Source: a virus
Direction: 5' to 3' (one strand)
Virus record (IMG/VR): IMGVR_UViG_3300017987_000056
Span: 1 to 64,000 of that record
Length of the DNA stretch: 64,000 nucleotides
The translations under genes and the position numbers were made by a program. Each line of letters begins with the position of its first letter. Positions within the stretch are counted from its first letter, which is position 1. Below, in pieces: positions 1 through 64,000 of this stretch. A model generated the notes under the pieces. That model was not told where the DNA came from. It worked only from the letters and a program-made list of their open reading frames with translations, and searched no databases.

Positions 1-2471
1 GAACGGGAACCGAAGCCGCGAATCCGGCTATCTACCTGAATGCCACCGCAGGGGGTGTCAACATCAGCGCAGCGCTTGCATCGAGTTTCACGGTAGCCAG
101 CGGTGATCTGACGCTCGAAGCCACGAGCGGCGATGTGGACATCATCTCGGCGGCGAGCAACATCGACTTCATTCTCGGATCCACTTCAATTGCGGCGGTT
201 ACTGACGAAAAAAGCGGAACTTACTCCGGAGAGAATGTCGTTGATGTCAAGAGCTACATGGTTTCTGACTGGGCAACCGACGAGACTCTTCCGTTGCTTG
301 AGATCATCCAGACTCCGACAAGTGCTCCTGTTTCTCAGAAGATGATCAATTTGGAGGCGGCGGGTTCGAACTGGTCCGCTGACTTCAGCCAGGCCATCGT
401 TTACGGAAAGGCTCCCAATGGTGTCGCGGTCCTACAGATTGCCGACACTTCAGGTAAGCTGGAGACGAGCGTCGGGACGATCACGGGCGCGACCTCCTCA
501 ATTCAGGGAGTTGCGTTCGACCGCGACGATGTAACAGTCCAAAACGGAGTGATCTGGACTATCGGAGGTGTCTCGGGAGCCAACATTGAGTTCATGATCG
601 TAAATGTGGACGACGATGCGTTGGAGACCAATCAGGACTCCCGGTTGGACATCCTCGCTACTGAGTCCGTACTTCCGGTACTCTGCTTGGTGAACTACAA
701 CAGCACAGAGGCCCGAGCAGGCTTCGGAAATGACAACCCGGTTTGCACCATCGATATGAGCCCGGGAACGGGTTCTGCGTTGACGCATTCGAACATCGAC
801 ATGCGCGTCAACTACAAGACTGAGTGGGACGATGAGGTCTACCACGACGACCGTGCGTACTTTGCGGACGGTGCAGCGGGAACTCCTTCTATCGCATTCC
901 ACGGCGATACGGGAACTAACACCGGTCTCTACCTGCCCGCGCAGGGAACAGTCGGAGTTTCGGCGGACGGTTCTTTGATCGCCTCGTTCGCTGCCGCAGA
1001 GATCGACTTTAGTAACATCACTGCGTTTGACGTGAACGCCTCGGGTGCGATTACGTTGGACGGTGGTGCGAGTTCGAATCTCACTGTGACGGAAGACACG
1101 GCGGATACCGATGTCACGCTCACCCTCAAGTCGGAGAACAACGGTACTCCTTCGGGAGCCACGAACCATTCGACGTTGGCCTTGGTTTCATACGGTGCGG
1201 CGACAGATGCGGATGCCGAGGGTTGGATCACCTTCGACGATCAGGCTCTTCAGGACGCGACAAACTGGGCGAATCCGATGAAGGTCTCGGAGTACAACGC
1301 GAGCAACGAGTGGGACGCCCTCTACACGGCTCTCGGCAATACCGAGATGACCTTGGTTGCCGCGATTACTTACGCGATCACTACCGGGACGAACCTGTGG
1401 CAGGTGGTAGCCAACCAGCTTACTCCGATTGCTACCTACTCGACGGTAGGTCTCGATATCAACGCGACTGGAACAAATGCAATTACCCTGGATGCGCAGG
1501 AAGATTCGAACTTCACGGTGACGGGATCAGCCAAGACTCTGACTCTCGAAGCTGCTGGTGGCAGCACTAACCAGGTCATCTTGCAGTCGGCTGGTACGGG
1601 AGTGAATGCGCTCTACCTGAATGCTTCCGCAGGTGGCGTCGACATTGACGCTTCGGGTGGAGTTACGGTGGATGCGGGAGGCGCAGTGAGCATCGCGGCT
1701 GCAAGTGCGTCGGACTTCACCGTCTCGAACTCCGCAAATCTGACTCTTGCCGTTACGGGTGGGTCTGTCCAACAGCTCATTCTCAATTCTGCGGGTACGG
1801 GGAACATCGATACGACCCCCGCGATGGACATCAACGCGACTGCGGGTGGTATCGACATCGATGCTGCTGGTAAGTCGGCGTTCACGGTTACCGGCGCTGA
1901 TCTGAAGTTGGAGACGGTGACTTCCGGAACCGTGGATATCAACTCAGCGGCCAGCGTGACCATTGACGCGACGGATGTCACTATCGACGCTACGAATTCT
2001 CTCAGTTTCGATGCGGCTGCGGACTCCAACTACACGTTGACGCAGGCTACTACGGACACTGGACTGACGTTGACCCTCTTCGTCGACAACAACGGTTCCG
2101 GAGCTTCTGATTCGACTCTGATTCTTCGCGCAGACGAGTCGGGCAGCGGTACTGCATCGATTGCCCATACCATCAACGGTACGACAGAGGGGACTTGGAC
2201 AAGCTCGGGACTCGCGTTGAAGGCGGGAACGAGTATTAACGAGTTCTCTATCGACGGTACGATGGCTGGGAACAGTGACGATGCGGTTCCGACTGAGAAG
2301 GCCGTGGTGACTTACGTGGGCAGTTACGCTCCGCAGGTTCATACCAATGCTGGAAATCCGGAAGGCGTAGTGACTGGAGCTGTTGGCGACATCTGCGTAG
2401 ATACCACGAACACCATAGTCTACATCAAGGCTTCGGGCGCAGGTAACACTGGATGGTCAGTAGCCGCCTAG
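1..2471 (+). CDS. Tail fibre-like beta-repeat protein, C-terminal part (5' end outside window)
   Basis: The reading frame is open from base 3 and has no start inside the window, so at least 822 residues of a longer protein are visible. The chain is rich in Thr, Ser, Gly, Asp and Ala and made of degenerate beta repeats: the unit YLNATAGGVNISA near bases 39-77 recurs as YLNASAGGVDIDA near 1613-1651 and as MDINATAGGIDIDA near 1824-1865. Close to the C-terminus is VPTEKAVVTYV, a motif of the kind seen where phage fibre repeats meet a coiled or trimerising segment. It ends 31 bases before the next fibre gene. Known: such low-complexity beta repeats are typical of phage fibres. Inferred: a distal tail or side fibre involved in host contact. 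No enzymatic domain was seen. Confidence 0.6.
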   Translation, partial: TGTEAANPAIYLNATAGGVNISAALASSFTVASGDLTLEATSGDVDIISAASNIDFILGSTSIAAVTDEKSGTYSGENVVDVKSYMVSDWATDETLPLLEIIQTPTSAPVSQKMINLEAAGSNWSADFSQAIVYGKAPNGVAVLQIADTSGKLETSVGTITGATSSIQGVAFDRDDVTVQNGVIWTIGGVSGANIEFMIVNVDDDALETNQDSRLDILATESVLPVLCLVNYNSTEARAGFGNDNPVCTIDMSPGTGSALTHSNIDMRVNYKTEWDDEVYHDDRAYFADGAAGTPSIAFHGDTGTNTGLYLPAQGTVGVSADGSLIASFAAAEIDFSNITAFDVNASGAITLDGGASSNLTVTEDTADTDVTLTLKSENNGTPSGATNHSTLALVSYGAATDADAEGWITFDDQALQDATNWANPMKVSEYNASNEWDALYTALGNTEMTLVAAITYAITTGTNLWQVVANQLTPIATYSTVGLDINATGTNAITLDAQEDSNFTVTGSAKTLTLEAAGGSTNQVILQSAGTGVNALYLNASAGGVDIDASGGVTVDAGGAVSIAAASASDFTVSNSANLTLAVTGGSVQQLILNSAGTGNIDTTPAMDINATAGGIDIDAAGKSAFTVTGADLKLETVTSGTVDINSAASVTIDATDVTIDATNSLSFDAAADSNYTLTQATTDTGLTLTLFVDNNGSGASDSTLILRADESGSGTASIAHTINGTTEGTWTSSGLALKAGTSINEFSIDGTMAGNSDDAVPTEKAVVTYVGSYAPQVHTNAGNPEGVVTGAVGDICVDTTNTIVYIKASGAGNTGWSVAA

Positions 2472-2502
2472 TCTGGGGTAGTTCGGCTTAGGGAGGACGG
2501 CG

Positions 2503-5500
2503 GTGTCCGATAACTACAGATTCCACCACTACATGGGTGAGTTTGCTGGGGACTCCGCCGTTCTTACCTTTATCCAATCCAACAAGTGGGATACCAACGA
2601 TGACGGAACTGGAGATCCTCGGGCGGGGATGTCCTATTACGATACGGATGCAGATAAGTACAAAACCTACATAGGTTCATCCCCGTCCTGGATCGATATC
2701 ACTAACCACTGGAATCGATCCGGAACCGTCATCAGCCCGCGCACTTCTGGGGATACAATTCAGGCAGGGGACGGGGCGGTAGGTTCCCCGTCCTATTCTT
2801 TCTCCTCGGATCCAGATACGGGGATTTACTACATAGGAGCGGGTAATGTAGGGTTCTCCTCCGGAGGCGGCACGGTGAGTGATTTCGATAGTGATGGAAT
2901 GCACTATCGGGATGACAAGCGTATTTTTTGGGGATCTTCCGACGATGCTTTTATTGGGTGGAACGACGCCAACCAAACAGGCGCTGCGTTGTTCTTATGT
3001 ACTCCTTACAATACTCCTATCGTAATTACCGATACGAATCGATGGAATTTCGATCTTTCACCTGCCAATCCGGGAAGTCCATCCCTTTTAATCCATAGCG
3101 GCAACGAAGACGCTACGCAATGGTTCAGGCTGCGTCATAACGGAACTGATGCCTACGTCGAGTGCGGAGCAGGTACTGGGCGATATCGTTTTACGGGGGC
3201 TACCTTGTACGCAGGGTCTGCTTTTGAAGCTTATCACGGAGCAAACGCTTACGTGAGCACTACCACCACAGGTTTTCAGATCCGAAACAGTAACTCAGCA
3301 GGCCGTGCCGAAATGTTCTTTCAGAACGATACGGGGTGGCCCGGTCAAGGGGGCTTCACTCTTCACGGAACCGCTAGCTCGGGTTCGTGGGGTGCTTGGT
3401 ATGCCAATCGAGTAAATTTGTACACTTTCTCCACTGCCGTGGGGATTGGTCTCGTAGCGGACGGGTCCAGTCAAACCATTTCGATTTCTGCGGGAGGATA
3501 TAATCCGCGACAAATCGTTGTTTACGCTGCTACCAACCATGTAGAAATCGGCTACGGAGGCTCTGCAAGCCACTCCCCCATGCTCTTTGTTCATGGAGTC
3601 GCGGAGCTTGACAACATTCTTTATACGTCCAATGTGATTCTTTCCTCCAATGGAAGTAACAGCGATCCTACTTATTCTTTTACAGACGATACGGATACTG
3701 GAATGTACCGTGTCGGTTCTGATAATTTAGGATTCTCTGTCGGCGGTTCTCTGCTGTTCGATATCAACAGTACGCGAGCACTGAGCGCGGTCGACATTGA
3801 CTTGAACAACGCCAAGAAAGTCATCAATCTGGTAGATCCCGCTCTTGCCCAGGACGCCGCCACGAAAGCGTATGTGGATAGCCAAGTCCAGGGATTGGAG
3901 TGGCAGGATTCAGTTCTCGATAAAGATTTGTCGGCAGAGCCGGGGAGCCCTGCGACAGGTGCTCGATACATCATTGGCGACGGTACCAGCTCTCCTCAAG
4001 ATATCGTCGCGGTGAACCAAGGTTCGAAAACTTTTTCCATTGCAGGAAACTACTCTGCTTCTCTTGCTGCAACGGACATTATCCGGATCAGTCAGTCGAC
4101 CGCCAACGATACTTGGTACACGGTTGTCAGCGCTACCTGGAATGATCCCAATACGGATATCGTTGTCAGCGAATCTATTCCCAGCTCGACCGCTGACGGC
4201 AAGATGCATTGGGCGACCACTGGAGATAGCTGGGCTCAAGATAGCGGATCCGGACCCGGTACAATTGCTGAATATGACGGCTCTTCTTGGGATTACACGA
4301 GGCCGGAAGAGGGGTACGCTCTCTGGGTTGTTGATGAAGACGCTTTGTACGTTTTCAATGGCGTGTTTGTTTGGGCGAAATTCGGATCGACTATAGACCA
4401 CGGAAGCTTGCAAGGTCTTGGCGATGATGACCACACTCAGTATGCTTTGCTCTCGGGACGTTCCGGTGGGCAGACTCTGTACGGGGGTACCGGATCCGGA
4501 GACGACCTGACTCTTTCGTCCACTTCTCATGCGACGGCGGGGACCATTTATCTGAACGGATCTACTATCGAACTCGGAACGAGCGCGATTCTTCAAGTCT
4601 ACGATACTATTCAAAATGCTGCGGGACAGAATCTCGGTATCAACTCGAACGGTACCCTCGACTTAGTTTCGAGTGGTTCCATCTCGGTGAACGGGAGCGG
4701 CGTAGATTTTACCAGTGGTTCGACCGTTACTGCGAATTCCTACTCCATCACAAGTGGGATTGCTTGGGACATCGAGGTTAACCCTTCTTCGGAAGGTGCT
4801 CCCGTCGTCTTGCGACTTACCGCAGGAACCGACACCCGTTGGAACGGTGGTGCGTGCCTGGATCTCGTGTCGGAAGATGCGAGCGCCTATCTACTTCGCG
4901 GGTACTCGAACACGACGTTGACTCTCTACATTGATCGAAATGCGAACATAATCGCGGACGGTTCGTCTCAAGATCTCACTCTTGGCGCTCGTAGCGCAAC
5001 CATTACCTTGAACGAATCTGGGGAGACTAGTCTCGATGGGGGGTTTACCGCATCTTCGATCATTGGAGCGCTGAACGAGCTGAAGGGTGCGATTCCGACC
5101 GTTTACTGGGAGCGCTCTGGAACGATTCTCAGTCCCGATACGGACGGAGATACTCTTCAGGTCGGTGACGGCAGTGCTGCCAATCCTGGGTATGCGTTTG
5201 AAAGTACGGAAGACGCAGGTCTCTGGTGGGACAGCGGCAATTCTAGGGTAACTCTCAGTACCAATACTGCCAGCGAATCTATTTACATTGATTCCGCGCA
5301 TACCGTGAGTATTCATGGAAACAGTATCACCATCCAGTCTCTAGGGGATGCTCTGCAAAGCGGAGATGTTTTCCTCGAAGCACGCGGTAGCGGAACGGTT
5401 GGTGATGAGACTTCTCTATATGTTCGAGCTTACAAAAACGGTAGTAGCGAAGATGCCGTAGTGTACGTCAACGCCGAGACCGCCTTGAATATCGGTACGA

Positions 5501-7998
5501 GCGCAGGCGGTGCGGCCACTTACGATGAGCCTGTCAATATCGGAACGACCAGCACTAGTTCGGCGCGTACTGTCACGGTTGGTGAGGGTGATCTTACCGC
5601 CAATCGGGGATCCACCACTTTTGTAAACGGTCGAACTGTTCAAGTGTCTGCGATTGCCAAGGACGGTAGCTCGGGTAATCAATCCGTTACAGTCGTGGCG
5701 ACCGGAGCTTCGGGGCACACCGGGACGCTTTCCGTTTACGTGGAAGCCTCTCAGAGTGGTGGAAGCGGAGATGCAAAAGTGTTCGTCGATGCGGACACTG
5801 AAATCAACATCGGCACAAACCAAGGCGGCGATGCCGATCTCAATATCGGGAGTTCGAGCACGAGTAGCGCACGGACGATCCTTGTTGGCGAGATGGATGC
5901 GGTGAACAACCGTGGCTCCACCGTGCAGATTCTAGGAATTGACTCCAGGCTGATTGCTCAAGGAGACAGCTCGACTTCGAGCCCTCTTACTGCTTTGGTC
6001 TCTTCGGAGTCCGCGAATGCCCAGACTGCAAATGCTTTCCTGTACGCGAAAAACTCGGGTGCGGGTAGCGGTAATCTTTACGTGGACGCGACCACGACTC
6101 TCAACATAGGGGCCACCGGTAACGCTGATTTTGATGCGGATATTAACATTGGAACCGCTACTGACTCTGCCGCAAGAACGATAATCATAGGCGAGTGGGA
6201 CAGCGTGGCCAACCGGGGGTCTCTAATCTCGTTGCAGGGGTACGATGTGCGCGCTACAGCAGTCGGGGACGCCTCGACGAGCAGCAGCCTTACCGCTGTC
6301 CTCAGTGCCGACAGTGTCAACGCTCAGGCTGCGAACGTTCAAGTGTACGCGAAGAACACGAGTGGGGCGGGGAATCTCTACCTGGAGGCTACGACCGTAA
6401 TCGATATCGGCAACAACGGAGGGGCCGATCTCGATGCCGATATAAATATCGGCACTAATTCGAACAGCTCTGCTCGGACCGTTACTGTCGGTGAGCAGGG
6501 AACCCGAGCTTCAACGATAGATGTCAAGAGCGACGAGACCACGTTTACGTTTGATTCTTTTTTGTCCATTGAGGATCAAGTCTACGTTCCTAAGAATGGG
6601 GCAGAGCTGAAGACGATGTTGACCACGGCAACCCCGATGATCATCGTCTTGTTGCCGAACGTTACCTATGATTTGGAAGATTCTATTACTCTTGGGGAAA
6701 CCAAGAGCATTTTCGGGCCGGGAACGATCAACTTCAATACCGACAGCACCAGTAACTATCTGAATTGTGCTCACCCACTTGCGGTTACGGACGTTCTGTT
6801 CACTACGACAACTCGTGAGTCCGTTCCGTCCGTGACGACTGCTGGATTTATCAGGTTCGCAGCGGGAGCTGAAAATTCTCGTCTTTCGAATTGTGCGTTC
6901 GATTTCAATACGGGGGATGCTAGTTCATTCAACTCGGTTTATACGAGTTGTGATAAGGTGACTGTTGAGAACTGTCTATTTCTCAATACTTCAGAGAGTG
7001 CCACTGGTTCGTTGATCAAGATATCCTCGTGTGAGCATGTCCGGATTACGGGGAATCGATGTTACCAAAATGCAACGAATAGTTGGCCGGGGGTGCAGTG
7101 CAAGTACATCGTTTATGCGACGGGTGCCGAAAGATGTCAGATCACGGAGAACGTCTTCGAGGCTGGAGACCAGACTTCCTATTCCAACGCATCTTGTCAG
7201 ATTTACTTAGATGCTTCCACTAAGAGGTTTTCCGTAACTGACAACGAATTTGAGAATAGCGAGGGGACCTCGGATAGCTTTATTTATATGGCTGAGGCCA
7301 CTTCGAACGTTTTTCACGGACACAGAATCAGCAATAACTGTTTTAAAGCGTTTCGAACGAACAGCGGAAGTTACGATTGGGACTCGAACAACCACTTGGT
7401 TCTGATAGACCACGGAAACGTTTCTTTTGTCGGAAACACCTTGGAGGGCGAGTACATTGCTTACGATACTGCATATACTGGCTCGTTCATCTACCTTGGG
7501 TCCGAAGCCGACATGTGCGTGGTTATGGGGAACAACATCAACGGCGGAGCTACCAGCCAACGAGGTATCTGGGTCGGCGGTAAGAGCGGTGAGGGTAACA
7601 ATCCCGCTAGGGCGAACATCACGGGAAATACCATAGGCGGTTTCAACCCGAGCGGCACTGGTGGAGGCTACGGGATCCTCGTAGACAACCCAGATGGGGA
7701 TACGAACGGAGCCGATGGCGGTGTGATCTCCTCAAACACGATCATCGTAGCTTCCGGAGAAACTTGCATTTCTGGAAAAATCACTGCGGGTACTGGGGCT
7801 AAACCCAGGTATTGGGTAATCGTCGGAAACACCTGTTACACGGGGACGACGAAAATCGACGTTACTAGCTTTGATTACAGCACTATTATCGGAAACGCGG
7901 ACGACACCACTTCCTTCCAAGGTTCGACGACGGGTTCGAATACGAATAACCAGTACGGGACCAGCAACACGGCGGAAGCCACCGGCGCGAACCATTAA
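2503..7998 (+). CDS. Giant tail fibre/tailspike with repeat modules and C-terminal beta-helix
   Basis: 1831 residues. The GTG start is chosen because AGGGAGGA lies just upstream; the first residues are MSDNYRFHHY. The unit SGTVISPRTSGDTIQAGDG (about residue 72) recurs as SGTILSPDTDGDTLQVGDG (about 872). Motifs like DPDTGIYYIGAGNVGFS near residues 105-125 and DTDTGMYRVGSDNLGFS near 400, plus KAYVDSQVQ near 454, are common in phage fibres. Residues 980-1335 hold four NIG...SSART...GE...NRGS units about 101 residues apart. Residues 1355-1780 contain repeated Asn-rich turns (GNRCYQN, ENVFEAG, DNEFENS, NNCFKA, GNTLEG), typical of a right-handed parallel beta-helix. Inferred: host-surface binding, perhaps polysaccharide depolymerisation; no catalytic residues could be assigned. 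Confidence 0.7.
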   Translation: MSDNYRFHHYMGEFAGDSAVLTFIQSNKWDTNDDGTGDPRAGMSYYDTDADKYKTYIGSSPSWIDITNHWNRSGTVISPRTSGDTIQAGDGAVGSPSYSFSSDPDTGIYYIGAGNVGFSSGGGTVSDFDSDGMHYRDDKRIFWGSSDDAFIGWNDANQTGAALFLCTPYNTPIVITDTNRWNFDLSPANPGSPSLLIHSGNEDATQWFRLRHNGTDAYVECGAGTGRYRFTGATLYAGSAFEAYHGANAYVSTTTTGFQIRNSNSAGRAEMFFQNDTGWPGQGGFTLHGTASSGSWGAWYANRVNLYTFSTAVGIGLVADGSSQTISISAGGYNPRQIVVYAATNHVEIGYGGSASHSPMLFVHGVAELDNILYTSNVILSSNGSNSDPTYSFTDDTDTGMYRVGSDNLGFSVGGSLLFDINSTRALSAVDIDLNNAKKVINLVDPALAQDAATKAYVDSQVQGLEWQDSVLDKDLSAEPGSPATGARYIIGDGTSSPQDIVAVNQGSKTFSIAGNYSASLAATDIIRISQSTANDTWYTVVSATWNDPNTDIVVSESIPSSTADGKMHWATTGDSWAQDSGSGPGTIAEYDGSSWDYTRPEEGYALWVVDEDALYVFNGVFVWAKFGSTIDHGSLQGLGDDDHTQYALLSGRSGGQTLYGGTGSGDDLTLSSTSHATAGTIYLNGSTIELGTSAILQVYDTIQNAAGQNLGINSNGTLDLVSSGSISVNGSGVDFTSGSTVTANSYSITSGIAWDIEVNPSSEGAPVVLRLTAGTDTRWNGGACLDLVSEDASAYLLRGYSNTTLTLYIDRNANIIADGSSQDLTLGARSATITLNESGETSLDGGFTASSIIGALNELKGAIPTVYWERSGTILSPDTDGDTLQVGDGSAANPGYAFESTEDAGLWWDSGNSRVTLSTNTASESIYIDSAHTVSIHGNSITIQSLGDALQSGDVFLEARGSGTVGDETSLYVRAYKNGSSEDAVVYVNAETALNIGTSAGGAATYDEPVNIGTTSTSSARTVTVGEGDLTANRGSTTFVNGRTVQVSAIAKDGSSGNQSVTVVATGASGHTGTLSVYVEASQSGGSGDAKVFVDADTEINIGTNQGGDADLNIGSSSTSSARTILVGEMDAVNNRGSTVQILGIDSRLIAQGDSSTSSPLTALVSSESANAQTANAFLYAKNSGAGSGNLYVDATTTLNIGATGNADFDADINIGTATDSAARTIIIGEWDSVANRGSLISLQGYDVRATAVGDASTSSSLTAVLSADSVNAQAANVQVYAKNTSGAGNLYLEATTVIDIGNNGGADLDADINIGTNSNSSARTVTVGEQGTRASTIDVKSDETTFTFDSFLSIEDQVYVPKNGAELKTMLTTATPMIIVLLPNVTYDLEDSITLGETKSIFGPGTINFNTDSTSNYLNCAHPLAVTDVLFTTTTRESVPSVTTAGFIRFAAGAENSRLSNCAFDFNTGDASSFNSVYTSCDKVTVENCLFLNTSESATGSLIKISSCEHVRITGNRCYQNATNSWPGVQCKYIVYATGAERCQITENVFEAGDQTSYSNASCQIYLDASTKRFSVTDNEFENSEGTSDSFIYMAEATSNVFHGHRISNNCFKAFRTNSGSYDWDSNNHLVLIDHGNVSFVGNTLEGEYIAYDTAYTGSFIYLGSEADMCVVMGNNINGGATSQRGIWVGGKSGEGNNPARANITGNTIGGFNPSGTGGGYGILVDNPDGDTNGADGGVISSNTIIVASGETCISGKITAGTGAKPRYWVIVGNTCYTGTTKIDVTSFDYSTIIGNADDTTSFQGSTTGSNTNNQYGTSNTAEATGANH
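5440..6506 (+). repeat. Four ~303-bp coding repeats inside the giant fibre gene
   Basis: The codons for NIG-x-SSART begin at 5536, 5842, 6145 and 6445, that is 306, 303 and 300 bases apart, so the units stay in phase with the protein repeat. Each unit holds a variable stretch of about 60 residues, then INIGT or LNIGT, then SSARTVTVGE and NRGS. The last copy lacks the NRGS tail and runs into the beta-helix domain. Confidence 0.75.
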
Positions 7999-8075
7999 GA
8001 TCATTCAGGAGGATCGATTTTTCTACAAATCTGGTAGTGTAGTGGGGAACAGATATTTGGAAAAAGGAGTATCCT

Positions 8076-8684
8076 ATGAAAGTCAAGAATGAAACCCTCT
8101 TCAAGCTAGAGAGACTGATCAATGTTTTTGATCAAGTCGCGTCCAGGTCCAAAGCCACCGGTCTCGTGAAGTTGAAGTATGCTTTGGCGAGAAACAAGAA
8201 CAAAATCAAAGAGCCTTTGGAGGCTATTCGCGAGGCCACGACCCCGGGTGAGGACTTCAGGGAGTACGAACGAGCCTTGGGAAAGATCGCGGAGGAGTAC
8301 TCCGAGATTCTTACTGACGATAGGGGGCGGGAGAAAAAGAAGCCTCCGAAAAGACTTCCCGATGGCCGAATACAGTACTTCATCGACGATTCCCGTCAAG
8401 AGGAGTACGATAAAGAAGTCGAAAATCTGAGAAACTTGGATGAACACAAAGAGGCTATCGAACGTCAGGAAGCTCGCGAGGAGGAATTTCAGAAGCTTCT
8501 CAAGGAGGAATCCGAGGTTTCTTTTTTCAAATTCAACCTCTCGCTCATTCCCGATGATGTCGAGCTGTTTACTGTGGATGATCTGGAAATCTTGTATGAT
8601 TTGAAGATCATCAAGGAAGATGTGGACGTGAATGCGTCTCCCTCCAAGTCCGAAAAGTCCAAAAAGGAAGACTCCTCGAAATGA
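8076..8684 (+). CDS. DUF1617-like head-module protein (first of two)
   Basis: 202 residues, highly charged. ATG follows AAAAAGGAG with good spacing. It begins MKVKNETLFKLERLINVF, has an ALARNKNKIKEPLE helix near residues 37-50 and ends with an Asp/Glu-rich beta element (IPDDVELFTVDDLEILYD, about 152-170) and a Lys/Ser tail. This arrangement resembles the phage family DUF1617, whose members sit in structural modules and whose function is not known to me. The next gene has the same layout (see 8681). The stop overlaps the next start as ATGA. Function not known; the position just before the portal suggests a head or packaging accessory role. Confidence 0.5.
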   Translation: MKVKNETLFKLERLINVFDQVASRSKATGLVKLKYALARNKNKIKEPLEAIREATTPGEDFREYERALGKIAEEYSEILTDDRGREKKKPPKRLPDGRIQYFIDDSRQEEYDKEVENLRNLDEHKEAIERQEAREEEFQKLLKEESEVSFFKFNLSLIPDDVELFTVDDLEILYDLKIIKEDVDVNASPSKSEKSKKEDSSK

Positions 8685-9157
8685 AGGTGAGGTTCCGGAA
8701 TGGCGATCTTCAGGAGGCGGAACGAGCCTTGGCTCGCATTTCCGGACTCGAACTCGAAAAATCCTTCATGATTCTGATCGCTCGCAACTACCGCACGGTT
8801 AAGCGAGCGTATCAGGATTACGTGTCCGACGTGAGGTTTCCGACTGAGGAGCAGTTGGACGTTTCCCCAGAGTTCTACCAGTTTGCTGTGGAGAGGACGA
8901 AGCTGGAGCGTACTTTTCGGGGAGATGTCTTAGGATACGGAACCGCCTTGGATGCTCTATATGAAAAATATCCTAAAGTATTCGAGGAGCGGTGCAAGCA
9001 CAAGCTTGAAGCGGATGTCTTGGGTCAGCGGGAAATCGAACTGGATCTCTTGCCGATACCTTTCGAAAAAATTCCAGATCGAGGTAAAGCACTCGACTAT
9101 TCTCCTCTGCTAGACTTTATCACTGGACTCGATGCGAAGGAAAAAACCGATGGATAG
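8681..9157 (+). CDS. DUF1617-like head-module protein (second of two)
   Basis: 158 residues. The start overlaps the previous stop (ATGA). It repeats the outline of its neighbour: MKVRFRNGDLQEAERALARI at the N-terminus against MKVKNETLFKLERLINVF, an IARNYRTVKRAYQDYV helix against ALARNKNKIKEPLE, and a C-terminal LLPIPFEKIPDRGKALDY segment against LIPDDVELFTVDDLEILY. I infer an old tandem duplication. It overlaps the portal start by 8 bases (ATGGATAG), pointing to translational coupling. Function unknown. Confidence 0.5.
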   Translation: MKVRFRNGDLQEAERALARISGLELEKSFMILIARNYRTVKRAYQDYVSDVRFPTEEQLDVSPEFYQFAVERTKLERTFRGDVLGYGTALDALYEKYPKVFEERCKHKLEADVLGQREIELDLLPIPFEKIPDRGKALDYSPLLDFITGLDAKEKTDG

Positions 9158-10970
9158 TTTCGTGCCTAGACGGCGCAGATCAATGGGGAGCTTCAAACCC
9201 CGTCTTGTGAATCTCGGGGATCCCAGCTACCAGCAGCGGGAGATCGCGGCGAGCGTTCTACCCGCTGGGGCCACATTGTCCGTAGGAGGCCGTCGACACG
9301 CTTCTGGAGGGGCGGGGGTATTCTCGGGGGGTATGCCCTACGGGGTAACCCCTTACGGCGGCGGAGGAGGCGGTGGAAGCACGTTCTACCACATGCAGCG
9401 TCCCTATCTGCCGCAGTTGGAATCCCCAGACCGAGTTCAGTACCCACGGAGCCGAATCGAAGCTAACGAGGACTGGCGTCTTTTTCACCGGCTCGACCCT
9501 CTGTTCGGTACCGCTATCGACATGTACGCGGATATGCTCGTCTCGGATTACGACATCGTGCTCGGAGATGCCAAGGAGTCTGTCGAGATCAAGAGAACTT
9601 TGGAGTACATGTGCGAGAAGGTGAACCTGATTGATCGGTTGAAGTACATCGTGCGAGAGTACCTATCCGTGGGAGAGGCGATTCCCCACAATTTCTTCGA
9701 CGACGAGCTGGGTATCTGGACGTACATCGGGTTCCACAACCCCGACTATATCGAGGTGCTCGACAGCCCGATCATCGACATGGAGCCGATCCTCAACTTT
9801 GTCCCTGACGACAATCTACGTCGGCTCTTGTCGGATGGATCCCGAGAATCTCAAGAGCTGAAGAGGCATCTGCCCCAGGAGTTCGTGAGTAAAATTCTGG
9901 CTCGGCAGCCGATTCGACTCTCTTCGTTGAACTGTTCGTTCATTGCCCGGAAACTCCACCCCTACGAGATCAGGGGAACCTCCATCGCGAGCCGCCTCTG
10001 GAGAATATTCATGGTGGAGGACGCGGTATACAATTCGACGATTGCCATATTTAGACGTAGCGCGGCCCCCGTAAAAGTTTTAAAACTCGGGGATCCCGCC
10101 AGTGGGTGGATCCCGGCTCCGGGTTCTGAAGCAAAATTATTAGAAATGCTCAACCGAATCGAGGTGGACCCGGCCAGTTGGTTAATCTATCATTACGGGA
10201 TAAACTTCGAGGCTTGGGGCGCTCAAGACCGAGAAGTAAATATTAATAAGTACCACGATGTAATTGAGCGCGTGAAGCTGCTCGGTCTGGGTTTGTCCAA
10301 ATCTTTTATGTCGGGAGAGCAGACCTTCGCCAGTGCGAAGAGCGGTCTTCAAGTCTTTCTCCGACGCCTCCTTTCGCTTCGTCAGTACCTGGAGACGGTT
10401 TGGCTGTACCCCAAGTTCTTCAGGCCGATTTCGGAGATCAACGAGTGGACGACTTCGACACCGTCCGAGGTGAACCACAGGTATCGAATCAAGCGCACCG
10501 CTCAGGAAATCGAGGAGGAACGTCTCCTCATCATGCCCACGGTCAAGTGGAAGAACAAGCTGGATCCCAGCGTCGACACCGATGTTCTCCAGGCGTACAA
10601 GGCGCTCAAGGACGCTTTCCAGATTCCGGTATCTAAGTCGACCGCTGCCGGTGCCGTGGGCCTCGATTACAAGGAGGAGCTGGAAAAGAGTCTTCACGAG
10701 TTCAAGGAGGATCGCGAGCACATCGAAAAGACGCTCGGGAAAGAGCTGGCTCAGCAGTACATTCAGCAGAACCAACCGGCCAAGCCAACACCTCCAGGAA
10801 CCCCTGGCGCCGGAGCCAAACCTCCGGGAGCTGCTGGGAAGCCCCCTGCTGCTGCGGGCAAGGACATGACAGACGAGAGTGCGCCTCCCGGAAGTGCAGA
10901 ATCTACGGGGCCGTTGAACGATACCATCGAAGCCCCTTCGGGGGGCGGTTTGCCGACCACGGCTGGTTAG
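9150..10970 (+). CDS. Portal protein
   Basis: 606 residues from the ATG at 9150; an earlier in-frame ATG at 9132 exists, but GAAGGA lies at normal distance before 9150 and the ATGGATAG overlap fits coupling to the upstream stop. After a Gly-rich N-terminal tail the central part reads like a phage portal: YPRSRIEANEDWRLFHRLDP, then TAIDMYADMLVSDYDI, a YLSVGEAIPH strand, the HPYEIRGTSIASRLW segment and long helices. The C-terminus is Pro/Gly/Ala-rich and probably disordered. Known: portals form the dodecameric ring through which DNA is packaged and ejected. The head morphogenesis gene and protease directly downstream support the call. No terminase large subunit is visible in the window; it would be expected upstream. 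Confidence 0.75.
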   Translation: MDSFVPRRRRSMGSFKPRLVNLGDPSYQQREIAASVLPAGATLSVGGRRHASGGAGVFSGGMPYGVTPYGGGGGGGSTFYHMQRPYLPQLESPDRVQYPRSRIEANEDWRLFHRLDPLFGTAIDMYADMLVSDYDIVLGDAKESVEIKRTLEYMCEKVNLIDRLKYIVREYLSVGEAIPHNFFDDELGIWTYIGFHNPDYIEVLDSPIIDMEPILNFVPDDNLRRLLSDGSRESQELKRHLPQEFVSKILARQPIRLSSLNCSFIARKLHPYEIRGTSIASRLWRIFMVEDAVYNSTIAIFRRSAAPVKVLKLGDPASGWIPAPGSEAKLLEMLNRIEVDPASWLIYHYGINFEAWGAQDREVNINKYHDVIERVKLLGLGLSKSFMSGEQTFASAKSGLQVFLRRLLSLRQYLETVWLYPKFFRPISEINEWTTSTPSEVNHRYRIKRTAQEIEEERLLIMPTVKWKNKLDPSVDTDVLQAYKALKDAFQIPVSKSTAAGAVGLDYKEELEKSLHEFKEDREHIEKTLGKELAQQYIQQNQPAKPTPPGTPGAGAKPPGAAGKPPAAAGKDMTDESAPPGSAESTGPLNDTIEAPSGGGLPTTAG

Positions 10971-10989
10971 GGAATGGTATTATAGAGAC

Positions 10990-12063
10990 ATGGGTAGCGA
11001 GATCGAAAAATACGCTCAGAAGCTCTACGATGCTTTTCCGAACGAGGAAGCTCTCCTGGAGTTCGACCCCTTTTTTGTGGGGCATGCTTCCGAGGAATTG
11101 GCGACAACTACGTACAAACCTTCAACTGCATGGCAGTTGACGGACGTGAATACGGTTCAGTCACTGCGCGAAAAGCCCGAAGAAAATGACGACGAAATTC
11201 GAGCCGAGGATGATCTTAATGATTTCGTTCTTGATAAGGTAGATGTTCGAGACGAGGAAGCTTTTGTTAAATTATTCTCTTTGTCGAAGAAGGCTGCGTT
11301 CGATATTTTTGGATTCCTGGATATCAAGTCTTCCTTCATGGGGGATGTCCCCCTTCGTGAGGAGGATCTTATTTTAGATGATAATGATTTGTACGTCGTT
11401 GATTACTTACAGAGAAAGCTCACCGATTACTTCGCTATCTCCAGTGTTGCCACGCTGATGGCCTATGACAACATGGGCATTCAGTTCGCAAAGTTTATCC
11501 CATCTGACGGCTGTCCGCTCTGCGAGGCTCACCACGGGCTGTTCTTCGAAGTTCGACCTTTGATCAATCTATTCAGTGGCGGAGATTTTCCGGTCCACCC
11601 GTACTGCTCGTGTCAGTGGTTCCCGATCATTCATCGGGAGTTTTACGACGGGGTGTTGAGCGATCATCTGAACCTTTCGAAAGCGCTTCATCAAGGCGTT
11701 GAAATGTCGAACGTCCCCGTAGAAATGAAGCGCAATATTTTTGATCAGGTCGCGACTACTGGCGTGAAGAAAATCACGTTTACGAATCTTCCAAAGTATC
11801 TGTCTGACATGGATGTGAAACGAGAAAACACGGAAGGAATCGTAGCTTTTCAAAACAAGGATATTCTCATCGTCCATAACAGCTATGTGGATCTTGCCGG
11901 TCCTGTGGAGTTTTTGAAAGCATTTGTTCGAGAAGAGACTGGGGAGAGTTCGCTCCCCTTGGCCGATCTCGAAGGAAAAGACGTGTATTTTATCTCAGGT
12001 CGGCGCGTTGCAAAACATCGCGGAAGTTATTGGGATTTGAAAACGGGGGAGAAGGTGAAGTAG
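10990..12063 (+). CDS. SPP1 gp7-like head morphogenesis / minor capsid protein
   Basis: 357 residues. An acidic N-terminal half is followed, at about residues 172-207, by CPLCEAHHGLFF and then FPVHPYCSCQWFPI. The pattern C-x2-C ... HG ... HP-x-C-x-C ... P is the hallmark of the SPP1 gp7 / Mu gpF head morphogenesis family. These are minor head proteins that associate with the portal and are needed for proper head assembly or DNA ejection. Location between portal and protease fits. The C-terminal 100 residues (ITFTNLPKYLSD onward) do not match anything I recognise and may be an extra domain. Confidence 0.7.
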   Translation: MGSEIEKYAQKLYDAFPNEEALLEFDPFFVGHASEELATTTYKPSTAWQLTDVNTVQSLREKPEENDDEIRAEDDLNDFVLDKVDVRDEEAFVKLFSLSKKAAFDIFGFLDIKSSFMGDVPLREEDLILDDNDLYVVDYLQRKLTDYFAISSVATLMAYDNMGIQFAKFIPSDGCPLCEAHHGLFFEVRPLINLFSGGDFPVHPYCSCQWFPIIHREFYDGVLSDHLNLSKALHQGVEMSNVPVEMKRNIFDQVATTGVKKITFTNLPKYLSDMDVKRENTEGIVAFQNKDILIVHNSYVDLAGPVEFLKAFVREETGESSLPLADLEGKDVYFISGRRVAKHRGSYWDLKTGEKVK

Positions 12064-12065
12064 AG

Positions 12066-12176
12066 ATGTCGTTTAAGAAAACTGGGGAAGCAAAGCCATT
12101 GGCGAAGGATCCGGTCCCTGTCGATACCGGTAAGAAATCCAAGAAAAAGTCCGAAGAGAAGCCGAAGAAGAAGTGA
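12066..12176 (+). CDS. Small Lys-rich protein
   Basis: A 36-residue frame (MSFKKTGEAKPLAKDPVPVD, then a tail of KKSKKKSEEKPKKK) starts three bases after the upstream stop (TAGAGATG) and ends in AAGTGA, whose GTG is the start of the next frame. This tight packing argues that it is translated. It has no recognisable domain; 15 of 36 residues are Lys. It could be a DNA-associated or scaffold-associated head peptide. Function unknown. Confidence 0.45.
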   Translation: MSFKKTGEAKPLAKDPVPVDTGKKSKKKSEEKPKKK

Positions 12177-12493
12177 GATATTTTCCGATAGAATCTAACG
12201 ATTCTCCGGTGGCGGTGGTTGTCCATGACTACCGAAACGGAACGTTTTATTGTCGCTCTCGCAGCGAAGCCTTCCGCAAAGCTTTCGAGGCTGTATGCGC
12301 AAAGGCGAGTCTCAAATTTTCTCGGGAGGAGGACGCTGTCCGAGTTCATCGACAAGGTCCTCACGAGTTTGAGTGGATTGAGATCGTCCTTGATCAACTA
12401 TGTGTTGGCCCGTGGAAACGGGGGGAATCCCGAAATCTTCAAAATATTCACGCAGAAGTGGATTCCGCGATCCGGGAATATCTGATCTCGTAA
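12173..12493 (+). CDS. Hypothetical protein in head module
   Basis: 106 residues from a GTG that overlaps the preceding stop (GTGA). The sequence MRYFPIESNDSPVAVVVHDY ... NGTFYCRSRSEAFRKAFEA reads like a small alpha/beta protein, and its codon choice (GAT, GAA, ATC, CTC) resembles neighbouring genes. A competing 88-residue frame at 12219-12485 begins with TTG and is less well placed. Followed by an 81-base gap holding a promoter-like motif. Function unknown. Confidence 0.5.
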   Translation: MRYFPIESNDSPVAVVVHDYRNGTFYCRSRSEAFRKAFEAVCAKASLKFSREEDAVRVHRQGPHEFEWIEIVLDQLCVGPWKRGESRNLQNIHAEVDSAIREYLIS

Positions 12494-12511
12494 AAATCTT
12501 TTAACCTCTTT

Positions 12512-12542
12512 AATTTTCCAAAACAATATTGATCTATAATAT
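12512..12542 (+). promoter_or_regulatory. Candidate phage promoter before the protease gene
   Basis: AATTTTCCAA at 12512-12521, 13 bases, then TATAATAT at 12535-12542 in an AT-rich gap. The same two blocks with 12-base spacing stand before the sheath gene (25338-25367). TATAAT matches a sigma70 -10, but there is no TTGACA; AATTTTCCAA sits about where a -35 would be, so a phage-modified polymerase may read it. Confidence 0.45.
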
Positions 12543-12574
12543 CCAGTTAACGAACGGATTATTGTATCAAAATC

Positions 12575-13492
12575 ATGGGCTTTCGAAAAACAGCACATCT
12601 CCCTGTCTTGGGATTCCAGTCGAACGGATCGTGGAAGAAGGCGTCCCGGAAAAAGATCTCGTCATTTTACATGGACGGTGGCGGCTCGATCAATATCGAA
12701 GCCGCTCTCGACAGTGTCGCGGATGCCTACTTGATCTCTCGCGATCCGGAGGATTATATTCTCATCCCGGTTCGGGCGAATTCAGCGGATCGCCCGAACG
12801 AAAATATGGACGCTTGGCGGCGCGACGAGCTGCTTCGGTTCGAACCCACTGTCGCTCGAAGGGTGTACCAGACCTACCTTCTCAAGCCGCATTTCGTGAA
12901 TCACAATTCCGCCAACTACGCCCTTTCTCGGGGCGTAGTGCTCGATACTCACTACAACGATGCGAATCCCGCGAACGACCTGGTCAAGGAGGCCGTGTCC
13001 GAGGCAACTGGTCGGGTTCCCACCAACGATGAGTTTGTAGAGTGCCTCATTGCGATGGATACCACGAAGGATCCGTCTCTCGCGGAAGCTTACAAGACGG
13101 GGTCGGTTTACCGATTCTCGATGGGCTGCGATGTCGAATCTACCGAATGTTCCATCTGCAAACGTGTCGCTACGAACACCTTCCAATTTTGTGATCACGT
13201 TCGCGGCAAGTTGGCAAAGACCGCCTATCCCATTGAAGGGGGCGGTCGTCGGCGAGCTTTCGAATGGTGCTTAGGCACGATATTTGCCGAGCTGTCCGGA
13301 GTTGACGATCCGGCTGACAAGTCCGCAGAAGTCCAGGAGGGACTTCTACAGATCGCGGATCGAGATCCGATATCTTTAAATAGATTGACAGCTTCGGATA
13401 TCCGTGAGATTTCTTCCTTTGTGGCAAGGTTCCCCCAAGAGATTCCAGAGTCGCTGGCGAAGCTGATTAACTCAGCGATGACGCAAGGTTAG
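12575..13492 (+). CDS. Prohead (capsid maturation) protease with Cys/His metal-site-like insert
   Basis: 305 residues. HFVNHN places a likely catalytic His at 110 and TGSVYRFSMGCDV a likely catalytic Ser at 182; the His ... (a)G-x(3-4)-S-M/I-G layout is that of HK97-type prohead proteases (S78 family). Between and after these lie CSIC (192-195) and CDH (206-208), a possible zinc site, then GAFE-like AFEWCLGTIFAELSGVDDPAD, seen in proteases of large phages as I recall them. Known: such proteases trim the scaffold and the N-terminus of the capsid protein during head maturation. It directly precedes the scaffold and capsid genes. No start alternative; ATG 12575 lies 35 bases after TATAATAT, and no clear ribosome binding site is visible. 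Confidence 0.7.
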   Translation: MGFRKTAHLPVLGFQSNGSWKKASRKKISSFYMDGGGSINIEAALDSVADAYLISRDPEDYILIPVRANSADRPNENMDAWRRDELLRFEPTVARRVYQTYLLKPHFVNHNSANYALSRGVVLDTHYNDANPANDLVKEAVSEATGRVPTNDEFVECLIAMDTTKDPSLAEAYKTGSVYRFSMGCDVESTECSICKRVATNTFQFCDHVRGKLAKTAYPIEGGGRRRAFEWCLGTIFAELSGVDDPADKSAEVQEGLLQIADRDPISLNRLTASDIREISSFVARFPQEIPESLAKLINSAMTQG

Positions 13493-13503
13493 GAGACGAT
13501 CCG

Positions 13504-15426
13504 ATGGCCAATCCCCTCGAAAGAATCCAGCTTTTCACCACAGTTAAAAATCTTCACGATGCCGGGACGGTGGATCTGACCCCGCAGGAGCGTCGTCAGA
13601 TCGAGGCGGAAACTGCGGATCTTATCAAAAGATCGATTCGCAATAAGACCGCGATGAAGACTCCGGAGGGGTTCGAGGAAATCTTGGAGAAGCTCCGAGA
13701 TGCCAAGGATGCTGACGAAGCTTTCACGTATGTCGCCGATTTTCTGAAGGACAAGGGGATTATCGAGAGCGAGGGGCACGAAGAGCGTGAAGAGGAGATT
13801 ATCGAGGACATCGAGGGAAAGACCCAGGAGTTCCGTTCCGAGGAGAAGAGCGAGGAAAAAGAAGACGGGGGAGATAAGAAGGACATCGATCTGAAGGGCG
13901 TTACCCCACCCTCGGGATTTCCTCCGAAAAAGGAGAAAGGTCTGGGAGAGGGCTCTAAAAAAGGTCCTGGGAAAAAGGACGAGAAGGACGAGAAGGACGA
14001 GACGAAAAACGGCGAAAAGCCGGACGAGATGAAGGAAGCCCGTCGTGAGCTGATTCGCAGGGCAATGGATCAGGAGCGTGGAAGAAAGGATATTCGAACT
14101 CTTCAAGACAAGAAAAAGGAAAAGGAAGAGTCCGAGATCTCTGCTGCCGAAATGGGCGTCGAGGAGGCCGAAGTGACGACAGGAGATTTGATGGCTACCG
14201 CTAGAGCGAAGAAAATCAAAATCGCAATCACTCCCGAAAGGAACCTAGTCGCGCAGCACGAAGACTACGGCCCTGTTTTCTATGCGGAGCCGCATGCTGC
14301 GGTCAAGCGGGATCTCGAAGCCCTTCGCAGATTGGCGAACAAGGTGTACGGCGTCGCCGTATACAAAGGCTTCAAGGTGGCTGCGCAGCTCTGCAATACC
14401 AAATTGCTCCGCACTGCGGGCGTGGACGAAGGTGTCGAGCTGGATTCGGACAAAGAAGTCGCTCCGAAGTCCGAGGGTATTTTGTCGGATTCCGAAACTG
14501 ACGCGCAGGAGCAGCACACTGACGATTCCGATTCGTCTCTTCCGGGGAACGAGGTGGATACCCGAGAGAAACCGCCGACCGTTACGGATGTCAAGACGGA
14601 CATGATCAAATCGGGCGAAAAGAAGAAAGCTCTTGCCAAGTCCCGGGCGAGATTCAAGGCGACGAAGAGTGGCAGGGATATTCTCGAAATGGCGGAGAAC
14701 GTTACGAAGGACGGGCAGCCGACCAAGCCCTCCGGAAATACCCAGGACGAAGCTGTCAACGACGAGCAGGCCCCCGAGCCCAAACCTTCGAACGACGTTC
14801 TTTCTGAAGCTGATGACGACATTCGCCACTCCACTGCGAGAAATCTGCGCGATCTTTACAAGAAGCGCGCGGAGAAACACATCGCGGCGGAGAAAGAAGC
14901 GTTCATTCGAAAATTCACGCGAGCGATTCGGATTGCCGCAGCTCGGATGGCTCTCAATCACGATGAGCATCCGATGAAGGTTGCGGTAGTCGACGTGCTG
15001 ACTGCTGGTGACATTTCGTTTTCGAGCGGCGAGAAGTACGCTTCGATGGATCTCGGAACCGCAGTCGAGCTTACCGAGCTTATTGCATCTGAAGGTCATG
15101 ATCAGTTCGTTGGTCGACTGTTGTCGAAAGCTGCTGATTTACTCGAAAAGAGTGATGACTACCTGACCGATGTGGAAGCCGATCTGAAAGAACTCGCCCC
15201 CGTTCCGGTTGGTGGCGAAGTTTCACATATCGCGAAGTCAAGTTCCCGGAATCGACGTTCCGCCCGAGTTCGGAGGGACGCCGCCGAGGGGAATTTTACG
15301 AAATCGAAGAGGGCATCCTCGACCTCTATGCCCGCGAAAAGGATGTCAAACAACACAGTCCGTGAGGCTCTTAGTGGAGGTACCGCGCTCGGGAAAAGGC
15401 TCGGGCGCGCGAGGACTCTGAGCTAA
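13504..15426 (+). CDS. Probable scaffold / prohead core protein
   Basis: 640 residues, strongly charged, mainly predicted helix and disorder with long Glu/Lys runs (residues 85-215) and a basic Arg/Ser/Lys C-terminus (about 575-640). The ribosome binding site TAGGAG overlaps the stop of the protease gene. A compact segment at about 235-310 (ITPERNLVAQHEDYGPVFYA and VYGVAVYKGFKVAAQL) looks folded. Known: in phages with a prohead protease the scaffold is usually encoded next to it and before the capsid gene. Assignment to scaffold is by position and composition, not by a family motif. Confidence 0.5.
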   Translation: MANPLERIQLFTTVKNLHDAGTVDLTPQERRQIEAETADLIKRSIRNKTAMKTPEGFEEILEKLRDAKDADEAFTYVADFLKDKGIIESEGHEEREEEIIEDIEGKTQEFRSEEKSEEKEDGGDKKDIDLKGVTPPSGFPPKKEKGLGEGSKKGPGKKDEKDEKDETKNGEKPDEMKEARRELIRRAMDQERGRKDIRTLQDKKKEKEESEISAAEMGVEEAEVTTGDLMATARAKKIKIAITPERNLVAQHEDYGPVFYAEPHAAVKRDLEALRRLANKVYGVAVYKGFKVAAQLCNTKLLRTAGVDEGVELDSDKEVAPKSEGILSDSETDAQEQHTDDSDSSLPGNEVDTREKPPTVTDVKTDMIKSGEKKKALAKSRARFKATKSGRDILEMAENVTKDGQPTKPSGNTQDEAVNDEQAPEPKPSNDVLSEADDDIRHSTARNLRDLYKKRAEKHIAAEKEAFIRKFTRAIRIAAARMALNHDEHPMKVAVVDVLTAGDISFSSGEKYASMDLGTAVELTELIASEGHDQFVGRLLSKAADLLEKSDDYLTDVEADLKELAPVPVGGEVSHIAKSSSRNRRSARVRRDAAEGNFTKSKRASSTSMPAKRMSNNTVREALSGGTALGKRLGRARTLS

Positions 15427-15456
15427 GCGGCAAGGACGCATTAGGAGGCGAAAACC

Positions 15457-16224
15457 ATGAGCTTGTTTTCACCACGCATGGAAGCCTTCAGGGTCAGTTC
15501 CCGAGCAATCGGAATTGATTTGATGCGCTCGGTCTACACCCGCAACCTGGGGATCTACGTTGCCAACGCAGCGACGACCTTCCGGGCTGGAATGCTGGTT
15601 CAGCTCAATTCCAGTCAGGAGATCATCGTTTCGGACGGCACGGAGCCCTTCGGGTTTACCAAGTACAACAAGGTCAACACGTTGTACGCGGCAGTCGTAG
15701 GCGAGCGGATCCAACTGAACGCTACCACCGCAACCAACCTGGCCCACGCGAATCTGTGGGTACCGGGTGCCTCGGGCGGAATTCGAGTGACCAACGATGA
15801 CCGCACGGTGGTTTACGCAGAAACGACAGACTACACGGTGAACTACACCAACGGTCAGGTGACCCGTGTGGCGCTCGGTTCCATCGGCGATGGCGATTAC
15901 GTCCGCGTCGATTATCAGTACCAGGTTACTGAGGCCGAACTGAAGTTCGAGGGGCGCAACTTCTGGAACTTCATCAACGACGTGGATCAGCAGGGCGGAA
16001 AGATCACAGTCATCAACGACTGGTCGATCATTTTCACGACCCAGTACGACCCGTCGCAAACCTACGCGGTCAACGACGCTCTGAACGCCGGGACCTCGGG
16101 AAACACCAAGTCGGGCCTCGTCACCAAGGGTGGCGGCGGCGCATTCATCGGAAACGTGTTCCAAGTGCCCACGGCGGACGACCCCTTCCTGGGCGTGCGG
16201 TACGTCGGCGGAATGCTGAGCTAG
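15457..16224 (+). CDS. Probable capsid decoration or structural protein
   Basis: 255 residues, mainly beta, start supported by TTAGGAGGCG eight bases upstream. It has no long helices, several Tyr/Val strands (TTDYTVNYTNGQVTRVAL, DYVRVDYQYQV) and a Gly-rich loop. It sits between scaffold and major capsid protein, where many large phages encode a capsid decoration or cement protein. No motif proves this. Ends 13 bases before the capsid gene, whose ribosome binding site lies in the gap. Confidence 0.4.
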   Translation: MSLFSPRMEAFRVSSRAIGIDLMRSVYTRNLGIYVANAATTFRAGMLVQLNSSQEIIVSDGTEPFGFTKYNKVNTLYAAVVGERIQLNATTATNLAHANLWVPGASGGIRVTNDDRTVVYAETTDYTVNYTNGQVTRVALGSIGDGDYVRVDYQYQVTEAELKFEGRNFWNFINDVDQQGGKITVINDWSIIFTTQYDPSQTYAVNDALNAGTSGNTKSGLVTKGGGGAFIGNVFQVPTADDPFLGVRYVGGMLS

Positions 16225-16237
16225 GCGGAGGTGCATC

Positions 16238-17512
16238 ATGAATAATCCGTACAAAAGGATTTCCAAGAAGCGCCGTCCCGTGCCCACCAAGGCAGCTCGG
16301 CGAGGTGAGCCTACCCGGGGTAAGCGTCCCGCTCCCCGACAGGCTCGGAAAGAAGCTCCGAAGGACGAGCGGCGCAGACTCGCTGCACGTCCGAGGAGTC
16401 GGTTCGGATCGAAGAAGGACGAAACCCTGTTCCAGGGCGACGGTACCTTCAACCCGCAGCGTTACGATCATCCGTCGAGCCGCCACGCGACTCGCGGACG
16501 TTCGGATCGCCGCATGTTTGATTCGAGAGGCGAGGTCAACGCCATCGACCGTCGCGACGCGATGACGCAGGTGCATCAGCTCCTGAACGAGACGGTGAAG
16601 CAGAACGCCAACGCGCTCTCCTTCTACCGTCCGGACACGGAGTCGGGCATCTCGAAGGAAGCGCGTCGGGACATCTTGGCGGCGGCTCTCCAGGATCCCT
16701 CGGGTCAGGGCTTCCACATCGTCGGTCAGGAGCTGGCGCTCCCGATCAAGGCGATTCTCGACTACGAAGGCTTCTCCCGGAAGATCTATCGTGTACGCAA
16801 GCTGGCCCAGGCCGAGCTGTTCCGCGTGCCGCTGGATATCCGTTCGGTCGCCTGGGTGGTTGGCCAAGACGGGCAGACCCCCGAGTCGAGGATCAAGACG
16901 AAGTGGGTCACCCCGCCCGAGTGGAAGGTGACGAGCTTCCCGTCCATCGACATCATGGACATCTATCAGATGAACTTCGATGTCTTGGATCGTGCTCAGG
17001 ACACCGCGCGGCAGGAGATCGAGCTTCAGGAGGACAAGGCCGGTATCGCCATCATCGACGAGGCTGCCCAGACCGAGAATACCGTGACCACGTTCGGTTC
17101 TCTTGGCCTGAACGCTTTCGAGGATGTCCGGTATCAGGTCGAGCGCCATCGTCTGATGGTCGAGAACTTCCTGATCTCTCGTGCCGAGCTGTCCGATGTC
17201 GTGAAGACGATGTCGGCTGCGGTGGATCCGGTCACCGAGCGTGAGCTGATCCTGGCCGGTTACATCGGCAATATCTTGAACGCGCAGATCCTCACCGCAG
17301 CCGGTACCGGTGTCGAGGAAGTGATCCCGGCAGGGACCTTCTACGCGACGACCGGAGCCGAATACATGGGCGAGATGGGCGTCAGGATCGAGCTGTTCTC
17401 CGAGCCGTACAACAAGTACGCGCAGCAGGAGACGGTGAAAGGCTGGGCCTTTGTCGAGATGATCGGATTCGTGATCCCGAACGCGCGTGCGTGCGCCAAG
17501 GGCTCGAAGTAG
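16238..17512 (+). CDS. Major capsid protein (HK97 fold)
   Basis: 424 residues; ATG preceded by GGCGGAGG. Residues 1-75 form a very basic Arg/Lys/Pro arm, probably removed by the protease. The rest has the outline of a large-phage major capsid protein: SIDIMDIYQMNFDVLDRAQD, the long helix ARQEIELQEDKAGIAIID, FLISRAELSDVVKTM, EEVIPAGTFYATTGAEYMG and the late strand ETVKGWAFVEMIGFVIPNAR. Codon use is GC-richer than in the flanking genes, as expected for the most highly expressed gene. It is followed by a chain of hairpins (17531-17646), one of which could act as a partial terminator. Confidence 0.85.
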   Translation: MNNPYKRISKKRRPVPTKAARRGEPTRGKRPAPRQARKEAPKDERRRLAARPRSRFGSKKDETLFQGDGTFNPQRYDHPSSRHATRGRSDRRMFDSRGEVNAIDRRDAMTQVHQLLNETVKQNANALSFYRPDTESGISKEARRDILAAALQDPSGQGFHIVGQELALPIKAILDYEGFSRKIYRVRKLAQAELFRVPLDIRSVAWVVGQDGQTPESRIKTKWVTPPEWKVTSFPSIDIMDIYQMNFDVLDRAQDTARQEIELQEDKAGIAIIDEAAQTENTVTTFGSLGLNAFEDVRYQVERHRLMVENFLISRAELSDVVKTMSAAVDPVTERELILAGYIGNILNAQILTAAGTGVEEVIPAGTFYATTGAEYMGEMGVRIELFSEPYNKYAQQETVKGWAFVEMIGFVIPNARACAKGSK

Positions 17513-17530
17513 GAAAACTGAGGAAGAGGG

Positions 17531-17646
17531 GCGAAGACGGTAACGCCTTCGTATGGGGACGCTGAGCGTCCCCTTCCCTCCGACTCTTTAACCCCGCGTA
17601 GGCGGGAGATTGAGCGAAAGCTCTGATTCCCAACGAGGATAGTTGG
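17531..17646 (+). ncRNA. Five-hairpin structured leader, HEARO/omega-RNA-like in position
   Basis: Five stems follow each other between the capsid stop and the GTG of the RRXRR gene. A: 17531-17552, GCGAAGACG pairing with CGCCTTCGT (one A.C mismatch, one G.T) around a GTAA loop. B: 17555-17573, GGGGACGC/GCGTCCCC, eight perfect pairs, loop TGA. C: 17593-17606, CCCGC/GCGGG. D: 17612-17623, GAGC/GCTC with a GAAA loop. E: 17630-17646, CCAAC/GTTGG with the ribosome binding site GAGGA in its loop. Two loops are GNRA tetraloops. Known: structured HEARO/omega-RNAs lie directly upstream of iscB genes, whose first domain is the one encoded here. Stem B followed by TTCCCTCC could alternatively slow transcription after the capsid gene. 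Homology to omega-RNA is inferred from context only. Confidence 0.45.
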
Positions 17647-17647
17647 T

Positions 17648-18478
17648 GTGTCGACGAATCGTGTTCCAGTCCTTGGACCTGATGGAACCATTTTGTCGGC
17701 CACCCACCCCGCCAGGGCGCGGAAACTGGTGAACCGGGGTAGGGCGCGAGTCGCGGGACGTCGCCCCTACGCCATACAACTGATCGAAAAGCCAAAGGAG
17801 GCTAATATGCCAAGTGCAGCAGGGGCGATCACGAACTTCACTAAGTACTTTAGGGAAGAGCATGATGTGTATGTCCAGAACAAGTCGAATACGCAGGTTT
17901 CCCTGATGTTCGAGATGGGAATGGGTCGAACCGAATCCGTGTTGATTCCACGAAACCCGGATCCAATCAACCTCACCCAGTTGGTGCCTTTCAGCGCGAT
18001 CAAGGATTCTCCCGATTTTCGGAAGATGATCAATCGCCGTCCTCCGGCGTTGATCTTGCTGGAGGAGGAGGAGTATCTCGCTTACTACGAAAAGAAGGCG
18101 AAGAGCCGAGGTACGGATGCGCAAACCGAGATGGATGAGGCGCACCAAGGACAGGCCGCGATCCAGAACAAGCAGGCGTACACCAACAAGGACGCCGGGC
18201 CTCGCAGGACTATCGAGGAACTGACGGAAGAGCAGGCTGCTGCTCCTCAATCGCCGGACGACATTGTCACTGCTCGGGTGATCGGATTGTGCGCGCAAGT
18301 CGGCGACGATGTGGAGAAGGACAAAAGGATGTCCGCCAATCAGATGCTCGATGAGCTTCGGGCGATGGAGCTGACGAGGGCCGATCTTGAGTATCTGATG
18401 GGGAAAGGCTACTGGAAGACGGTCAAGAAGTTCGCGCAGAAAGAGCTGGAGTCAAAAATCGACGGCGCACCCGAGTAA
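17648..18478 (+). CDS. RRXRR (IscB PLMP) domain fused in frame to a phage structural-operon protein
   Basis: 276 residues from GTG 17648, with GAGGA upstream in a hairpin loop. Residues 5-48 read RVPVLGPDGT, THPARARKLVNRGRARV, AGRRPYAIQLIE: a clear RRXRR (PLMP) domain, the RNA-contacting N-terminal domain of IscB nucleases. RuvC and HNH domains are absent; the match stops where RuvC-I would begin. In frame, residue 54 is a second ATG (17807) with its own strong site AAAGGAGG. Residues 54-276 form a separate protein (NFTKYFREEHDVYVQNKSN, INRRPPALILLEEEEYLAYYE, acidic/helical C-terminus MLDELRAMELTRADLEYLMG) of the kind found after capsid genes in large phages. So two products are likely: the 276-residue fusion and a 223-residue form. 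With no nuclease domain, a binding or regulatory role is more likely than cleavage. Confidence 0.75.
   Translation: MSTNRVPVLGPDGTILSATHPARARKLVNRGRARVAGRRPYAIQLIEKPKEANMPSAAGAITNFTKYFREEHDVYVQNKSNTQVSLMFEMGMGRTESVLIPRNPDPINLTQLVPFSAIKDSPDFRKMINRRPPALILLEEEEYLAYYEKKAKSRGTDAQTEMDEAHQGQAAIQNKQAYTNKDAGPRRTIEELTEEQAAAPQSPDDIVTARVIGLCAQVGDDVEKDKRMSANQMLDELRAMELTRADLEYLMGKGYWKTVKKFAQKELESKIDGAPE
17794..17801 (+). promoter_or_regulatory. Internal ribosome binding site for the short form starting at 17807
   Basis: AAAGGAGG ends five bases before the in-frame ATG at 17807. It is much stronger than the site in front of GTG 17648, so the form without the RRXRR domain is probably the major product. Confidence 0.65.
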
Positions 18479-18512
18479 ATCGGAGTCTCTTTATCTTTCC
18501 GAATTTGTTTTA

Positions 18513-18528
18513 TGGTATTCTCATACCA
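18513..18528 (+). repeat. Inverted repeat TGGTAT-TCTC-ATACCA
   Basis: A perfect six-base-pair inverted repeat with a four-base centre lies in the 82-base AT-rich gap between the RRXRR fusion gene and the next gene. There is no T-run after it, so it is a poor terminator; it could be a protein-binding site or a small mRNA hairpin. Confidence 0.4.
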
Positions 18529-18560
18529 AACGGACCATTGCGTCTTATACGAGGTGATCG

Positions 18561-19004
18561 ATGGGAGCTTTCCAAGAAACTGTCCGTACCGTAACTCTTG
18601 CAGCAGGTGCTGCTACTCGTATCTGGGCAGCTCCTTTGAGTGAGCCTTTTAAAGATATGACTATTTGGCTTCTCAATGGAGGAGTCCCGACTGCTGCGGG
18701 GAACCTCGATTGGGAGGTTTTCTACGGTGGCGGCTGGACCGGGGAGCCTTTCAAATCGGGCTCTACTCACTTGAAGGGCAAATCTCAGGCAAGCGGTGCT
18801 ATCGCAGGCGGTACAGAGCTGTGCGACATGGTTTGGGAAGACGGAACACTTCTTCCTCCGAACCAGAACATACCAGCGGGAAGATCGGTCTCAGACAGTG
18901 CCTTGCAGGGCTTTCCGGTCGTCTTGTACCTGAAGAATAACAAGGCCGTACCGCTGACGTTGAATGCGGTTTTTGTGTGCCGTACCGTGGGCGATCACGT
19001 ATAG
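18561..19004 (+). CDS. Small structural-operon protein, first of a tandem pair
   Basis: 147 residues, beta-rich: MGAFQETVRTVTLAAGAATR, MTIWLLNGG, DWEVFYGGGWTGEPFKSGSTH, ending VFVCRTVGDHV. It is clearly paralogous to the next gene (both start MGAF and end TVGDHV, and share LDWEV-x-YGGGWTGEPFK, GSTH, AGG-x-ELCD, WED-x-TLLP and GRSV-x-DSAL-x-GFP). Neither matches a family I know. Their position just after the capsid region suggests virion decoration or neck components. Preceded by the inverted repeat at 18513. Confidence 0.55.
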   Translation: MGAFQETVRTVTLAAGAATRIWAAPLSEPFKDMTIWLLNGGVPTAAGNLDWEVFYGGGWTGEPFKSGSTHLKGKSQASGAIAGGTELCDMVWEDGTLLPPNQNIPAGRSVSDSALQGFPVVLYLKNNKAVPLTLNAVFVCRTVGDHV

Positions 19005-19013
19005 GAGCGAGGA

Positions 19014-19469
19014 ATGGGAGCTTTCAGGGTAACAGTACGGGAATTCGAGCTGACGGCATCCGGAGGCGCTCAGGATACGATTCGTCTTTGGGACGCCCCG
19101 GTGAGCGAGCCCATTCGCAACATGACGATTTGGGTTTTGAGCGGGGGTTTGGTTACCGCTGCGCTTGATCTCGATTGGGAGGTTTTGTACGGCGGTGGCT
19201 GGACTGGGGAACCTTTCAAGGAAGGTTCTACTCATGTTCGAGGAAAATCTCAAGGAAGCGGCAGCATCGCAGGGGGCGCGGAACTCTGCGATGTGATTTG
19301 GGAAGACGCTACGCTGCTTCCAGGCAACAAGAACATCCCTTTTGGGAGATCGGTTCAGGACAGCGCGCTCAAGGGATTTCCCATTGTAGTGGAGCTGACA
19401 AACCAAAAAGCTTCGCCCGTTTCGGGCAGAGTAGTCTTCGTGTCCCGCACTGTCGGTGATCACGTATAG
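19014..19469 (+). CDS. Small structural-operon protein, second of a tandem pair
   Basis: 151 residues, ten bases after its paralogue, with GGAGCGAGGA as ribosome binding site. The two copies share roughly half of their residues over the full length; divergence is spread evenly, so the duplication is not recent. The conserved core is DLDWEVLYGGGWTGEPFK, CDVIWEDATLLP and FGRSVQDSALKGFPIVVEL. Function unknown; two copies might form hetero-oligomers or serve two sites on the particle. Confidence 0.55.
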   Translation: MGAFRVTVREFELTASGGAQDTIRLWDAPVSEPIRNMTIWVLSGGLVTAALDLDWEVLYGGGWTGEPFKEGSTHVRGKSQGSGSIAGGAELCDVIWEDATLLPGNKNIPFGRSVQDSALKGFPIVVELTNQKASPVSGRVVFVSRTVGDHV

Positions 19470-19481
19470 GAGGAAAAGTCG

Positions 19482-19808
19482 ATGGAGATTTTCGATCTCG
19501 TACAAGAATATGGCCCGTATTGCGCCCATCCGATCATCGTGGCCGGAGTGGTTCAAGGTCTGAAGGCCGGTTTCAAGAAGTTCTTCAAGCACCACGAAGT
19601 CGGGATCCGGTTGCTCCCGTTCCTTCCGATTATTCTCGGTCTCGTCGGGGGGCTGCTCCTGCCTGTCGAATCGATGAAAGAGCAGCTACTCCTCGGTGGC
19701 GCTCTCGGGCAGCTCTCCTCGTTGATCTACAAATTCTTCTCGACCAGCATCGCCTCAAAGACGAAGCTGGCAAAGAAGCAGGCGTATCACAAGGAACTGG
19801 AGGAGTAA
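19482..19808 (+). CDS. Holin-like membrane protein
   Basis: 108 residues. Hydrophobic segments at about 16-28 (HPIIVAGVVQGLK, weak), 43-61 (LLPFLPIILGLVGGLLLP) and 68-86 (QLLLGGALGQLSSLIYKFF), followed by a Lys-rich tail (KTKLAKKQAYHKELEE). Size, two to three membrane spans and a charged C-terminus are holin features, and the next genes include two membrane/coiled-coil proteins that look like spanin parts. No family motif proves a holin; it could be another small membrane protein. Confidence 0.4.
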   Translation: MEIFDLVQEYGPYCAHPIIVAGVVQGLKAGFKKFFKHHEVGIRLLPFLPIILGLVGGLLLPVESMKEQLLLGGALGQLSSLIYKFFSTSIASKTKLAKKQAYHKELEE

Positions 19809-19809
19809 G

Positions 19810-20064
19810 ATGAGAATTCGAAGTGGAATCAGAGACGACAGTGTGGCGAAGATCGCCGAGCGCATGGGGCAGAAGGTTCCCGAGAAGAAGGCGGGAACTT
19901 CTGATGCTGTTTGGGATCTGTTCGAACAGGTTCGGGAGATGCTAGGGGATGCCACGCTTCTCGAAGAACTTATGCGCGCGATGTCTTCCCAAGAGGCTCA
20001 GGAGAATCTGGAGTTCATTATCCAGATGCACGATCTTCCTATTGGAGGCGACGACGAGTACTGA
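19810..20064 (+). CDS. Small acidic protein in the lysis-like cluster
   Basis: 84 residues, starting one base after the previous stop and overlapping the next start as TGATG. It is helical and acidic in its second half (VWDLFEQVREMLGDATLLEE and QEAQENLEFIIQMHDL). No signal peptide or membrane segment. Function unknown; position between a holin-like and a spanin-like gene is all the context there is. Confidence 0.45.
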   Translation: MRIRSGIRDDSVAKIAERMGQKVPEKKAGTSDAVWDLFEQVREMLGDATLLEELMRAMSSQEAQENLEFIIQMHDLPIGGDDEY

Positions 20065-20414
20065 TGGCCTGGTTGAAGAGAGCCTGGAGATGGTGCAAGC
20101 GCAACTGGCAAATCATTGCCGGAGCGCTCGGCATCGTTGTGGCTGCAATCGCAGCCGGGATGTTCCGGAAGGACATTCAACGGGCACTCATTAACAAACG
20201 GAAGGTTGAAGTTCACAAAAACAAAGTGAAGATCGCGAAGCTCGAAGGGAAGCGTGAAATCATCCGTCGTCGCGAGGGAGAGGTGGCTGACGAGGTAGAG
20301 GCGATTGATAAGGAGATCAAAGCCATCGATATGAAAATCGAAATCGATGGTCGTGAAATAAAAAAGATGAGTGCGAAACGAAAACTCAAGGAATTCAAAG
20401 ATTTGGGTTACTAA
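20064..20414 (+). CDS. Membrane-anchored coiled-coil protein, inner-membrane spanin-like
   Basis: 116 residues. Start chosen at the ATG in TGATG (20064); the frame is open further upstream, but that part has the composition of an out-of-frame shadow. MAWLKRAWRWCKRNW is a basic N-terminus, residues 16-32 (QIIAGALGIVVAAIAAG) are a membrane span, and the remaining 80 residues are a highly charged coiled coil (KVEVHKNKVKIAKLEGKRE and beyond). This one-span plus periplasmic coil layout is that of i-spanins. No enzymatic motif. Spanin function is inferred from topology and neighbours. Confidence 0.45.
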   Translation: MAWLKRAWRWCKRNWQIIAGALGIVVAAIAAGMFRKDIQRALINKRKVEVHKNKVKIAKLEGKREIIRRREGEVADEVEAIDKEIKAIDMKIEIDGREIKKMSAKRKLKEFKDLGY

Positions 20415-20434
20415 TTTTCGGGAATGAGTTGGAA

Positions 20435-20899
20435 ATGAAACGGATCCTTCCCATAATTTTGACTTTCTTGCTGGCGGTTCCGCAGATCGCGTTCGCCGAG
20501 GAAGAAATTCCCGAGAGCCGAATCGTAAAGATCAAAGGGCATACTGGATTTTGGTTTGCGGAGGAGACCGCTACCCGAATGCTCGCGGATCTCAAGAAGC
20601 TTCCCGAGCTGGAGTTGAAGATCGAAAAGTATGAGCTGCGGGCGAAGCTCAGCGACGACCGCATCGCATTGCTCAAGGAGGATATCAAACTCACTCAGGA
20701 GATTGGACTTCGTTGGGAAAACTCTTTCAATCAACAGATCAAGATCAACGAGATGGAAAGGAAGCAGTATCGAGAGGATCTTGAGAGGTTGAACAAATGG
20801 TACAGATCGCCGCCTTTCTGGGCAGGCGTAGGCTTTGTGCTCGGGGCTGTACTAGCCGTTGGCTTGAGCTTCGGGCTTTCCAAATCGACAGGAGAGTAA
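20435..20899 (+). CDS. Exported coiled-coil protein with C-terminal membrane span
   Basis: 154 residues from ATG 20435 (a TTG two codons earlier is less likely). Residues 1-22 (MKRILPIILTFLLAVPQIAF, then AEE) are a signal peptide with probable AFA cleavage. Residues 60-115 form a coiled coil, and 126-147 (FWAGVGFVLGAVLAVGLSFG) are a membrane span before a short tail. A periplasmic coil anchored at the C-terminus, next to an N-terminally anchored coil protein, fits a spanin-like pair or other lysis accessory. There is no lipobox, so it is not a standard o-spanin. The topology implies a Gram-negative host. Confidence 0.45.
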   Translation: MKRILPIILTFLLAVPQIAFAEEEIPESRIVKIKGHTGFWFAEETATRMLADLKKLPELELKIEKYELRAKLSDDRIALLKEDIKLTQEIGLRWENSFNQQIKINEMERKQYREDLERLNKWYRSPPFWAGVGFVLGAVLAVGLSFGLSKSTGE

Positions 20900-20900
20900 C

Positions 20901-21281
20901 ATGTCCGAAAATCTGGTTATCACCGGTACGATGACGCTGCCGAACGCTCCGGGCGGATCGACGACCCAGGTCATTATCGGAGCCCCGACAGCCACCCCGA
21001 GCGCGAACTCAGCGACTATCGAATACAACGAGAAGGCGAATTACGAGCTGACCATCGCGGCGACGACTTCGAAGGTCGTTGATTTCGGGACCATCGCAGA
21101 CGGGAAGTTCCTGTACATCGGGACCGACAAGGCCATCACGTTCAAGCTGAACGGTGGATCCGAGATTTTGAGTCTGGCTGACGAAGGCTTCATGATGATC
21201 GCTCTCGGCGGAATCACGGCAGTCGAGATTACCGCAGGAGCGGTCGAGGCGAAGCCCTTTGTCGTGATCGTTGGTGACTAA
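20901..21281 (+). CDS. Small beta-rich virion protein candidate
   Basis: 126 residues with GGAGAGTAAC before the ATG. Thr/Ala/Gly-rich beta strands (ITGTMTLPNAPGGSTTQVII, YELTIAATTSKVVDFGTIAD, FLYIGTDKAITFKLNGG) suggest a small jelly-roll or Ig-like head or tail protein. No family recognised. Confidence 0.5.
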   Translation: MSENLVITGTMTLPNAPGGSTTQVIIGAPTATPSANSATIEYNEKANYELTIAATTSKVVDFGTIADGKFLYIGTDKAITFKLNGGSEILSLADEGFMMIALGGITAVEITAGAVEAKPFVVIVGD

Positions 21282-21282
21282 A

Positions 21283-21639
21283 ATGAAGCTGCGGGGAATC
21301 AGTTCAGAGGGTCTGGGGAGGGTCCGAGCAAAGCTTGCTCTCACTGACGAGAAGGAGCGTTTGGCGGAAAGTCTCTTTTTTCATCTCCAGGACTACATTC
21401 AGGCAGGACCAGATGAAGCTTACGTGAAGATGTTGTCTCAGATTTTCCAGCCGTCCGACAATGTGTACGTCCTCGAAGGGGAGGGGCTCTTGGACCGGGA
21501 TTTCTACTCCCCCGAGATGGAAACCGCCGTGGCGCGCATTTCGGAGGAGGTGGGCGACCGCATTGGATTCTTTCCAGAGATAGTTGACGCGAATACTCTG
21601 GAGTTTCGTCAAGCGGAGCAAAAGGCTGCGAGCAAATGA
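21283..21639 (+). CDS. Hypothetical protein in neck/tail region
   Basis: 118 residues starting one base after the previous stop; upstream in-frame TTG and GTG codons lie inside the preceding gene and are less likely. Helical, mixed charge: RVRAKLALTDEKERLAESLF, then DAYVK-like DEAYVKMLSQIFQP. The four-base overlap with the next gene (ATGA) suggests coupling. Function unknown; small alpha-helical proteins here are often neck or tail-completion factors. Confidence 0.45.
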   Translation: MKLRGISSEGLGRVRAKLALTDEKERLAESLFFHLQDYIQAGPDEAYVKMLSQIFQPSDNVYVLEGEGLLDRDFYSPEMETAVARISEEVGDRIGFFPEIVDANTLEFRQAEQKAASK

Positions 21640-22544
21640 TAATCGTTCCCGGATACGATCAACCTTCTGTCGCCAACATGATAGAGATGGCACGTACCGA
21701 CTCGTTGCGTCGAGTGAACATTGAGTTGCAAGATCAAACAGGCGCATCAATCGATATTGAAGAGGGGAATCTTCCGAATGGGGATCCGACTGGGGAACTC
21801 GAACTCGAAGTAACTGACATCGCCGGGAACTCTCTGTACTCGGAATCCTACTGGCCGAAGCTTCCGACACAAACGGATCATCGAATAGTCAAGGTTGCTC
21901 CGGGAAAGTACTACATCAAGTGGGGTACTGGGGAGAACGAGACCGACACGAATCGAGCGGTCCTCTTCAATTGGCATTCTCGTCAGAACGCGACGACCGA
22001 GGATGCGTACCGGACTCAGATTCTGGAAGTGATTTCACCGAAAACTTTGACATTACTTCCTTCGTTTAGGTTGCTTCTGGATAAGGTGATCAAGCCTATC
22101 TTGCCGGAAAGACTCTGCTTTTTGGGTTGGAGCGATGGGCAGCTCATCATGCTGCTCAAGCTGGGGTTGCATTATATCAACGAGCACCAGCCATATCCGA
22201 CGTTCTCGACATTTGATCTTTTTCCCATTACGACCCACAGCGATATTCTCATCAAAGCCGCGCTGTACCAGGGAATCACGAGTCAGCTTATCTTCGCCAT
22301 CGACACGGACATTCCCTCGTACAACGATCAGGGCCATTCGTTCGTCCAGGTCCACGCTCAGTACTTGTCGGGCTATCTCAGCCATCTGAAAGGTGAGTTG
22401 GACAAGCTGATTCGGGAATTCAAGCTTCAATTTGTGGATAGCGGAACCGCGATGGTCGAGATGAGAATGGACATGGCGTATGGGTTGCTGCTGGCCTCGT
22501 CGCCGGTCGGGGCTCTGTACCGAGGGATCTGGGCTACGGGATAA
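21636..22544 (+). CDS. Probable virion protein, connector/neck candidate
   Basis: 302 residues. The N-terminal 90 residues form beta strands (VNIELQDQTGASIDIEEGNL, ELELEVTDIAGNSLYSESYW) ending with PGKYYIKWG, an Ig-like motif; the C-terminal half is mostly helical (FLGWSDGQLIMLLKLGLHYI, GYLSHLKGELDKLIREFKLQF, YGLLLASSPVGALYRGIW). The ending, a long helix plus hydrophobic LLLASSP-x-G, resembles structural proteins of large phages whose exact role I cannot name. Overlaps the next start as TAATG. Confidence 0.45.
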   Translation: MIIVPGYDQPSVANMIEMARTDSLRRVNIELQDQTGASIDIEEGNLPNGDPTGELELEVTDIAGNSLYSESYWPKLPTQTDHRIVKVAPGKYYIKWGTGENETDTNRAVLFNWHSRQNATTEDAYRTQILEVISPKTLTLLPSFRLLLDKVIKPILPERLCFLGWSDGQLIMLLKLGLHYINEHQPYPTFSTFDLFPITTHSDILIKAALYQGITSQLIFAIDTDIPSYNDQGHSFVQVHAQYLSGYLSHLKGELDKLIREFKLQFVDSGTAMVEMRMDMAYGLLLASSPVGALYRGIWATG

Positions 22545-22714
22545 TGCCTGAGAAGATCGAAATAGACCTTTTCGATCCGAACAAAAAGGACAACCAGAAG
22601 TTCGTCAATCTCGTAGATGAAGCGAAGTGGAAAAAACTGATAGATGAATACGATCAAGGGCTCGGACAAAAATCATTGGCCGAGCTGTTCAAGGAGCTTT
22701 TGGAGTCGAGATGA
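22544..22714 (+). CDS. Small acidic/basic helical protein
   Basis: 56 residues (MPEKIEIDLFDPNKKDNQKF ... SLAELFKELLESR). ATG overlaps the previous stop (TAATG) and its own stop overlaps the next start (ATGA), so it fits exactly between two genes with no spare bases. No family recognised; the last 25 residues form an amphipathic helix. Confidence 0.5.
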   Translation: MPEKIEIDLFDPNKKDNQKFVNLVDEAKWKKLIDEYDQGLGQKSLAELFKELLESR

Positions 22715-23070
22715 GGCTTGGGATCCCAGAAGCAGCGTTTTCCAGAATCGCTCAAGCGGTCGAACCTGAGTTGACGTTTCAATCTGGGGGTGACGTTGTC
22801 GGCTCAGATCAGTACAATGGCTGGATTGCCGCGTTTGATTCGAAGGATGGAACTGGGTTGGGATATCTCGACTACACGGTCTATCAAGATGAGTATCAGA
22901 TCAGCATGATAACCGTAAAACCGGAGTACCAAGGAAAGGGAATCGCGGAGAAATTGATTCGTGAATTGCTGAGTCGTGAGGAGATTCCGTATTCTGAGTT
23001 GGATTGGGGCTGGGTGACTGAAGAAGGGGCTGCGTTGAAAGAGAGTTTGGACAGGAAGTTTGGTCAATGA
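22711..23070 (+). CDS. GNAT-family acetyltransferase
   Basis: 119 residues. ISMITVKPEYQGKGIAEKLI at about residues 68-88 is the acetyl-CoA-binding signature of GNAT enzymes (V-x-P-x-Y-Q-G-x-G-I-x-x-x-L), preceded by the expected beta hairpin (GLGYLDYTVYQDEYQISM). Short for the family (usually 140-180), but the core motif is intact. Known: GNAT enzymes transfer acetyl from acetyl-CoA to amines on proteins or small molecules. Its substrate cannot be read from the sequence. It is embedded between neck candidates with ATGA overlaps on both sides, so it is expressed with virion genes and may modify a virion or host protein late in infection. Confidence 0.7.
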   Translation: MRLGIPEAAFSRIAQAVEPELTFQSGGDVVGSDQYNGWIAAFDSKDGTGLGYLDYTVYQDEYQISMITVKPEYQGKGIAEKLIRELLSREEIPYSELDWGWVTEEGAALKESLDRKFGQ

Positions 23071-24179
23071 GCTGTGGACCGGAAGATAGGAACAAGGGTT
23101 GTAAGGTTCCAGGAGCCCACATGGCGGTCGGATACTGGGGTCGATCCGTGTACCGCGAGATCCAAGCCGCCCAGAAACTCGAACGAGAACGCGCCCTACT
23201 CGAAGACCAAATCCTCGCCCAATCGTTCCGGGCATCGTTTTGGCAGGGCGCGGGCAATGATGAACTGATTGTAGATCTCAGCAACAACAACGCGGTCCAG
23301 GGAGACTACACGGGGCAGCTCAACGTCACCGAGCACGTAAAGTGCGGTTGCTACAAGAAGTCGAACATCTCTGCGGATCGGAAGTGCAATGCCTGCTACG
23401 GGGTTGGAGTGGTTCCCGGCTATTACAAGTTCGGCTATCACACGCTGTTCATGTCGACCGTCGATGCCGACGTGACTCTTACGAACCTTCGGCCAACTCA
23501 GTTCAAATCTTCGAAGGTCGAGCTGACCGAGGGCGCAACCACGGGCACTCTCGAAAGCGGAGACAAATCTTTTGATCGGACGGCTTTCGGATCCGCTTGG
23601 GAGCAGCAGTCTCTTTACTATCTCCGTGAGGAGGCCGAGTCGAGCGTATCTGTTGAGTACTCGACGGATTCGGGGGGAAGCTGGAGCGACATCTCGACGT
23701 TGCCGACGACGAATCCTGTAGGTTCGGGAACGATCCGATTCCGCGCAACTCTGTCGAGAGATGACGCGAACGTCCTTTCGCCTCTTTTTGACATTGTTCG
23801 CGCGAGGTATTCCAGGATTCCTGTGGAGGGTCAGAAAGCCGATGGCGGTTATCAAAAAGGACCGTGGCTTCTCATCATGCGTGGACCGCCGAAAACAGGT
23901 TTTCACAAGCAGGACTACGGTTCGATTTCGGTTGAAGATGGGTTGACCCTCTGGACAGCGGGATTGAGCCTGTTCGATCCCTCCATCGAAACTGGAAGTC
24001 GTCAAGAGCTGATTCTCGGCCCTGACGCGATGTTCGAGATTCTCGACGGAGCCCGTGTAGGCAGTCGGTACTTGACCACGAATTGGCAAAGCTCTGACCC
24101 ATTTGGAGAGATTGTCGTCTCTCAAAATTTCCAGATTCGGATTGTGGACCCGGTGGGTCCGCTGGCGGAGATTTGGTGA
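23067..24179 (+). CDS. Virion protein with Cys-rich zinc-knuckle-like site
   Basis: 370 residues. Cysteines at 93, 95, 107 and 110 (CGC ... CNAC, followed by YGVGVVPGYY) form a likely zinc site of rubredoxin/DnaJ-like spacing. The rest is beta-rich (VSVEYSTDSGGSWSDISTL, IRFRATLSRDDANVLSPLFD), with a C-terminal domain ending VVSQNFQIRIVDPVGPLAEI. The Ser/Thr strands and position before the sheath suggest a head-tail connector or neck protein. ATGA overlap with the GNAT gene, TGATG overlap with the next. Confidence 0.45.
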   Translation: MSCGPEDRNKGCKVPGAHMAVGYWGRSVYREIQAAQKLERERALLEDQILAQSFRASFWQGAGNDELIVDLSNNNAVQGDYTGQLNVTEHVKCGCYKKSNISADRKCNACYGVGVVPGYYKFGYHTLFMSTVDADVTLTNLRPTQFKSSKVELTEGATTGTLESGDKSFDRTAFGSAWEQQSLYYLREEAESSVSVEYSTDSGGSWSDISTLPTTNPVGSGTIRFRATLSRDDANVLSPLFDIVRARYSRIPVEGQKADGGYQKGPWLLIMRGPPKTGFHKQDYGSISVEDGLTLWTAGLSLFDPSIETGSRQELILGPDAMFEILDGARVGSRYLTTNWQSSDPFGEIVVSQNFQIRIVDPVGPLAEIW

Positions 24180-25324
24180 TGACGATCAACGATTTCACAG
24201 GAAGCCGATCATACCGTTCTGCGGAGCCTTTCGATTCCGACGACCCGCCGCGCTTCGGGCAGCTCATCGAAACCGCGAAAGATGCGGTGGCTTCAGAGCT
24301 TCGTCGATTTTTTGATTATAGGTCGGACGACATTCGGGCGAAAATTAGGGAAATACCCACCATAGAGAAGTTTGCTCACGATAGCGGAGGATCGCTCGCG
24401 GCGAGCATGTCTACGGTGATCAATCTGATCATGTCTAGGGGCGATACACCCGATAGATTTCCGATGGTTGCGATCACGTCGGCCAGTGATCGAGAAAAGA
24501 GACTCGGGATTGGACACAACTTGGCGGCTATCGGGCAGTTCATACCGACGATTGTTTCGTCTAATTCAGGTCCGTATGCATTGCAGGACGGCTGGACGTT
24601 GGAATATCAGACGGATCCTGTCGGAGATGGGTCCGCAATTCAACCTACTACCATTCTCTTTAGCAGCGTTATGCTCCCCATCATTGGAAATTCGACGACG
24701 GAGCAGGTAGCAAATGCTGTAAACGTTCAAGCTTTGTATAGCAGAGCTTCTGTAAGTGCTTATAATTTCTTGCAACTTTCTGCCGGTGGTCCTGCGGCTC
24801 CCGGCATCCCGAACTCTATTGAGATTACAGGTGGCACCCCGGAATGTTTGAATGTTTTGGGGTTCGCAGTGGGTCAGAAAAGCGAATCTTCGAATTACAT
24901 TCAGAATCCCCCCAAGAAACGGTACTGGATGGCCGGGGATGTGGTGATTAATCTCGATGTGGTGACTGATGATTTGAATGAGCGAACCGAAGTGGCGGAT
25001 CTGGTTCGAAGTTTTTTTACTTTCTACATGGAGCGCCAATATTTTCAAATACTTGGAAGGTCGTATCAAGATCATTTGCTCGACCCTCCTGAGTGGTACC
25101 AGTTGATCTTGAAGGGGGAGTTTTCGTGGGCTGGGGAGTACCACACGCCGCGTCAAGGCGGAGAGCAGAAAGAGCAGGTACACTCCATTCGGGGATCGGT
25201 GCCGATGATTGCTGCCGATTTCATAAATCGGGATGCTCAGATCGTACAATCGGTGACCCAGAATGATCTGCTTCCAGACGGAGATTATCCGGGAACCAAC
25301 TATCGAAACGAAAACAACAGATAG
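24179..25324 (+). CDS. Virion protein upstream of sheath, tail-completion candidate
   Basis: 381 residues from the ATG in TGATG; TTG and GTG codons just before it lie inside the upstream gene. Helical N-terminus (LIETAKDAVASELRRFFDYR), a central beta region (ALQDGWTLEYQTDPVGDGSA) and a C-terminal part with FFTFYMERQYFQILGRSYQD and EWYQLILKGEFSW. No family I can name. Location immediately before the sheath is where myoviruses place tail completion or terminator proteins. Confidence 0.4.
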   Translation: MTINDFTGSRSYRSAEPFDSDDPPRFGQLIETAKDAVASELRRFFDYRSDDIRAKIREIPTIEKFAHDSGGSLAASMSTVINLIMSRGDTPDRFPMVAITSASDREKRLGIGHNLAAIGQFIPTIVSSNSGPYALQDGWTLEYQTDPVGDGSAIQPTTILFSSVMLPIIGNSTTEQVANAVNVQALYSRASVSAYNFLQLSAGGPAAPGIPNSIEITGGTPECLNVLGFAVGQKSESSNYIQNPPKKRYWMAGDVVINLDVVTDDLNERTEVADLVRSFFTFYMERQYFQILGRSYQDHLLDPPEWYQLILKGEFSWAGEYHTPRQGGEQKEQVHSIRGSVPMIAADFINRDAQIVQSVTQNDLLPDGDYPGTNYRNENNR

Positions 25325-25337
25325 TTTCCTCGTTTTA

Positions 25338-25367
25338 AATTTTCCAACATCGACTCTTCTATAATAT
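25338..25367 (+). promoter_or_regulatory. Candidate phage promoter before the sheath gene
   Basis: AATTTTCCAA (25338-25347), 12 bases, TATAATAT (25360-25367), then 23 bases to the sheath ATG, with AAGGAGG in between. Both blocks recur before the protease gene at 12512-12542, and both sites lie in AT-rich gaps in front of highly expressed late genes. Confidence 0.5.
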
Positions 25368-25390
25368 TTCGAGATTCAAGGAGGATTTCT

Positions 25391-27877
25391 ATGGCTATTG
25401 AGATTTCCCGATATGTTGATCCCGGAACCTACATTGGAGAAGTAATTCAGCCAGGTTCCGTGTCTGTCACCTCGGATCGCGTTCTCGCGATTGTGGGAAT
25501 CGCTCCGCGCACCCGTCGTTCCACGGACGAGCCCGTAGTTCGCGGCAAGATTTTCGCGGAGACTTTGTCGCTCGCGGCTTCGACCCCGTATATCGCGCAG
25601 CTCGTGAACATGTCGAATCGAGACAGGAACAACGCGACTCTCTACATGAATGGAAACTCTTTAGGGATCGCGGATTGGTGGTTCCTGCCCGCGTATTTGA
25701 CGGGCAACGAGTGGGCTGGTGCGACTATCGACGTTTCGAGCGGTACGGGCACCGACCGGTACTTCACGCTGTCCCTCGACGGCAAGGATGTAGTCACTAT
25801 CGACGTGGATGCGGCGGTGACTGCTGTCGGTGGTACTCCGGCGACGGCTTCGGCGACCAACATCTGTGACGCCATCAACTACGAGCTGGGTAACAGCGCA
25901 GGTACTTACTACAGCAAGTACGGCGCGGCCTATGCGAACGTGGCGACTCACGCGACGGGTACCGCAAACGAGATCATCACGATTACGTCTCCGGATAGCA
26001 CGTCCGCTTCGGACGTAAAGGTTCTTCTGTCTCGGACGGCGGACGGTGCGTCGCTGATTTCGAACGCTGCGTGGGTTCCCACGGCGTCTGCGGGCGTTCA
26101 GGCGGACAGTTGGATTCAGGTGCGCGACGAAGCGTACAACTCTACTGCGGTCTACACGCTCGACTACGTGGCGATTGACGGATTGACTGATCCCTTGGCC
26201 AATGCCACCGCGACCGATCCGCTGGTCAACTTGGCTCGTGTCAGCTCGTATCCTGGGGGCAGCAGCTACGAGAAGAGTGTGGACTACCAGGCGAGCGGTA
26301 ACAATATCGAGTGGAGTTCCTCGACATGGGCGAATTCGACGATCACCGGTATTGCAGGTCCCTACGCCATCGTTGCGAGCACGAACGATAAGCTCTACCT
26401 GGCGATCAACGACAATTCCCCGATTCTGATCACGTTGACCGCTGGCGCTGCTCAAACCGCAGCGAATATAGCCACCGACATCAATACGGCGTTGGCGGCT
26501 TCGGCGGATTACGGTCCCGAGTATGCGCATGTGGCATCAGATTCTGGCGGCGCGGTCAAGCTCGATGTTCCGGATCCGTTCGAAAACTTCCCGACCGAGA
26601 AGGGTGCGGCCAGCTCCTTCGATTTCCTGGATACTTCGGACAATGCTTTTGCGACGTTGTTCGGCGCGATTACGTTGCCTTACGAGGTCCGTGGCGTCGG
26701 AGAACGTCCTGATTTTGGGACTGGCTACTACGCAACCTACGACTACCAGCGACCTTCCGCCGATTACGAAACTTACCATCGGTGCTACGACCCGGATCAG
26801 CTCTACGAGTACACGTCTCCATTGACGCTGGACAACTACACGAGAAACGCCCTCTGTGTGGCTGGAGAGATCGCATTCGAAAATGCCACTCCTTCGATTT
26901 TCGTGGTCCAAGTCAACGATCAGACGGTTGAGGGTCAGCCCACGTTGAACCAGATCCGTCGCGCAATCGATGTCTGCGAGGAGACTGCGCAGATAACGGA
27001 CGTGGTCGTGCTCGATACTTCTCAGGAGATTGCGGTCTACCTGATGAATCACGTCTCTACCCAGTCTTCAATTTTGGAGAAACACTATCGGCGCGGCTGG
27101 TATGGGATGGCTCGGGACACGGATCCTGGCGATCCCGACACGCCGGATACCTTCGTGTACAGGTCGACTCAGACCTTGCAGCCGGGCGCGACTTCCCCGG
27201 GACGTGGTCGTCAGATCCTGGTCGCCGGTGGCAACGCTACGAGAACCCTGACGTTGGACAGCGGTCAGGAAGTCAGTGTGGACCTCGACGGTTCCTACAT
27301 CGCGGCTGCGGTGGCTTCGGTGTTCACGGCGCTTCCGAGCCCCGCGAGCCCGCTCATCAACAAGACCATCACCGGCTTCGAGGAAGACGGTTTCAGCACC
27401 TTCTTGCGCGGCGAGCGTCATACGATGGCCAGTCAGGGAGTCACTGTTATCACGCTCCAGGCAGGTCGATTCGTCATGCTCGACCCGCTTACCACGGAAG
27501 CCGGTGGCGGCGGAGTGGTTCAGTTCGAGGAGCCTGCGGCTTCCGCCCAGAAGGACGCGGTTTCCAAGACGGTGGAGAATCTTCTCACTGCGAACATGGT
27601 CGGGGTGGTTCCGGATGATCTGGCGGACTTTATTTCCGATACGAAGAAGTGGATTCTTCTCGGAATCGAAGCGAACATCAACGCCGGTTCGATTGGACCG
27701 TACCGAGATCAGGCGGGCTTCCCGCGAGAAATCGATGCGCTGACTGACATTCAGGTGGCGCAAAGCACCACGGACCCGAGGAACTTCTACTTCAAGTACT
27801 GGTTTAACTTGCGTTACCCGGCGAAACGATTCTTCGGCGAGTACAGCGTCGACAACCCCTTCTTCAGCCCCGCGTAA
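25391..27877 (+). CDS. Contractile tail sheath protein
   Basis: 828 residues; strong AAGGAGG site. The N-terminus (ISRYVDPGTYIGEVIQPGS, then VLAIVGIAP) and the C-terminus (LGIEANINAGSIGPYRDQAG, then NFYFKYWFNLRYPAKRFFGE) are those of phage tail sheaths. Between them are two insert domains: residues about 110-220 and 318-425. The second (DKLYLAINDNSPILITLTAG, TAANIATDINTALAAS) resembles flagellin-type IN repeats and is shared with the baseplate protein at 46036. The protein is longer than typical sheaths (450-700), the inserts probably forming surface knobs. Known: sheath subunits contract to drive the tube through the envelope. Confidence 0.9.
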   Translation: MAIEISRYVDPGTYIGEVIQPGSVSVTSDRVLAIVGIAPRTRRSTDEPVVRGKIFAETLSLAASTPYIAQLVNMSNRDRNNATLYMNGNSLGIADWWFLPAYLTGNEWAGATIDVSSGTGTDRYFTLSLDGKDVVTIDVDAAVTAVGGTPATASATNICDAINYELGNSAGTYYSKYGAAYANVATHATGTANEIITITSPDSTSASDVKVLLSRTADGASLISNAAWVPTASAGVQADSWIQVRDEAYNSTAVYTLDYVAIDGLTDPLANATATDPLVNLARVSSYPGGSSYEKSVDYQASGNNIEWSSSTWANSTITGIAGPYAIVASTNDKLYLAINDNSPILITLTAGAAQTAANIATDINTALAASADYGPEYAHVASDSGGAVKLDVPDPFENFPTEKGAASSFDFLDTSDNAFATLFGAITLPYEVRGVGERPDFGTGYYATYDYQRPSADYETYHRCYDPDQLYEYTSPLTLDNYTRNALCVAGEIAFENATPSIFVVQVNDQTVEGQPTLNQIRRAIDVCEETAQITDVVVLDTSQEIAVYLMNHVSTQSSILEKHYRRGWYGMARDTDPGDPDTPDTFVYRSTQTLQPGATSPGRGRQILVAGGNATRTLTLDSGQEVSVDLDGSYIAAAVASVFTALPSPASPLINKTITGFEEDGFSTFLRGERHTMASQGVTVITLQAGRFVMLDPLTTEAGGGGVVQFEEPAASAQKDAVSKTVENLLTANMVGVVPDDLADFISDTKKWILLGIEANINAGSIGPYRDQAGFPREIDALTDIQVAQSTTDPRNFYFKYWFNLRYPAKRFFGEYSVDNPFFSPA

Positions 27878-27902
27878 GCTGAGAAAGGGAGGAGGAATTT
27901 AA

Positions 27903-28355
27903 ATGACATTCCCAATTCCGGCAACAAACATTCGGACGAGCCATGCGGTCACCATCCAGTACAATTCATACGTTATTGGACAGATCCAAACGTGGGCTCC
28001 AAACCAGTCCCGGACGATCACACCTGCATATGAGTTGAAGGCGCAGACTTCTGGCGAAGTGACTGAGAACGTACCCGGGAACATCACCGGTCTTACGATT
28101 CAGGTTAGTCGCTATGATTTGTTTTCTGCGAAGATGGAGGAGATTTGGGGGAACCCGGACCTCAATATGCTCTCTCGACAGTCGAACCCCCTCACTATTA
28201 CGGAGAAGTGGGTGAATCCTAGCGGGTCTCCTGAGAAATATGAGTACATAGGGTGCTGGTTTTCCCAGATCGGTAGAAACCTGCAAGCGCAGGGTGATCG
28301 AATCGTGATGGTGAACGCGACTCTCAACTACGTGCGGATCAAACAGACCGCATAA
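27903..28355 (+). CDS. Tail tube protein, paralogue 1
   Basis: 150 residues, ATG after GGGAGGAGG. It lies directly after the sheath, where the tube gene is expected, and has the tube-like strand pattern TSHAVTIQYNSYVIGQIQTW, TGLTIQVSRYDLFSAKMEEI and GCWFSQIGRNLQAQGDRIVM followed by VNATLNYVRI. Known: hexameric rings of this protein form the inner tube. The next gene is a paralogue with an extra segment. This compact form is the likelier main tube subunit. Confidence 0.7.
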   Translation: MTFPIPATNIRTSHAVTIQYNSYVIGQIQTWAPNQSRTITPAYELKAQTSGEVTENVPGNITGLTIQVSRYDLFSAKMEEIWGNPDLNMLSRQSNPLTITEKWVNPSGSPEKYEYIGCWFSQIGRNLQAQGDRIVMVNATLNYVRIKQTA

Positions 28356-28359
28356 CGAA

Positions 28360-28965
28360 ATGCCAGTCCCGGAAACTACGGTTCGTACCAGTCATGCCGT
28401 ATCCATTCGAGCTGGCGGTTACACCATCGGTCAGATCCAGACCTGGGCTCCGAGTCAATCTCGCGGAGTGGCTCCTCTGTACGAGATCGACGCAGTCGGA
28501 GTAGGTAACCCCCTTGAGCAAGTTCCCGCGACGGCTACGAACCTCACCATCCAAGTTTCCCGATACGATCTGTATAGGGCGAAAATGGAGGAGGTGTGGG
28601 GAAACCCGAATGCCTACTGGATGCTCACGAACCAGCACAACCCTTTCGACGTGGAGGAGAAGTGGATCCGCTATGTGGGGGATGTCGGTATCAAATGGTC
28701 CTTTCCTTGGCTGGACAAATTGGGCAATAAAACTTCTGACGTGGTTGACAAAATAGGAGAAGGGCAGATCAAGGCTTTGAATTTCGTCGGACTTACCGAT
28801 GAAAAAATCGAAAAGATAGAGACCGGCACCGGAGATTTTGAGGTTGAAAAGTGGTGGTATTCGGGATGCTGGTTTTCTCAGATCGGTCGTAATTTGTCAG
28901 CGCAGGGCGACCGAATAGTGATGGTGAACGCAACACTGAACTATACAAAAGTTAGACCTATTTAA
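28360..28965 (+). CDS. Tail tube protein, paralogue 2 with insertion
   Basis: 201 residues, starting four bases after paralogue 1. It shares TSHAVSI, YTIGQIQTWAPSQSR, LTIQVSRYDLYRAKMEE-x-WGNP, GCWFSQIGRN and QGDRIVMVNATLNY with its neighbour, but carries about 50 extra residues (roughly 112-160, KWSFPWLDKLGNKTSDVVDK and beyond) before the last strands. The insert is amphipathic and might project into the lumen or toward the sheath. Possible roles: a minor tube ring, tube initiator or terminator, or decorated tube subunit. Confidence 0.65.
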   Translation: MPVPETTVRTSHAVSIRAGGYTIGQIQTWAPSQSRGVAPLYEIDAVGVGNPLEQVPATATNLTIQVSRYDLYRAKMEEVWGNPNAYWMLTNQHNPFDVEEKWIRYVGDVGIKWSFPWLDKLGNKTSDVVDKIGEGQIKALNFVGLTDEKIEKIETGTGDFEVEKWWYSGCWFSQIGRNLSAQGDRIVMVNATLNYTKVRPI

Positions 28966-28971
28966 AAACCC

Positions 28972-29010
28972 GTTTTACCCCGCATTGCGGGAGAGAGGAG
29001 CGAAAGCCCC
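28972..29010 (+). promoter_or_regulatory. Hairpin pair before the tail chaperone gene, related to stems C and D at 17593
   Basis: In the 45-base gap, CCCGC-ATT-GCGGG (28979-28991) is followed by GGAGC-GAAA-GCCCC (28997-29010, one A.C mismatch), which ends at the base before ATG 29011. The ribosome binding site AGAGGAG lies in the 5' arm of the second stem. The stretch aligns with 17587-17624: the blocks TTT-x-ACCCCGC, GCGGGAGA and GAGCGAAAGC are identical, with short differences between them. A fold that hides the ribosome binding site suggests translational control. Confidence 0.55.
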
Positions 29011-29547
29011 ATGTCTACCGAACAGAAAAACGTAAATCCGAAACAAGTCCTGATGGATCTTGCCAAGGAACTGGACGGCGAGACCATCGAGCACACCTGC
29101 AACGTGAAAGGCTTCGAGTTCAAGATGCGGCTGCTCAACGAAGAGGAGTCGAACTGGAGAAACGGCTACATCAATCTCGGCTCGAAGCTGAGCGCCGTTA
29201 GCTCGTGGCGGCTCCCTACGTTGGCAATCGGAATTCGACAGATCAACGGCACTCCCGTTTTCGAATTCTTTCGAGAGGAATGGGACGCAACCGAGGAGAG
29301 CCGGAGGGCGCTTGAGATCGTGGAGGGAAAGGGGCCGTACTCTGCGAAGTACTTCACGGCGGAACACCTGATGAAGTTCCTCGCGGACCGTTTTCCAGAA
29401 GTCATTTCGGACTTGTGGGATGAGTGGCAGAGGATGGAGGACCGCAGGTCGAACGCTCAGGATGCGTTAAAAAAATCCTCCGGGGAGAGTTCGGACGAGG
29501 GTATCGACCCCTCTGGGACCGAACTTTCCCCTTCTGGAGAAAAATAG
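29011..29547 (+). CDS. Tail assembly chaperone, short product
   Basis: 178 residues. It lies between the tail tube and the tape measure genes, where tailed phages keep the chaperone pair, and overlaps the following frame by 72 bases without an independent start there. The sequence is globular (EHTCNVKGFEFKMRLLNEEE, FTAEHLMKFLADRFPEVISD) with a hydrophilic tail. The run of seven A at 29469-29475 allows a -1 slip that makes the long product. Known: the short and long chaperones coat the tape measure during tail assembly and are not in the finished virion. Confidence 0.7.
   Translation: MSTEQKNVNPKQVLMDLAKELDGETIEHTCNVKGFEFKMRLLNEEESNWRNGYINLGSKLSAVSSWRLPTLAIGIRQINGTPVFEFFREEWDATEESRRALEIVEGKGPYSAKYFTAEHLMKFLADRFPEVISDLWDEWQRMEDRRSNAQDALKKSSGESSDEGIDPSGTELSPSGEK
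29469..29475 (+). promoter_or_regulatory. -1 ribosomal slip site A AAA AAA
   Basis: In the chaperone frame the codons are GCG TTA AAA AAA TCC, giving the perfect slippery heptamer A-AAA-AAA. A slip of -1 here enters the open downstream frame at ILRGEFGRGYRPLW and continues to 30299. Programmed -1 shifting in the chaperone pair is conserved in many tailed phages. Confidence 0.75.
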
Positions 29548-30299
29548 TTTCGCATTTGCAGATCAAGGCGCAGATCTTGACGCAGCGAAACATCCCGATA
29601 GGGGATCCTCGGTTGAGGAACATGAATGAAACGCAGTGGGCGTTCGAAGACGCTGCGATTCAGAGGAACGAGGAGCGCAGATACGACGAGATGAAGGCCA
29701 TCATGGATGCGGTTCGAGACGAGGTTATTTCCGTTCTCGGGGTCAACTTGATGCCGGTCGAGGACCCTCATACGGGACTACTGCGCTTGCCGCAGGAAGG
29801 TGAGTATCTCCCGTTGATGCTGGGAATGGGTCGCGAGGACGTAGTGGCTGGAATCCTCAAAAAGCAAGGGGAGTACCATACCCAAGAACAAGTCCGTCAG
29901 GATCTCGAAGTCGAAGGCTCCGAATTTGTAACCGACCGAGAATCGGAACCGGAGTTGACTCCTGAAGAGTTAGAAGCCTTCATGGCTGAAGGTGATATCC
30001 AATTTGATAACGAGCCTGACGAGCTTCAGGAATCTCTTTCTTGGGGGGATCCCATGATGCAGAAGATGCTGGAGAGTCTCGTGGTGTCGAAGGAAGATCT
30101 CGATGCCGAGCAGATTGATCTGATGCCGAGAAGAGCCCGAACCATCGGACAAGCTAGAAGAGAGCTTCGCGAGGAGGCGAAACGAAAGAAAGATGTAGGA
30201 GAAACCGAGGAGATCCCCGTGAGGATCGAATCCGAAGGTTCCTTGGATGAAATTCCGGCGAAGCGCAAGCGAAGCCGCGTTGTAATCGAAACGGACTGA
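29475..30299 (+). CDS. Tail assembly chaperone, frameshift extension of the long product
   Basis: 274 residues are added after codon 155 of the upstream gene by the -1 shift, giving a 429-residue fusion. The frame is open 51 bases upstream of the slip site, but the only early start there is a GTG without a ribosome binding site, so separate translation is unlikely. The extension begins ILRGEFGRGYRPLW, contains a helical region (WAFEDAAIQRNEERRYDEMK) and a long acidic part (about residues 150-230), and ends basic (PAKRKRSRVVIE). It stops one base before the first tape measure gene. Confidence 0.7.
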   Translation: MLRGEFGRGYRPLWDRTFPFWRKIVSHLQIKAQILTQRNIPIGDPRLRNMNETQWAFEDAAIQRNEERRYDEMKAIMDAVRDEVISVLGVNLMPVEDPHTGLLRLPQEGEYLPLMLGMGREDVVAGILKKQGEYHTQEQVRQDLEVEGSEFVTDRESEPELTPEELEAFMAEGDIQFDNEPDELQESLSWGDPMMQKMLESLVVSKEDLDAEQIDLMPRRARTIGQARRELREEAKRKKDVGETEEIPVRIESEGSLDEIPAKRKRSRVVIETD

Positions 30300-30300
30300 A

Positions 30301-32619
30301 ATGGCGGTTGCCAAAGACTATCTGCTTTCGTTTGATTTTTCTGAGTTCGATAATCAGATCAACGAGCTGACGCGGGACTATACCGATTTCGGCATGGCAG
30401 TGCGTGAGGTAGTGAACGCTGCGACCACCGATACGCAAGCTCTCAGACAATCCACAGAAGGAGTTTCAGCCTCTCTGCAAACCATGATTCCGCAACTGGA
30501 TCAATCGGCTCAATCGATTCAGCGAGGCATGGGCTCCACGGTCCGAAATCTTGAAAATCTTTCTAGGCAGAGCGAAACCGTAGCCGCCAACATGAGTCGC
30601 TTGTCTGGGATCCAGGTTGGCGGCGAAGCAGGCGTCGGGACTCCTCCGGAGCTTCAGCGCGTCTCGAAAGAAATCAAGGCAGTCCTGGAGATGGCGGATG
30701 TGGCGCGTGCCACGATGTCCGAAGTCGAGCAGCAGCACAAAGAGATGAAGCGCACGTTGAAAGACGAGCTGGAAGTGTTCAAAAAAGGTGTTGCGCAACT
30801 CTTACAGTACGCGGAAAGTGAATTGAAGGGGCTGAAACAGTCTCTTGGAAGTCTCTTGAGTAACATTCCAGGGGTCGGTGGGGGAGTCATCGGCACGCTC
30901 ATCAACTGGATGATTTTGGGTAGGAAAGAGGACGCGCGCCTCACCGCGCAACGCGGGGAAATGGCCAACGTACTGGAAGCTACCGGTGAGCGACTTTCAG
31001 GCCCGGGGTCTCTCGAAAAAACCATTGGATGGTTCAGTGCTTTTCAAGAACACGCTCAGTGGTTTTACGGGATCAGCAAGGAAGAAACGCAGGGCGTTGT
31101 CAGTCAGATGGCGCAAGCTGGATATCGACGCGAGGATTTCGAAAAAAGAATTAGCGAAGACTTGGGGTACGTTGGTCAGAATGCCGTAGTTGCCACAATG
31201 GCGCTGGATGCCCATCTCCACAGGGCTCAGGGTACTGCGATGTCAAACGTGATTACCTTGGTTTCTGACTACGGTGACACGTTGGAGAAGGCGACTAAGG
31301 ATTACATCGGTTTCGGGATGGCTGCGCAGCGCAGCGGGGCCGGAATCGACAAGTTCATCAACGCGGTGATGTCCGGTGCTTCGGCGATGCAGCAATACGG
31401 TATCGACGTTCGTGATGTTGCGAACATTATGGTGAATATCGAGCGGCACTATCGCCGAATGGGACTCCATCCGCAGCATGCTGGGGAAATGGCAGCTCGG
31501 TTTGTAGATAACTACACGGGCGCCGTAGCCAACCTTGGCAGTAGTTCCAAGCTTGAGCTAGCGCGTCGGATGTTCCCTGGCATGGAGGCGCATGCAGCAT
31601 TCGTAAAGTACGAGGAGGGGGCTGCCCGAGCTGCTCGCGGTGAGGACGAAGGTTTCCTTGTCGAAGCGACCATGCACCTTACCGCGTGGGCTCTGGAGGG
31701 TCGTGGTCGTTCCGAAGCTATCTTGTTTTTGGAAAACCAAGGCATGCAGACCCAGACAGCAGCTACGTTGCTGGATGCGCGGGAGGAACTCAAGAAGTAC
31801 AACGATTTTCAAAAGCTTGCTCCGGAACAGAAGCGCGCAGTTCAGCAGGCGTTCGAGATCAATAGAAAAGCGGTTTCCACGTTGGAACAGACGGAAAGGA
31901 AGCTTATCAACGCTTTGGCTGGGGTTGGGAACGGTCTTTTGAAGGTTTTGACTTCAATTTTGGCTATCCTGACGGTAGGCATCACTTCGTTGCCTCGTCT
32001 TATCAGCGCTACTTTAAGGGGAGGGGAAGAGGGGAATCGGGAGCTGACGAAGATCGGTGACGAGATGAAAATGCTCGTCGGAACTTTGGGGGAGGGAGTC
32101 GTCCAGGCAATGGAAGGGCTGGAAGAAGTTCCGGGATCAGTCTCAGAGGCTCTAGGCGGTCCGCTGGATATATTGAAACGAGCTGCGAGTGGAAACCTTG
32201 AAGGACCTCGTAGGGAAGATCAGCCGACGACTCCGAGAGTTGTGGGTCGCGGTACGTCCGGAAGCCCAATTGAACTGTTCAAAGGTGCCTGGAGAGCGGC
32301 GAAAGGGCTTGCGACCGGAGCTGCGGGGACCGTAGGTAAACGGATCCCCGAGTCTGCGACCCCGGAACCCCCTGCGGTAGCTCCTCCGGACTCGGCTACG
32401 GAAGAAAGCGAACCGCCTCCGAAGCATCCTGGAATGCCTCGCGGTTCCGAAGTCAAGGCAGTGCGTGACCAAGAGCGGGCCAAGCCAGAACCGTTAGCCA
32501 ACGCCAAAGAGCGCGAAATCATGGCAAACCCTCGGCGTGCCGAAGTGGTCATATCTTCTGAAGCAATCGCCCAGGCGGATATCAAACACAAGGAGCGGAC
32601 ACTTCCACCGTCAGATTAA
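30301..32619 (+). CDS. Tape-measure-like protein 1 of 3
   Basis: 772 residues, mostly helix. Directly after the chaperones, as expected for a tape measure. N-terminal coiled coil to about residue 190; a hydrophobic Gly-rich segment near 185-205 (LLSNIPGVGGGVIGTLINWM); a block from about 219 (EMANVLEATGERL ... FQEHAQWFYGISKEETQG) shared with the next two genes; a membrane-like stretch near 546 (LLKVLTSILAILTVGITSLP); then a Pro/Ala/Glu-rich disordered tail. Known: the tape measure sets tail length and enters the host envelope. That three consecutive genes share this architecture is unusual. Confidence 0.65.
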   Translation: MAVAKDYLLSFDFSEFDNQINELTRDYTDFGMAVREVVNAATTDTQALRQSTEGVSASLQTMIPQLDQSAQSIQRGMGSTVRNLENLSRQSETVAANMSRLSGIQVGGEAGVGTPPELQRVSKEIKAVLEMADVARATMSEVEQQHKEMKRTLKDELEVFKKGVAQLLQYAESELKGLKQSLGSLLSNIPGVGGGVIGTLINWMILGRKEDARLTAQRGEMANVLEATGERLSGPGSLEKTIGWFSAFQEHAQWFYGISKEETQGVVSQMAQAGYRREDFEKRISEDLGYVGQNAVVATMALDAHLHRAQGTAMSNVITLVSDYGDTLEKATKDYIGFGMAAQRSGAGIDKFINAVMSGASAMQQYGIDVRDVANIMVNIERHYRRMGLHPQHAGEMAARFVDNYTGAVANLGSSSKLELARRMFPGMEAHAAFVKYEEGAARAARGEDEGFLVEATMHLTAWALEGRGRSEAILFLENQGMQTQTAATLLDAREELKKYNDFQKLAPEQKRAVQQAFEINRKAVSTLEQTERKLINALAGVGNGLLKVLTSILAILTVGITSLPRLISATLRGGEEGNRELTKIGDEMKMLVGTLGEGVVQAMEGLEEVPGSVSEALGGPLDILKRAASGNLEGPRREDQPTTPRVVGRGTSGSPIELFKGAWRAAKGLATGAAGTVGKRIPESATPEPPAVAPPDSATEESEPPPKHPGMPRGSEVKAVRDQERAKPEPLANAKEREIMANPRRAEVVISSEAIAQADIKHKERTLPPSD

Positions 32620-35162
32620 TGGCTGAGGAAATACCAAAGGTAGAACTTGATCTTACTGGTTTGCAAAGTCAGGTTGCGAATCTTCAACGTTCCTATACCG
32701 AATTTGGAGCGACCGTTCAGGACATCGCGGTCGGCACCGCTCAGGATGTGTCTTCGTTTTACGATTTAACGTTGGGGATGGATTTGCCGATATCATCCGC
32801 TTTGGCAAGTCTCCCGGAGCCCGCCCCACTCGGAGCCGCCGACCAGGGGCGCATCGCTTTTTATCTGGAGGCTCAACAACGGGAGGCGAGGCGGATCGTA
32901 GAAAACCTTGCGACAATGAAAGAGGTGAAGCTCGATAAAGTTTTCAAGAAAAAACCGTCGCCGCAGGATCCGCAACATCAATCGGTAGAGTCTGCGATTG
33001 GCATGGCCGAGCGTGACATGAAGAGCGCAAAAGAAGAGGTCAAAGGGACTTTCAAGGAAACTATGAAAGCTTCCGAAGGTGTGTTTGGCGTTCGAAAGGA
33101 AGCCGCGAAGGAATCTCGGGAAGCCACCAGTAAAATTGAAGCTGCTGTTTTGAAAGCTTACGAAGGAATCGGAGATTTGTTAAAGAAGCTCCCCGATAAA
33201 CTTTCCCGGCTCGGTGGAGGTTTTGTCAGCGGGCTGTTCGGGGCTCTTTCGATTGGATACCGGGAGAAAGATCGTAAGCGCGCTGAGCTAGGGGAGATGG
33301 CGAACGTTTTTCAATCTTCTTTCGATTCTTTGATGAGTGGGAAAACTCAACGAGCGGTTCGTAACCTGAGCAGCTTCGCAGAACACGCTCAGTGGCGGTA
33401 TCGACTCGCGCGGAAAGATGTACAGGCGACTGCTAAGCTGCTCGTCGATGCCGGAGTAGAGGCGGACGATTTTTTGAAGGAATTTGACAAAGGTCTTGGC
33501 GGTGTCGGGGACAACGTAGTGAAAGCTTCCTTGGCGCTCGATAAGCACTTTCACGTCGCGGACGGAACTTCAATGCAGCGTGCCGTGGAGTTTATGCACA
33601 ACTACGCGATGGGCGCTCACGAAGCACTTAAATCCTACATGAAAATCGCAGGGGCCGCGCAACGAAGTAGAATCGGTACTGAAAAATTCATTGGAGCCGT
33701 CTTGGATAGTGAGGATGCGCTTCGAAAGCTCGGCGGCAATGTTGAATTCGTGGCGGTCATGGTTAACCGAATCACCGATCATTACGAGGAGATGGGTCTC
33801 AATCGAAAATTCGCAGGACGACAGGCAGTGGGCGTGGCTGTAAATTTGTTGGAGGCATTTCAAAATATCGGAGATAAATTGAAAATCGAGCTGATGCGCG
33901 ACATTACGGGGGATGAGCAGGCGCGCGGACTCGATCTCGTGCAGCAGTTCAAGGACGGTCTAAGTCGTTTGAAAGAGGGTGGGGGTAGTGACGAGTTTCT
34001 CGAAAAGCTTTTGAAAGCCTTTTCTAACGTGGTGATGCGTCAGTTGGCAGGAAGCCGTGCCCAGAGAATCATGGCGGTCAGCGATATTCTAAGTGTTTCG
34101 GTTGGCGACGCGGCGTTGATTCACGATTTGACGGAGGAACTGGGTGAAGTTGGTAAGTTGGCCGATCTGGATAAAAGCCAGGTTCGGAACCTGAAAGATG
34201 CGTTTGGTCGTGAGCGTGAGGCGGTTTCGACCTTGGATGTTACCCGTCGTGAATTGATCGATATGATTTCTGGTGTTTCGGAGGGTCTTTTTGGGATCCT
34301 TACCAATATTGTTGCTCTTCTCATCGTAGGTGTAAAAACTTTCCCAGCTCTTTACTACGGGTTCAAGTCAGGTGAGGTTGATCTGGTGATGGATCGTCTG
34401 TGGGAAAAGGTTTCTTCTATTTGGCGTGATATGGGGACCAACTGGCAGAAGATTGAGGATTCTTTGTACAATTCGTCCCAGAAACTCTCGGCAATGTTTC
34501 CTGGCACCGTGGGGACTATCTTGAATTTATTTTTTGGTAGGCAAAAGTACTACGAACCTCCGAGACAACAAGATCTGGATAAGTTGGCGTCGATGTCTCC
34601 CGAAGAGTTGCAGCAATCGGAAAGGGCTCAAGAGCTTGCCGAACAATACATGCGAGGTGAAGCCGCTCCTCAACGTGCGCCCGATTGGATGAAAAAGAAA
34701 ACGGAAAGCGGGGATTTGGTTTGGATGAATCAAATTGCCATCGATCCCTACACCGGTCGTCGGTGGAGTCCCGGTGGTCGTGAGCTAGAGCGCATCTCAG
34801 GCACTTACGATCCTACTGCTGCTCAATCGGTAGAGAGCGCGTTGGGTTTTGCGAAGAATATGGGAGAAGTCGTTCCCGGTCTCGAAGTCCTCGCTCCTCC
34901 GATGACACGTTTTGTTTTGAACGAGACCGGCATTCTCAATGTGGAACGAGAAGGACGGACGCACGGGGAAATCATCCGAGACCGGACTCGCGATCATATA
35001 AAGGAGCAAGCGAAGAGAAGAGCAGAGCAGGATACTGAGGGTAAGTTCACTCTGCGCGACTATTCGGATGATACTACGGCGGGTTTGTCCGGAGATGCCG
35101 GGGTGCGTCTTATTCCGGCTTCTTTGGCGGTTTCGGGAAAGAAGGTTTTACCCCCGGGTTAA
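32619..35162 (+). CDS. Tape-measure-like protein 2 of 3
   Basis: 847 residues; start overlaps the previous stop by one base (TAATG). Same plan as its neighbours: helical N-terminus, Gly-rich hydrophobic segment near 197-215 (RLGGGFVSGLFGALSIGY), shared block from about 226 (EMANVFQSSFDSL ... FAEHAQWRYRLARKDVQA), GTSMQRAVEFMHNYA, and a hydrophobic stretch near 556 (LFGILTNIVALLIVGVKTFP). The C-terminal 250 residues differ from both paralogues and contain no recognised enzyme domain. Confidence 0.65.
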   Translation: MAEEIPKVELDLTGLQSQVANLQRSYTEFGATVQDIAVGTAQDVSSFYDLTLGMDLPISSALASLPEPAPLGAADQGRIAFYLEAQQREARRIVENLATMKEVKLDKVFKKKPSPQDPQHQSVESAIGMAERDMKSAKEEVKGTFKETMKASEGVFGVRKEAAKESREATSKIEAAVLKAYEGIGDLLKKLPDKLSRLGGGFVSGLFGALSIGYREKDRKRAELGEMANVFQSSFDSLMSGKTQRAVRNLSSFAEHAQWRYRLARKDVQATAKLLVDAGVEADDFLKEFDKGLGGVGDNVVKASLALDKHFHVADGTSMQRAVEFMHNYAMGAHEALKSYMKIAGAAQRSRIGTEKFIGAVLDSEDALRKLGGNVEFVAVMVNRITDHYEEMGLNRKFAGRQAVGVAVNLLEAFQNIGDKLKIELMRDITGDEQARGLDLVQQFKDGLSRLKEGGGSDEFLEKLLKAFSNVVMRQLAGSRAQRIMAVSDILSVSVGDAALIHDLTEELGEVGKLADLDKSQVRNLKDAFGREREAVSTLDVTRRELIDMISGVSEGLFGILTNIVALLIVGVKTFPALYYGFKSGEVDLVMDRLWEKVSSIWRDMGTNWQKIEDSLYNSSQKLSAMFPGTVGTILNLFFGRQKYYEPPRQQDLDKLASMSPEELQQSERAQELAEQYMRGEAAPQRAPDWMKKKTESGDLVWMNQIAIDPYTGRRWSPGGRELERISGTYDPTAAQSVESALGFAKNMGEVVPGLEVLAPPMTRFVLNETGILNVEREGRTHGEIIRDRTRDHIKEQAKRRAEQDTEGKFTLRDYSDDTTAGLSGDAGVRLIPASLAVSGKKVLPPG

Positions 35163-35165
35163 GAA

Positions 35166-38072
35166 ATGGCTGACTTTGTCGACATAACTCAGCTCGATGC
35201 TGCCAAGCAGCGGTTTACCGATCTCGGAGTCGCGGTCGAGGATCTTTCAAAAACCAACTCTCAGCTTTTTGATGAAACTTTCCGCTCTATCGGACATTTC
35301 AGTTCTGCGGTGGGCGTTTTGGTGGGGAGTGAGGAGTTCAAAAAAGCGAGCCGATTGGTAAACTTGAGCGATCAATATGTGGCCAATGTAGCGGGGCAAT
35401 ACAGCTCCATGTCCAAGAACATGGAAAAATCTTTTGACAAGCTCGATTCCACCGTGGACGCGGCCAACGAAAACTTTGGAAAACTCTCAGGAGATGCTGT
35501 CGATCTTCTTCAGATGGCTCAGGAAGCTGGGGTAATTAAATCCGACGAAGATAAATCTAAAGAAAAGAAGAGTTGGTTGAAGCGAGAATTGACGGGACTG
35601 GCGCGCGCCCCGCTGACCATCATGGATACCGAGCTTTCCTCTTTTTGGAACAACATCAAGGGGATGCTTGGCAGTCTGAAGATTCCGTTGCCGGGCGGCG
35701 TACTTTCAGGAATCGTCAACTGGATGAAGGCTGGGTTTCTCGACAAAGATCGGGTACGTGCCGAAGCGGGCGAGATGCAGAACATTCTCGTCGCGGCGTA
35801 TGATGGCGGGTTGAACGCTGCTACTCGCGCGGCTACCCGGAATCTTTCCGGTCTGCAAGAGCATCTTCAACAGTATTATGGGATCCATAAATCAGAAACT
35901 CAGGGAGTTACGAAAGCATTCGTTGACGGCGGCGTCGCCATCGAACGAATCGAGCAACGAGTAGGGATCACCTTGAAAGGGGTCGAGAGCACGACTCAAA
36001 CCGTTTCTCACGCCTTGGATCTTATGTTTGAGCTTCCCGGAGGTACGAGCGCGCGACGAATGGTTGACTACATGGCCAAGTATGCGTTGACTACGGACGA
36101 GGCCCGGGAAGCTGTTACCGACCTCTACATGGAAGGTCGGGAGGGCATCGGACAGCCTTATTTCGTGAGAAACGTGGAGGCGGCTGCGGAGTCTCTGGCC
36201 GGTCTTGGTTATAACATTCGGGATGTGATGGATCTTGCCAAGACTTTGGGGAAGGCTTATGAGGACATGGGGGTTCCGAAGCAGTTTGCGGGCCGTGTTG
36301 CTGCCGAGGGGTTGCAGCAGCTCGCCGCTGGGATTGCTCAGATGGGCAATGATTGGGCGATCTTGGTTGGGGAGCGTCTAGGGCATGGGGAGGGGATTCG
36401 AGCCGCTCAGAGCCTCAAGGACGCTCTCCAGCGGGCTTTGAATCGAAAGGATACCAATCGGTTCCTGGAAGTCGCGAAGACCCTGTTCCAGATTGCTCTC
36501 GACGCGACTGGCGGTGATGAAACCTACGCTCGGGAGTTCCTGGAGGCCAAGTTCGGATACGAGGGTGCTCGGGCGATGGCCAAGCTCTACAATCTTGCGA
36601 AAGAGGGCAAGATGGTGGAAGCGGCGAAGGCGACCGAAGAGAGCATGGGGGTTTTGGCCAAATCGTTTCAGTTGGAACAGAAGAAAACGAGCCAGTTCGA
36701 GATCATGATGAATATCTGGAACAAGGGCATTGCGAAACTTGGTCAGGGTCTTTTGAGCCTCGCGGTCGAAACACTCGCATGGCTGATCGCATTCTTCAAA
36801 TCTATTCCAGATTTTTTGAGCAATATTCTCCGTGGAGACTTCGACAAAAACGTCGAGCTGATGTCCAAGATTAACAATCTCTATGGAATGAAGGGGGAAC
36901 ATCGAGACAAGATGTCGCGCGGCGTTAACCAGATGGCTGCTGCTGCGAAGAGCATGGGGATGGACATTCTCGGGTCCTCTCTTAAAAATGTCCAGAGCGC
37001 GTGGGCATTTGATCCTTCGGCTCCGGTGCGGGAGGGAGACCGGGGCGCTCCGCCTGCTCCGGGGTCTTTTGCAGGTGTTGCGCGAGGGGGGATCCCGGAG
37101 CAGGAACTTCCACGACAAGGGATTGCGTTGCCTGGAGGTATGTGGCAACCGAGTCAGCCTACCGTGCGACCGGTTACGATGCCTTTGGTGGATCTGGCGA
37201 CAGCTCAGCCAACTCGCTTCATGCCCCAGGTCACGATTCCGGTTTCTAAAGAGCGTCGAGAATCTCCGGGTTTTTCTTCGGATTATTGGGTCGGCGGCGG
37301 CATCAATTTGGAAGTTAGTAGTGTAGATCAAGAGGGGAATATTACGGTCGGAATCGTAGGAAACTGTCCTCGATGCGGTTTTGTGTTTGGTGCGGAAGCT
37401 CCGGAGGACCGACCTCTTGAGGTGGAAAAGGGCATTTTTGACAAAGATTATCAAGCGCGGGAGGTGGAAGCACTTGCGCGAATGCTGGAGACGGAAACCG
37501 TCCACAAGGCGTGGGGGGAAGAAGCGGAAGTCATTGGCTGGACTCTGTTGAACCGAGTTAAGAAAGAGTTGAAGAAGGGCAAGAGTGGGGATATTTACGA
37601 TATTTTGACGCGCGGAGCCGGTTACGGGAAGCAAGGTCAGAAAAGGCCCTACGCAACCACTCATGAAGCCTCTCCAGAATCTCTCCGAATGGCTAGAAGA
37701 TTGCTCGGTGGAGAAGTCGAAGATCCGACGCAAGGCGGCACTCATTTCTATCATGCCGCACGAAACTACGTAGCGAAACAAAGCGTAAAAGCTGGTATGG
37801 ACCCGACGAGACCGTTGTTTGCCCAGGGAGATCGCATGGTGAACGTGATGAATCTGCCGAGCAATACTCCGGGGGCGGTTCTTCGGGTTTATTCGCGCCG
37901 TGGGGAAGAAGCCGAGGATGCGCAGCAGCTTAATCGAAAGTACCAAAGAATTTATAAGGCGCGTCAAGCGGCTCCTCGCGTAGTCATGCGTCCTGAAGAC
38001 GAAGCGAAGGGCGGTGCATCTCAATTTGCCGCTCAATACATGGTGGGTGGAAAGGATCAAGGAACTGGGTAG
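35166..38072 (+). CDS. Tape-measure-like protein 3 of 3 with C-terminal SleB-like hydrolase domain
   Basis: 968 residues. Shared architecture with the two preceding genes: Gly-rich segment near 165-185, block from about 202 (EMQNILVAAYDGG ... LQEHLQQYYGIHKSETQG), GTSARRMVDYMAKYA, hydrophobic stretch near 528 (LLSLAVETLAWLIAFFKSIP). Near residue 732 there is CPRCGFVFG. From about 765 a SleB-type cell wall hydrolase domain begins (EVEALARMLETET, AEVIGWTLLNRVKKEL, TRGAGYGKQGQ, GGTHFYHA). Known: SleB-like domains cut peptidoglycan, and virion hydrolases on tape measures open the cell wall at DNA entry. This is the only lytic enzyme domain I recognise in the window. Confidence 0.7.
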   Translation: MADFVDITQLDAAKQRFTDLGVAVEDLSKTNSQLFDETFRSIGHFSSAVGVLVGSEEFKKASRLVNLSDQYVANVAGQYSSMSKNMEKSFDKLDSTVDAANENFGKLSGDAVDLLQMAQEAGVIKSDEDKSKEKKSWLKRELTGLARAPLTIMDTELSSFWNNIKGMLGSLKIPLPGGVLSGIVNWMKAGFLDKDRVRAEAGEMQNILVAAYDGGLNAATRAATRNLSGLQEHLQQYYGIHKSETQGVTKAFVDGGVAIERIEQRVGITLKGVESTTQTVSHALDLMFELPGGTSARRMVDYMAKYALTTDEAREAVTDLYMEGREGIGQPYFVRNVEAAAESLAGLGYNIRDVMDLAKTLGKAYEDMGVPKQFAGRVAAEGLQQLAAGIAQMGNDWAILVGERLGHGEGIRAAQSLKDALQRALNRKDTNRFLEVAKTLFQIALDATGGDETYAREFLEAKFGYEGARAMAKLYNLAKEGKMVEAAKATEESMGVLAKSFQLEQKKTSQFEIMMNIWNKGIAKLGQGLLSLAVETLAWLIAFFKSIPDFLSNILRGDFDKNVELMSKINNLYGMKGEHRDKMSRGVNQMAAAAKSMGMDILGSSLKNVQSAWAFDPSAPVREGDRGAPPAPGSFAGVARGGIPEQELPRQGIALPGGMWQPSQPTVRPVTMPLVDLATAQPTRFMPQVTIPVSKERRESPGFSSDYWVGGGINLEVSSVDQEGNITVGIVGNCPRCGFVFGAEAPEDRPLEVEKGIFDKDYQAREVEALARMLETETVHKAWGEEAEVIGWTLLNRVKKELKKGKSGDIYDILTRGAGYGKQGQKRPYATTHEASPESLRMARRLLGGEVEDPTQGGTHFYHAARNYVAKQSVKAGMDPTRPLFAQGDRMVNVMNLPSNTPGAVLRVYSRRGEEAEDAQQLNRKYQRIYKARQAAPRVVMRPEDEAKGGASQFAAQYMVGGKDQGTG

Positions 38073-38078
38073 GTAGCT

Positions 38079-38831
38079 ATGGCAAGTAAATTTGGAGAAT
38101 GGATGCGAGAAACTTTCGCCTCCGAGGTTGATCCGATTCCTCGTCCGGAGCGCGTCCTGGAGCGCATTCTCAATCCGTATGAGGACATCTCATATCGAGT
38201 ACCTTTTATGTTCACTTCCGATATTCGCAAACGGAACAATATCCCCCCGGTGAGACTGCGCGTGAATCCGAGATCGGTGACTTTTTCCCAGAACAAGAGG
38301 ATTACACGACGTGATACTCAGGCGGGGGCTATCTATTTTCACTGGGCCAACTCATTGGGGTCTAACAACGACGTAATTACCATCAATTTTTCAGGACAGA
38401 CCGGGAACATAAACCTTCGGATGGGCGCGAATCGTCGTAATTGGGCATCCGAACAATTGAAGAAGCTCCGGGAGTGGAGCCAGGGAGTTACAAAAGACCA
38501 AGCTCTGGAGATCGAGTCTCTCTCCGGTGTGACGAAACTTATGAGCTTTTGGAATTTGTACACCATTACACGAGAACCGATGATTGATGTGCGGAATGGA
38601 AGCCCTGTTCGCTACTACGCGATGTACTCTAGCCCGATTTTTGCAAACGCTTTGATTCACTTTACGGGCCATTTTGACCGGGTTTTGGAATTCACGGATG
38701 ACGCGGATAATCCTTTCAACAAGAATTATTCTTTCAGTTTCGTGGCGACCAGCTCGGATCCGCCGATGGACTTTATCTACAGGTATCTTTCCACGACGCT
38801 TGGTCGTGAGTTTTTCAACGAGTTGAGCTGA
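38079..38831 (+). CDS. Tail/baseplate protein downstream of tape measures
   Basis: 250 residues. VRLRVNPRSVTFSQNKRITR, followed by RDTQAGAIYFHW, is a pattern seen in phage baseplate adaptor or distal tail proteins that precede the hub. A second part (MSFWNLYTITREPMID, PIFANALIHFTGHFDRVLEF) is beta-rich. The stop overlaps the hub start (TGATG). Inferred: tube-to-hub adaptor; no catalytic motif. Confidence 0.5.
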   Translation: MASKFGEWMRETFASEVDPIPRPERVLERILNPYEDISYRVPFMFTSDIRKRNNIPPVRLRVNPRSVTFSQNKRITRRDTQAGAIYFHWANSLGSNNDVITINFSGQTGNINLRMGANRRNWASEQLKKLREWSQGVTKDQALEIESLSGVTKLMSFWNLYTITREPMIDVRNGSPVRYYAMYSSPIFANALIHFTGHFDRVLEFTDDADNPFNKNYSFSFVATSSDPPMDFIYRYLSTTLGREFFNELS

Positions 38832-41287
38832 TGGGCGACGGTTTTGAAAATCCATATTCGGGAGTAGATGCCGCTGAAGGCATCTATCGAGCGGCTTTTC
38901 CAGCTTTCCGTGTCTTCATCTACGGAATGGAGGTTTCTGGAGACGTTATTGATGCTCGGGTTAATCAGTCGGGCGGTAGCCAGGATCGCTCTCCGAGCAC
39001 TTGTTCGATCACTTTAGCGAATTACAACGATAAGTATATAGTGAACCACACCGATATGCTGATTCTAGGAACTTCTCGGCAAAATCTCGATAGGAGGTTT
39101 GATGAAAATATTCAAGCGTACCGAGATTGGGTGGAGATGATTACTGAAATTGATCCGGGCGGCAGCGATTTCGATTCTTTCATGTCGAGACTTTCTCAGC
39201 TAGATGCGGAGGGGGCCGGTGCGTTTCAGGATCTTGGAGACCTTATCTCTGTGTATTCAAACTTGAAGAGTTCAGGTGGTTTTTTCGAAGGTTACTATAA
39301 CGGAGATCTTCAAGTTCCTGACGGCATAAAATACACCGTCCTACAGAACAAAGCCCCTCAAGTTTTGTATGATAGCGAAGGGGCGATTAACGACCTGATG
39401 AAGGATGAGATTCTCTGGCCATACATAAAGTCCAAGCAGATTTATCTTTACCCATTTCAAGAGGGTGACTGCATTTTCCATCCGAACGATCCTATTCGCA
39501 TTGTCTTTCGGGATCCGTTCAGTCCGAACGTCTGGTATTGGATGTTCACTGGTTTTGTGGATTCCTTTACTGAAAATCGAGGCGTGAACCGGGAGTCTAC
39601 CGTCACAATTACCGGAACGGATGTCACCAAATCCGTTCGATACGCTTTTTTGCAGACTAATACGGATCAACTCGATCCTGCGATTCGAAAAATCTTCCGA
39701 AACAACCCGGCTTTCCAGGGTCCGTTCGGAGACAGTCCCGTGGGGGAGTTGAAGGCGAATTTTTACAATGAGATTTTTTCTGGATTCAGTCCTTATGAAA
39801 TTTTAGAAATCCTGTTTTTCGGTTTGGACGATTTTCGTCCTATCCTTGACGACACCGTGATGGCGACCATTCGCGCAATGGACGATTCGGAGATCAATAC
39901 CTATCTTTTAAATACTCTTGGTCGGTCTAAAGAAGAAGTTGCCTCGATGCAGCCTGCGGAACGCCGTAAGCAGCTTCAAAAAAGGCTCGTGGATGAAAAA
40001 CAGGATCGTTTTCCAGGTTCTTCGATTCCGTTGATCACAACTCCTCGTGGGATTCCGTTCAAAAGGAAGACCGTTGAGCAAGGCGTTCGCGCGCTCTTCA
40101 TCGGTGACGAGCTGAATCCTGTTGACGAGGCTCTCGGGGAGAAGATACCCATAGCGAATATTAGGGAACTGAACGATCTCTTGCATCATCGTGTTCGGGT
40201 TGAGGATTTGGACACGATGCTGAAATACGACGCGATCCCTTCTTTGGAGAAGGGCTGGACTCTGGAGGATGTCATTACGCAGATTGGTACTGACATCGAA
40301 CGTTATCCCGTGGGTCACGGAAATGTCTACTACGTAGCCCCTGCCAATTTGGGGCCGAAGGTATCCAGGGGTATCCTGGATCAGTCTACGGCGGGGACTG
40401 CCCTTCAGCATTCCGAGTTCAAGGACAGGTTGTCGTTCATTTACGATCTTGCAGACGCCATCGACTTTAGGTTCTACGCCACTCCGAGAGGCGATGTAGT
40501 ATTTGAGATGCCTTTCTACGACTTCAGCGTCGACATTATGGATTCTAAGGACCCCAGTGTTTACAATGACCGCATTCGAAAAGAGCTTGAGGATCTTACT
40601 ACGAAGTATTTCGATTTCTGGGTGTCTGATTCCGATAAATACACGGAAGGTGATTTCAGGGAAATGATGGATCTTCCGACGAAACTTGAGGTTGCTCAGC
40701 AAGGCTTTGATGTTTTCTATCAGGACCTTTTGGATGAGTACAGCTACACTCGCGCCTTTACCATTGAGCATCACGAGACAACTGGGTATAGCAATTCATT
40801 GAACGATTCGGGATTGAAAACCGTAGGTCGCGCGATGCCTAATTTATTGATAAATTTTGCAAAAATCAACGACGAAGGGCTTCGAAGGAATGTGTACGTG
40901 ACTGTTCCGGAGTTGGCTCAACTCTTGGGTTTCCGAATCGCTTCCTACCAGCCTTGGTGTCCTGTGGCCACCAAGGAGGGCGCTCAAGTATTCGCCTCCT
41001 TGATGTTGAGGAAATCAAATGCGGAAGCGAGAAATCTAGGAATAGGAACGGTTCCGATGTTCGGATTGATGGTGAACCGCCCTATTTATTGGCGCGAGAG
41101 AAACTACATGGCGAATCTCGTGAGTGCGCAGCATTCGATTGTGTGGAACAGCTCGTGCGACACTACAGTCAACCTGAACAATGTGCGTGGGTGGACGGGA
41201 AGCACTATTCAGGAGCACGAGATTTACGAATTTTTCGGAGGTAAGTATCCGTTTGACTATAACGATGTGTTGAGGAACCGGAGGTAG
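38831..41287 (+). CDS. Baseplate hub protein (gp27/gpD-like)
   Basis: 818 residues. Early strands FRVFIYGMEVSGDVIDARVN and STCSITLANYNDKYIV, DPIRIVFRDPF and WMFTGFVDSFTENRGVNRES followed by TVTITGTDVTK are typical of phage hub proteins of the gpD/gp27 type, which carry the central spike. A helical insert at about 90-180 and another at about 330-430 enlarge it. Position between the adaptor and the spike gene supports the call. Confidence 0.65.
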   Translation: MGDGFENPYSGVDAAEGIYRAAFPAFRVFIYGMEVSGDVIDARVNQSGGSQDRSPSTCSITLANYNDKYIVNHTDMLILGTSRQNLDRRFDENIQAYRDWVEMITEIDPGGSDFDSFMSRLSQLDAEGAGAFQDLGDLISVYSNLKSSGGFFEGYYNGDLQVPDGIKYTVLQNKAPQVLYDSEGAINDLMKDEILWPYIKSKQIYLYPFQEGDCIFHPNDPIRIVFRDPFSPNVWYWMFTGFVDSFTENRGVNRESTVTITGTDVTKSVRYAFLQTNTDQLDPAIRKIFRNNPAFQGPFGDSPVGELKANFYNEIFSGFSPYEILEILFFGLDDFRPILDDTVMATIRAMDDSEINTYLLNTLGRSKEEVASMQPAERRKQLQKRLVDEKQDRFPGSSIPLITTPRGIPFKRKTVEQGVRALFIGDELNPVDEALGEKIPIANIRELNDLLHHRVRVEDLDTMLKYDAIPSLEKGWTLEDVITQIGTDIERYPVGHGNVYYVAPANLGPKVSRGILDQSTAGTALQHSEFKDRLSFIYDLADAIDFRFYATPRGDVVFEMPFYDFSVDIMDSKDPSVYNDRIRKELEDLTTKYFDFWVSDSDKYTEGDFREMMDLPTKLEVAQQGFDVFYQDLLDEYSYTRAFTIEHHETTGYSNSLNDSGLKTVGRAMPNLLINFAKINDEGLRRNVYVTVPELAQLLGFRIASYQPWCPVATKEGAQVFASLMLRKSNAEARNLGIGTVPMFGLMVNRPIYWRERNYMANLVSAQHSIVWNSSCDTTVNLNNVRGWTGSTIQEHEIYEFFGGKYPFDYNDVLRNRR

Positions 41288-41289
41288 CG

Positions 41290-42645
41290 GTGGGCCGTAT
41301 CAACGCAAGCGGAAAGTCTTCAATTCTGGATGAGCGGAGGTTGAACAAGGCTTTCTACTCCTCGATTCATCGTTGTAAAGTGAATGACGTAAACTTTAGC
41401 AACGGTACGATGGCTGTCGAATTTCTTGACGGCGGTTCGTACCTTCCGAATGTTCCCCTACCTCTCATGGGCTTTTCATTTCCCCCCAAGGGGGATCCGG
41501 AAAGCGCCGCGAAAGATCAAAATTTCAGAAAAACAGCGTGGGGAGTTTACTATCCTCAAGAAGGGGACATCACTCTTATTGGGTTTGATGCTTTAGGCGC
41601 TCCGTATTCCCTCGGGTACTACTCATTTGATTTCGGAGCGATGGATCGCGCCGACGAAGCGAATGAAGATCGAGGCGGCATCGGATGGGGGAACGCCTCG
41701 GGGAAGCGTCTCAAACCCGGAGATTGGCATTTTAAGAGTGGGCGCAACTGTTTTCTCTACCTCGGAGATCGTGCCAGAATCGCCAGCGGACCGCACTCGA
41801 TCACGCTGGACAAGAACACCACGAACAGCGAGATCTCCATCCAGACCGATCATCTGCATACCTGGTATGGGAATGCGTCCGAGAAGCGGGAAGGCACTGC
41901 TCGCCGTCTGCTGGTCCCCGGCGTAGACTCCATAGAATCGCCCGTGGACGGTCTTTTCGGGACTCCGGCCCAGGAGTGTACCAATTACGTCAAACGTTCC
42001 TCTCTGACCGCCGTGGGCGGTCTCCTGATGGTCCACGACTCTCTTGGGGAGGTAGTGGATGACGACACCAAGCAGGTCATGGTCCCCTCAGTGGCTTATC
42101 CGGAGCTGACTTCTCTCGTAGGCACCTCGGTTCGAGCCTACCGGGCGATAAAAGACGATGCGACGGGAGTGATCGATCTTTATACCGAGGTGGTGGATAA
42201 CCTGGGGAATAGGGGTTTTTCGGCGAAGACGGCGACGGGATTTCAATGGTTTACGCCACTCGCCATGTGGGATATCGCAAATCTGTCAACTAGCTGGACA
42301 GTGACTTCGACTTTTGATCTTACCGTAGGTGTTTCAGCTTCTATTTCCGCAGCGGCAAACCTCAAGCTCGAAGGGAAGGTCCTGGCCTCCCTAGTCTCTG
42401 ATGTGGCGGTTCGCTTAGGATCGGAAGGGGCTACTGAGTTCCTGTTGAAGGGTACTTCTTTTGTTTCGCAGTTGTCTACATTTCTTACTGGTTTGGGGTT
42501 GTTCGTGGGTGCTATACAGGGTGATACTGGCTTGAAAGCGGTTGCACCTGCGACGGTGGCTGCGGCGGGGACTTTTGTTCCGATCCTTACTGCTTTTGGC
42601 CTATCTTTGAGTAGTATGCTATCGGTCAAAGTGGCGACGCAATAG
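41290..42645 (+). CDS. Baseplate central spike (gpV/gp5 OB-fold type)
   Basis: 451 residues, GTG start two bases after the hub stop. Residues about 25-120 look like the OB-fold of spike proteins: FYSSIHRCKVNDVNFSNGTM, LPNVPLPLMGFSFPPKGD and WGVYYPQEGDITLIGFDALG. Then come the signature gel-like repeats (HSITLDKNTTNSEISIQTDH) and a C-terminal Ala/Ser/Gly beta domain with a hydrophobic end (FVPILTAFGLSLSSMLSV). No lysozyme domain is inserted, unlike T4 gp5. Confidence 0.6.
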   Translation: MGRINASGKSSILDERRLNKAFYSSIHRCKVNDVNFSNGTMAVEFLDGGSYLPNVPLPLMGFSFPPKGDPESAAKDQNFRKTAWGVYYPQEGDITLIGFDALGAPYSLGYYSFDFGAMDRADEANEDRGGIGWGNASGKRLKPGDWHFKSGRNCFLYLGDRARIASGPHSITLDKNTTNSEISIQTDHLHTWYGNASEKREGTARRLLVPGVDSIESPVDGLFGTPAQECTNYVKRSSLTAVGGLLMVHDSLGEVVDDDTKQVMVPSVAYPELTSLVGTSVRAYRAIKDDATGVIDLYTEVVDNLGNRGFSAKTATGFQWFTPLAMWDIANLSTSWTVTSTFDLTVGVSASISAAANLKLEGKVLASLVSDVAVRLGSEGATEFLLKGTSFVSQLSTFLTGLGLFVGAIQGDTGLKAVAPATVAAAGTFVPILTAFGLSLSSMLSVKVATQ

Positions 42646-42654
42646 GAGGATTTC

Positions 42655-43152
42655 ATGGCTGTCGGACGAACCATAGCGCGCTGCATCCTTCGTTGGATTT
42701 ATGATCAGATCGCCGCAGTTCTCGAAGCTCTCAAGCTGATCCTCCTAGCCGCGATCCAGTTCATCGATGCACAAATTTTGTGGCTTCGGGCTCTCTTGGC
42801 TCAGTACGATGTGCTTGCGATCATCGAAGAAGCGGCTTGGAGTGTCTTTGAAGCCTTGGTTCAAGCGATTCGAGACACCCTCACGGCATTTCCGGAGGGG
42901 CCGTTTGCCGATCTCTGTCCTGAGTTTTATCGAGCTTTGGTTGATCCTTTGGTTCAACTTTCAGATATCAACACCTCTGCCCTTACAGTATGGAGGGAGA
43001 GGTACAAGACAATGATCAGCTACGTGGACGAACTCGATTACCTGATCAGCTACTGGGACGCCATCAAGACGGACCTGGTTGCCACGGTCGAGGTAATCGA
43101 TGATGCGATCTACTTAGCGAAGATTCGAGAAGCCGAGGAAACGCCGACATGA
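42655..43152 (+). CDS. Baseplate-region amphipathic helical protein
   Basis: 165 residues with TAGGAGG before the ATG. Nearly all helix, hydrophobic and aromatic (TIARCILRWIYDQIAAVLEA, LKLILLAAIQFIDAQILWLR, AAWSVFEALVQAIRDTLTAF). The hydrophobic faces could be membrane-seeking, but no single span is uniform enough to be sure. Overlaps the gp25-like gene as ATGA. No family recognised. Confidence 0.45.
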   Translation: MAVGRTIARCILRWIYDQIAAVLEALKLILLAAIQFIDAQILWLRALLAQYDVLAIIEEAAWSVFEALVQAIRDTLTAFPEGPFADLCPEFYRALVDPLVQLSDINTSALTVWRERYKTMISYVDELDYLISYWDAIKTDLVATVEVIDDAIYLAKIREAEETPT

Positions 43153-43580
43153 GCTACACGGTGAAGATCGAAAACGGCGACGTAGTTCGAAATCATTCGA
43201 ACACCGGCTACGAAACGATCACCCGCAAGGACAAGCTTCGGCAGGACTGTCGGATGGTGCTGACCACGGGGATCCGCGCGGACGGTATCGGTTGTGGTCT
43301 CGACGAGGTGATCGGAAAGCACACGGATGGAGAGCCCGAGAATGCTTTCGGCTCTCCCGCGATGTTCGAGTTCCAGTCGCGCGCTTCTTCCGGCATCTCT
43401 CGGTTTCGCTACGTCCAGAGACACACGATGTTCAGTAGGCGCACGCCCGAGGAGCTGCTCGATTCATACACTCCGGTACAGATTTGGCCGGATACGGAAG
43501 ATCCGAGGACTTTCAGGTGGAGGGTTGACTTCTACTCTTTCTTGGGAAAATACGCTTTTTCACTGGAAGGTCTGTTCTAG
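43149..43580 (+). CDS. gp25-like baseplate wedge protein candidate
   Basis: 143 residues. The layout of a short N-terminal strand, ETITRKDKLRQDCRMVLTTG, a conserved acidic/Gly stretch and final Arg/Phe strands (FRWRVDFYSFLGKYAFSLEG) fits phage gp25/W-like lysozyme-fold wedge proteins. These come just before the J-like wedge, as here. The family match is by layout only. Confidence 0.5.
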   Translation: MSYTVKIENGDVVRNHSNTGYETITRKDKLRQDCRMVLTTGIRADGIGCGLDEVIGKHTDGEPENAFGSPAMFEFQSRASSGISRFRYVQRHTMFSRRTPEELLDSYTPVQIWPDTEDPRTFRWRVDFYSFLGKYAFSLEGLF

Positions 43581-43589
43581 GAGGCGGAG

Positions 43590-45023
43590 ATGGTCATTCG
43601 AGCGAAAACAGTACCAGAGTTCGAAAACGAGATTACCGAAGGAATCGAATCCCGTGATCCTTCGTTGGACACCAGAATCGGACCTATCAAGGATTTGTAC
43701 ATCACTCCTCCGTCCGAGGTCTTCAAGGACCAGCACGACAACATCGTCTATCTCAGCCAGCTCATGTCGCTCAAAAACGCGGCTCGTTTCAACCCGGAAG
43801 ATTTGGACGATTTTGTGTACAACGAAGCCATTGTTCGTTGGGAGGGATCACCTTCCTACGTGACCGTTACCTTCGCTCGCATTCGTCCTCCAACTGCGGA
43901 CATTCTGGTTCCCATCAACTTCCCCCTTTCGACGGTTCTCAATCCCGAAACCGGAGAGGTTGTGGATTTCCGAACGGTCGAGTCAAGAATCATGTACGGA
44001 CCCCTGTCGACACCGGCGAGCGCCTACTACAACGCGGAGACTGAACGGTACGAGTTGAACGTAGCTTGTGCGAGCATCATTCGCGGCTCCACTACTCAAG
44101 TCGGTGCGTACACGATTACCGTCGCCAAAAGGCCTTTCCCGCAGTTTGACGAGTTTTACAACAAGTTTGCCACGACTTCCGGCCTCGGGCGCGAGACGAA
44201 CTCGGATCTCGCCGCACGCTACCTCATGCAGGTGGAGGGTCATCAAACCTCTACCCCGGCTGGCCTCGCCAGGTTCCTCGAAGATACCTTCTCCGGCGTC
44301 ATCGATACCTACGTGGTCTACGGGAACAATGTGAACCTGGAGCGGGAGCAAGATGATGCAGGGGCCGTGGACATGTGGATTCTCGGAGATACGCCACTGT
44401 CTGCTTCCTACGACATCGCGTTTCCCGGGGTCGAGACGTTGATCCCGCTTCCCCGGCAGCCGATTTCTCAGGTGAACTTGGTGACGAGCGCAGGACCGGT
44501 CACGTACATCGAGGGGACCGACTATGAAGTGATTCGTGGGGAGGGGGTCTACGGATACAGCAACCGGGCTCAGGGCGGTATCAAGTTCTTGGCGACTGGG
44601 AGTTTCCCTGCCGTAGGGACTTCCGTTCACATCGAATACCAGTACAACTCCCTCATCAACGTGATCACCTCCTACTATCGCCAATCTCGATACTTCGTGA
44701 TGGGATCCGACGTTTTGTTCAGGTGGGCGCAACCGCAGCTTCTGTCAATCGAGGGGAACCTGACGGTCACGTCGGGAAATCCCGATTCCGTGGTTCAGCT
44801 CGTGCGCGACCGGATCACGAACTACATCAATGCATTACGTCTCGGAGAGGACGTGGAGGAGTTCGACCTAGATGCGGAGATCTCGAAGGTCTTCGGGGTT
44901 GGAAACTGGACCTGGACGACACTGGCAGTTCAGGGTGGTTCCGGAGTGGGTGACCTCGCAATCGGACCAAATCGGTATGCTAGAATCGAGGCTGCTGATT
45001 TGGTCGTGAACTTGGTGAGCTAA
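43590..45023 (+). CDS. Baseplate J-like (gp6-type) wedge protein
   Basis: 477 residues; ATG after TAGGAGGCGG. N-terminal helix region (PPSEVFKDQHDNIVYLSQLM), then VTVTFARIRPPTADILVPIN and FPLSTVLNPETG, a hallmark of J-like wedge proteins where a variable strand domain (VVDFRTVESRIM, RYELNVACASIIRGSTTQVG) is followed by a helical C-terminal part. A late segment (VVQLVRDRITNYINALRLGE) matches the repeat of the C-terminal domain. Known: gp6/J dimers form the wedge ring that triggers contraction. Confidence 0.7.
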   Translation: MVIRAKTVPEFENEITEGIESRDPSLDTRIGPIKDLYITPPSEVFKDQHDNIVYLSQLMSLKNAARFNPEDLDDFVYNEAIVRWEGSPSYVTVTFARIRPPTADILVPINFPLSTVLNPETGEVVDFRTVESRIMYGPLSTPASAYYNAETERYELNVACASIIRGSTTQVGAYTITVAKRPFPQFDEFYNKFATTSGLGRETNSDLAARYLMQVEGHQTSTPAGLARFLEDTFSGVIDTYVVYGNNVNLEREQDDAGAVDMWILGDTPLSASYDIAFPGVETLIPLPRQPISQVNLVTSAGPVTYIEGTDYEVIRGEGVYGYSNRAQGGIKFLATGSFPAVGTSVHIEYQYNSLINVITSYYRQSRYFVMGSDVLFRWAQPQLLSIEGNLTVTSGNPDSVVQLVRDRITNYINALRLGEDVEEFDLDAEISKVFGVGNWTWTTLAVQGGSGVGDLAIGPNRYARIEAADLVVNLVS

Positions 45024-45035
45024 GGACCGAATATT

Positions 45036-46034
45036 ATGGCAAAATTCGCCACCTTCAAATACGGGAGCGGAATTTTATATGGTACTGCTACGTCTATCGA
45101 CGAAGTAAATCCGGACCGAGGGCCATCCCCCGGAGGAAATCGTTTCATCATGAAAGGCGTCGGATTCGATCCCAGACAGTGGGATGATCTGTTCGATGGC
45201 GTGAGTCTGGACACAGTACTCTGGACGGATCTCAGCTCCGGCTCGGGGTCCGTCTCGACAGGCGCTTTCCATCTCCAGCTCGACACCGGAGCCACTCCGG
45301 GTTCCGTGGCCGGAATCGAATCCAAAACCATTTGGGGCAATGTGCAGGGGGAGATTCGAATCAATCTACCTCGGATTGCTCAATATCCGTCCGACGTTGT
45401 CCAGCTCGTTGCGCTATCGCTGTACGTGAGCGCTACGGAGTACGCGATTGCGTACATCGAGCTGACGCCCAGCGTTCTTCAGCTTCGTTGCGAGGTCTAT
45501 CGAAATGGTGCCTTGGCCGACGAGCTTATCGTTCCGCTGCCGTGGACCACGGGCGTCACGATGCTCAAGATTCTCAGGTTCGGTTCGGATGTGTACTTCT
45601 ACGCCAACGGCTCATTGGCCTATCGGAGCGTTCGATTTAGTTCGACTACGGCGAAGTTCCGGATTTTCTCAACCAACGGATCCACGTCATATTCATTGGC
45701 CGGGATCCGGGTGGAATGGTTCTACTTCAGGCCCTTCGTGGTGTTCCAAAATCAACCCGTTCACGATACTGTTATCGTTTCGGATACGCGATGTCGAGGT
45801 ATCGTGCCCGCGAGCCGAGATGTGAAGCACACCGAAGGCGCCTATCAAGGTTTGGTCGATGTGTCGATGATTGCGAATGGCGATTACACGAAGTCGAATG
45901 CCTATGAATACTACTTTGTGGAACAGTTCCGAGTGATCAATAGTGCCCAAGCGCAGTCGAAACTCTCGTTTATAAACGATCCTCAGTTGTTCACCCCGGA
46001 AGGTGAGCAGAAGGGGCTCGGAGGCGGAGAATAA
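45036..46034 (+). CDS. Baseplate/fibre protein with lectin-like domain between IPT-type strands
   Basis: 332 residues. ATSIDEVNPDRGPSPGGNRF, then IMKGVGFDP, is an IPT/TIG-type strand set. It is interrupted by a lectin-like beta sandwich (about 50-225: WTDLSSGSGSVSTGAFHLQL, AIAYIELTPSVLQLRCEVYR, VYFYANGSLAYRSVRF) and resumes with VVFQNQPVHDTVIVSDTRCR, GAYQGLVDVSMIANG and YYFVEQF. So a LamG/concanavalin-like domain is inserted into an IPT domain. Inferred: a carbohydrate-binding baseplate component. Confidence 0.5.
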   Translation: MAKFATFKYGSGILYGTATSIDEVNPDRGPSPGGNRFIMKGVGFDPRQWDDLFDGVSLDTVLWTDLSSGSGSVSTGAFHLQLDTGATPGSVAGIESKTIWGNVQGEIRINLPRIAQYPSDVVQLVALSLYVSATEYAIAYIELTPSVLQLRCEVYRNGALADELIVPLPWTTGVTMLKILRFGSDVYFYANGSLAYRSVRFSSTTAKFRIFSTNGSTSYSLAGIRVEWFYFRPFVVFQNQPVHDTVIVSDTRCRGIVPASRDVKHTEGAYQGLVDVSMIANGDYTKSNAYEYYFVEQFRVINSAQAQSKLSFINDPQLFTPEGEQKGLGGGE

Positions 46035-46035
46035 A

Positions 46036-49000
46036 ATGGCCGATCCTCTCGCGAACACGAATCGGTATGCCGAGCTGATCAAGGCGATTGTCTCGGGGAA
46101 TTTCTACGCTTCGCGGGGGTCGATTGTCCCTTACCGTCTCGGTAACACCGAGGTTCGGCTGGAGACGAATTATCCGAATTCCAACTTTGGTCTCTACATC
46201 AACGAGGTTTTCTCAGGTTCCGTCGTTTCCGATGCGGAAGGCAATGTCGTCTTTGCTCGCCACTTTGATTACGGCGACAATGAGCTGCTGCTCATTCATC
46301 AGAATACTGCCCGGCGTACTTCGAGCTGGATCACGGTGCGCGAGTACGCTTTGTGGCTGATTTCCTACGCGACTGTGTTTGATTCAATCGATGCTGATTG
46401 GCTCGAAGCCTACCGCGACATGTTCATTGAGACCGCCACCATCAACGGTATCGAGGATGTCTTTGGTCGGGCGATTCAGACCTATCGAAATCTTGGCCAG
46501 GATCTCGATACCTATCGTCGGATGCTTCACGAGCTGCGTCTGGCGTACCGGCAGCACGGCGGAAAGTACGAAGGTCTCGACAAAGCCGTTTCCGAGTTTA
46601 CTCAGGTGCCTCCGTTTGGATACGCGCGTCGTATGTGGGGACCGAACTGGGTGTTGGATCAATCGATGTTGATCAACGACCGCTATAAGGAGAGGTCGCA
46701 CACGGTAGCCTACGCCGGAGCCGGAATTTCAGGAGTACAACTGGAGCGTGTTGAAGCCGATCTTCCTTCAGGATCTCCTGCGGCTGTGATCGAGTACGAT
46801 CCGACTCCGGACGCGCTTCGTTGGCAGGTCGGGGGAAGTTGGGGTCCTTATGTACCTGCCAACAACGGAGCGCTGTTCCTCCCCGGTCCGCCGTCGACGG
46901 TACCTGCATTCATCCTCGGACTTGCGGGACCGTTTTTACTCAGCGCTTTTGAAGACAAGCTCTACCTGGACATCGACGATGTCGGAATCGTAGTAGTCAC
47001 CTTGACGACAGGTTTCCCGACGCCGACCGTGGCGAACGTCATTGCCGACATCAACGCCGCCCTCGGGGCTGTAGTGGCTTCGTCTTACAACGGCAAGCTG
47101 CTCCTTCAAAGCACAACGGTCGCCGGTTCGAGCGTGAAGATCGAAAGCGGGCCGTCCAATGCGGCTGCGGAGTTGTTCGGGATCAAGCCGGGAGATCTCA
47201 AGTTCGATGAGAATATCTTTGATGGTGTTTTCGGCGTGGAGATTTTGGGGGTCAAAGACATTCACTCGAACTGTGAATTTCAATATCGCTATGACGGTTC
47301 TACCGTTCCACCTACCCGGGAAATTCGATGGCATTCTGGCGGCGCTCTATTTTCTCCGTGGACTCCGATAACCGAGGATATCGCGGAGTATGTTGTATCG
47401 GATAGCGTGAGCGCGACCATCAAAGTCAAGTGCTACCCCGATGAGATGGCCGCTCCCCCCGGCCCCTACCCGACCATAGCGGCAGCCCGTTCGTTCAAGG
47501 TGGCTTATACGAACGTGAACCGAAACTTGGAACAGACGAAAGGAGCTTGGGTTCTCGTGGATCGAACCCAGCTTCCCGCGATCCTCACTTCCGATAACGT
47601 GGATGTGGTCGACGACGCTACTTTCGGTAACCCTGAGTTGCCCGACAACTGGTGGTTGTTCAGCCCTCTTCCGAGCACGGTTTCGACAATCCTTCCATCA
47701 AAGGTGGTTACGGACAAGCTGGAATCGTATGATCCCTCCCCTCAGTTTCTAATTCAACTTCAGGATCTGTCCGCGAGCAGCCATGCCTTGATCTCCCGGG
47801 TTCTCCAATGGCCTATGCCGAGGCCAGGACCTCGGGGAACCAATTTCCCGCAACAGAGCCCTGGACTGTTCTATGATTACGAAGGCTACCTTGCCACATT
47901 CAGCGGTTGGATTCTCAGTGGTACCGCAGGGCCTACCACAGCTTCCCTGAGCTTCTCTTTCGACGGAGGTGCTACTTGGGTCGCAGGACCTGCTGTGCCG
48001 GTTCAGCAGGACTCTGGGGGCTCCTGGTACGAAGACTTCACGTTCCTGGATTTCAGCGTTGTCATTCCGGCTGATCTGGTGGACAACAGTGTTCTGGTCG
48101 CTATCGAAATCACGGATGCTGGTTCCGTCGACGTGATGATCGATAGCTTCAATGTAGATGTCGAGTACATTACCTCGCGTGTGCTTGCCAACACGACGAT
48201 TGCCCGTTATCGACATCGACAATATTTTGGGGAGCTTCTCTGGTGTTGGTCGCCGGATCCGCTTTCCCTGACAGAACAGGAGTACATCGGCTTGCCGCAC
48301 AAGCGAGCGACTCCCCCTACGGTTCTCTCAGGCGTGGAAGTGACGAGCATCTCACTGGATACGAATCCGGGAAACGGCACTTTCGAGTACGAGTACAACA
48401 GCGTAGGGGATCTTCGTCGCCTCCGGTGGACGCCCAACGGAACGACTTGGACTCCAGGTGTCGGATGGGTTTCGGTGACCAGCTCGGGCTACTACCAGCT
48501 TCTCGCTCCGGACAGCTCCTCGATCCAGGTTCTCGCGGATTACGACCTGTTGCCGATTCTCAGCGGTACTCCCCCGGCGGCGACGGAAAGCCGAATTGTC
48601 GAGATTTCAGACACCTCTGTTCAGCAGGGCCATGTGCGGAAGATCTCTCCTGCGCATTCATCTATCGACATTTTCGACGTGACCGAATACGGAACGGCTG
48701 GGGAGCCTCTCAATTTGAAGGGGCCGATCACGGAGGCCGATTTTTCGAACTGCACTTTGGTCAATATGGATGTCAATCCGGATACGCCGTTCAGGTACTC
48801 GTTCGTCGGTCCGAATGTGCTGCCGATTGAGGGGGAGGAGCTTACGTTTTCCGGATCCGCCCCCTACGTTGCCGCCCTCCTGTACGATTCGGATCAGGAT
48901 CAGGAAGCCGCGATGTTGTTCGAGGACGGTGTTTTGGTTCCGAACGACAAGTGGCATTTCAATTCTGCCTCTCAGATTCAAGTTGACACCGCCTACTACA

Positions 49001-49638
49001 ACTCGTCGGCGCAGTACACGTTCAACTACAATCCGATTTATCGAATTACAACACCTTTTATTGATTTGGGCACCAATTTCCAAGATTACATGTGGCTCGT
49101 GGACTATATGTTGTGGGAAAGGTTCGATCACAACGAAATTTCAAAAGAGATCACGGTACCCATCTACATCAATCCGGATACGGGACGGGCTATTCTGGAG
49201 AATCGCTCAAACAGAGATCAAAGCACTTCGACGCTGTTCTTGGAAGACGAGGATGAAACGAGAATCATTTCTCCGGCGAACTGGAGGTACATTGACTCGA
49301 AAACAGTCGAACTCGATGTCTCTCAGTATGTCGAAGGCGTTCTTTACCAGCTTACTTATGAATCTGTAGTTCTCTACGACCAACGGAGAATCAATCTCAC
49401 CTTCGAGCATCGCTCGGGACCGACCTCCACGGCTTGCGGATCCGCTTCATGGAATGTGGTAGAGAAAAATGAGAACGTGAATGTAACACAGACCCCTTTA
49501 GGGCATGTGATCCATCAATTGCGCTTCTCGGCCAGCAACATCCGAGATCTGCGCGATTTTCGGTTGAGATCGATGGTCATGAAGGGGCTTCACCTGTTCG
49601 GCTCGAACGCGAACGTACCAGGACTGACAAATGTTTAA
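46036..49638 (+). CDS. Large baseplate/fibre-network protein
   Basis: 1200 residues from ATG 46036, one base after the upstream stop; a start at 46003 would lie inside the upstream gene. Residues 1-220 are mixed alpha/beta (EVRLETNYPNSNFGLYINEV, ALWLISYATVFDSIDADWLE). About 295-395 carries the same IN-like domain as the tail sheath (KLYLDIDDVGIVVVTLTTGF, ANVIADINAALGA, GSSVKIE). About 600-700 is a lectin-like sandwich (SLSFSFDGGATWVAGPAVPV, SVDVMIDSFNVDVEYI). The C-terminal part has many beta repeats and ends MVMKGLHLFGSNANVPGLTN. No enzyme motif seen. Overlaps the next gene by eight bases. Confidence 0.5.
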   Translation: MADPLANTNRYAELIKAIVSGNFYASRGSIVPYRLGNTEVRLETNYPNSNFGLYINEVFSGSVVSDAEGNVVFARHFDYGDNELLLIHQNTARRTSSWITVREYALWLISYATVFDSIDADWLEAYRDMFIETATINGIEDVFGRAIQTYRNLGQDLDTYRRMLHELRLAYRQHGGKYEGLDKAVSEFTQVPPFGYARRMWGPNWVLDQSMLINDRYKERSHTVAYAGAGISGVQLERVEADLPSGSPAAVIEYDPTPDALRWQVGGSWGPYVPANNGALFLPGPPSTVPAFILGLAGPFLLSAFEDKLYLDIDDVGIVVVTLTTGFPTPTVANVIADINAALGAVVASSYNGKLLLQSTTVAGSSVKIESGPSNAAAELFGIKPGDLKFDENIFDGVFGVEILGVKDIHSNCEFQYRYDGSTVPPTREIRWHSGGALFSPWTPITEDIAEYVVSDSVSATIKVKCYPDEMAAPPGPYPTIAAARSFKVAYTNVNRNLEQTKGAWVLVDRTQLPAILTSDNVDVVDDATFGNPELPDNWWLFSPLPSTVSTILPSKVVTDKLESYDPSPQFLIQLQDLSASSHALISRVLQWPMPRPGPRGTNFPQQSPGLFYDYEGYLATFSGWILSGTAGPTTASLSFSFDGGATWVAGPAVPVQQDSGGSWYEDFTFLDFSVVIPADLVDNSVLVAIEITDAGSVDVMIDSFNVDVEYITSRVLANTTIARYRHRQYFGELLWCWSPDPLSLTEQEYIGLPHKRATPPTVLSGVEVTSISLDTNPGNGTFEYEYNSVGDLRRLRWTPNGTTWTPGVGWVSVTSSGYYQLLAPDSSSIQVLADYDLLPILSGTPPAATESRIVEISDTSVQQGHVRKISPAHSSIDIFDVTEYGTAGEPLNLKGPITEADFSNCTLVNMDVNPDTPFRYSFVGPNVLPIEGEELTFSGSAPYVAALLYDSDQDQEAAMLFEDGVLVPNDKWHFNSASQIQVDTAYYNSSAQYTFNYNPIYRITTPFIDLGTNFQDYMWLVDYMLWERFDHNEISKEITVPIYINPDTGRAILENRSNRDQSTSTLFLEDEDETRIISPANWRYIDSKTVELDVSQYVEGVLYQLTYESVVLYDQRRINLTFEHRSGPTSTACGSASWNVVEKNENVNVTQTPLGHVIHQLRFSASNIRDLRDFRLRSMVMKGLHLFGSNANVPGLTNV

Positions 49639-50116
49639 GAAAATCGCCTTTTTTCTCGGGTTCTTGTGGACCCTTCCGGTCTCTTTGGGTTTTTGGATTT
49701 TCGGAATCGTCTTGCTCGTGACTGGGCAGATCCAGAAGTTCAAAATGTACCCGGATTTCACTTTTCTGTGGGACCTGACCAATGAAGGATGGTTCTGCCG
49801 GAAGGCGTTTTCCGACCGAGGTTGGGGTGGCTGGAGTTGCGGTAATAATATAGTGGTGATCGATTCGGATACGGAGAGATGGGAACGTACTGTGAAGCAC
49901 GAAAACCGACATTGTCAACAGCAGTACGCTTGCGGTCTCTTCTTCTATCCGATATACATCATCAACTCGATTTGGATTTGGTTGTTCCAGCGCAGCAAAC
50001 ACAGCTACTACGACAACTGGTTTGAACGTGGTGCCAGGTCGTATGCGGGCCAGAAAGTCGAGATCCCCAAGGAACAGTGGTCTCAGGGCATGACCGACCG
50101 CTGGGCTTGGTGGTAG
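49631..50116 (+). CDS. Membrane-anchored HExxHxxQ metalloprotease-like protein
   Basis: 161 residues. Residues 5-32 (IAFFLGFLWTLPVSLGFWIF and on) are a strong membrane segment, with a second hydrophobic run at 101-119. The motif HENRH (90-94) followed by Q97 is an HExxHxxQ zinc-peptidase site, and NWFERGAR (129-136) offers Glu132 as a third ligand, as in HExxH...NxxE-type sites. The protein is short for a peptidase. It sits between two baseplate/fibre genes. Possible role: processing of a virion protein or of a host envelope protein. Activity is inferred from the motif alone. Confidence 0.5.
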   Translation: MFKKIAFFLGFLWTLPVSLGFWIFGIVLLVTGQIQKFKMYPDFTFLWDLTNEGWFCRKAFSDRGWGGWSCGNNIVVIDSDTERWERTVKHENRHCQQQYACGLFFYPIYIINSIWIWLFQRSKHSYYDNWFERGARSYAGQKVEIPKEQWSQGMTDRWAWW

Positions 50117-50135
50117 GATATTGTAGGAGGATGTC

Positions 50136-53100
50136 ATGAGAGGTAGCACCTATCCGGACGGCGTTGTCGTAGACCACGTCGCACTTCGTCGAACCGAAGT
50201 CACAAAGGCCGAAGAGATTCTCAGAAATCGCGTCGACTGGACTTCTCGCGGGATCTTCACCGGAGGCGAAATCACGGTCAATACATCGGGGTCCGCTCCG
50301 TATCTGAACATCGACGTGAAGCAGCTCTCGGGTTACGCTCCGAACGGCGAGTACATCGAGACGACGAGCGACTACTACAATATCGCCCTTTCCGACTACA
50401 CCTCTGGGGTGGTGAACCGGGTTTGTGCCGTCTACACCGAGGATGAAGACTACTACCAGCCCCACGAGAGCGACAATGAGAGATATCCGACCCGAGCGCA
50501 GGCCGCGTGGAGGATTCGAGTTTTCACCGACGCGGAGTTCAACGCTCTCCCCGCCACGGACGACAACCTGGCCAATGATGCCCAGGATCGCTGCCTCTTG
50601 ATTGGGAAGGTGACGGCGCAAGGAGCGACCACTTCCCTGACCCAGAGCAACATCGAAGGACCGACCACGTTCAACAACATCCTCTATTCGACCCCGAGCA
50701 CCCTCATTCAGATCACGGGCGTTACCGTGCTCGAAGTGTCTCCGAACACCCCGGTTGGCGATGGGAGCTTGGAGTACGACAAGCCCGGCGCTCCTCATGA
50801 TTTCGAGTGGACCACTTCGAACGGTACGGGACCTACCGTGTCCATCACTTCGGACGGAATCTACAATTTCACGGATGGGGCCGGGGAGTACATTCGGTGT
50901 TTGGTGACGCTTTCTCTTCTCCCTACCAGCGGCCTACCCATCACCGAGACCATCACGGTCACGAATCTCTACTACCAGGCGGTTCCGAGACTCACCGCTG
51001 CGGATCTTCTGCATCGGAATCTTCGAGGGACCGGTGTCGTCAGTCCTACCAATCCGCACGGGCTGTCGGTAGAGGACATCGCAGGAGAGTCGTTGCCTTA
51101 CCTGGAGCAGCACCAGGACGTGATGCACTGCAACGGGATCTGGAAGGGATCCTCATCGAATATTTTTCAGGCCACCATCAACACCGGTAGCACGGGTGGC
51201 GATACCTTGAACATTCAGGATCCCAGTTCTGGAGATTTGTTCTATATCAATGGGAAGCAGTTCGACTCGATTTTGAACAATCAAATTTACTTTGATCCAG
51301 GTAGCTGGGACGCCAATTGGGGGAATTCTACATCTACGGGTCTTTTGGAAGTATACGTAGACGATGAATCGAATGTTTTTGCAAAAAGGAAAATGAGTTA
51401 TCCTCCAGGAACTCGGAATGTTCAAGGAACCTGGATTGTGGATTGCTCGAAAGATTACCCCGCTGCTTCGGGACTTATTTTAAAATATGAAGTTTCAGGA
51501 GGTAACTACATATTCACTTGGGACGGCGGGAAACCTTTATCCATCGCTTCTTCTGATCTGATAAGTCAAGTGATTCGGCTGTATGCAAAGAATGGAATTG
51601 ATTGGATTGATTTGTGGGTAAACGGGAATGATACTCCCACTGCTGCGGACGATACTCTCCCATCAGGGGCCGGACCTTATCAAGATAATATTGACGTTCT
51701 GGCTTCTCCTGATCGTGATCAAAATATGCAAATTGCCTCCCTATCTCTTTGGTATGATTCAGTGTCTCCAAAGAGAAAGCTAGGGTATGCTCCCTATACC
51801 GGTCTTCGTCGCACTATTGACAAAAGATCGTGGGGAACTCTGTGCGTCGAAAACATGGCTGATTCCGCGTTGCAGGAGATGATCTATTCCCCAAACAACG
51901 AGTATCTCTCCTCCGGGATCGTCTTCAACCGGAACGGCTTCGCTAACGAGTTCGAGCTGTACAATATCGCAGCTTTGGCAGCCGACATTCGAGGTGGCGC
52001 GTACTACTGCCGAGGAAAGCGTATCGAGACTACGGGGGCCACGTCTTTAGGGTTCGCAGACAACGCGACGAATTTGGTCTATGTCGATTTTGAAGGAAAT
52101 TTCGACGTTTTGGACGTGACCAATGACTTTAGCGGAAGTGTAGTCAGTGCGTTGAAATACGTGGTCGGCGCGTCTGCGTTGACACCCCGGGTTGACGACG
52201 AAACTCACTTCTCGGTGGCTTCCACCGGGGAAGAAGACCAAACGGATCCGCCCGAGCGCGGTGTGGCACTTTGGTTGGTCGATGCTTCCGGTGGGGCAGT
52301 GACGGACACTGTGGACATCTCTAAGAACATTAACAATGTGGAAGTTGAGTGGTCGGTTGGGAATCGCAGGAGTTCTTCCATATTGTCGACTTTTGCAGCT
52401 ACTTTCGACAGCTTGGAATCCGCTTTTCTGTATGCGGAGCTGGCTCAGCAGTATCCTCATTTTGCCGGATCCATCGAGGTGATCTTAGTAGCCGAAAGCA
52501 ACATTTCCAGACGTATTGTGCAGCCAACTTATGTGAATGTGCGAGGGACTGCGGGCCACGATGCGTCTCCGGAAGGAAGCACGGTATACATTAACTACGG
52601 TAGTGCGGATGGTGCATGGGCTCTCTCGGAGCGTAATGTTCTGGAGAATTTATGCATTCACTCGCAGAGCGGTGCGGGTGCGGCTTTGAGAGTTGCAAAC
52701 GGCATCGAGATACGTGGATGTAAGTATACGCATGCAAACCCTACTCAATATTTTATGACTCTTGATGATTCTAGTTGGGTAGGTGTGTCGAAAATCGAGA
52801 ATGTCACTATTCGGAATTGTGAATTTATTTTGAACCGAGCTACGATTTTTGCTAATGCGATTTCTCTTGCAAATGGATATCAGAATTTTCAGATCGCAGG
52901 GAATCATTTTCGCTCTACTGACGATGTTTCGGTCTTACGTTTGGAGTACTGCCAAGCCCCCATCGTTAGTGAAAATCGTTTTTTGTGTTCTGGCGGTACT
53001 GGTTTTGTAAATCCGGTTTTTTTGAAGGATACCGATTATGCCAAGGTTTTTGAAAATCACGTAGAGCTAGGTGATAGTACGGGGGATGTAGAAGTTGGTT

Positions 53101-54089
53101 TTGAAATTCGAACTGTCCTGAATTCTGTTTTTAAGGGAAATTCGATCAAGCGTGTGGACGGCTCGACTTCTATCGATGGCACTGCTTTTCGTGTTTATAA
53201 TAGCGATTATTGCAATATTGGAGAAAATACAGTTAAAGATCTTGGAGAAGGAGTTATATTCCCTAGCAATTTAGGGCGATATTGGGTTCTGAACAATAAT
53301 GATCTTAAAGTATTTAAGGGGGGCATCATAGCGCGAGTAACCGACACTACCATCGACGGAAACGTAATTTATTCTGAAAGTGTTGGAATTCTCGTTAAGC
53401 AAGATCGTTCGATTGTTTCAAACAACGCGATACGTATTGTTACGGAACGCGACAATCCATATACCAGTCTTGGAGGTTTGTTGGGTGGCTATGGAATTAT
53501 AGGAGCGGATAACAGTGCTCATCTTACGATTCATAGTAATGAAATTTTTATGCAGGGGCGTAGTAGTGACAATTTACTGTTGGACAATAGTTCTTGCATT
53601 GCGTTAGGATCTTGTTCTCATTTTTCTATTCAATCGAACAAAACTTATATAAGTTGCGATGGTCTTGTTAGCGGAACTGGGCAGCATATTATTGTTCGCG
53701 ATTACGCGAAATACGACAAAGGTCATTTTGCGATCAAAGACAACGTGATTGATAACCATAGTGCAACGCCTACTCCCGTGGCCATTCACGGGCTATATGT
53801 GAGTGAAACAGGTTACGGAGGTGGGTTGATTCATGGGGCTGCTTTTATCGAGGGTAATCTGATTTTGGACAACAATCTGAGTACCGGGTCTTACTACGCT
53901 CTCTATGTAGAAACCTCCGCAAATGCGAATTTTAAGTTTTATCCTGTCGTTCGCAACAACGTGATGAGCGTTCCAAACTTGAGCGGGCAGCCAAAAACTC
54001 AGATGGGGACCAAGGTGATTACGGTTGGACTTACTCTTGCGCCTACCAACATTCGGATGGATGATGGAGGTCTGGCGACCGTTTTCTAG
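50136..54089 (+). CDS. Tail fibre/tailspike with C-terminal beta-helix (mosaic)
   Basis: 1317 residues. ATG after TAGGAGG. Residues 1-190 begin GVVVDHVALRRTEVTKAEEI and look like a baseplate attachment domain (YLNIDVKQLSGYAPNGEYIE). About 340-550 is an AT-rich concanavalin-like domain (NIFQATINTGSTGGDTLNIQ, GLLEVYVDDESNVFAKRK, IDWIDLWVNGND). From about 775 a right-handed beta-helix appears: IEIRGCKYTHANPTQYFMTL, VTIRNCEFILNRATIF, FQIAGNHFRSTDDVS, PIVSENRFLCSGG, AKVFENHVELGD. Base composition changes sharply inside the gene (more A+T at 51180-51780 and 52700-53900). Inferred: receptor-binding spike assembled from swapped modules. Confidence 0.65.
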   Translation: MRGSTYPDGVVVDHVALRRTEVTKAEEILRNRVDWTSRGIFTGGEITVNTSGSAPYLNIDVKQLSGYAPNGEYIETTSDYYNIALSDYTSGVVNRVCAVYTEDEDYYQPHESDNERYPTRAQAAWRIRVFTDAEFNALPATDDNLANDAQDRCLLIGKVTAQGATTSLTQSNIEGPTTFNNILYSTPSTLIQITGVTVLEVSPNTPVGDGSLEYDKPGAPHDFEWTTSNGTGPTVSITSDGIYNFTDGAGEYIRCLVTLSLLPTSGLPITETITVTNLYYQAVPRLTAADLLHRNLRGTGVVSPTNPHGLSVEDIAGESLPYLEQHQDVMHCNGIWKGSSSNIFQATINTGSTGGDTLNIQDPSSGDLFYINGKQFDSILNNQIYFDPGSWDANWGNSTSTGLLEVYVDDESNVFAKRKMSYPPGTRNVQGTWIVDCSKDYPAASGLILKYEVSGGNYIFTWDGGKPLSIASSDLISQVIRLYAKNGIDWIDLWVNGNDTPTAADDTLPSGAGPYQDNIDVLASPDRDQNMQIASLSLWYDSVSPKRKLGYAPYTGLRRTIDKRSWGTLCVENMADSALQEMIYSPNNEYLSSGIVFNRNGFANEFELYNIAALAADIRGGAYYCRGKRIETTGATSLGFADNATNLVYVDFEGNFDVLDVTNDFSGSVVSALKYVVGASALTPRVDDETHFSVASTGEEDQTDPPERGVALWLVDASGGAVTDTVDISKNINNVEVEWSVGNRRSSSILSTFAATFDSLESAFLYAELAQQYPHFAGSIEVILVAESNISRRIVQPTYVNVRGTAGHDASPEGSTVYINYGSADGAWALSERNVLENLCIHSQSGAGAALRVANGIEIRGCKYTHANPTQYFMTLDDSSWVGVSKIENVTIRNCEFILNRATIFANAISLANGYQNFQIAGNHFRSTDDVSVLRLEYCQAPIVSENRFLCSGGTGFVNPVFLKDTDYAKVFENHVELGDSTGDVEVGFEIRTVLNSVFKGNSIKRVDGSTSIDGTAFRVYNSDYCNIGENTVKDLGEGVIFPSNLGRYWVLNNNDLKVFKGGIIARVTDTTIDGNVIYSESVGILVKQDRSIVSNNAIRIVTERDNPYTSLGGLLGGYGIIGADNSAHLTIHSNEIFMQGRSSDNLLLDNSSCIALGSCSHFSIQSNKTYISCDGLVSGTGQHIIVRDYAKYDKGHFAIKDNVIDNHSATPTPVAIHGLYVSETGYGGGLIHGAAFIEGNLILDNNLSTGSYYALYVETSANANFKFYPVVRNNVMSVPNLSGQPKTQMGTKVITVGLTLAPTNIRMDDGGLATVF

Positions 54090-54106
54090 CTCCACTCTTT
54101 GCTATA

Positions 54107-54135
54107 TTGACAAGAGTCCAACTCCTTGGTAAGGT
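54107..54135 (+). promoter_or_regulatory. Sigma70-like promoter for the lipoprotein gene
   Basis: TTGACA (54107-54112), 17 bases, TAAGGT (54130-54135). The -35 is perfect and the spacing ideal. The ATG follows 18 bases after the -10, so the leader is very short but still contains AGGAGG. A gene-specific promoter in the middle of a structural operon is typical of morons. Confidence 0.6.
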
Positions 54136-54153
54136 AGCTTCAGGAGGTGTGCC

Positions 54154-54903
54154 ATGACTTGTTGGATTTTGGCTTTGAGCTTTGTGTTTCTGGGCTGCAA
54201 CGCGGAGCTGGGGGAGCCGGGGGAGAACGCAGACACCGACACTGATTTTCAGGCAGCGGTCGATTCTCAGGATTCCGAGAAGTCTGTGCATGGACCCGGT
54301 TCGGACGGAGATGCGGACGGTGACGGGGACACGGATTCTGACGCAGACGGTGGTGCAGACCTGGACGCGGATGGAGACTCCGACTCGGATTCCGATGGGG
54401 ATCTCGACGGAGATGCTGATCTCGATGTGGATGGCGACACGGACGCTGACTCAGATACCGGAACTGGCAGCGATACCGGAACCGGCTTTGTGTGCGATCC
54501 TGGGGAAACTCAAATTTGTACTTGCCCTCCTGCGGATCCGGGTACGCAAGAATGTCGACCGGACCGGATGGGTTGGACGGTGTGTGAATGCCGAGAGCCG
54601 TGTCCGCTGAACTCGGGGTGGCCGTGTGCGTGCAATCCTCGCGGTCAGGATTGCAACGACGGGTCTCCTTGTATCGGCTTGGTTATCACACCTTCTGATT
54701 TTGGGGTTTGCGCTCGGGAGTGCAAGGATCCGATAAGCGGGGATGTGATCTCAGGTTGCGAACATTCATACGATGCTCAGGGAGAGTGTGCGTTGGTGAC
54801 CGGTCGGAACTGTACGTTAAAATGCGGCCACGACGACCAATGCCCTCCGGGTCAACTTTGCAGGGACCTTCCCGCAGACCCGTTCGACATCTGCCACCCC
54901 TGA
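54154..54903 (+). CDS. Asp-rich, Cys-rich secreted lipoprotein (moron candidate)
   Basis: 249 residues with CAGGAGG before the ATG. MTCWILALSFVFLGCNAELG is a lipoprotein signal; the lipidated Cys is 15. Residues 25-115 are an Asp/Gly/Ser/Thr linker (DGDADGDGDTDSDADGGADL and similar). Residues 115-249 are rich in Cys (CDPGETQICTCPPADPGTQE, CECREPC, GQDCNDGSPCIG, KCGHDDQCPPGQLCRDL). This lipobox, acidic linker and Cys-rich head layout is, in my experience, characteristic of surface lipoproteins of Myxococcota and related groups, suggesting acquisition from a host. Own promoter upstream. Possible role: superinfection exclusion or surface change of the infected cell. Confidence 0.6.
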   Translation: MTCWILALSFVFLGCNAELGEPGENADTDTDFQAAVDSQDSEKSVHGPGSDGDADGDGDTDSDADGGADLDADGDSDSDSDGDLDGDADLDVDGDTDADSDTGTGSDTGTGFVCDPGETQICTCPPADPGTQECRPDRMGWTVCECREPCPLNSGWPCACNPRGQDCNDGSPCIGLVITPSDFGVCARECKDPISGDVISGCEHSYDAQGECALVTGRNCTLKCGHDDQCPPGQLCRDLPADPFDICHP

Positions 54904-54911
54904 TTCGGATT

Positions 54912-54940
54912 CCGATACGTATTGGCTAAATTTTTTCTTT
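54912..54940 (+). terminator. Weak intrinsic terminator candidate after the lipoprotein gene
   Basis: CCGAT (54912-54916), loop ACGT, ATTGG (54921-54925; one G.T pair), then CTAAATTTTTTCTTT. The T-run is good but the five-pair stem is weak; a competing stem TCGG-ATT-CCGA lies at 54905-54915. Confidence 0.35.
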
Positions 54941-54948
54941 CCGCTATA

Positions 54949-54977
54949 TTGACAGACCCCCGGCTCTGTAGTATATG
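54949..54977 (+). promoter_or_regulatory. Sigma70-like promoter for the ParB-like pair
   Basis: TTGACA (54949-54954), 17 bases, TATATG (54972-54977), about 100 bases before the gene at 55077. An overlapping TAGTAT, preceded by CTCTG, also occurs before the zinc-finger gene (near 58993). The leader between promoter and gene has no other feature I can name. Confidence 0.6.
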
Positions 54978-55076
54978 AAGAGGCTGAGTTTGAGATTTCG
55001 CAGGTCTCCGGAGCTACCTGTTTGGTATTGTAAGGGTATGGAGGCCGTGCAATCGTAAGCAGTCGTATGGGTAAAA

Positions 55077-56165
55077 ATGATTAAGATAGACCCGCTATTG
55101 AAAAAGCCGCTTCCCCCTCTGAGGGCTTCCGCCTATCGGAAGCTGAAAGAGAGTATTCAAAAAGAGGGGCTGAAAGAACCTCTCGTCGTATGGAAAGCGG
55201 ATAAGGACAGTGACGATCTTATAATTCTTGAAGGACACGAACGTTATCGGATCTGTCAAGAGCTGGGAATTGAGCCTAAGATCGTGATGGCCCCTGACTA
55301 CATCATCACCTTCGACGACGCTCAGGACTATGTCATGGCGGCTCAGCTAGCGAATGGGAAAATTACAGAGACTCTCGACAAAGATGCGTTCAAAGTGGCG
55401 GTAGGTCGTCGTCATAACTTGCTCAACGCGAAAAATCCCGGGATTTCCAAGAAATACGTGAGCGCCATTATTGAGCGGGGTTTTCCTGAAAAAGTAGTCA
55501 GGAACAACGGGACGGTTACCGAACAGATTAGGGCTCGCTTGGGGAAATTTTACGGAAAAGGTCCCATGTATGCGGAGCATTGCGGTGTTCGCGTGCGCGA
55601 TAAAGTAGATCCGGATCCAATACTACAAGATCAAATTTCAAAGAGAAAGTCACCTGGGTATATTGCTGCGTCCAAACGCAGGAAGAAGAAAAGAGAACAG
55701 TCGATGAAACAATGTACTGCACCTCTTAGAGGACTTGGTTGGGCACGACGCGCGATTGATTCGATGTCCCGGATTGAGAATGGCGATCCGGAACGTAAAG
55801 CTGCGTGGGCTCTTCTTCGAAAATGGTTGGACGAAAACGAAGAGAAGAAAAAGATCATCTTAGCGAAGGAGTCTTCTAATTTCGAAGATTTTATAGTGCC
55901 TCCGTATAAAGAAGTCAAAGGAAAAAAACGCATGTTGCAGAACTTTATGGAAGCGTCCGGATTCGATAAGTCGAAGCCGGTAATCGTGAAATCTCGGGAA
56001 GACGGAAAATACGAAGTTGTGGATGGAAAACATCTGTTTGATGTGGCGAAGAAGCTGGGAATTCCATTTTGGTACAAAGTGGATGATTTTTTCATCGACT
56101 CTTCTGAAACTGAAGAAGATTCGGTGGGGGAAGTTTGCAATGAAGAATCAAACGAAAGGGAGTGA
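55077..56165 (+). CDS. ParB-like protein with two ParB/sulfiredoxin-type domains
   Basis: 362 residues. The N-terminal domain has ASAYRKLKESIQKEGLKEPL (18-36) and ILEGHERYRICQELGI (50-65), the ParB/Srx signature G-H-x-R-Y. A helical middle follows (DAFKVAVGRRHNLLNAKNPG, HTH-like), then a Lys-rich segment. The C-terminal part (about 290-340) repeats the signature: KPVIVKSREDGKYEVVDGKH, then LFDVAKKLGIPFWYKV. Known: phage ParB-like domains occur in DNA-binding regulators and some are CTP-binding or nuclease proteins. No ribosome binding site of note is seen. It overlaps the next ParB-like gene region by a few bases, probably one operon. Role unknown: regulation or DNA modification. Confidence 0.55.
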   Translation: MIKIDPLLKKPLPPLRASAYRKLKESIQKEGLKEPLVVWKADKDSDDLIILEGHERYRICQELGIEPKIVMAPDYIITFDDAQDYVMAAQLANGKITETLDKDAFKVAVGRRHNLLNAKNPGISKKYVSAIIERGFPEKVVRNNGTVTEQIRARLGKFYGKGPMYAEHCGVRVRDKVDPDPILQDQISKRKSPGYIAASKRRKKKREQSMKQCTAPLRGLGWARRAIDSMSRIENGDPERKAAWALLRKWLDENEEKKKIILAKESSNFEDFIVPPYKEVKGKKRMLQNFMEASGFDKSKPVIVKSREDGKYEVVDGKHLFDVAKKLGIPFWYKVDDFFIDSSETEEDSVGEVCNEESNERE

Positions 56166-56170
56166 AGAAG

Positions 56171-57181
56171 ATGGGAAATCCAAAGGAGAGAAGCGACGCA
56201 AGGGCAGAAGTGTCCGACCTTATGGCACGGCAAATCGAGAGTGCCGGGCTAGCGGGGGAGGAGCCGTGGATTGAGGAAGTTGGCGGTGTTTTCAAGACTT
56301 GGGATTACGACCGTTTCTTGTTGGGAGAGAAAAACCGCGTAGAGACGATCCGAGCCGAATTGTTAAGAGAGTCCTTCGATCTTCATGGGCATCTCAAGCG
56401 CCATCCCATAGGGGTGAAGGCTCTCGCGGATGGTCGCTTGGAGATCGTATCCGGACATCACCGATTCTGTATTGCCCGAGAGATGGCACTCCCCATCTGG
56501 TTTGTGATTGACAATACCGAGGTGAGCACTTACCACGAAGAGGCCACCTCCAAGGCATGGAGCGCTCCGGGCTTCTCAGGAGCGTATGAGAGAGGCGGCA
56601 GTGAGGACTATCACAAGCTTGAGGCGTTTGTTGCTAAGCACGGGTGTGGCTTCAAGGTAGCCTCGTACCTACTTGGCGGTGTCGGGGGGATGGTTAACGA
56701 CACAGTGCGCAAGGAGGAGTTCGTGGTGACGGATGAGGCGTTCGCAAATCAGGTTGGGGAGTTGCTTTACGCCTGTAAGAGCGCCGCCGTGCTGGCGGTG
56801 AAGCATCCAAAAAATGCTAAATTCGCTACCGGGATTGAGTTTGTGCGCGCACTTGTCGCACTGGCGCGGAATCCCAAGTTTCGTCCTTCTCGGTTTCTTG
56901 AGAAGGTAAGCACTCACCACCACTTGATGGTCAAGCAGCCTGATGGAGATTATTATCTCAAGCTATTGAATAAGATCTACAACAACTATAGCAAGGAGCA
57001 CAATAAGGTGAATCTCCTATCTTACTCTAGAGATCATTATGAAGCGGAAGAGGGTCAAATAAGGGAGTTGCAGAGACAGTACAAAAGGGAAAAGCGCCTA
57101 ATGAAGGAGGCGAGAAACAGGCGCGTGGAACTGCGTCGCAAGGCTTTGAAAAAAGGAGAAATCGGTCTGAAATCGAAGTGA
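56171..57181 (+). CDS. ParB-like domain protein 2
   Basis: 336 residues from ATG 56171, preceded by AGGGAG at good distance; an in-frame GTG at 56162 is too close to that site. VKALADGRLEIVSGHHRFCI, then AREMALPIWFVID (about 76-112), is the ParB/Srx signature. The helical C-terminal 200 residues end in a Lys/Arg coil (QRQYKREKRLMKEARNRRVE). SGHHRF is the form of many phage and plasmid ParB-like genes whose role is unclear. It may work with the upstream gene. Confidence 0.55.
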   Translation: MGNPKERSDARAEVSDLMARQIESAGLAGEEPWIEEVGGVFKTWDYDRFLLGEKNRVETIRAELLRESFDLHGHLKRHPIGVKALADGRLEIVSGHHRFCIAREMALPIWFVIDNTEVSTYHEEATSKAWSAPGFSGAYERGGSEDYHKLEAFVAKHGCGFKVASYLLGGVGGMVNDTVRKEEFVVTDEAFANQVGELLYACKSAAVLAVKHPKNAKFATGIEFVRALVALARNPKFRPSRFLEKVSTHHHLMVKQPDGDYYLKLLNKIYNNYSKEHNKVNLLSYSRDHYEAEEGQIRELQRQYKREKRLMKEARNRRVELRRKALKKGEIGLKSK

Positions 57182-57268
57182 TCGGGCGTGCCTTGGTAAT
57201 TTCCGGTGTTTTGACTTTTTGAGTCGACGCCGAGATTTTAAGGTGGATCCCCGAGTCTTGTTCTGGTA

Positions 57269-57289
57269 GAAATCCTTACAGAGGATTTC
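57269..57289 (+). other. Seven-base-pair stem-loop before the radical SAM gene
   Basis: GAAATCC (57269-57275), loop TTACAGA, GGATTTC (57283-57289) in the 151-base gap. Upstream, TTGACT (57211-57216) could be a -35 but has no good -10. The stem lies 43 bases before the ATG and may be a leader structure or remnant terminator. Confidence 0.35.
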
Positions 57290-57332
57290 CGAAAGAAAAA
57301 CAGGGCGGGGTCCTCGGAAGGAGCGCGCATCG

Positions 57333-58262
57333 ATGCGAGTCGGACTACACACACCTGATAAGCCAACCCCTATTTCTAAAAAAAGGAAGAGAGACGTATT
57401 CCCCAATCTGGCGTTGATGAAGCTCTCTGCGTGGCACAAAGCTCGCGGGGACTCGGTCGGGTGGTTCAAAGGTATTGAAGGGTTCATTCCGGCGGATCCG
57501 GGGCCGTTCGACCTAATCTATTCCAGTCGGGTTTTTACGTATTCCGAGGCGGACCCGGACCTTCCCCCTACAGCTCGTTGTGGAGGATTCGGCTACGGCT
57601 ACACGGAATGGCTTCCCGACGAGATTGAGCATATCTGCCCGGATTACGACTTATACAAAACCAAGAGTTCGTTCGGTTTTCTCACGAGAGGTTGCGACCG
57701 CAAGTGCAGTTTCTGTTTCGTACCGGAGAAGGAGGGGAAGCTTCGAGCGCACGCGGACATCGAGGAGTTCCTGCGGCACGATTCCGTTATCATTATGGAC
57801 AACAACATCCTCGCCAGCGATCACGGCATCGCCCAGATAGAAAAAATCGCGAAGCTCGGTGTCAAAGTGGACTTCAACCAGGGTCTTGACGCTCGCTTTA
57901 TCGACGATTCGATGGCGCGGTTGTTGGCGAAGGTGAAATGGCTCGAACCTCTCCGGATCGCGTGCGATAGCCAGAGTCAGATCAAGTACGCGGTGAAGGC
58001 AGTGGCGAATCTGAGATGGAATAACGTAACTCCGGCCAGATATTGTTGCTACATGTTGGTGAAGGACATCGAGGAGGCGTTAGAGCGGCTGAAGGTTCTG
58101 AAGACGCTCTACGTGGACCCTCATGCGCAGCCCTACATAGATCGAGAAGGAACTCCGCCCACGAAACTCCAAGCCCACTTCGCACGATGGGTGAATTTCA
58201 AGCCAGCCCTTAAGAGCATGAGTTGGGAGGAGTACAAGGAGTCTCGATATCATGGGGAGTGA
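57333..58262 (+). CDS. Radical SAM protein
   Basis: 309 residues; GGAAGGAGC before the ATG. RGCDRKCSFCF gives the C-x3-C-x2-C motif (Cys 121, 125, 128) that binds the 4Fe-4S cluster and SAM. The N-terminus FPNLALMKLSAWHKARGDSV (23-42) with GFGYGYTEW is a small Rossmann-like domain typical of phage and prophage radical SAM proteins related to cobalamin-binding types. Then follow IIMDNNILASDHGIAQIEKI, VDFNQGLDARFIDD and RIACDSQ-type strands of the barrel. It lacks the UPF0004 and TRAM domains of RimO/MiaB. Substrate unknown; tRNA, protein or nucleobase modification are all possible. Confidence 0.7.
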   Translation: MRVGLHTPDKPTPISKKRKRDVFPNLALMKLSAWHKARGDSVGWFKGIEGFIPADPGPFDLIYSSRVFTYSEADPDLPPTARCGGFGYGYTEWLPDEIEHICPDYDLYKTKSSFGFLTRGCDRKCSFCFVPEKEGKLRAHADIEEFLRHDSVIIMDNNILASDHGIAQIEKIAKLGVKVDFNQGLDARFIDDSMARLLAKVKWLEPLRIACDSQSQIKYAVKAVANLRWNNVTPARYCCYMLVKDIEEALERLKVLKTLYVDPHAQPYIDREGTPPTKLQAHFARWVNFKPALKSMSWEEYKESRYHGE

Positions 58263-58307
58263 ACGAGAAAATGGCTTTTAATTTCAGCGATCACCTTTTT
58301 GTAACTA

Positions 58308-58336
58308 TTGACAGGATCTACTATTCTGGTATATAT
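58308..58336 (+). promoter_or_regulatory. Sigma70-like promoter for the DNA-binding protein gene
   Basis: TTGACA (58308-58313), 16 bases, TATATA or ATATAT (58330-58336); a TG precedes the -10 (CTGGTATATATG). Start codon at 58364. The best-scoring promoter in the window by eye. Confidence 0.65.
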
Positions 58337-58363
58337 GTGGTAGTAGCTGTAGCGAGAAAGTAG

Positions 58364-58963
58364 ATGACCCGAAAAAGTATCGACAGAGTAAACGTAGAGC
58401 GGATCCTAATTATTTGGGCGATGGAAATTCTCTATGATGAGGAGTTCCTATCGTCCGAAATGCTAGCGCACTACTTCAAAATGTGTACGCGCCGTCATTC
58501 CGGAAGAGTTTCTGCGAATGATATGGACGTGCTTATCGAAAAATTAAACACTTACTATTCCACCATCTGGAAAAAGCGTTACGAAGGCGTCGACCGGCGC
58601 AAGATCGGTAGTCGGAAAGAAGTCTCCGCCGAGGATAGAAAATTCATCGAGGAGGCAATCGCCCACTATTTCAAGATGAACGAAAAAATCCCGTCTCCCA
58701 AGGAGCTTGGGAATAACCTACGAATATTGAGGAAGCTTGGAGTAGTTCGGGGCTTTGAATCCGGCTCCCGGCGTTCATGGGAGTTGACCGGCGTTCTGTA
58801 CGAACCTGAAGAGTTTCAGAATATGTTGTTGCCGATTCCGAAAAGTATCCACGATATGCTTAGGAGGTTGGCGAAGCTTGCCGGGGTCTCCATGACTGCG
58901 TTTGCTGTAGATGTAATTTCTCGTTCAGTTCTACGTAGGTGGAGTCAGAGAAGTAAAAAGTGA
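58364..58963 (+). CDS. Predicted DNA-binding protein (helical N-terminus, RHH-like C-terminus)
   Basis: 199 residues. The start lacks a strong ribosome binding site (GAGAAAG). The middle (IEEAIAHYFKMNEKIPSPKE, LGNNLRILRKLGVVRGFESG, SRRSWELTGVLY) looks like a winged-helix module. The end, LPIPKSIHDMLRRLAKLAGV, SMTAFAVDVISRSVLRR (155-191), is a ribbon-helix-helix-like segment. Inferred: a transcription regulator of the early region, driven by the strong promoter above. Not tied to a named family. Confidence 0.5.
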   Translation: MTRKSIDRVNVERILIIWAMEILYDEEFLSSEMLAHYFKMCTRRHSGRVSANDMDVLIEKLNTYYSTIWKKRYEGVDRRKIGSRKEVSAEDRKFIEEAIAHYFKMNEKIPSPKELGNNLRILRKLGVVRGFESGSRRSWELTGVLYEPEEFQNMLLPIPKSIHDMLRRLAKLAGVSMTAFAVDVISRSVLRRWSQRSKK

Positions 58964-58975
58964 TATGGGTTTCTG

Positions 58976-58991
58976 GGGGAAGAGATTCCCC
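58976..58991 (+). other. Hairpin GGGGAA-GAGA-TTCCCC
   Basis: Six perfect pairs with a GAGA (GNRA) tetraloop, 12 bases after the previous gene. No T-run follows, but CTCTGTAGTAT comes right after, the same block that overlaps the -10 of the promoter at 54949. It may combine a weak stop signal with a start site for the next gene. Confidence 0.4.
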
Positions 58992-59042
58992 TCTCTGTAG
59001 TATGAACAAACTGCCATCCTAAGTTTACAGGAGGGTTTTGGT

Positions 59043-60203
59043 ATGGTAGATGATGTGGTCTCGCACTTCGCGGAAAAAGCTCTCGACTGGATCGTAGGGC
59101 AGAAGGAGAGAAGAAACATGTCTACCCAAGTTTGTAGTATCTGCAAGAAACCTTTCAAGTCAGTGGCCGGTCTCAAGGTTCACATGGGGAAGGTCCACAA
59201 AGAGGGGATCGAGCTTTCGGAGGAGGTGAATGACTCTGCCTCCCCTGAAGGTTCTTCTTCCGAAGCCGCTCCTCCGGAGATTTCCCCTCCGGAAAAGCCG
59301 GAACGTGAGCAGCCCGAATCGTCTGCGAAGAATCTTTCGGAAGATAGTCCGGTTCCTCCGGTTGCAGAGGGGCTGCCGCCCATCACTCCGGCTCCTGTCG
59401 AGGTTCCCCCGAAGTTGACGGAGATTCCGGAAGGCTCGATCATCGAGCTGACTGGAACCCTCTACTGGAGGGATCCTGCGACCGGAAACTGGAGTCCTCA
59501 GACCGCCGACAATCTCCCCCCGGCCAAGGTGGTACAGCGTTCAGTGACCGGGGATGGCTCCGTTTCCCTGCTCTGCGCTGTTCGCGGCGGCAGCGCTATC
59601 TGGGCGGTTCCGGAAAAGGCCGTGCTCCAGGGCAGCTTGCGTGTTCTGGAGGTGCCTGGAATGGTCCCTCAGATTGCACCGCCTCCTCCGGTGATTCCTC
59701 CTGCGGCTCCCCAGACGGATCCCGCAGAAGAGGAGAGCAAGCGCAAGGAAGCCGAACGCGCGAAGAAGAAAGAGGCGGCTCTGAGGAGCTACGAACCGAG
59801 CATCAAGCGGTTTGGAGAGGCGAAAAAGGCCAAGTCCGCCGCCGAGAAAGAGTTCAAACAAGTCAGCAGCGAGGAGCGCGGATCCATCGAGAGTTTTGTG
59901 CGCGAGTATGGTACCGAGTCCGAGCCCGAGAAAGGCGATTTCGTCGTTCAGGAGTTCGGTTACAAGGCTCACTTGATCCGTACCCCCGGGCAGCCTGCGA
60001 TCAAGCGCGATACTCAGAAGATCGAGGAGTTCCTTACCAACTCGGCTGAGGATTGGGCCTCGAACTGTCTGCGCTTCACCCTCGATGTCGAGAAGTGGGA
60101 AGAGGCCAAAGCGAAGAAGCTCGTTCCTGACGAGTTCATTCGCGAAGTCGAGGAGATCGTTCAGAACGACGACACTTTCGCACTGAGGGTCGATCCCATT
60201 TAG
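59043..60203 (+). CDS. C2H2 zinc-finger protein with Pro-rich linker
   Basis: 386 residues. ATG 59043 follows GGAGGG; a second in-frame ATG at 59118 has its own AAGGAGA, giving a form starting five residues before the finger. C31-x2-C34-x12-H47-x4-H52 (CSICKKPFKSVAGLKVHMGK, VH) is a canonical C2H2 zinc finger with the hydrophobic F and L in place. Then a long Pro/Glu/Ser linker (about 65-150), a beta domain (ELTGTLYWRDPATGNWS ... GSVSLLCAVRGGSAIWAVPE), a Pro-rich segment, a charged coil and a C-terminal folded part (SAEDWASNCLRFTLDVEKWE). Inferred nucleic-acid or protein binding. Such fingers occur in some phages but are uncommon. Confidence 0.55.
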   Translation: MVDDVVSHFAEKALDWIVGQKERRNMSTQVCSICKKPFKSVAGLKVHMGKVHKEGIELSEEVNDSASPEGSSSEAAPPEISPPEKPEREQPESSAKNLSEDSPVPPVAEGLPPITPAPVEVPPKLTEIPEGSIIELTGTLYWRDPATGNWSPQTADNLPPAKVVQRSVTGDGSVSLLCAVRGGSAIWAVPEKAVLQGSLRVLEVPGMVPQIAPPPPVIPPAAPQTDPAEEESKRKEAERAKKKEAALRSYEPSIKRFGEAKKAKSAAEKEFKQVSSEERGSIESFVREYGTESEPEKGDFVVQEFGYKAHLIRTPGQPAIKRDTQKIEEFLTNSAEDWASNCLRFTLDVEKWEEAKAKKLVPDEFIREVEEIVQNDDTFALRVDPI

Positions 60204-60246
60204 TGATGCGAAAGCACGGTGAGGCGTTTTCTAAGTTAGGATTGTA

Positions 60247-60519
60247 ATGAGTAAGTACAAGTGGGGCGGGGAGGATGCAGAGCGGCGATTGGAAGCGACG
60301 AAACGTGTCCAGGCGCTCTTGGACGCCGCTACTGCCGAGATGGTCGACGCGGGCGTACACAACGCTAAGATCTACAATGCGCTGGATCTCTGTAAGGTGG
60401 AGCTGGCAAGCTTCCGACGCGCAACCAAATACGCAATAAGCAAGCGGCGAGAACGAGAGAAGTCCGCAAGAAGGAGACATGATGCCGACGATTCAGCAGC
60501 TCGTGAAACACGGGCGTAG
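60247..60519 (+). CDS. Small charged helical protein overlapping the S12 gene
   Basis: 90 residues ([20 protein letters not shown] ... [20 protein letters not shown]). Its last 38 bases overlap the S12 gene in another frame, and it ends [17 protein letters not shown], a tail that may be a by-product of the overlap. A translated upstream frame running into S12 would couple their translation. No strong ribosome binding site. Function unknown. Confidence 0.45.
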
Positions 60520-60883
60520 GAAGAAGATCCAAAAGAGCAAGTCCCCTGCGTTGGGAAATTGCCCGCAGAAGCGAGGTGTTTGCACTCGGGTTTACGTGGT
60601 GACGCCGAAGAAGCCGAACTCGGCTAATCGTAAATGCTGCCGGGTGAAGTTGACCAACGGTAAGGAGGTGGTTTGCTACATACCCGGCATCGATCACAAT
60701 CTTCAGGAACACTCCGTCGTCCTGATCCGTGGGGGCCGTGTGAAGGATCTTCCGGGCGTCCGGTACCACGTCATCCGGGGGGCGCGGCGCACCGACTGCG
60801 AGGGGGTCCGACAGGAGAAGGATAAGATCATGCCGCGCAACCAGGGACGCTCCAAGTACGGGGTCAAGAAGACGAAGAAGTAG
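60482..60883 (+). CDS. rpsL: Ribosomal protein S12 (uS12)
   Basis: 133 residues. Start set at the second of two ATGs (60479, 60482): AAGGAG lies five bases before it and the product then starts MPTIQQLV like bacterial S12. The alignment with E. coli S12 is gap-free for about 100 residues: [23 protein letters not shown]-x-[10 protein letters not shown][13 protein letters not shown] and VRYH. Lys43, Lys44, Pro45, Asn46, Ser47, Lys88, Asp89 and Pro91 are kept, so the decoding loops are intact; Leu49 is Asn. After residue 109 there is an insertion of about seven residues ([13 protein letters not shown]), then RSKYGVKK. Known: S12 lies at the decoding centre. A phage copy could be built into new ribosomes and alter translation. 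Confidence 0.93.
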
Positions 60884-60920
60884 AGACAAGAGGACATTTC
60901 CTCCCCAGAAGGAGAATAAA

Positions 60921-61238
60921 ATGACTGAATTGACCAAAGAAGAGAAGTCTTTACTGTTGTACTTCGAGACTAGAGCCACTGATTACGGGGGCACGGTTGA
61001 CGGGGCCAACATGAACGGAGCGGATTTCTCGAAAGCCCAAGAATGGGACAAGGCTGGTTTTGTGAAATTTGGGCGAATTTGCTCCGAAGATCTCGATTCT
61101 AGAAGACGTGGTGCGTATTGGTGCCGCTTATCTTCAGATGCGGTTGCAATAGCCCATCAGTTGCGGGCAGAACGCGCAGATCGGGTATGGGAAAAACGCC
61201 GCTGGAGAACTACAGAGGAATATCGGGGAGGAAAGTGA
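60921..61238 (+). CDS. Hypothetical small protein after S12
   Basis: 105 residues; ATG after AGAAGGAGAATAAA. The N-terminal part (LTKEEKSLLLYFETRATDYG) and the segment EWDKAGFVKFGRICSEDLDS, AYWCRLSSDAVAIAHQLRAE look like a winged-helix fold, the latter being the recognition wing. Arg-rich C-terminus. It could be a small DNA- or RNA-binding protein. No family recognised; a 74-base AT-rich gap follows. Confidence 0.5.
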   Translation: MTELTKEEKSLLLYFETRATDYGGTVDGANMNGADFSKAQEWDKAGFVKFGRICSEDLDSRRRGAYWCRLSSDAVAIAHQLRAERADRVWEKRRWRTTEEYRGGK

Positions 61239-61312
61239 CTATCTCCACCTTGTTTGGGCTGTTTTTGTCTAATTTAGATCATTTTTCAAGACCAATTCGG
61301 TAGATTAGGGGT

Positions 61313-62887
61313 ATGCCGTGTGTTCTACTGGTAGACGGAAACCCTCTTGTCTGGCGAGCGGCCTATGCCGAACGCAAGAGTAGCCAGGAATCCCGTATCG
61401 CCGGGGAGGTGGTGCGTTACTTCTACGAGATCCTGGAGCGTTTCCGTCCTCAAGAGGTTGTCATCTGCTGGGACAGGGGAAAGTCCCGCTGGCGTTCGCT
61501 GATCTACCCCGACTACAAGGCCGACCGACTGGAGAAGAAGCGCGAGGATGTCGACTTGGCGCTCGTGAAAGAGCAGATGGGCTACGTCCGCCGTTACTTC
61601 AACGCCGTAGGGGTTCGCCAGATCACTATTCCGGGTGTCGAGGCCGATGACGTGCTCGGGTGGCTTTCCGAGTACTACTCACTCCTGTACAACAGGCAAA
61701 ATCCTCGGATAGTGATTGCGACCGGCGACCGCGACCTGTGGCAGCTCGTCAGCTCCCGGGTCCTGGTTTACGATCATCTACATTCCACCTTGTTCAACGA
61801 GCAGGGCGTCGAGAGCGCCTTTGGCGTGGAGCCCGAGCGCGTAGCCGATCTCAAGTCGTTGATGGGTGACGCTTCGGACAACATCCCTGGAGTCAAGGGA
61901 ATTGGGGCGAAGACCGGTGCAAAGCTCTTGGCGCAGTACGAGCACCTCGGTACCTTGTGCTTCCCTGACAAGGATCAAATCAAAGAGCTGTCGAAACGCA
62001 AGACCACGGCTCGGATCCTGGAAAGTGGTGAACTTATCGCCGAGACCTATCGGCTTGTGAAAATCCCCTCCCTGCGGGAGGCGATTTATTACCTTTCCCC
62101 TGCCGAGATGCTCATTTTCAAGGAAGAGGTCGAGAAGCCGCTCGCTCGGGAAGATTTCCGGGTGCGGATGATGTACGAGCGGTTCGGCAAATCCTACGCT
62201 GAGCAAGAGAGGCTGCTCCCTACGTCCTCCGCCGACCTGAAGGGTATGGTGAACTACATGGAGAACTGCGCGCCGTCTGAGAGGCCCTCCTGGGGCTCTC
62301 TGCTGGAAGTCGATAATGCAATGCTGGAGTGTGCCCAATGCGAGCTGAGGTCGCATTGTGCCGAATTCGGCCCCACGCTTCCCTCGGGGCACGAAAACTG
62401 CGAGATCATGATCGTCGGTCGGAACCCGGGTGAGCAGGAGTTGATAAATCGGAAACCGTTTTTTCCGGGGGCTCCTGCGGGGAGTCGTCTCGAAAAGTTC
62501 TTGGCGAACGTCGGGCTCATTCGCGACGAGTGCTGGGTCACGAACACTTGCAAATGCTACTCACAGGACAACCGACCGCCGACTTTCGGAGAGATCAAGG
62601 CGTGCTCCAGGTACTTACGAGCCGAAATCGATCTTTTGCGCCCCAAGTTTATTATTGCGTTCGGGAACGAGGCTATGATGCAGCTTACGCCGTATCGAAG
62701 CCGTGTGCGCAAGCACTGCGGGGAAATACTGGAGAGCCCGACTGGTATGATCGGGCAAATCGAGGCGAAAGTGGCGGTTTGCGTTCATCCGTCTTCAACG
62801 TTTCGCAATCAGCAGGACGAGAAGAATATGCAGTATGCCGAAAAAATGGTGAAAAACCTCTTGGACAAGGTGACGGAAGATGCCTAA
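61313..62887 (+). CDS. Fusion of 5'-3' exonuclease (FEN) and family-4-like uracil-DNA glycosylase
   Basis: 524 residues. Residues 1-295 are a FEN/5'-3' exonuclease of the T5 and Pol I type: LVDGNPLVWRA, VICWDRGKSRWRSLIYPDYK, GVEADDVLGWL, ATGDRDLWQL, LMGDASDNIPGVKGIGAKTG (metal acidic residues and helix-hairpin-helix). Residues 325-524 resemble a family 4 uracil-DNA glycosylase: CAQC (about 340-343), VGRNPGEQE (motif A, normally GE-x-PG), RKPFFPGAPAGSRLEKFL, CWVTNTCKCYSQDNRPPT ... KAC (the two further cluster cysteines about 16 apart), VCVHPSS. The four cysteines imply an intact 4Fe-4S cluster. Role: primer removal plus uracil excision in phage DNA. Motif A is altered. Confidence 0.8.
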   Translation: MPCVLLVDGNPLVWRAAYAERKSSQESRIAGEVVRYFYEILERFRPQEVVICWDRGKSRWRSLIYPDYKADRLEKKREDVDLALVKEQMGYVRRYFNAVGVRQITIPGVEADDVLGWLSEYYSLLYNRQNPRIVIATGDRDLWQLVSSRVLVYDHLHSTLFNEQGVESAFGVEPERVADLKSLMGDASDNIPGVKGIGAKTGAKLLAQYEHLGTLCFPDKDQIKELSKRKTTARILESGELIAETYRLVKIPSLREAIYYLSPAEMLIFKEEVEKPLAREDFRVRMMYERFGKSYAEQERLLPTSSADLKGMVNYMENCAPSERPSWGSLLEVDNAMLECAQCELRSHCAEFGPTLPSGHENCEIMIVGRNPGEQELINRKPFFPGAPAGSRLEKFLANVGLIRDECWVTNTCKCYSQDNRPPTFGEIKACSRYLRAEIDLLRPKFIIAFGNEAMMQLTPYRSRVRKHCGEILESPTGMIGQIEAKVAVCVHPSSTFRNQQDEKNMQYAEKMVKNLLDKVTEDA

Positions 62888-63842
62888 AAACGTTTTGAAA
62901 ATCGACAGAAACTCTCCGGGGAATGAAAAGGGACATTATTCCGGGATCTATCAGCCTATCGACTTCATCGAGTTGTGGGGTCTGGGATTTGCGGAGGGGT
63001 CTATCGTTAAGTATCTCTGTCGCCATCGGAAGAAGGGGGGTCGCGAGGATGTAGCCAAGGCCAAGTGGTACTTGGGGGTTCTGGAAGCTCGAATGCGAGC
63101 CGGTCACTGGACACCGTCGCTCCCGGAGGGTTCTCTTGACGTGATGGCGTTTCTCGAATCACAGGATCTTGAAATCCAAGAGCGTAACGCCATCTTCAAT
63201 TTGATCGAGTTTTTGAGGGGTGGTTCGAACGGTGATATCGCTCCTCTGCAAATCGTTAAAAAAGAGATCGATAAAATTCTGGAGTGGTACGATTGGTCCA
63301 AGATTGATCGGCAGATTGACTCTCATTTTGCAGGGAAGGGGGGCGATCTTATTGAGCCTGAGAGGTTCGATCCTCCTAAGTTCCTGCTCGAAGATAGGAT
63401 TTATTACAGGAAACCTTCTCCGAGGAGTTGCCCCCCTCCCCGATGGTTTTCTTTGGACGCTGAGCGCCCTAGTCGCACCGTGAAGTTCAAGCTCGGGGAT
63501 ACGGAAGGCTACTTTACGGTGAGTTGCTTCTCGGACGGAACGCCTGGAGAGGTGTTTATCGACGTAGGCAAAGAGGGTTCGACCGTGGCGGGCTTGGCCG
63601 ATTGCTGGGCCATCGCGGTTTCGATGCTACTCCGCTACGGAGTGGAACCGGCGCACATCTACGAAAAGTTCTCGTATCAAGATTTCGATCCAGCCGGATT
63701 TTCGGGAAACCAGGTGGTTCCTATGGCCAAGTCCATCGTGGACCTCGTGGTTCGCTGGATGAAGGCGAGCCTGCCCCCGACTGCGGAGCCTGGGAAGGTC
63801 TTTGACGACTACTCTCACGCCATCGAAACGGCGTCTGAATGA
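62880..63842 (+). CDS. DUF3310-like / TSCPD fusion protein
   Basis: 320 residues, overlapping the previous gene by eight bases. Residues 18-72 (HYSGIYQPIDFIELWGLGFA, EGSIVKYLCRHRKKGGREDV, AKAKWYLGVLEARM) are a DUF3310-type domain, common in phage nucleotide-metabolism regions. Residues about 184-305 (PPPRWFSLDAERPSRTVKFK, GTPGEVFIDVGKEGSTVAGL, ADCWAIAVSMLLRYGVEPAH, VPMAKSIVDLVVRWM) match the TSCPD domain found at the C-terminus of B12-dependent ribonucleotide reductases. The catalytic reductase is absent. Inferred: a regulator or accessory of deoxynucleotide supply. Overlaps the next start as ATGA. Confidence 0.65.
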   Translation: MPKNVLKIDRNSPGNEKGHYSGIYQPIDFIELWGLGFAEGSIVKYLCRHRKKGGREDVAKAKWYLGVLEARMRAGHWTPSLPEGSLDVMAFLESQDLEIQERNAIFNLIEFLRGGSNGDIAPLQIVKKEIDKILEWYDWSKIDRQIDSHFAGKGGDLIEPERFDPPKFLLEDRIYYRKPSPRSCPPPRWFSLDAERPSRTVKFKLGDTEGYFTVSCFSDGTPGEVFIDVGKEGSTVAGLADCWAIAVSMLLRYGVEPAHIYEKFSYQDFDPAGFSGNQVVPMAKSIVDLVVRWMKASLPPTAEPGKVFDDYSHAIETASE

Positions 63843-64000
63843 AAGTTATCATCCAGATCGGATACATCAAGACTTTTGGTCGCAGACGCGAAGGTCAGAG
63901 CGTCCGTGCCTGGGTGAATGATATCGAATGTTCTTGGAACGATGGAAATGGCAAGTACCTGACTTCTCGGGCTGAAGCCACGAAGGGTTTTTTGTGGTAT
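63839..64000 (+). CDS. Unidentified protein, N-terminal 54 residues (cut by window end)
   Basis: ATG overlaps the preceding stop (ATGA) and the frame stays open to the last base. It begins MKVIIQIGYIKTFGRRREGQ and continues VRAWVNDIECSW. Too little is present to name a family. Confidence 0.5.
   Translation, partial: MKVIIQIGYIKTFGRRREGQSVRAWVNDIECSWNDGNGKYLTSRAEATKGFLWY

Follow-up and report, generated by a model that had tools for sequence, protein, structure and literature searches.

A PLMP-head protein fusion with omega-RNA-like terminal hairpins as a probable guide-free translational regulon of head and tail genes in a large phage lineage

OMEGA systems are the ancestors of Cas9. Autogenous translational repression is known from ribosomal-protein leaders, from RegA and gp32 of phage T4 and from the MS2 coat protein. 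In IscB, the terminal hairpins 1 and 2 (TH1 and TH2) are recognised by the PLMP domain (PMC9640706), and in IsrB the PLMP domain contacts the tandem hairpins SL7/SL8 (PMC9581776). The Shine-Dalgarno sequence of isrB is contained in the terminal tandem hairpin, for which the authors suggested a role in isrB expression, and the PLMP fold resembles the N-terminal domain of translation initiation factor IF3 (PMC9581776). It has also been shown that an OMEGA protein was co-opted by phages for gene regulation, namely in the TnpB-like nuclease-dead repressors TldR (PMC13418256).

The DNA studied here, a window of 64,000 nucleotides, is part of a virus record of 127,888 bases. An array of hairpins lies between the stop codon of the capsid gene (17510-17512) and the GTG at 17648, at which a fusion ORF opens. 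The locus shares with the IscB/IsrB OMEGA loci (HEARO, RF02033) the PLMP domain, tandem TH1/TH2-like hairpins directly before the ORF and a Shine-Dalgarno sequence inside or next to these hairpins. It differs in being without RuvC, HNH, TI, bridge helix, guide and HEARO scaffold, in the fusion of PLMP to a virion protein and in a second copy of the hairpins at another gene. The features of the first site are:

16238-17512, plus strand: major capsid protein gene (phrog_2522; phrogs, 194 bits), directly 5' of the array
17531-17573, plus strand: hairpins 1 and 2, post-capsid hairpin region outside the omega-RNA-like element
17531-17552, plus strand: hairpin 1, GUAA loop
17555-17573, plus strand: hairpin 2, from the window fold
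17591-17610, plus strand: hairpin 3, putative TH1, ACC-CCGC-GUAG-GCGG-GA-GAU (stem 17594-17605, GUAG loop)
17612-17628, plus strand: hairpin 4, putative TH2, GAGC-GAAA-GCUC, then UGAUU (stem 17612-17623, GAAA loop)
17630-17646, plus strand: hairpin 5, with the Shine-Dalgarno sequence GAGGA (17635-17639) in its loop, before GTG 17648
17648-18478, plus strand: fusion ORF, PLMP in frame with a head-module protein (phrog_17686)
17648-17806, plus strand: PLMP (RRXRR N-terminal) domain, 53 codons
17794-17809, plus strand: internal Shine-Dalgarno sequence AAAGGAGG and ATG (17807), predicted start of a PLMP-less form

The original prediction of five stems with two GNRA loops between the capsid stop and the GTG was borne out by the window fold, whose minimum free energy over 17531-17646 is -48.2 kcal/mol, against -35.8 +/- 3.4 in dinucleotide shuffles (z -3.6, 0/200). 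The array consists of separate elements, hairpins 1-2 and hairpins 3-4, and is not a single structure. A strong hairpin between the capsid stop and hairpin 3 was found in 15/15 loci (z -2.4 to -8.2), and these post-capsid hairpins have no sequence similarity to each other. Hairpins 1-2 do not belong to an omega-RNA and are consistent with a region that follows the capsid gene. Hairpin 5 is based on the single-sequence fold of the window and on loose parallels in three relatives (L002, L003 and L022).

The N-terminal domain of the fusion is homologous to the PLMP domain of IscB. Pfam PF14239 matches the PLMP codons with 33.6 bits (profile positions 1-48 of 174), and a profile of the phage domain finds TbaIscB (1.1e-11) and OgeuIscB (8e-6) in the PDB. 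Residues 4-51 of the AlphaFold model superimpose on TbaIscB at 1.6 A and on OgeuIscB at 1.4 A (47-48 residues), and on DtIsrB at 2.1 A, with Z scores of 7 to 8 for these three. The fold reaches Z scores of 6 to 8 with the PLMP of IscB/IsrB, while its resemblance to the IF3 N-terminal domain is weak (Z about 3.3). The guided_IscB profile NF040563 matches at positions 3-47 of 314 only, with no further match in the record of 127,888 bases; since the only guided-IscB match of the record is the PLMP stretch, the nuclease part is absent. RuvC, HNH and a guide scaffold were looked for and not found.

Related loci were collected through the capsid protein, the fusion protein and alignments; the capsid protein search gave 23 related viral loci, and P0001 alone as the query gave none. 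No stop codon interrupts the fusion frame in the window or in the 21 relatives that were examined first, the fusion is common to about 30 relatives, and RRXRR is matched by 15/15 aligned members. PLMP evolves under purifying selection, with a pN/pS ratio of 0.39, against 0.46 in the rest of the gene. In the PLMP tree, 26 of 27 phage PLMPs fall into one clade (support 97/96). The head protein partner keeps its own ribosome site and ATG within the fusion, and because this junction ATG has a Shine-Dalgarno sequence in 29/30 members (against 23/158 other in-frame ATGs), a PLMP-less product is very probably also made. A viral fold search lists a PaBG protein for the fusion partner, and an HMM search of the stretch beside the PaBG capsid gene found no homologue of it there.

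When named phages and plasmids were searched by tblastn with P0001 or the PLMP consensus, the only hit was Virus Rctr197k (L101, KX853510.1, 3589-4758), through the C-terminal part; it carries a divergent PLMP fusion and a TH1-like hairpin, deposited as misc_feature only. In L018 (4264-5939), a TH1-like hairpin behind the capsid gene is followed by about 1.6 kb of inserted small ORFs, some of which occur in related copies, and then by the PLMP fusion. L048, a contig of 17,766 bases from an Archaeoglobales MAG, agrees with the IMG/VR contig of L012 in length, leader and PLMP and is a phage contig binned with an archaeon. Behind the fusion gene of the window lie two tandem paralogous genes (18561-19004 and 19014-19469; 147 and 151 aa), both starting with MGAF.

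In motif and place, hairpins 3-4 match the 3'-terminal hairpins of the omega-RNA of IscB. The order in relatives is capsid stop, strong hairpin, TTTAACCCCGC-loop-GCGGGAGGT-hairpin-TGGCA and PLMP ORF, with UGGCA 3' of TH2 where the window has UGAUU. The shared motif, ACC-stem-loop-stem-GAG, was found in 15/15 phage loci (0.64 expected) and ahead of the ORF in 27/47 iscB loci (2.0 expected); its strict form is present in 13/15 phage loci (0.02 expected) and 20/47 iscB loci (0.14 expected). In 12 iscB loci the Rfam HEARO model ends exactly two bases into the ACC of the motif. The one-to-one correspondence of the two phage hairpins to TH1 and TH2 is suggested by position and motif.

The original prediction had proposed an omega-RNA relative kept without a nuclease. 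This now applies to hairpins 3-4, for which the motif, the abutting HEARO model, the model matches given below and the PLMP domain speak, and no longer to hairpins 1-2. The HEARO search of the array that it had named gave no match: Rfam at gathering and at permissive thresholds showed nothing relevant at the array, and RF02033 was absent at E up to 10 in the record itself and at gathering score in 14 relatives, with positive controls at 94-155 bits. This negative result is uninformative, since even at genuine iscB loci the model stops two bases into TH1, and Rfam finds nothing in the phages because they kept the part of the omega-RNA that lies beyond the HEARO model. A separate viral contig, L045 (1722-3978), carries HEARO, an IscB ORF and a TnpB-like ORF directly overlapping the IscB ORF.

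Covariation in related phages, also raised by the original prediction, was found for hairpins 3 and 4: 0.307 against 0.171 +/- 0.024 in shuffles (0/500; 15 related sequences), with slid controls at most 0.161. Double changes occur at 8/11 pairs, including every pair of the hairpin 4 stem. The relatedness of the sequences inflates such shuffle-based covariation, and matches of models across sites and families are the stronger evidence. A covariance model trained on five site-2 phage sequences only (R3; site 2 is described below) gave 28 matches when 210 kb of iscB loci were searched with an E cutoff of 10. Nine of the 28 lie at the terminal-hairpin position on the right strand, against about 0.4 by chance (binomial about 1e-10; about 5e-8 with sister loci merged). 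Among the iscB loci, the best R3 match (L099, minus strand) lies away from this position, and the model of site 1 (R1) had no significant match in the iscB loci.

The second TH1-TH2 element, the internal start at 17807 and the fusion as the partner protein go beyond the original prediction. The features of the second site are:

28977-29010, plus strand: second putative TH1-TH2 element, ACC-CCGC-AUU-GCGG-GAG then GGAGC-GAAA-GCCCC, ending at the ATG
29011-29547, plus strand: gene behind site 2, predicted tail assembly chaperone by position and frameshift signature

R1 gave a weak match at 28975 of the window (E 0.19/0.10), which turned out to be site 2. R3 recovers site 1 of the window (17589-17628) with E 4.6e-11, other site 1s with 1e-5 to 1e-11 and untrained site-2 copies with values down to 3.5e-20. 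No third site of like score was found in any genome with R3. An R1 match at 41090 in the L015 genome lies within a coding region and was rejected as chance; the true site there is 46238. In 12 distinct phages a homologous gene is preceded by site 2. The two sites are 11-14 kb apart (about 10 kb for L043; the spacing in L016 presumes a circular record). The 12 are the window and the phages of L002, L003, L008, L012, L015, L016, L020, L022, L023, L024 and L043, that is, all distinct main-group phages whose contig reaches site 2. Site 2 of L020, L023 and L043 keeps TH1, shows no evident TH2 and lies 45-82 nt from the start codon.

ORF 29011-29547 has no family match. In 12/12 phages the homologous gene contains a heptamer in frame, A_AAA_AAA or A_AAA_AAC, and in 10/12 it has a long -1 frame; in the window the heptamer is A_AAA_AAA (29469-29475) and the -1 frame is open for about 270 codons. 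Because of the slippery heptamer, the long -1 frame and the neighbouring tape measure gene on the 3' side (phrog_167), we assign it as a tail assembly chaperone with a predicted frameshift. Two large consecutive ORFs (30301-32619, tape-measure-like by phrog_167, and 32619-35162) have similar passages and are possibly a duplicated or split tape measure.

At both sites the elements lie over ribosome sites. In L020 and L043, the only plausible Shine-Dalgarno sequence of site 1 is inside TH1/TH2, and at site 2 of the window the GAGGAG ahead of the ATG at 29011 falls at the TH2 5' arm. The simplest account would be that site 1 is repressed autogenously and site 2 in trans. In a single capture, the phage lineage would have acquired the 5' end of an OMEGA locus of the IscB type, with the PLMP domain and both 3'-terminal hairpins of the omega-RNA. 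The long product, PLMP with the head protein, would bind TH1/TH2 in its own mRNA leader and lower its own translation, while the internal start at 17807 would allow the PLMP-less virion protein still to be made. The same product would bind the second TH1/TH2 copy at the start codon of the tail assembly chaperone in trans, and the supply of head protein would thus be tied to tail assembly through the common long product. We infer the binding, the direction of repression and the action of the long product in trans. Taken as a whole, it is probable that an OMEGA-derived 5' end was captured once and became a translational regulator of head and tail genes. Counting against it, R1 misses the iscB hairpins, the best R3 match among the iscB loci is out of place, a second phage group has one element per genome, the TH1-like hairpin of L018 is about 1.6 kb away from the PLMP ORF, and site 2 of L020, L023 and L043 has TH1 without an evident TH2.

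This second group (L116, L118, L119, L121-L123, L125 and L126) has PLMP with a different leader of three hairpins (AAGGUGGGUGAAAGACCC...) 5' of the PLMP ORF. This leader, which is joined by a hairpin around the start codon, covaries strongly (0.508 against 0.310), which counts in favour of the main reading, and is possibly another PLMP ligand. A search with its own model found no second site.

Compared with autogenous repressors, the main-group phages have a structured, conserved element that covers the ribosome site of the gene itself, and an RNA-binding protein, whose binding to this element we propose here; like the MS2 coat protein, the presumed repressor is a virion protein. The difference is that RNA-binding domain and RNA site come jointly from an RNA-guided nuclease system. 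TldR is a regulator of transcription that still binds DNA and retains its guide RNA, whereas the phage locus is without guide and nuclease fold, and its target is most likely mRNA.

Instead of a protein, the RNA may itself act as a switch in cis, with TH2 at times closed in its own stem and at times paired with codons A22-R23 (and a second Shine-Dalgarno sequence). The partner proposed for this is:

17711-17718, plus strand: GCCAGGGC (codons A22-R23), with which the TH2 3' arm may pair at long range

Such a switch would couple translation of the leader domain to the internal start. Among 123 codon columns, synonymous constraint is strongest at A22, R23, P49 and R50 (A22 and R23 rank second and third), and GCCAGGGC at A22-R23 as well as CCCAGGGAGG at P49-R50 complement the TH2 arm CCCUGGC. 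In folds that take in coding sequence to codon 30, the TH2 3' arm of most members is predicted to exchange its stem for codons 22-23; the pairing with A22-R23 holds for 89.6% of cells, against no more than 50% in slid controls, and L016 has a matching change on both sides. This is, however, the single double change, and 94/500 shuffles reach the score. For P49-R50, the internal Shine-Dalgarno sequence is a sufficient alternative reason for the constraint, and the window itself has lost CCAGGG there. Moreover, a switch in cis leaves unexplained the conservation of PLMP and the second copy 11 kb away. The long-range pairing is suggestive, and a protein-free switch as the whole account is unlikely; it may be layered on top of regulation by the protein.

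It is also quite improbable that regulation is beside the point and that the PLMP of the long form holds TH1/TH2 RNA as a ribonucleoprotein factor for head or tail assembly or packaging. The partner domain and the second target, both virion-assembly genes, would fit such a role, yet each element is placed at a start codon and over a Shine-Dalgarno sequence, an arrangement that assembly does not need. Finally, that the hairpins are a terminator, processing or stability region of the capsid mRNA, as the original prediction had offered alternatively, and the PLMP codons a decaying iscB remnant is very improbable and for hairpins 3-4 already disfavoured, given the purifying selection on PLMP, the covariation and the second copy elsewhere; hairpins 1-2 do stand behind the capsid gene in all relatives, although neither an intrinsic terminator pattern nor a sigma-70 promoter was found near the array.

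Overall, our data rather favour the regulator in trans: a large phage lineage would link the morphogenesis of head and tail through a translational regulon with two sites, formed by a guide-free and nuclease-free descendant of an RNA-guided nuclease system. In the literature searched (open-licence papers), no prior description of such a system was found. The known re-uses of OMEGA proteins compared here keep the guide; if our reading is true, the opposite part, PLMP and the terminal hairpins, was re-used in these phages. The phage copies would then be a minimal natural system for the control of isrB expression by PLMP and hairpins that has been suggested (PMC9581776), and a clean case in which the leader of a nuclease was turned into a regulon.

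What the first reader, a model, noticed from the sequence alone, without database searches (positions are those of the whole stretch)
17648..18478. IscB-type RRXRR/PLMP domain fused in frame to a phage structural-operon gene
Residues 5-48 match the RRXRR domain (P-x-RARKL-x-x-GRARV, then RRPYAIQL) that starts IscB, IsrB and IshB proteins and contacts omega-RNA. Here it ends exactly where RuvC would start and continues into a protein without nuclease motifs. To my knowledge RRXRR domains on capsid-region proteins have not been described; a nuclease-free RNA-binding adaptor in virion assembly or gene control would be new.
Basis: partly seen in the sequence, partly recalled or inferred. Interest (0 to 1): 0.9.

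Follow-up and report, generated by a model that had tools for sequence, protein, structure and literature searches.

The report
IscB PLMP domain repurposed in phages
A family of uncultured phages has kept the RNA-contacting head of a CRISPR-ancestor nuclease (IscB), and apparently the matching piece of its guide RNA, but lost the nuclease, joining the head to a gene beside the capsid gene where it most likely helps control that gene's own translation.

Summary
Residues 6-53 of ORF 17648-18478 are a genuine RRXRR/PLMP domain (PF14239, E 4.5e-8, above cut-off; the nine best PDB fold matches are all IscB/IsrB-omegaRNA complexes). The fusion is not a local accident: every sampled relative except L074 carries PLMP in frame on this gene. 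It is under purifying selection, co-diverged with the body (Mantel r 0.87), and separates from 38 IscB PLMPs on one branch. The first resembles the terminal hairpin of the IscB omegaRNA, the element PLMP contacts in published structures: a model built only from IscB loci has its four best hits in 316 kb of phage DNA in these leaders. (2) A strong Shine-Dalgarno and ATG at 17807 open the body in the same frame (17/20 lineages versus 12/282 control ATGs), predicting two products. Nuclease, guide and full omegaRNA are absent. Best reading: an exapted OMEGA fragment acting as a translational autoregulator. The anatomy is well supported; RNA binding and regulation are inferred. The body's function and any virion location are unknown.

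The parts
16238..17512 (+). Major capsid protein gene immediately upstream (context)
   Evidence: phrog_2522 major head protein, E 6.3e-57
17555..17573 (+). Hairpin after the capsid gene (likely 3' end or processing element of the capsid mRNA)
   Evidence: predicted fold; a stem at this place is visible in relatives
17587..17626 (+). Tandem hairpins B and C in the leader; B (flank UUUAAC, stem 17593-17597 with 17602-17606, then AGA) resembles the omegaRNA terminal hairpin
   Evidence: R1 match E 2.1e-6; covariation; IscB-only model R2 hits 17587-17611; fold z -4.24 for the leader
17612..17623 (+). Hairpin C (GAGC-GAAA-GCUC)
   Evidence: all four pairs vary on both sides across lineages
17648..17806 (+). 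PLMP/RRXRR coding part from the GTG start (residues 1-53; domain residues 6-53)
   Evidence: PF14239 E 4.5e-8; dN/dS mostly 0.1-0.5
17795..17801 (+). Internal Shine-Dalgarno AAGGAGG within the linker codons
17807..18478 (+). Body ORF from the internal ATG (223 aa), phrog_17686 family, function unknown
   Evidence: phrog_17686 E 9.8e-8; conserved internal start

Best explanation
An ancestor of this phage lineage captured the 5' end of an IscB/IsrB-type OMEGA gene: the terminal hairpin(s) of the omegaRNA plus the PLMP domain that contacts them. Guide, omegaRNA core, RuvC and HNH were lost, and PLMP was joined in frame to the gene that follows the major capsid gene. Proposed mechanism: (1) the gene makes two products from nested in-frame starts, a PLMP-body protein from the weak start at 17648 and a body-only protein from the strong SD/ATG at 17807; (2) the PLMP part of the long product binds the tandem hairpins B/C in its own mRNA leader, as IscB/IsrB PLMP contacts the SD-containing terminal hairpins of omegaRNA; (3) this binding changes ribosome access to the 17648 start (and perhaps, by coupling, the 17807 start), so the protein sets its own dose or the ratio of the two forms during late gene expression. 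Shown computationally: domain identity, conserved fusion, purifying selection, covarying hairpins, their resemblance to the omegaRNA terminal hairpin, and the conserved internal SD/ATG. Inferred: the capture route, RNA binding, regulation and its direction.
For: PLMP identity by HMM and fold. RRXRR in 22 of 23 family members, always in frame. Purifying selection. PLMP and body co-diverged, phage PLMPs on one branch. Covarying tandem hairpins in the leader. IscB-only hairpin model has its top four hits in 316 kb in these leaders; descriptor met in 14 of 23 leaders against 0.16 expected. PLMP contacts the terminal hairpins and the SD in IsrB/IscB structures, and regulation of expression was suggested there (PMC9581776, PMC9640706). 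Strong SD at the body ATG in 17/20 lineages against 12/282 controls.
Against: No binding or expression data. The phage B+C model does not find IscB leaders in the reverse search, and hairpin B is only about 25 nt, so convergence is possible. In L019 about 1.7 kb of other genes separates the hairpin from the PLMP gene, so the pair is not always adjacent in cis. L074 keeps the body without PLMP. Hairpin B is unclear in L076. IscB PLMP contacts to terminal hairpins are mostly sequence-independent (PMC9640706).
Confidence: 0.5

Rival explanations
1. PLMP is an RNA- or protein-binding adaptor acting in head assembly or in the virion (for example binding a phage transcript, or docking the body onto another head protein); the leader hairpins only tune translation and are not its ligand.
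For: The gene follows the capsid gene in nearly all lineages; PLMP also contacts protein (RuvC, TI) in IsrB (PMC9581776).
Against: Does not explain why the leader hairpin resembles the omegaRNA terminal hairpin. Body homologues in PaBG-type phages lie away from the head genes, and the main text of the PaBG virion paper does not name gp154.
Confidence: 0.2
2. PLMP acts as an IF3-N-like factor on the ribosome, biasing host or phage translation in trans.
For: IF3 chains, including isolated IF3 N-domains, follow IscB among the fold matches; PLMP-IF3 similarity is published (PMC9581776).
Against: IF3 matches are weak (E 0.4-0.9) and all closer matches are IscB/IsrB; the conserved cis hairpins argue for a local target.
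Confidence: 0.1
3. The fused PLMP is kept only as a folding or protein-contact extension of the body, and the leader hairpins are ordinary translation-initiation structure that looks like the omegaRNA end by convergence.
For: Hairpin B is short; SD-bearing hairpins are common; the reverse model search is negative.
Against: IscB-only model and descriptor enrichments; matching 5' flank UUUAAC and 3' AGG as well as the stem.
Confidence: 0.1
4. Anti-OMEGA decoy: the phage PLMP, or its hairpin, competes with IscB/IsrB ribonucleoproteins of rival elements.
For: Both partners of the PLMP-hairpin contact are kept without nuclease.
Against: Conserved position next to the capsid gene and vertical descent do not suggest an interference gene; phage and IscB PLMPs are well separated.
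Confidence: 0.06
5. Chance read-through or a decayed insertion upstream of an ordinary phage gene.
For: The real body start is probably 17807, and the GTG start has a weak SD.
Against: The frame is open and the domain intact in all lineages that carry it, down to about 30% identity of the whole protein, with low dN/dS.
Confidence: 0.01

Closest known systems
IscB / IsrB / IshB OMEGA proteins with omegaRNA (HEARO, RF02033)
   Same: PLMP domain by sequence and fold; terminal-hairpin-like RNA just upstream of the PLMP start
   Different: No RuvC, no HNH, no HEARO core, no guide; PLMP tetrapeptide replaced (ILSA in the window, LSY in most relatives); joined to a phage protein; vertically inherited next to the capsid gene
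TldR, phage-borne nuclease-inactive TnpB derivatives (PMC13418256, seen by title and abstract only)
   Same: An OMEGA component exapted by phages for gene control
   Different: TldR is described as an RNA-guided transcription factor; here no guide or DNA-binding domain remains and the proposed target is the gene's own mRNA leader
phrog_17686 proteins of PaBG, Yoloswag and Sen-NF phages
   Same: Body family
   Different: No PLMP, different genomic place
Autogenous translational regulators (general class: ribosomal proteins, phage RNA-binding proteins; own knowledge)
   Same: Proposed logic: a protein binds a structured leader at its own start site
   Different: Binding domain and RNA derive from an RNA-guided nuclease system; regulation is not demonstrated here

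Membership tests
RRXRR/PLMP domain (PF14239, N-terminal part) | HMM match above the curated cut-off | tested here: met
   33.6 bits against 25, residues 6-53
RRXRR/PLMP domain (PF14239, N-terminal part) | PLMP fold as in IscB/IsrB structures | tested here: met
   beta-beta-alpha-beta-beta; nine best PDB fold matches are IscB/IsrB
RRXRR/PLMP domain (PF14239, N-terminal part) | the P-L-M-P tetrapeptide itself | tested here: not met
   ILSA in the window, LSY in most relatives; many of the IscBs listed also vary (PLNP, PLSP, PLDP)
IscB/IsrB/IshB OMEGA nuclease | RuvC and/or HNH nuclease domain | tested here: not met
   PF14239 match stops at profile position 48 of 174; no HNH or RuvC Pfam match; RuvX in 2 of 23 relatives at best E 0.0084 is weak
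IscB/IsrB/IshB OMEGA nuclease | HEARO omegaRNA upstream | tested here: not met
   no RF02033 in the leaders; 8 of 8 IscB controls positive
IscB/IsrB/IshB OMEGA nuclease | terminal hairpin of the omegaRNA before the start codon | tested here: met
   IscB-only model and descriptor hits in the leaders; reverse model negative
phrog_17686 (body) | profile match over most of its length | tested here: met
   residues 69-266, E 9.8e-8; 22 of 23 relatives
Autogenous translational regulators | conserved structured leader at the gene's own start | tested here: met
   covariation and fold
Autogenous translational regulators | the protein binds the leader and changes its own translation | not testable with these tools
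   needs binding and reporter assays

The most novel reading that the evidence does not exclude
A guide-less, nuclease-less OMEGA derivative: phages domesticated only the PLMP/terminal-hairpin interface of IscB as a cis-acting mRNA-leader switch controlling a late gene. This would also suggest that PLMP's ancestral role includes autoregulation of IscB/IsrB translation.
Probability: 0.42. Interest if true: 0.88.

Novelty: new variant of a known kind. Interest (0 to 1): 0.76.

Why it matters
It would be a case in which the ancestor of Cas9 was taken apart and only its RNA-contacting head and the RNA piece that head touches were reused, with no guide and no nuclease. It would make the suggestion raised in the IsrB structure paper (PMC9581776), that PLMP contact with the SD-bearing hairpin regulates expression, testable in a minimal protein-RNA pair of about 55 residues and 40 nucleotides. 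It also shows that a PF14239 hit is not by itself evidence of a nuclease.

Tried and rejected
Rfam on the window and leaders: nothing above threshold. RF02033 in phage records: only one chance hit elsewhere. Single-protein scan of IMG/VR with the window protein: none; relatives were found through the capsid protein, PLMP and body profiles. R1 against IscB loci: no leader-like match. PDB folds for the body: none; BFVD gives mainly uncharacterised jumbo-phage proteins. Testing the internal SD by synonymous shuffling is uninformative because the linker peptide encodes SD-like codons, so other internal ATGs were used as the control. Long-range pairing of the hairpin C 3' strand with PLMP codons is above the synonymous null in sum, but absent in the window and phylogenetically confounded; left open. 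PLMP-like folds A7KV46/F5B475 could not be traced to held records. Chance or decayed insertion was rejected on conservation.

Full report
OBSERVATION. The ORF at 17648-18478 encodes 276 residues. Pfam finds one domain, PF14239 RRXRR, residues 6-53, profile positions 1-48 of 174, 33.6 bits against a cut-off of 25. It is the only such place in the 127,888-base virus record. A profile of 11 phage copies finds TbaIscB (9k30) at E 9.7e-12 and other IscBs at about 1e-5 in PDB. An AlphaFold model from 23 sequences has mean pLDDT 84, a beta-beta-alpha-beta-beta unit at residues 6-45, a floppy linker at 53-58 and a separate body. The nine best PDB fold matches are IscB or IsrB bound to omegaRNA; IF3 chains follow. 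The fold E-values are modest (0.001-0.03), but sequence and fold agree.

CONTEXT. The gene follows the major capsid gene (phrog_2522, E 6e-57); portal and head protease lie upstream. The body, residues 54-276, is phrog_17686, function unknown. Members of that family in PaBG, Yoloswag and Sen-NF lie near primase genes, away from the capsid gene, and their annotated lengths (about 211-224 residues) leave no room for a PLMP. Calling the body a structural protein is therefore premature.

THE FUSION IS CONSERVED. Capsid, PLMP and body profiles brought in relatives from IMG/VR. In nearly every lineage where the gene is complete it begins with PLMP and runs in frame into the body, with whole-protein identity to the window down to about 30%. 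PF14239 matches 22 of 23 aligned proteins; the exception is L074, where the body starts at its own ATG after two other genes. Rctr197k carries a divergent copy. PLMP dN/dS, where it can be computed, is mostly 0.1-0.5, like the body; many pairs are saturated at synonymous sites. PLMP and body distances are congruent (Mantel r 0.87, p 1e-4; mean identity 0.41 each), and all 21 phage PLMPs fall on one side of a branch (97/95) from 38 IscB PLMPs. This points to a single old event followed by vertical descent; the alignment is short, so the deeper branching is unresolved.

THE LEADER RNA. Between capsid stop and PLMP start lie about 115-160 nt in most lineages, and more in L069-L073. The window leader folds better than all 200 shuffles (z -4.24) into a hairpin after the capsid gene and then two tandem hairpins B and C. 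A model of B+C from eight leaders finds the window at E 2e-6 and others down to L042 at E 0.19. On the fitted alignment 99.1% of cells pair, six of nine pairs change on both sides, no shuffle of 500 reaches this, and every slid control has none. The alignment is fitted to the structure, which leans the counts, but the slid controls are clear.

RESEMBLANCE TO OMEGARNA. Rfam HEARO is found upstream of all eight IscB genes tested and ends at UUAC just before a terminal hairpin; it is not found in the phage leaders. In virus-borne IscB loci the sequence between that point and the IscB start often reads UUUAC or AUUAC, a 4-bp stem with a tetraloop, then AGG or AGA (28 of 79 loci by a strict descriptor), and in 17 chosen examples all four stem pairs change on both sides. 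Phage hairpin B has the same order: UUUAAC, a 5-bp stem with mostly GNRA or UNCG tetraloops, AGGU. A model built only from IscB hairpins was run on 316 kb of phage loci, both strands: the four best hits, and six of 13, lie in capsid-PLMP leaders on the right strand, including the distant L072 and L002. The leaders are about 0.6% of the searched sequence; four of the six hits come from one clade, so the independent count is nearer three. In the window the same model hits 17587-17611, E 0.0098 in 301 nt. A simple descriptor, written after seeing both sets, is met in 14 of 23 leaders against 0.16 expected. The reverse search, B+C model against IscB loci, is negative. I therefore call this a well-supported resemblance, probably homology, in one hairpin.

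WHY THE PAIRING MATTERS. In the IsrB structure PLMP contacts the tandem hairpins SL7/SL8 near the omegaRNA 3' end and the SD in SL7, and the authors suggest this could contribute to regulation of IsrB expression (PMC9581776). In OgeuIscB, PLMP recognises terminal hairpins 1 and 2, mainly through sequence-independent contacts (PMC9640706). The phage has kept what look like the two partners of that contact. The PLMP tetrapeptide, which contacts RuvC as well as omegaRNA, is lost, while the HPARAR helix motif and the G-A-V-PF strands remain.

NESTED START. At the body's first residue an ATG follows a strong SD (AAGGAGG, 17795-17801). A 5-nt or longer SD match is present at 17 of 20 body starts and at 12 of 282 other in-frame internal ATGs of the same and capsid ORFs (Fisher 2e-17; lineages are not independent). 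Lineages with different linker peptides encode the SD in different reading frames. The upstream PLMP start has a weak SD (5 nt or more in 4 of 21). Two products, PLMP-body and body, are therefore likely.

MECHANISM. Best supported: the long form binds hairpins B/C in its own leader and sets its own translation or the ratio of the two forms. Steps shown by computation: domain, conservation, structured leader, hairpin resemblance, internal start. Steps inferred: capture route, binding, effect and its direction. Confidence is 0.5 for the whole mechanism and about 0.9 for the anatomy.

VERDICT. A real, conserved and apparently undescribed reuse of the IscB PLMP domain. Library searches for RRXRR, PLMP and IscB found no report of PLMP fused to phage head-operon proteins or used without a nuclease, but most subscription papers are not held and most of the listed papers were judged by title and abstract only.

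Noticed in passing
window 61313-62887 (+): One ORF joins a 5'-3' exonuclease (PF02739, PF01367) to a uracil-DNA glycosylase domain (PF03167).
   Followed up: no
window 18561-19004 and 19014-19469 (+): Two tandem paralogous genes of unknown function follow the PLMP gene; no PHROG match. Related genes follow it in many relatives.
   Followed up: no
L069, L070, L072, L073, about 190 nt before the PLMP start (3815; 3809 in L073): The leader in this clade is a much larger RNA with several stacked hairpins (predicted -71 to -96 kcal/mol); it may keep more of an omegaRNA-like architecture.
   Followed up: partly
L016 and L017 leaders and PLMP codons: The 3' strand of hairpin C plus UGGC is complementary to GCCAGGGC in the HPARAR codons; L016 and L017 differ by a matched change on both sides. 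Possible long-range pairing, unexplained, and absent in the window.
   Followed up: partly
L019 9260-10940 and L074 2830-3983: Other genes are inserted between the capsid gene and the body gene: in L019 PLMP is kept but separated from a hairpin-B-like sequence; in L074 a deaminase-like ORF precedes a body without PLMP.
   Followed up: partly
L027 (QMZE01000009.1): A contig binned as an Archaeoglobales MAG has the same length and PLMP sequence as the virus contig of L013; probably a virus contig in the bin, with host unresolved.
   Followed up: no
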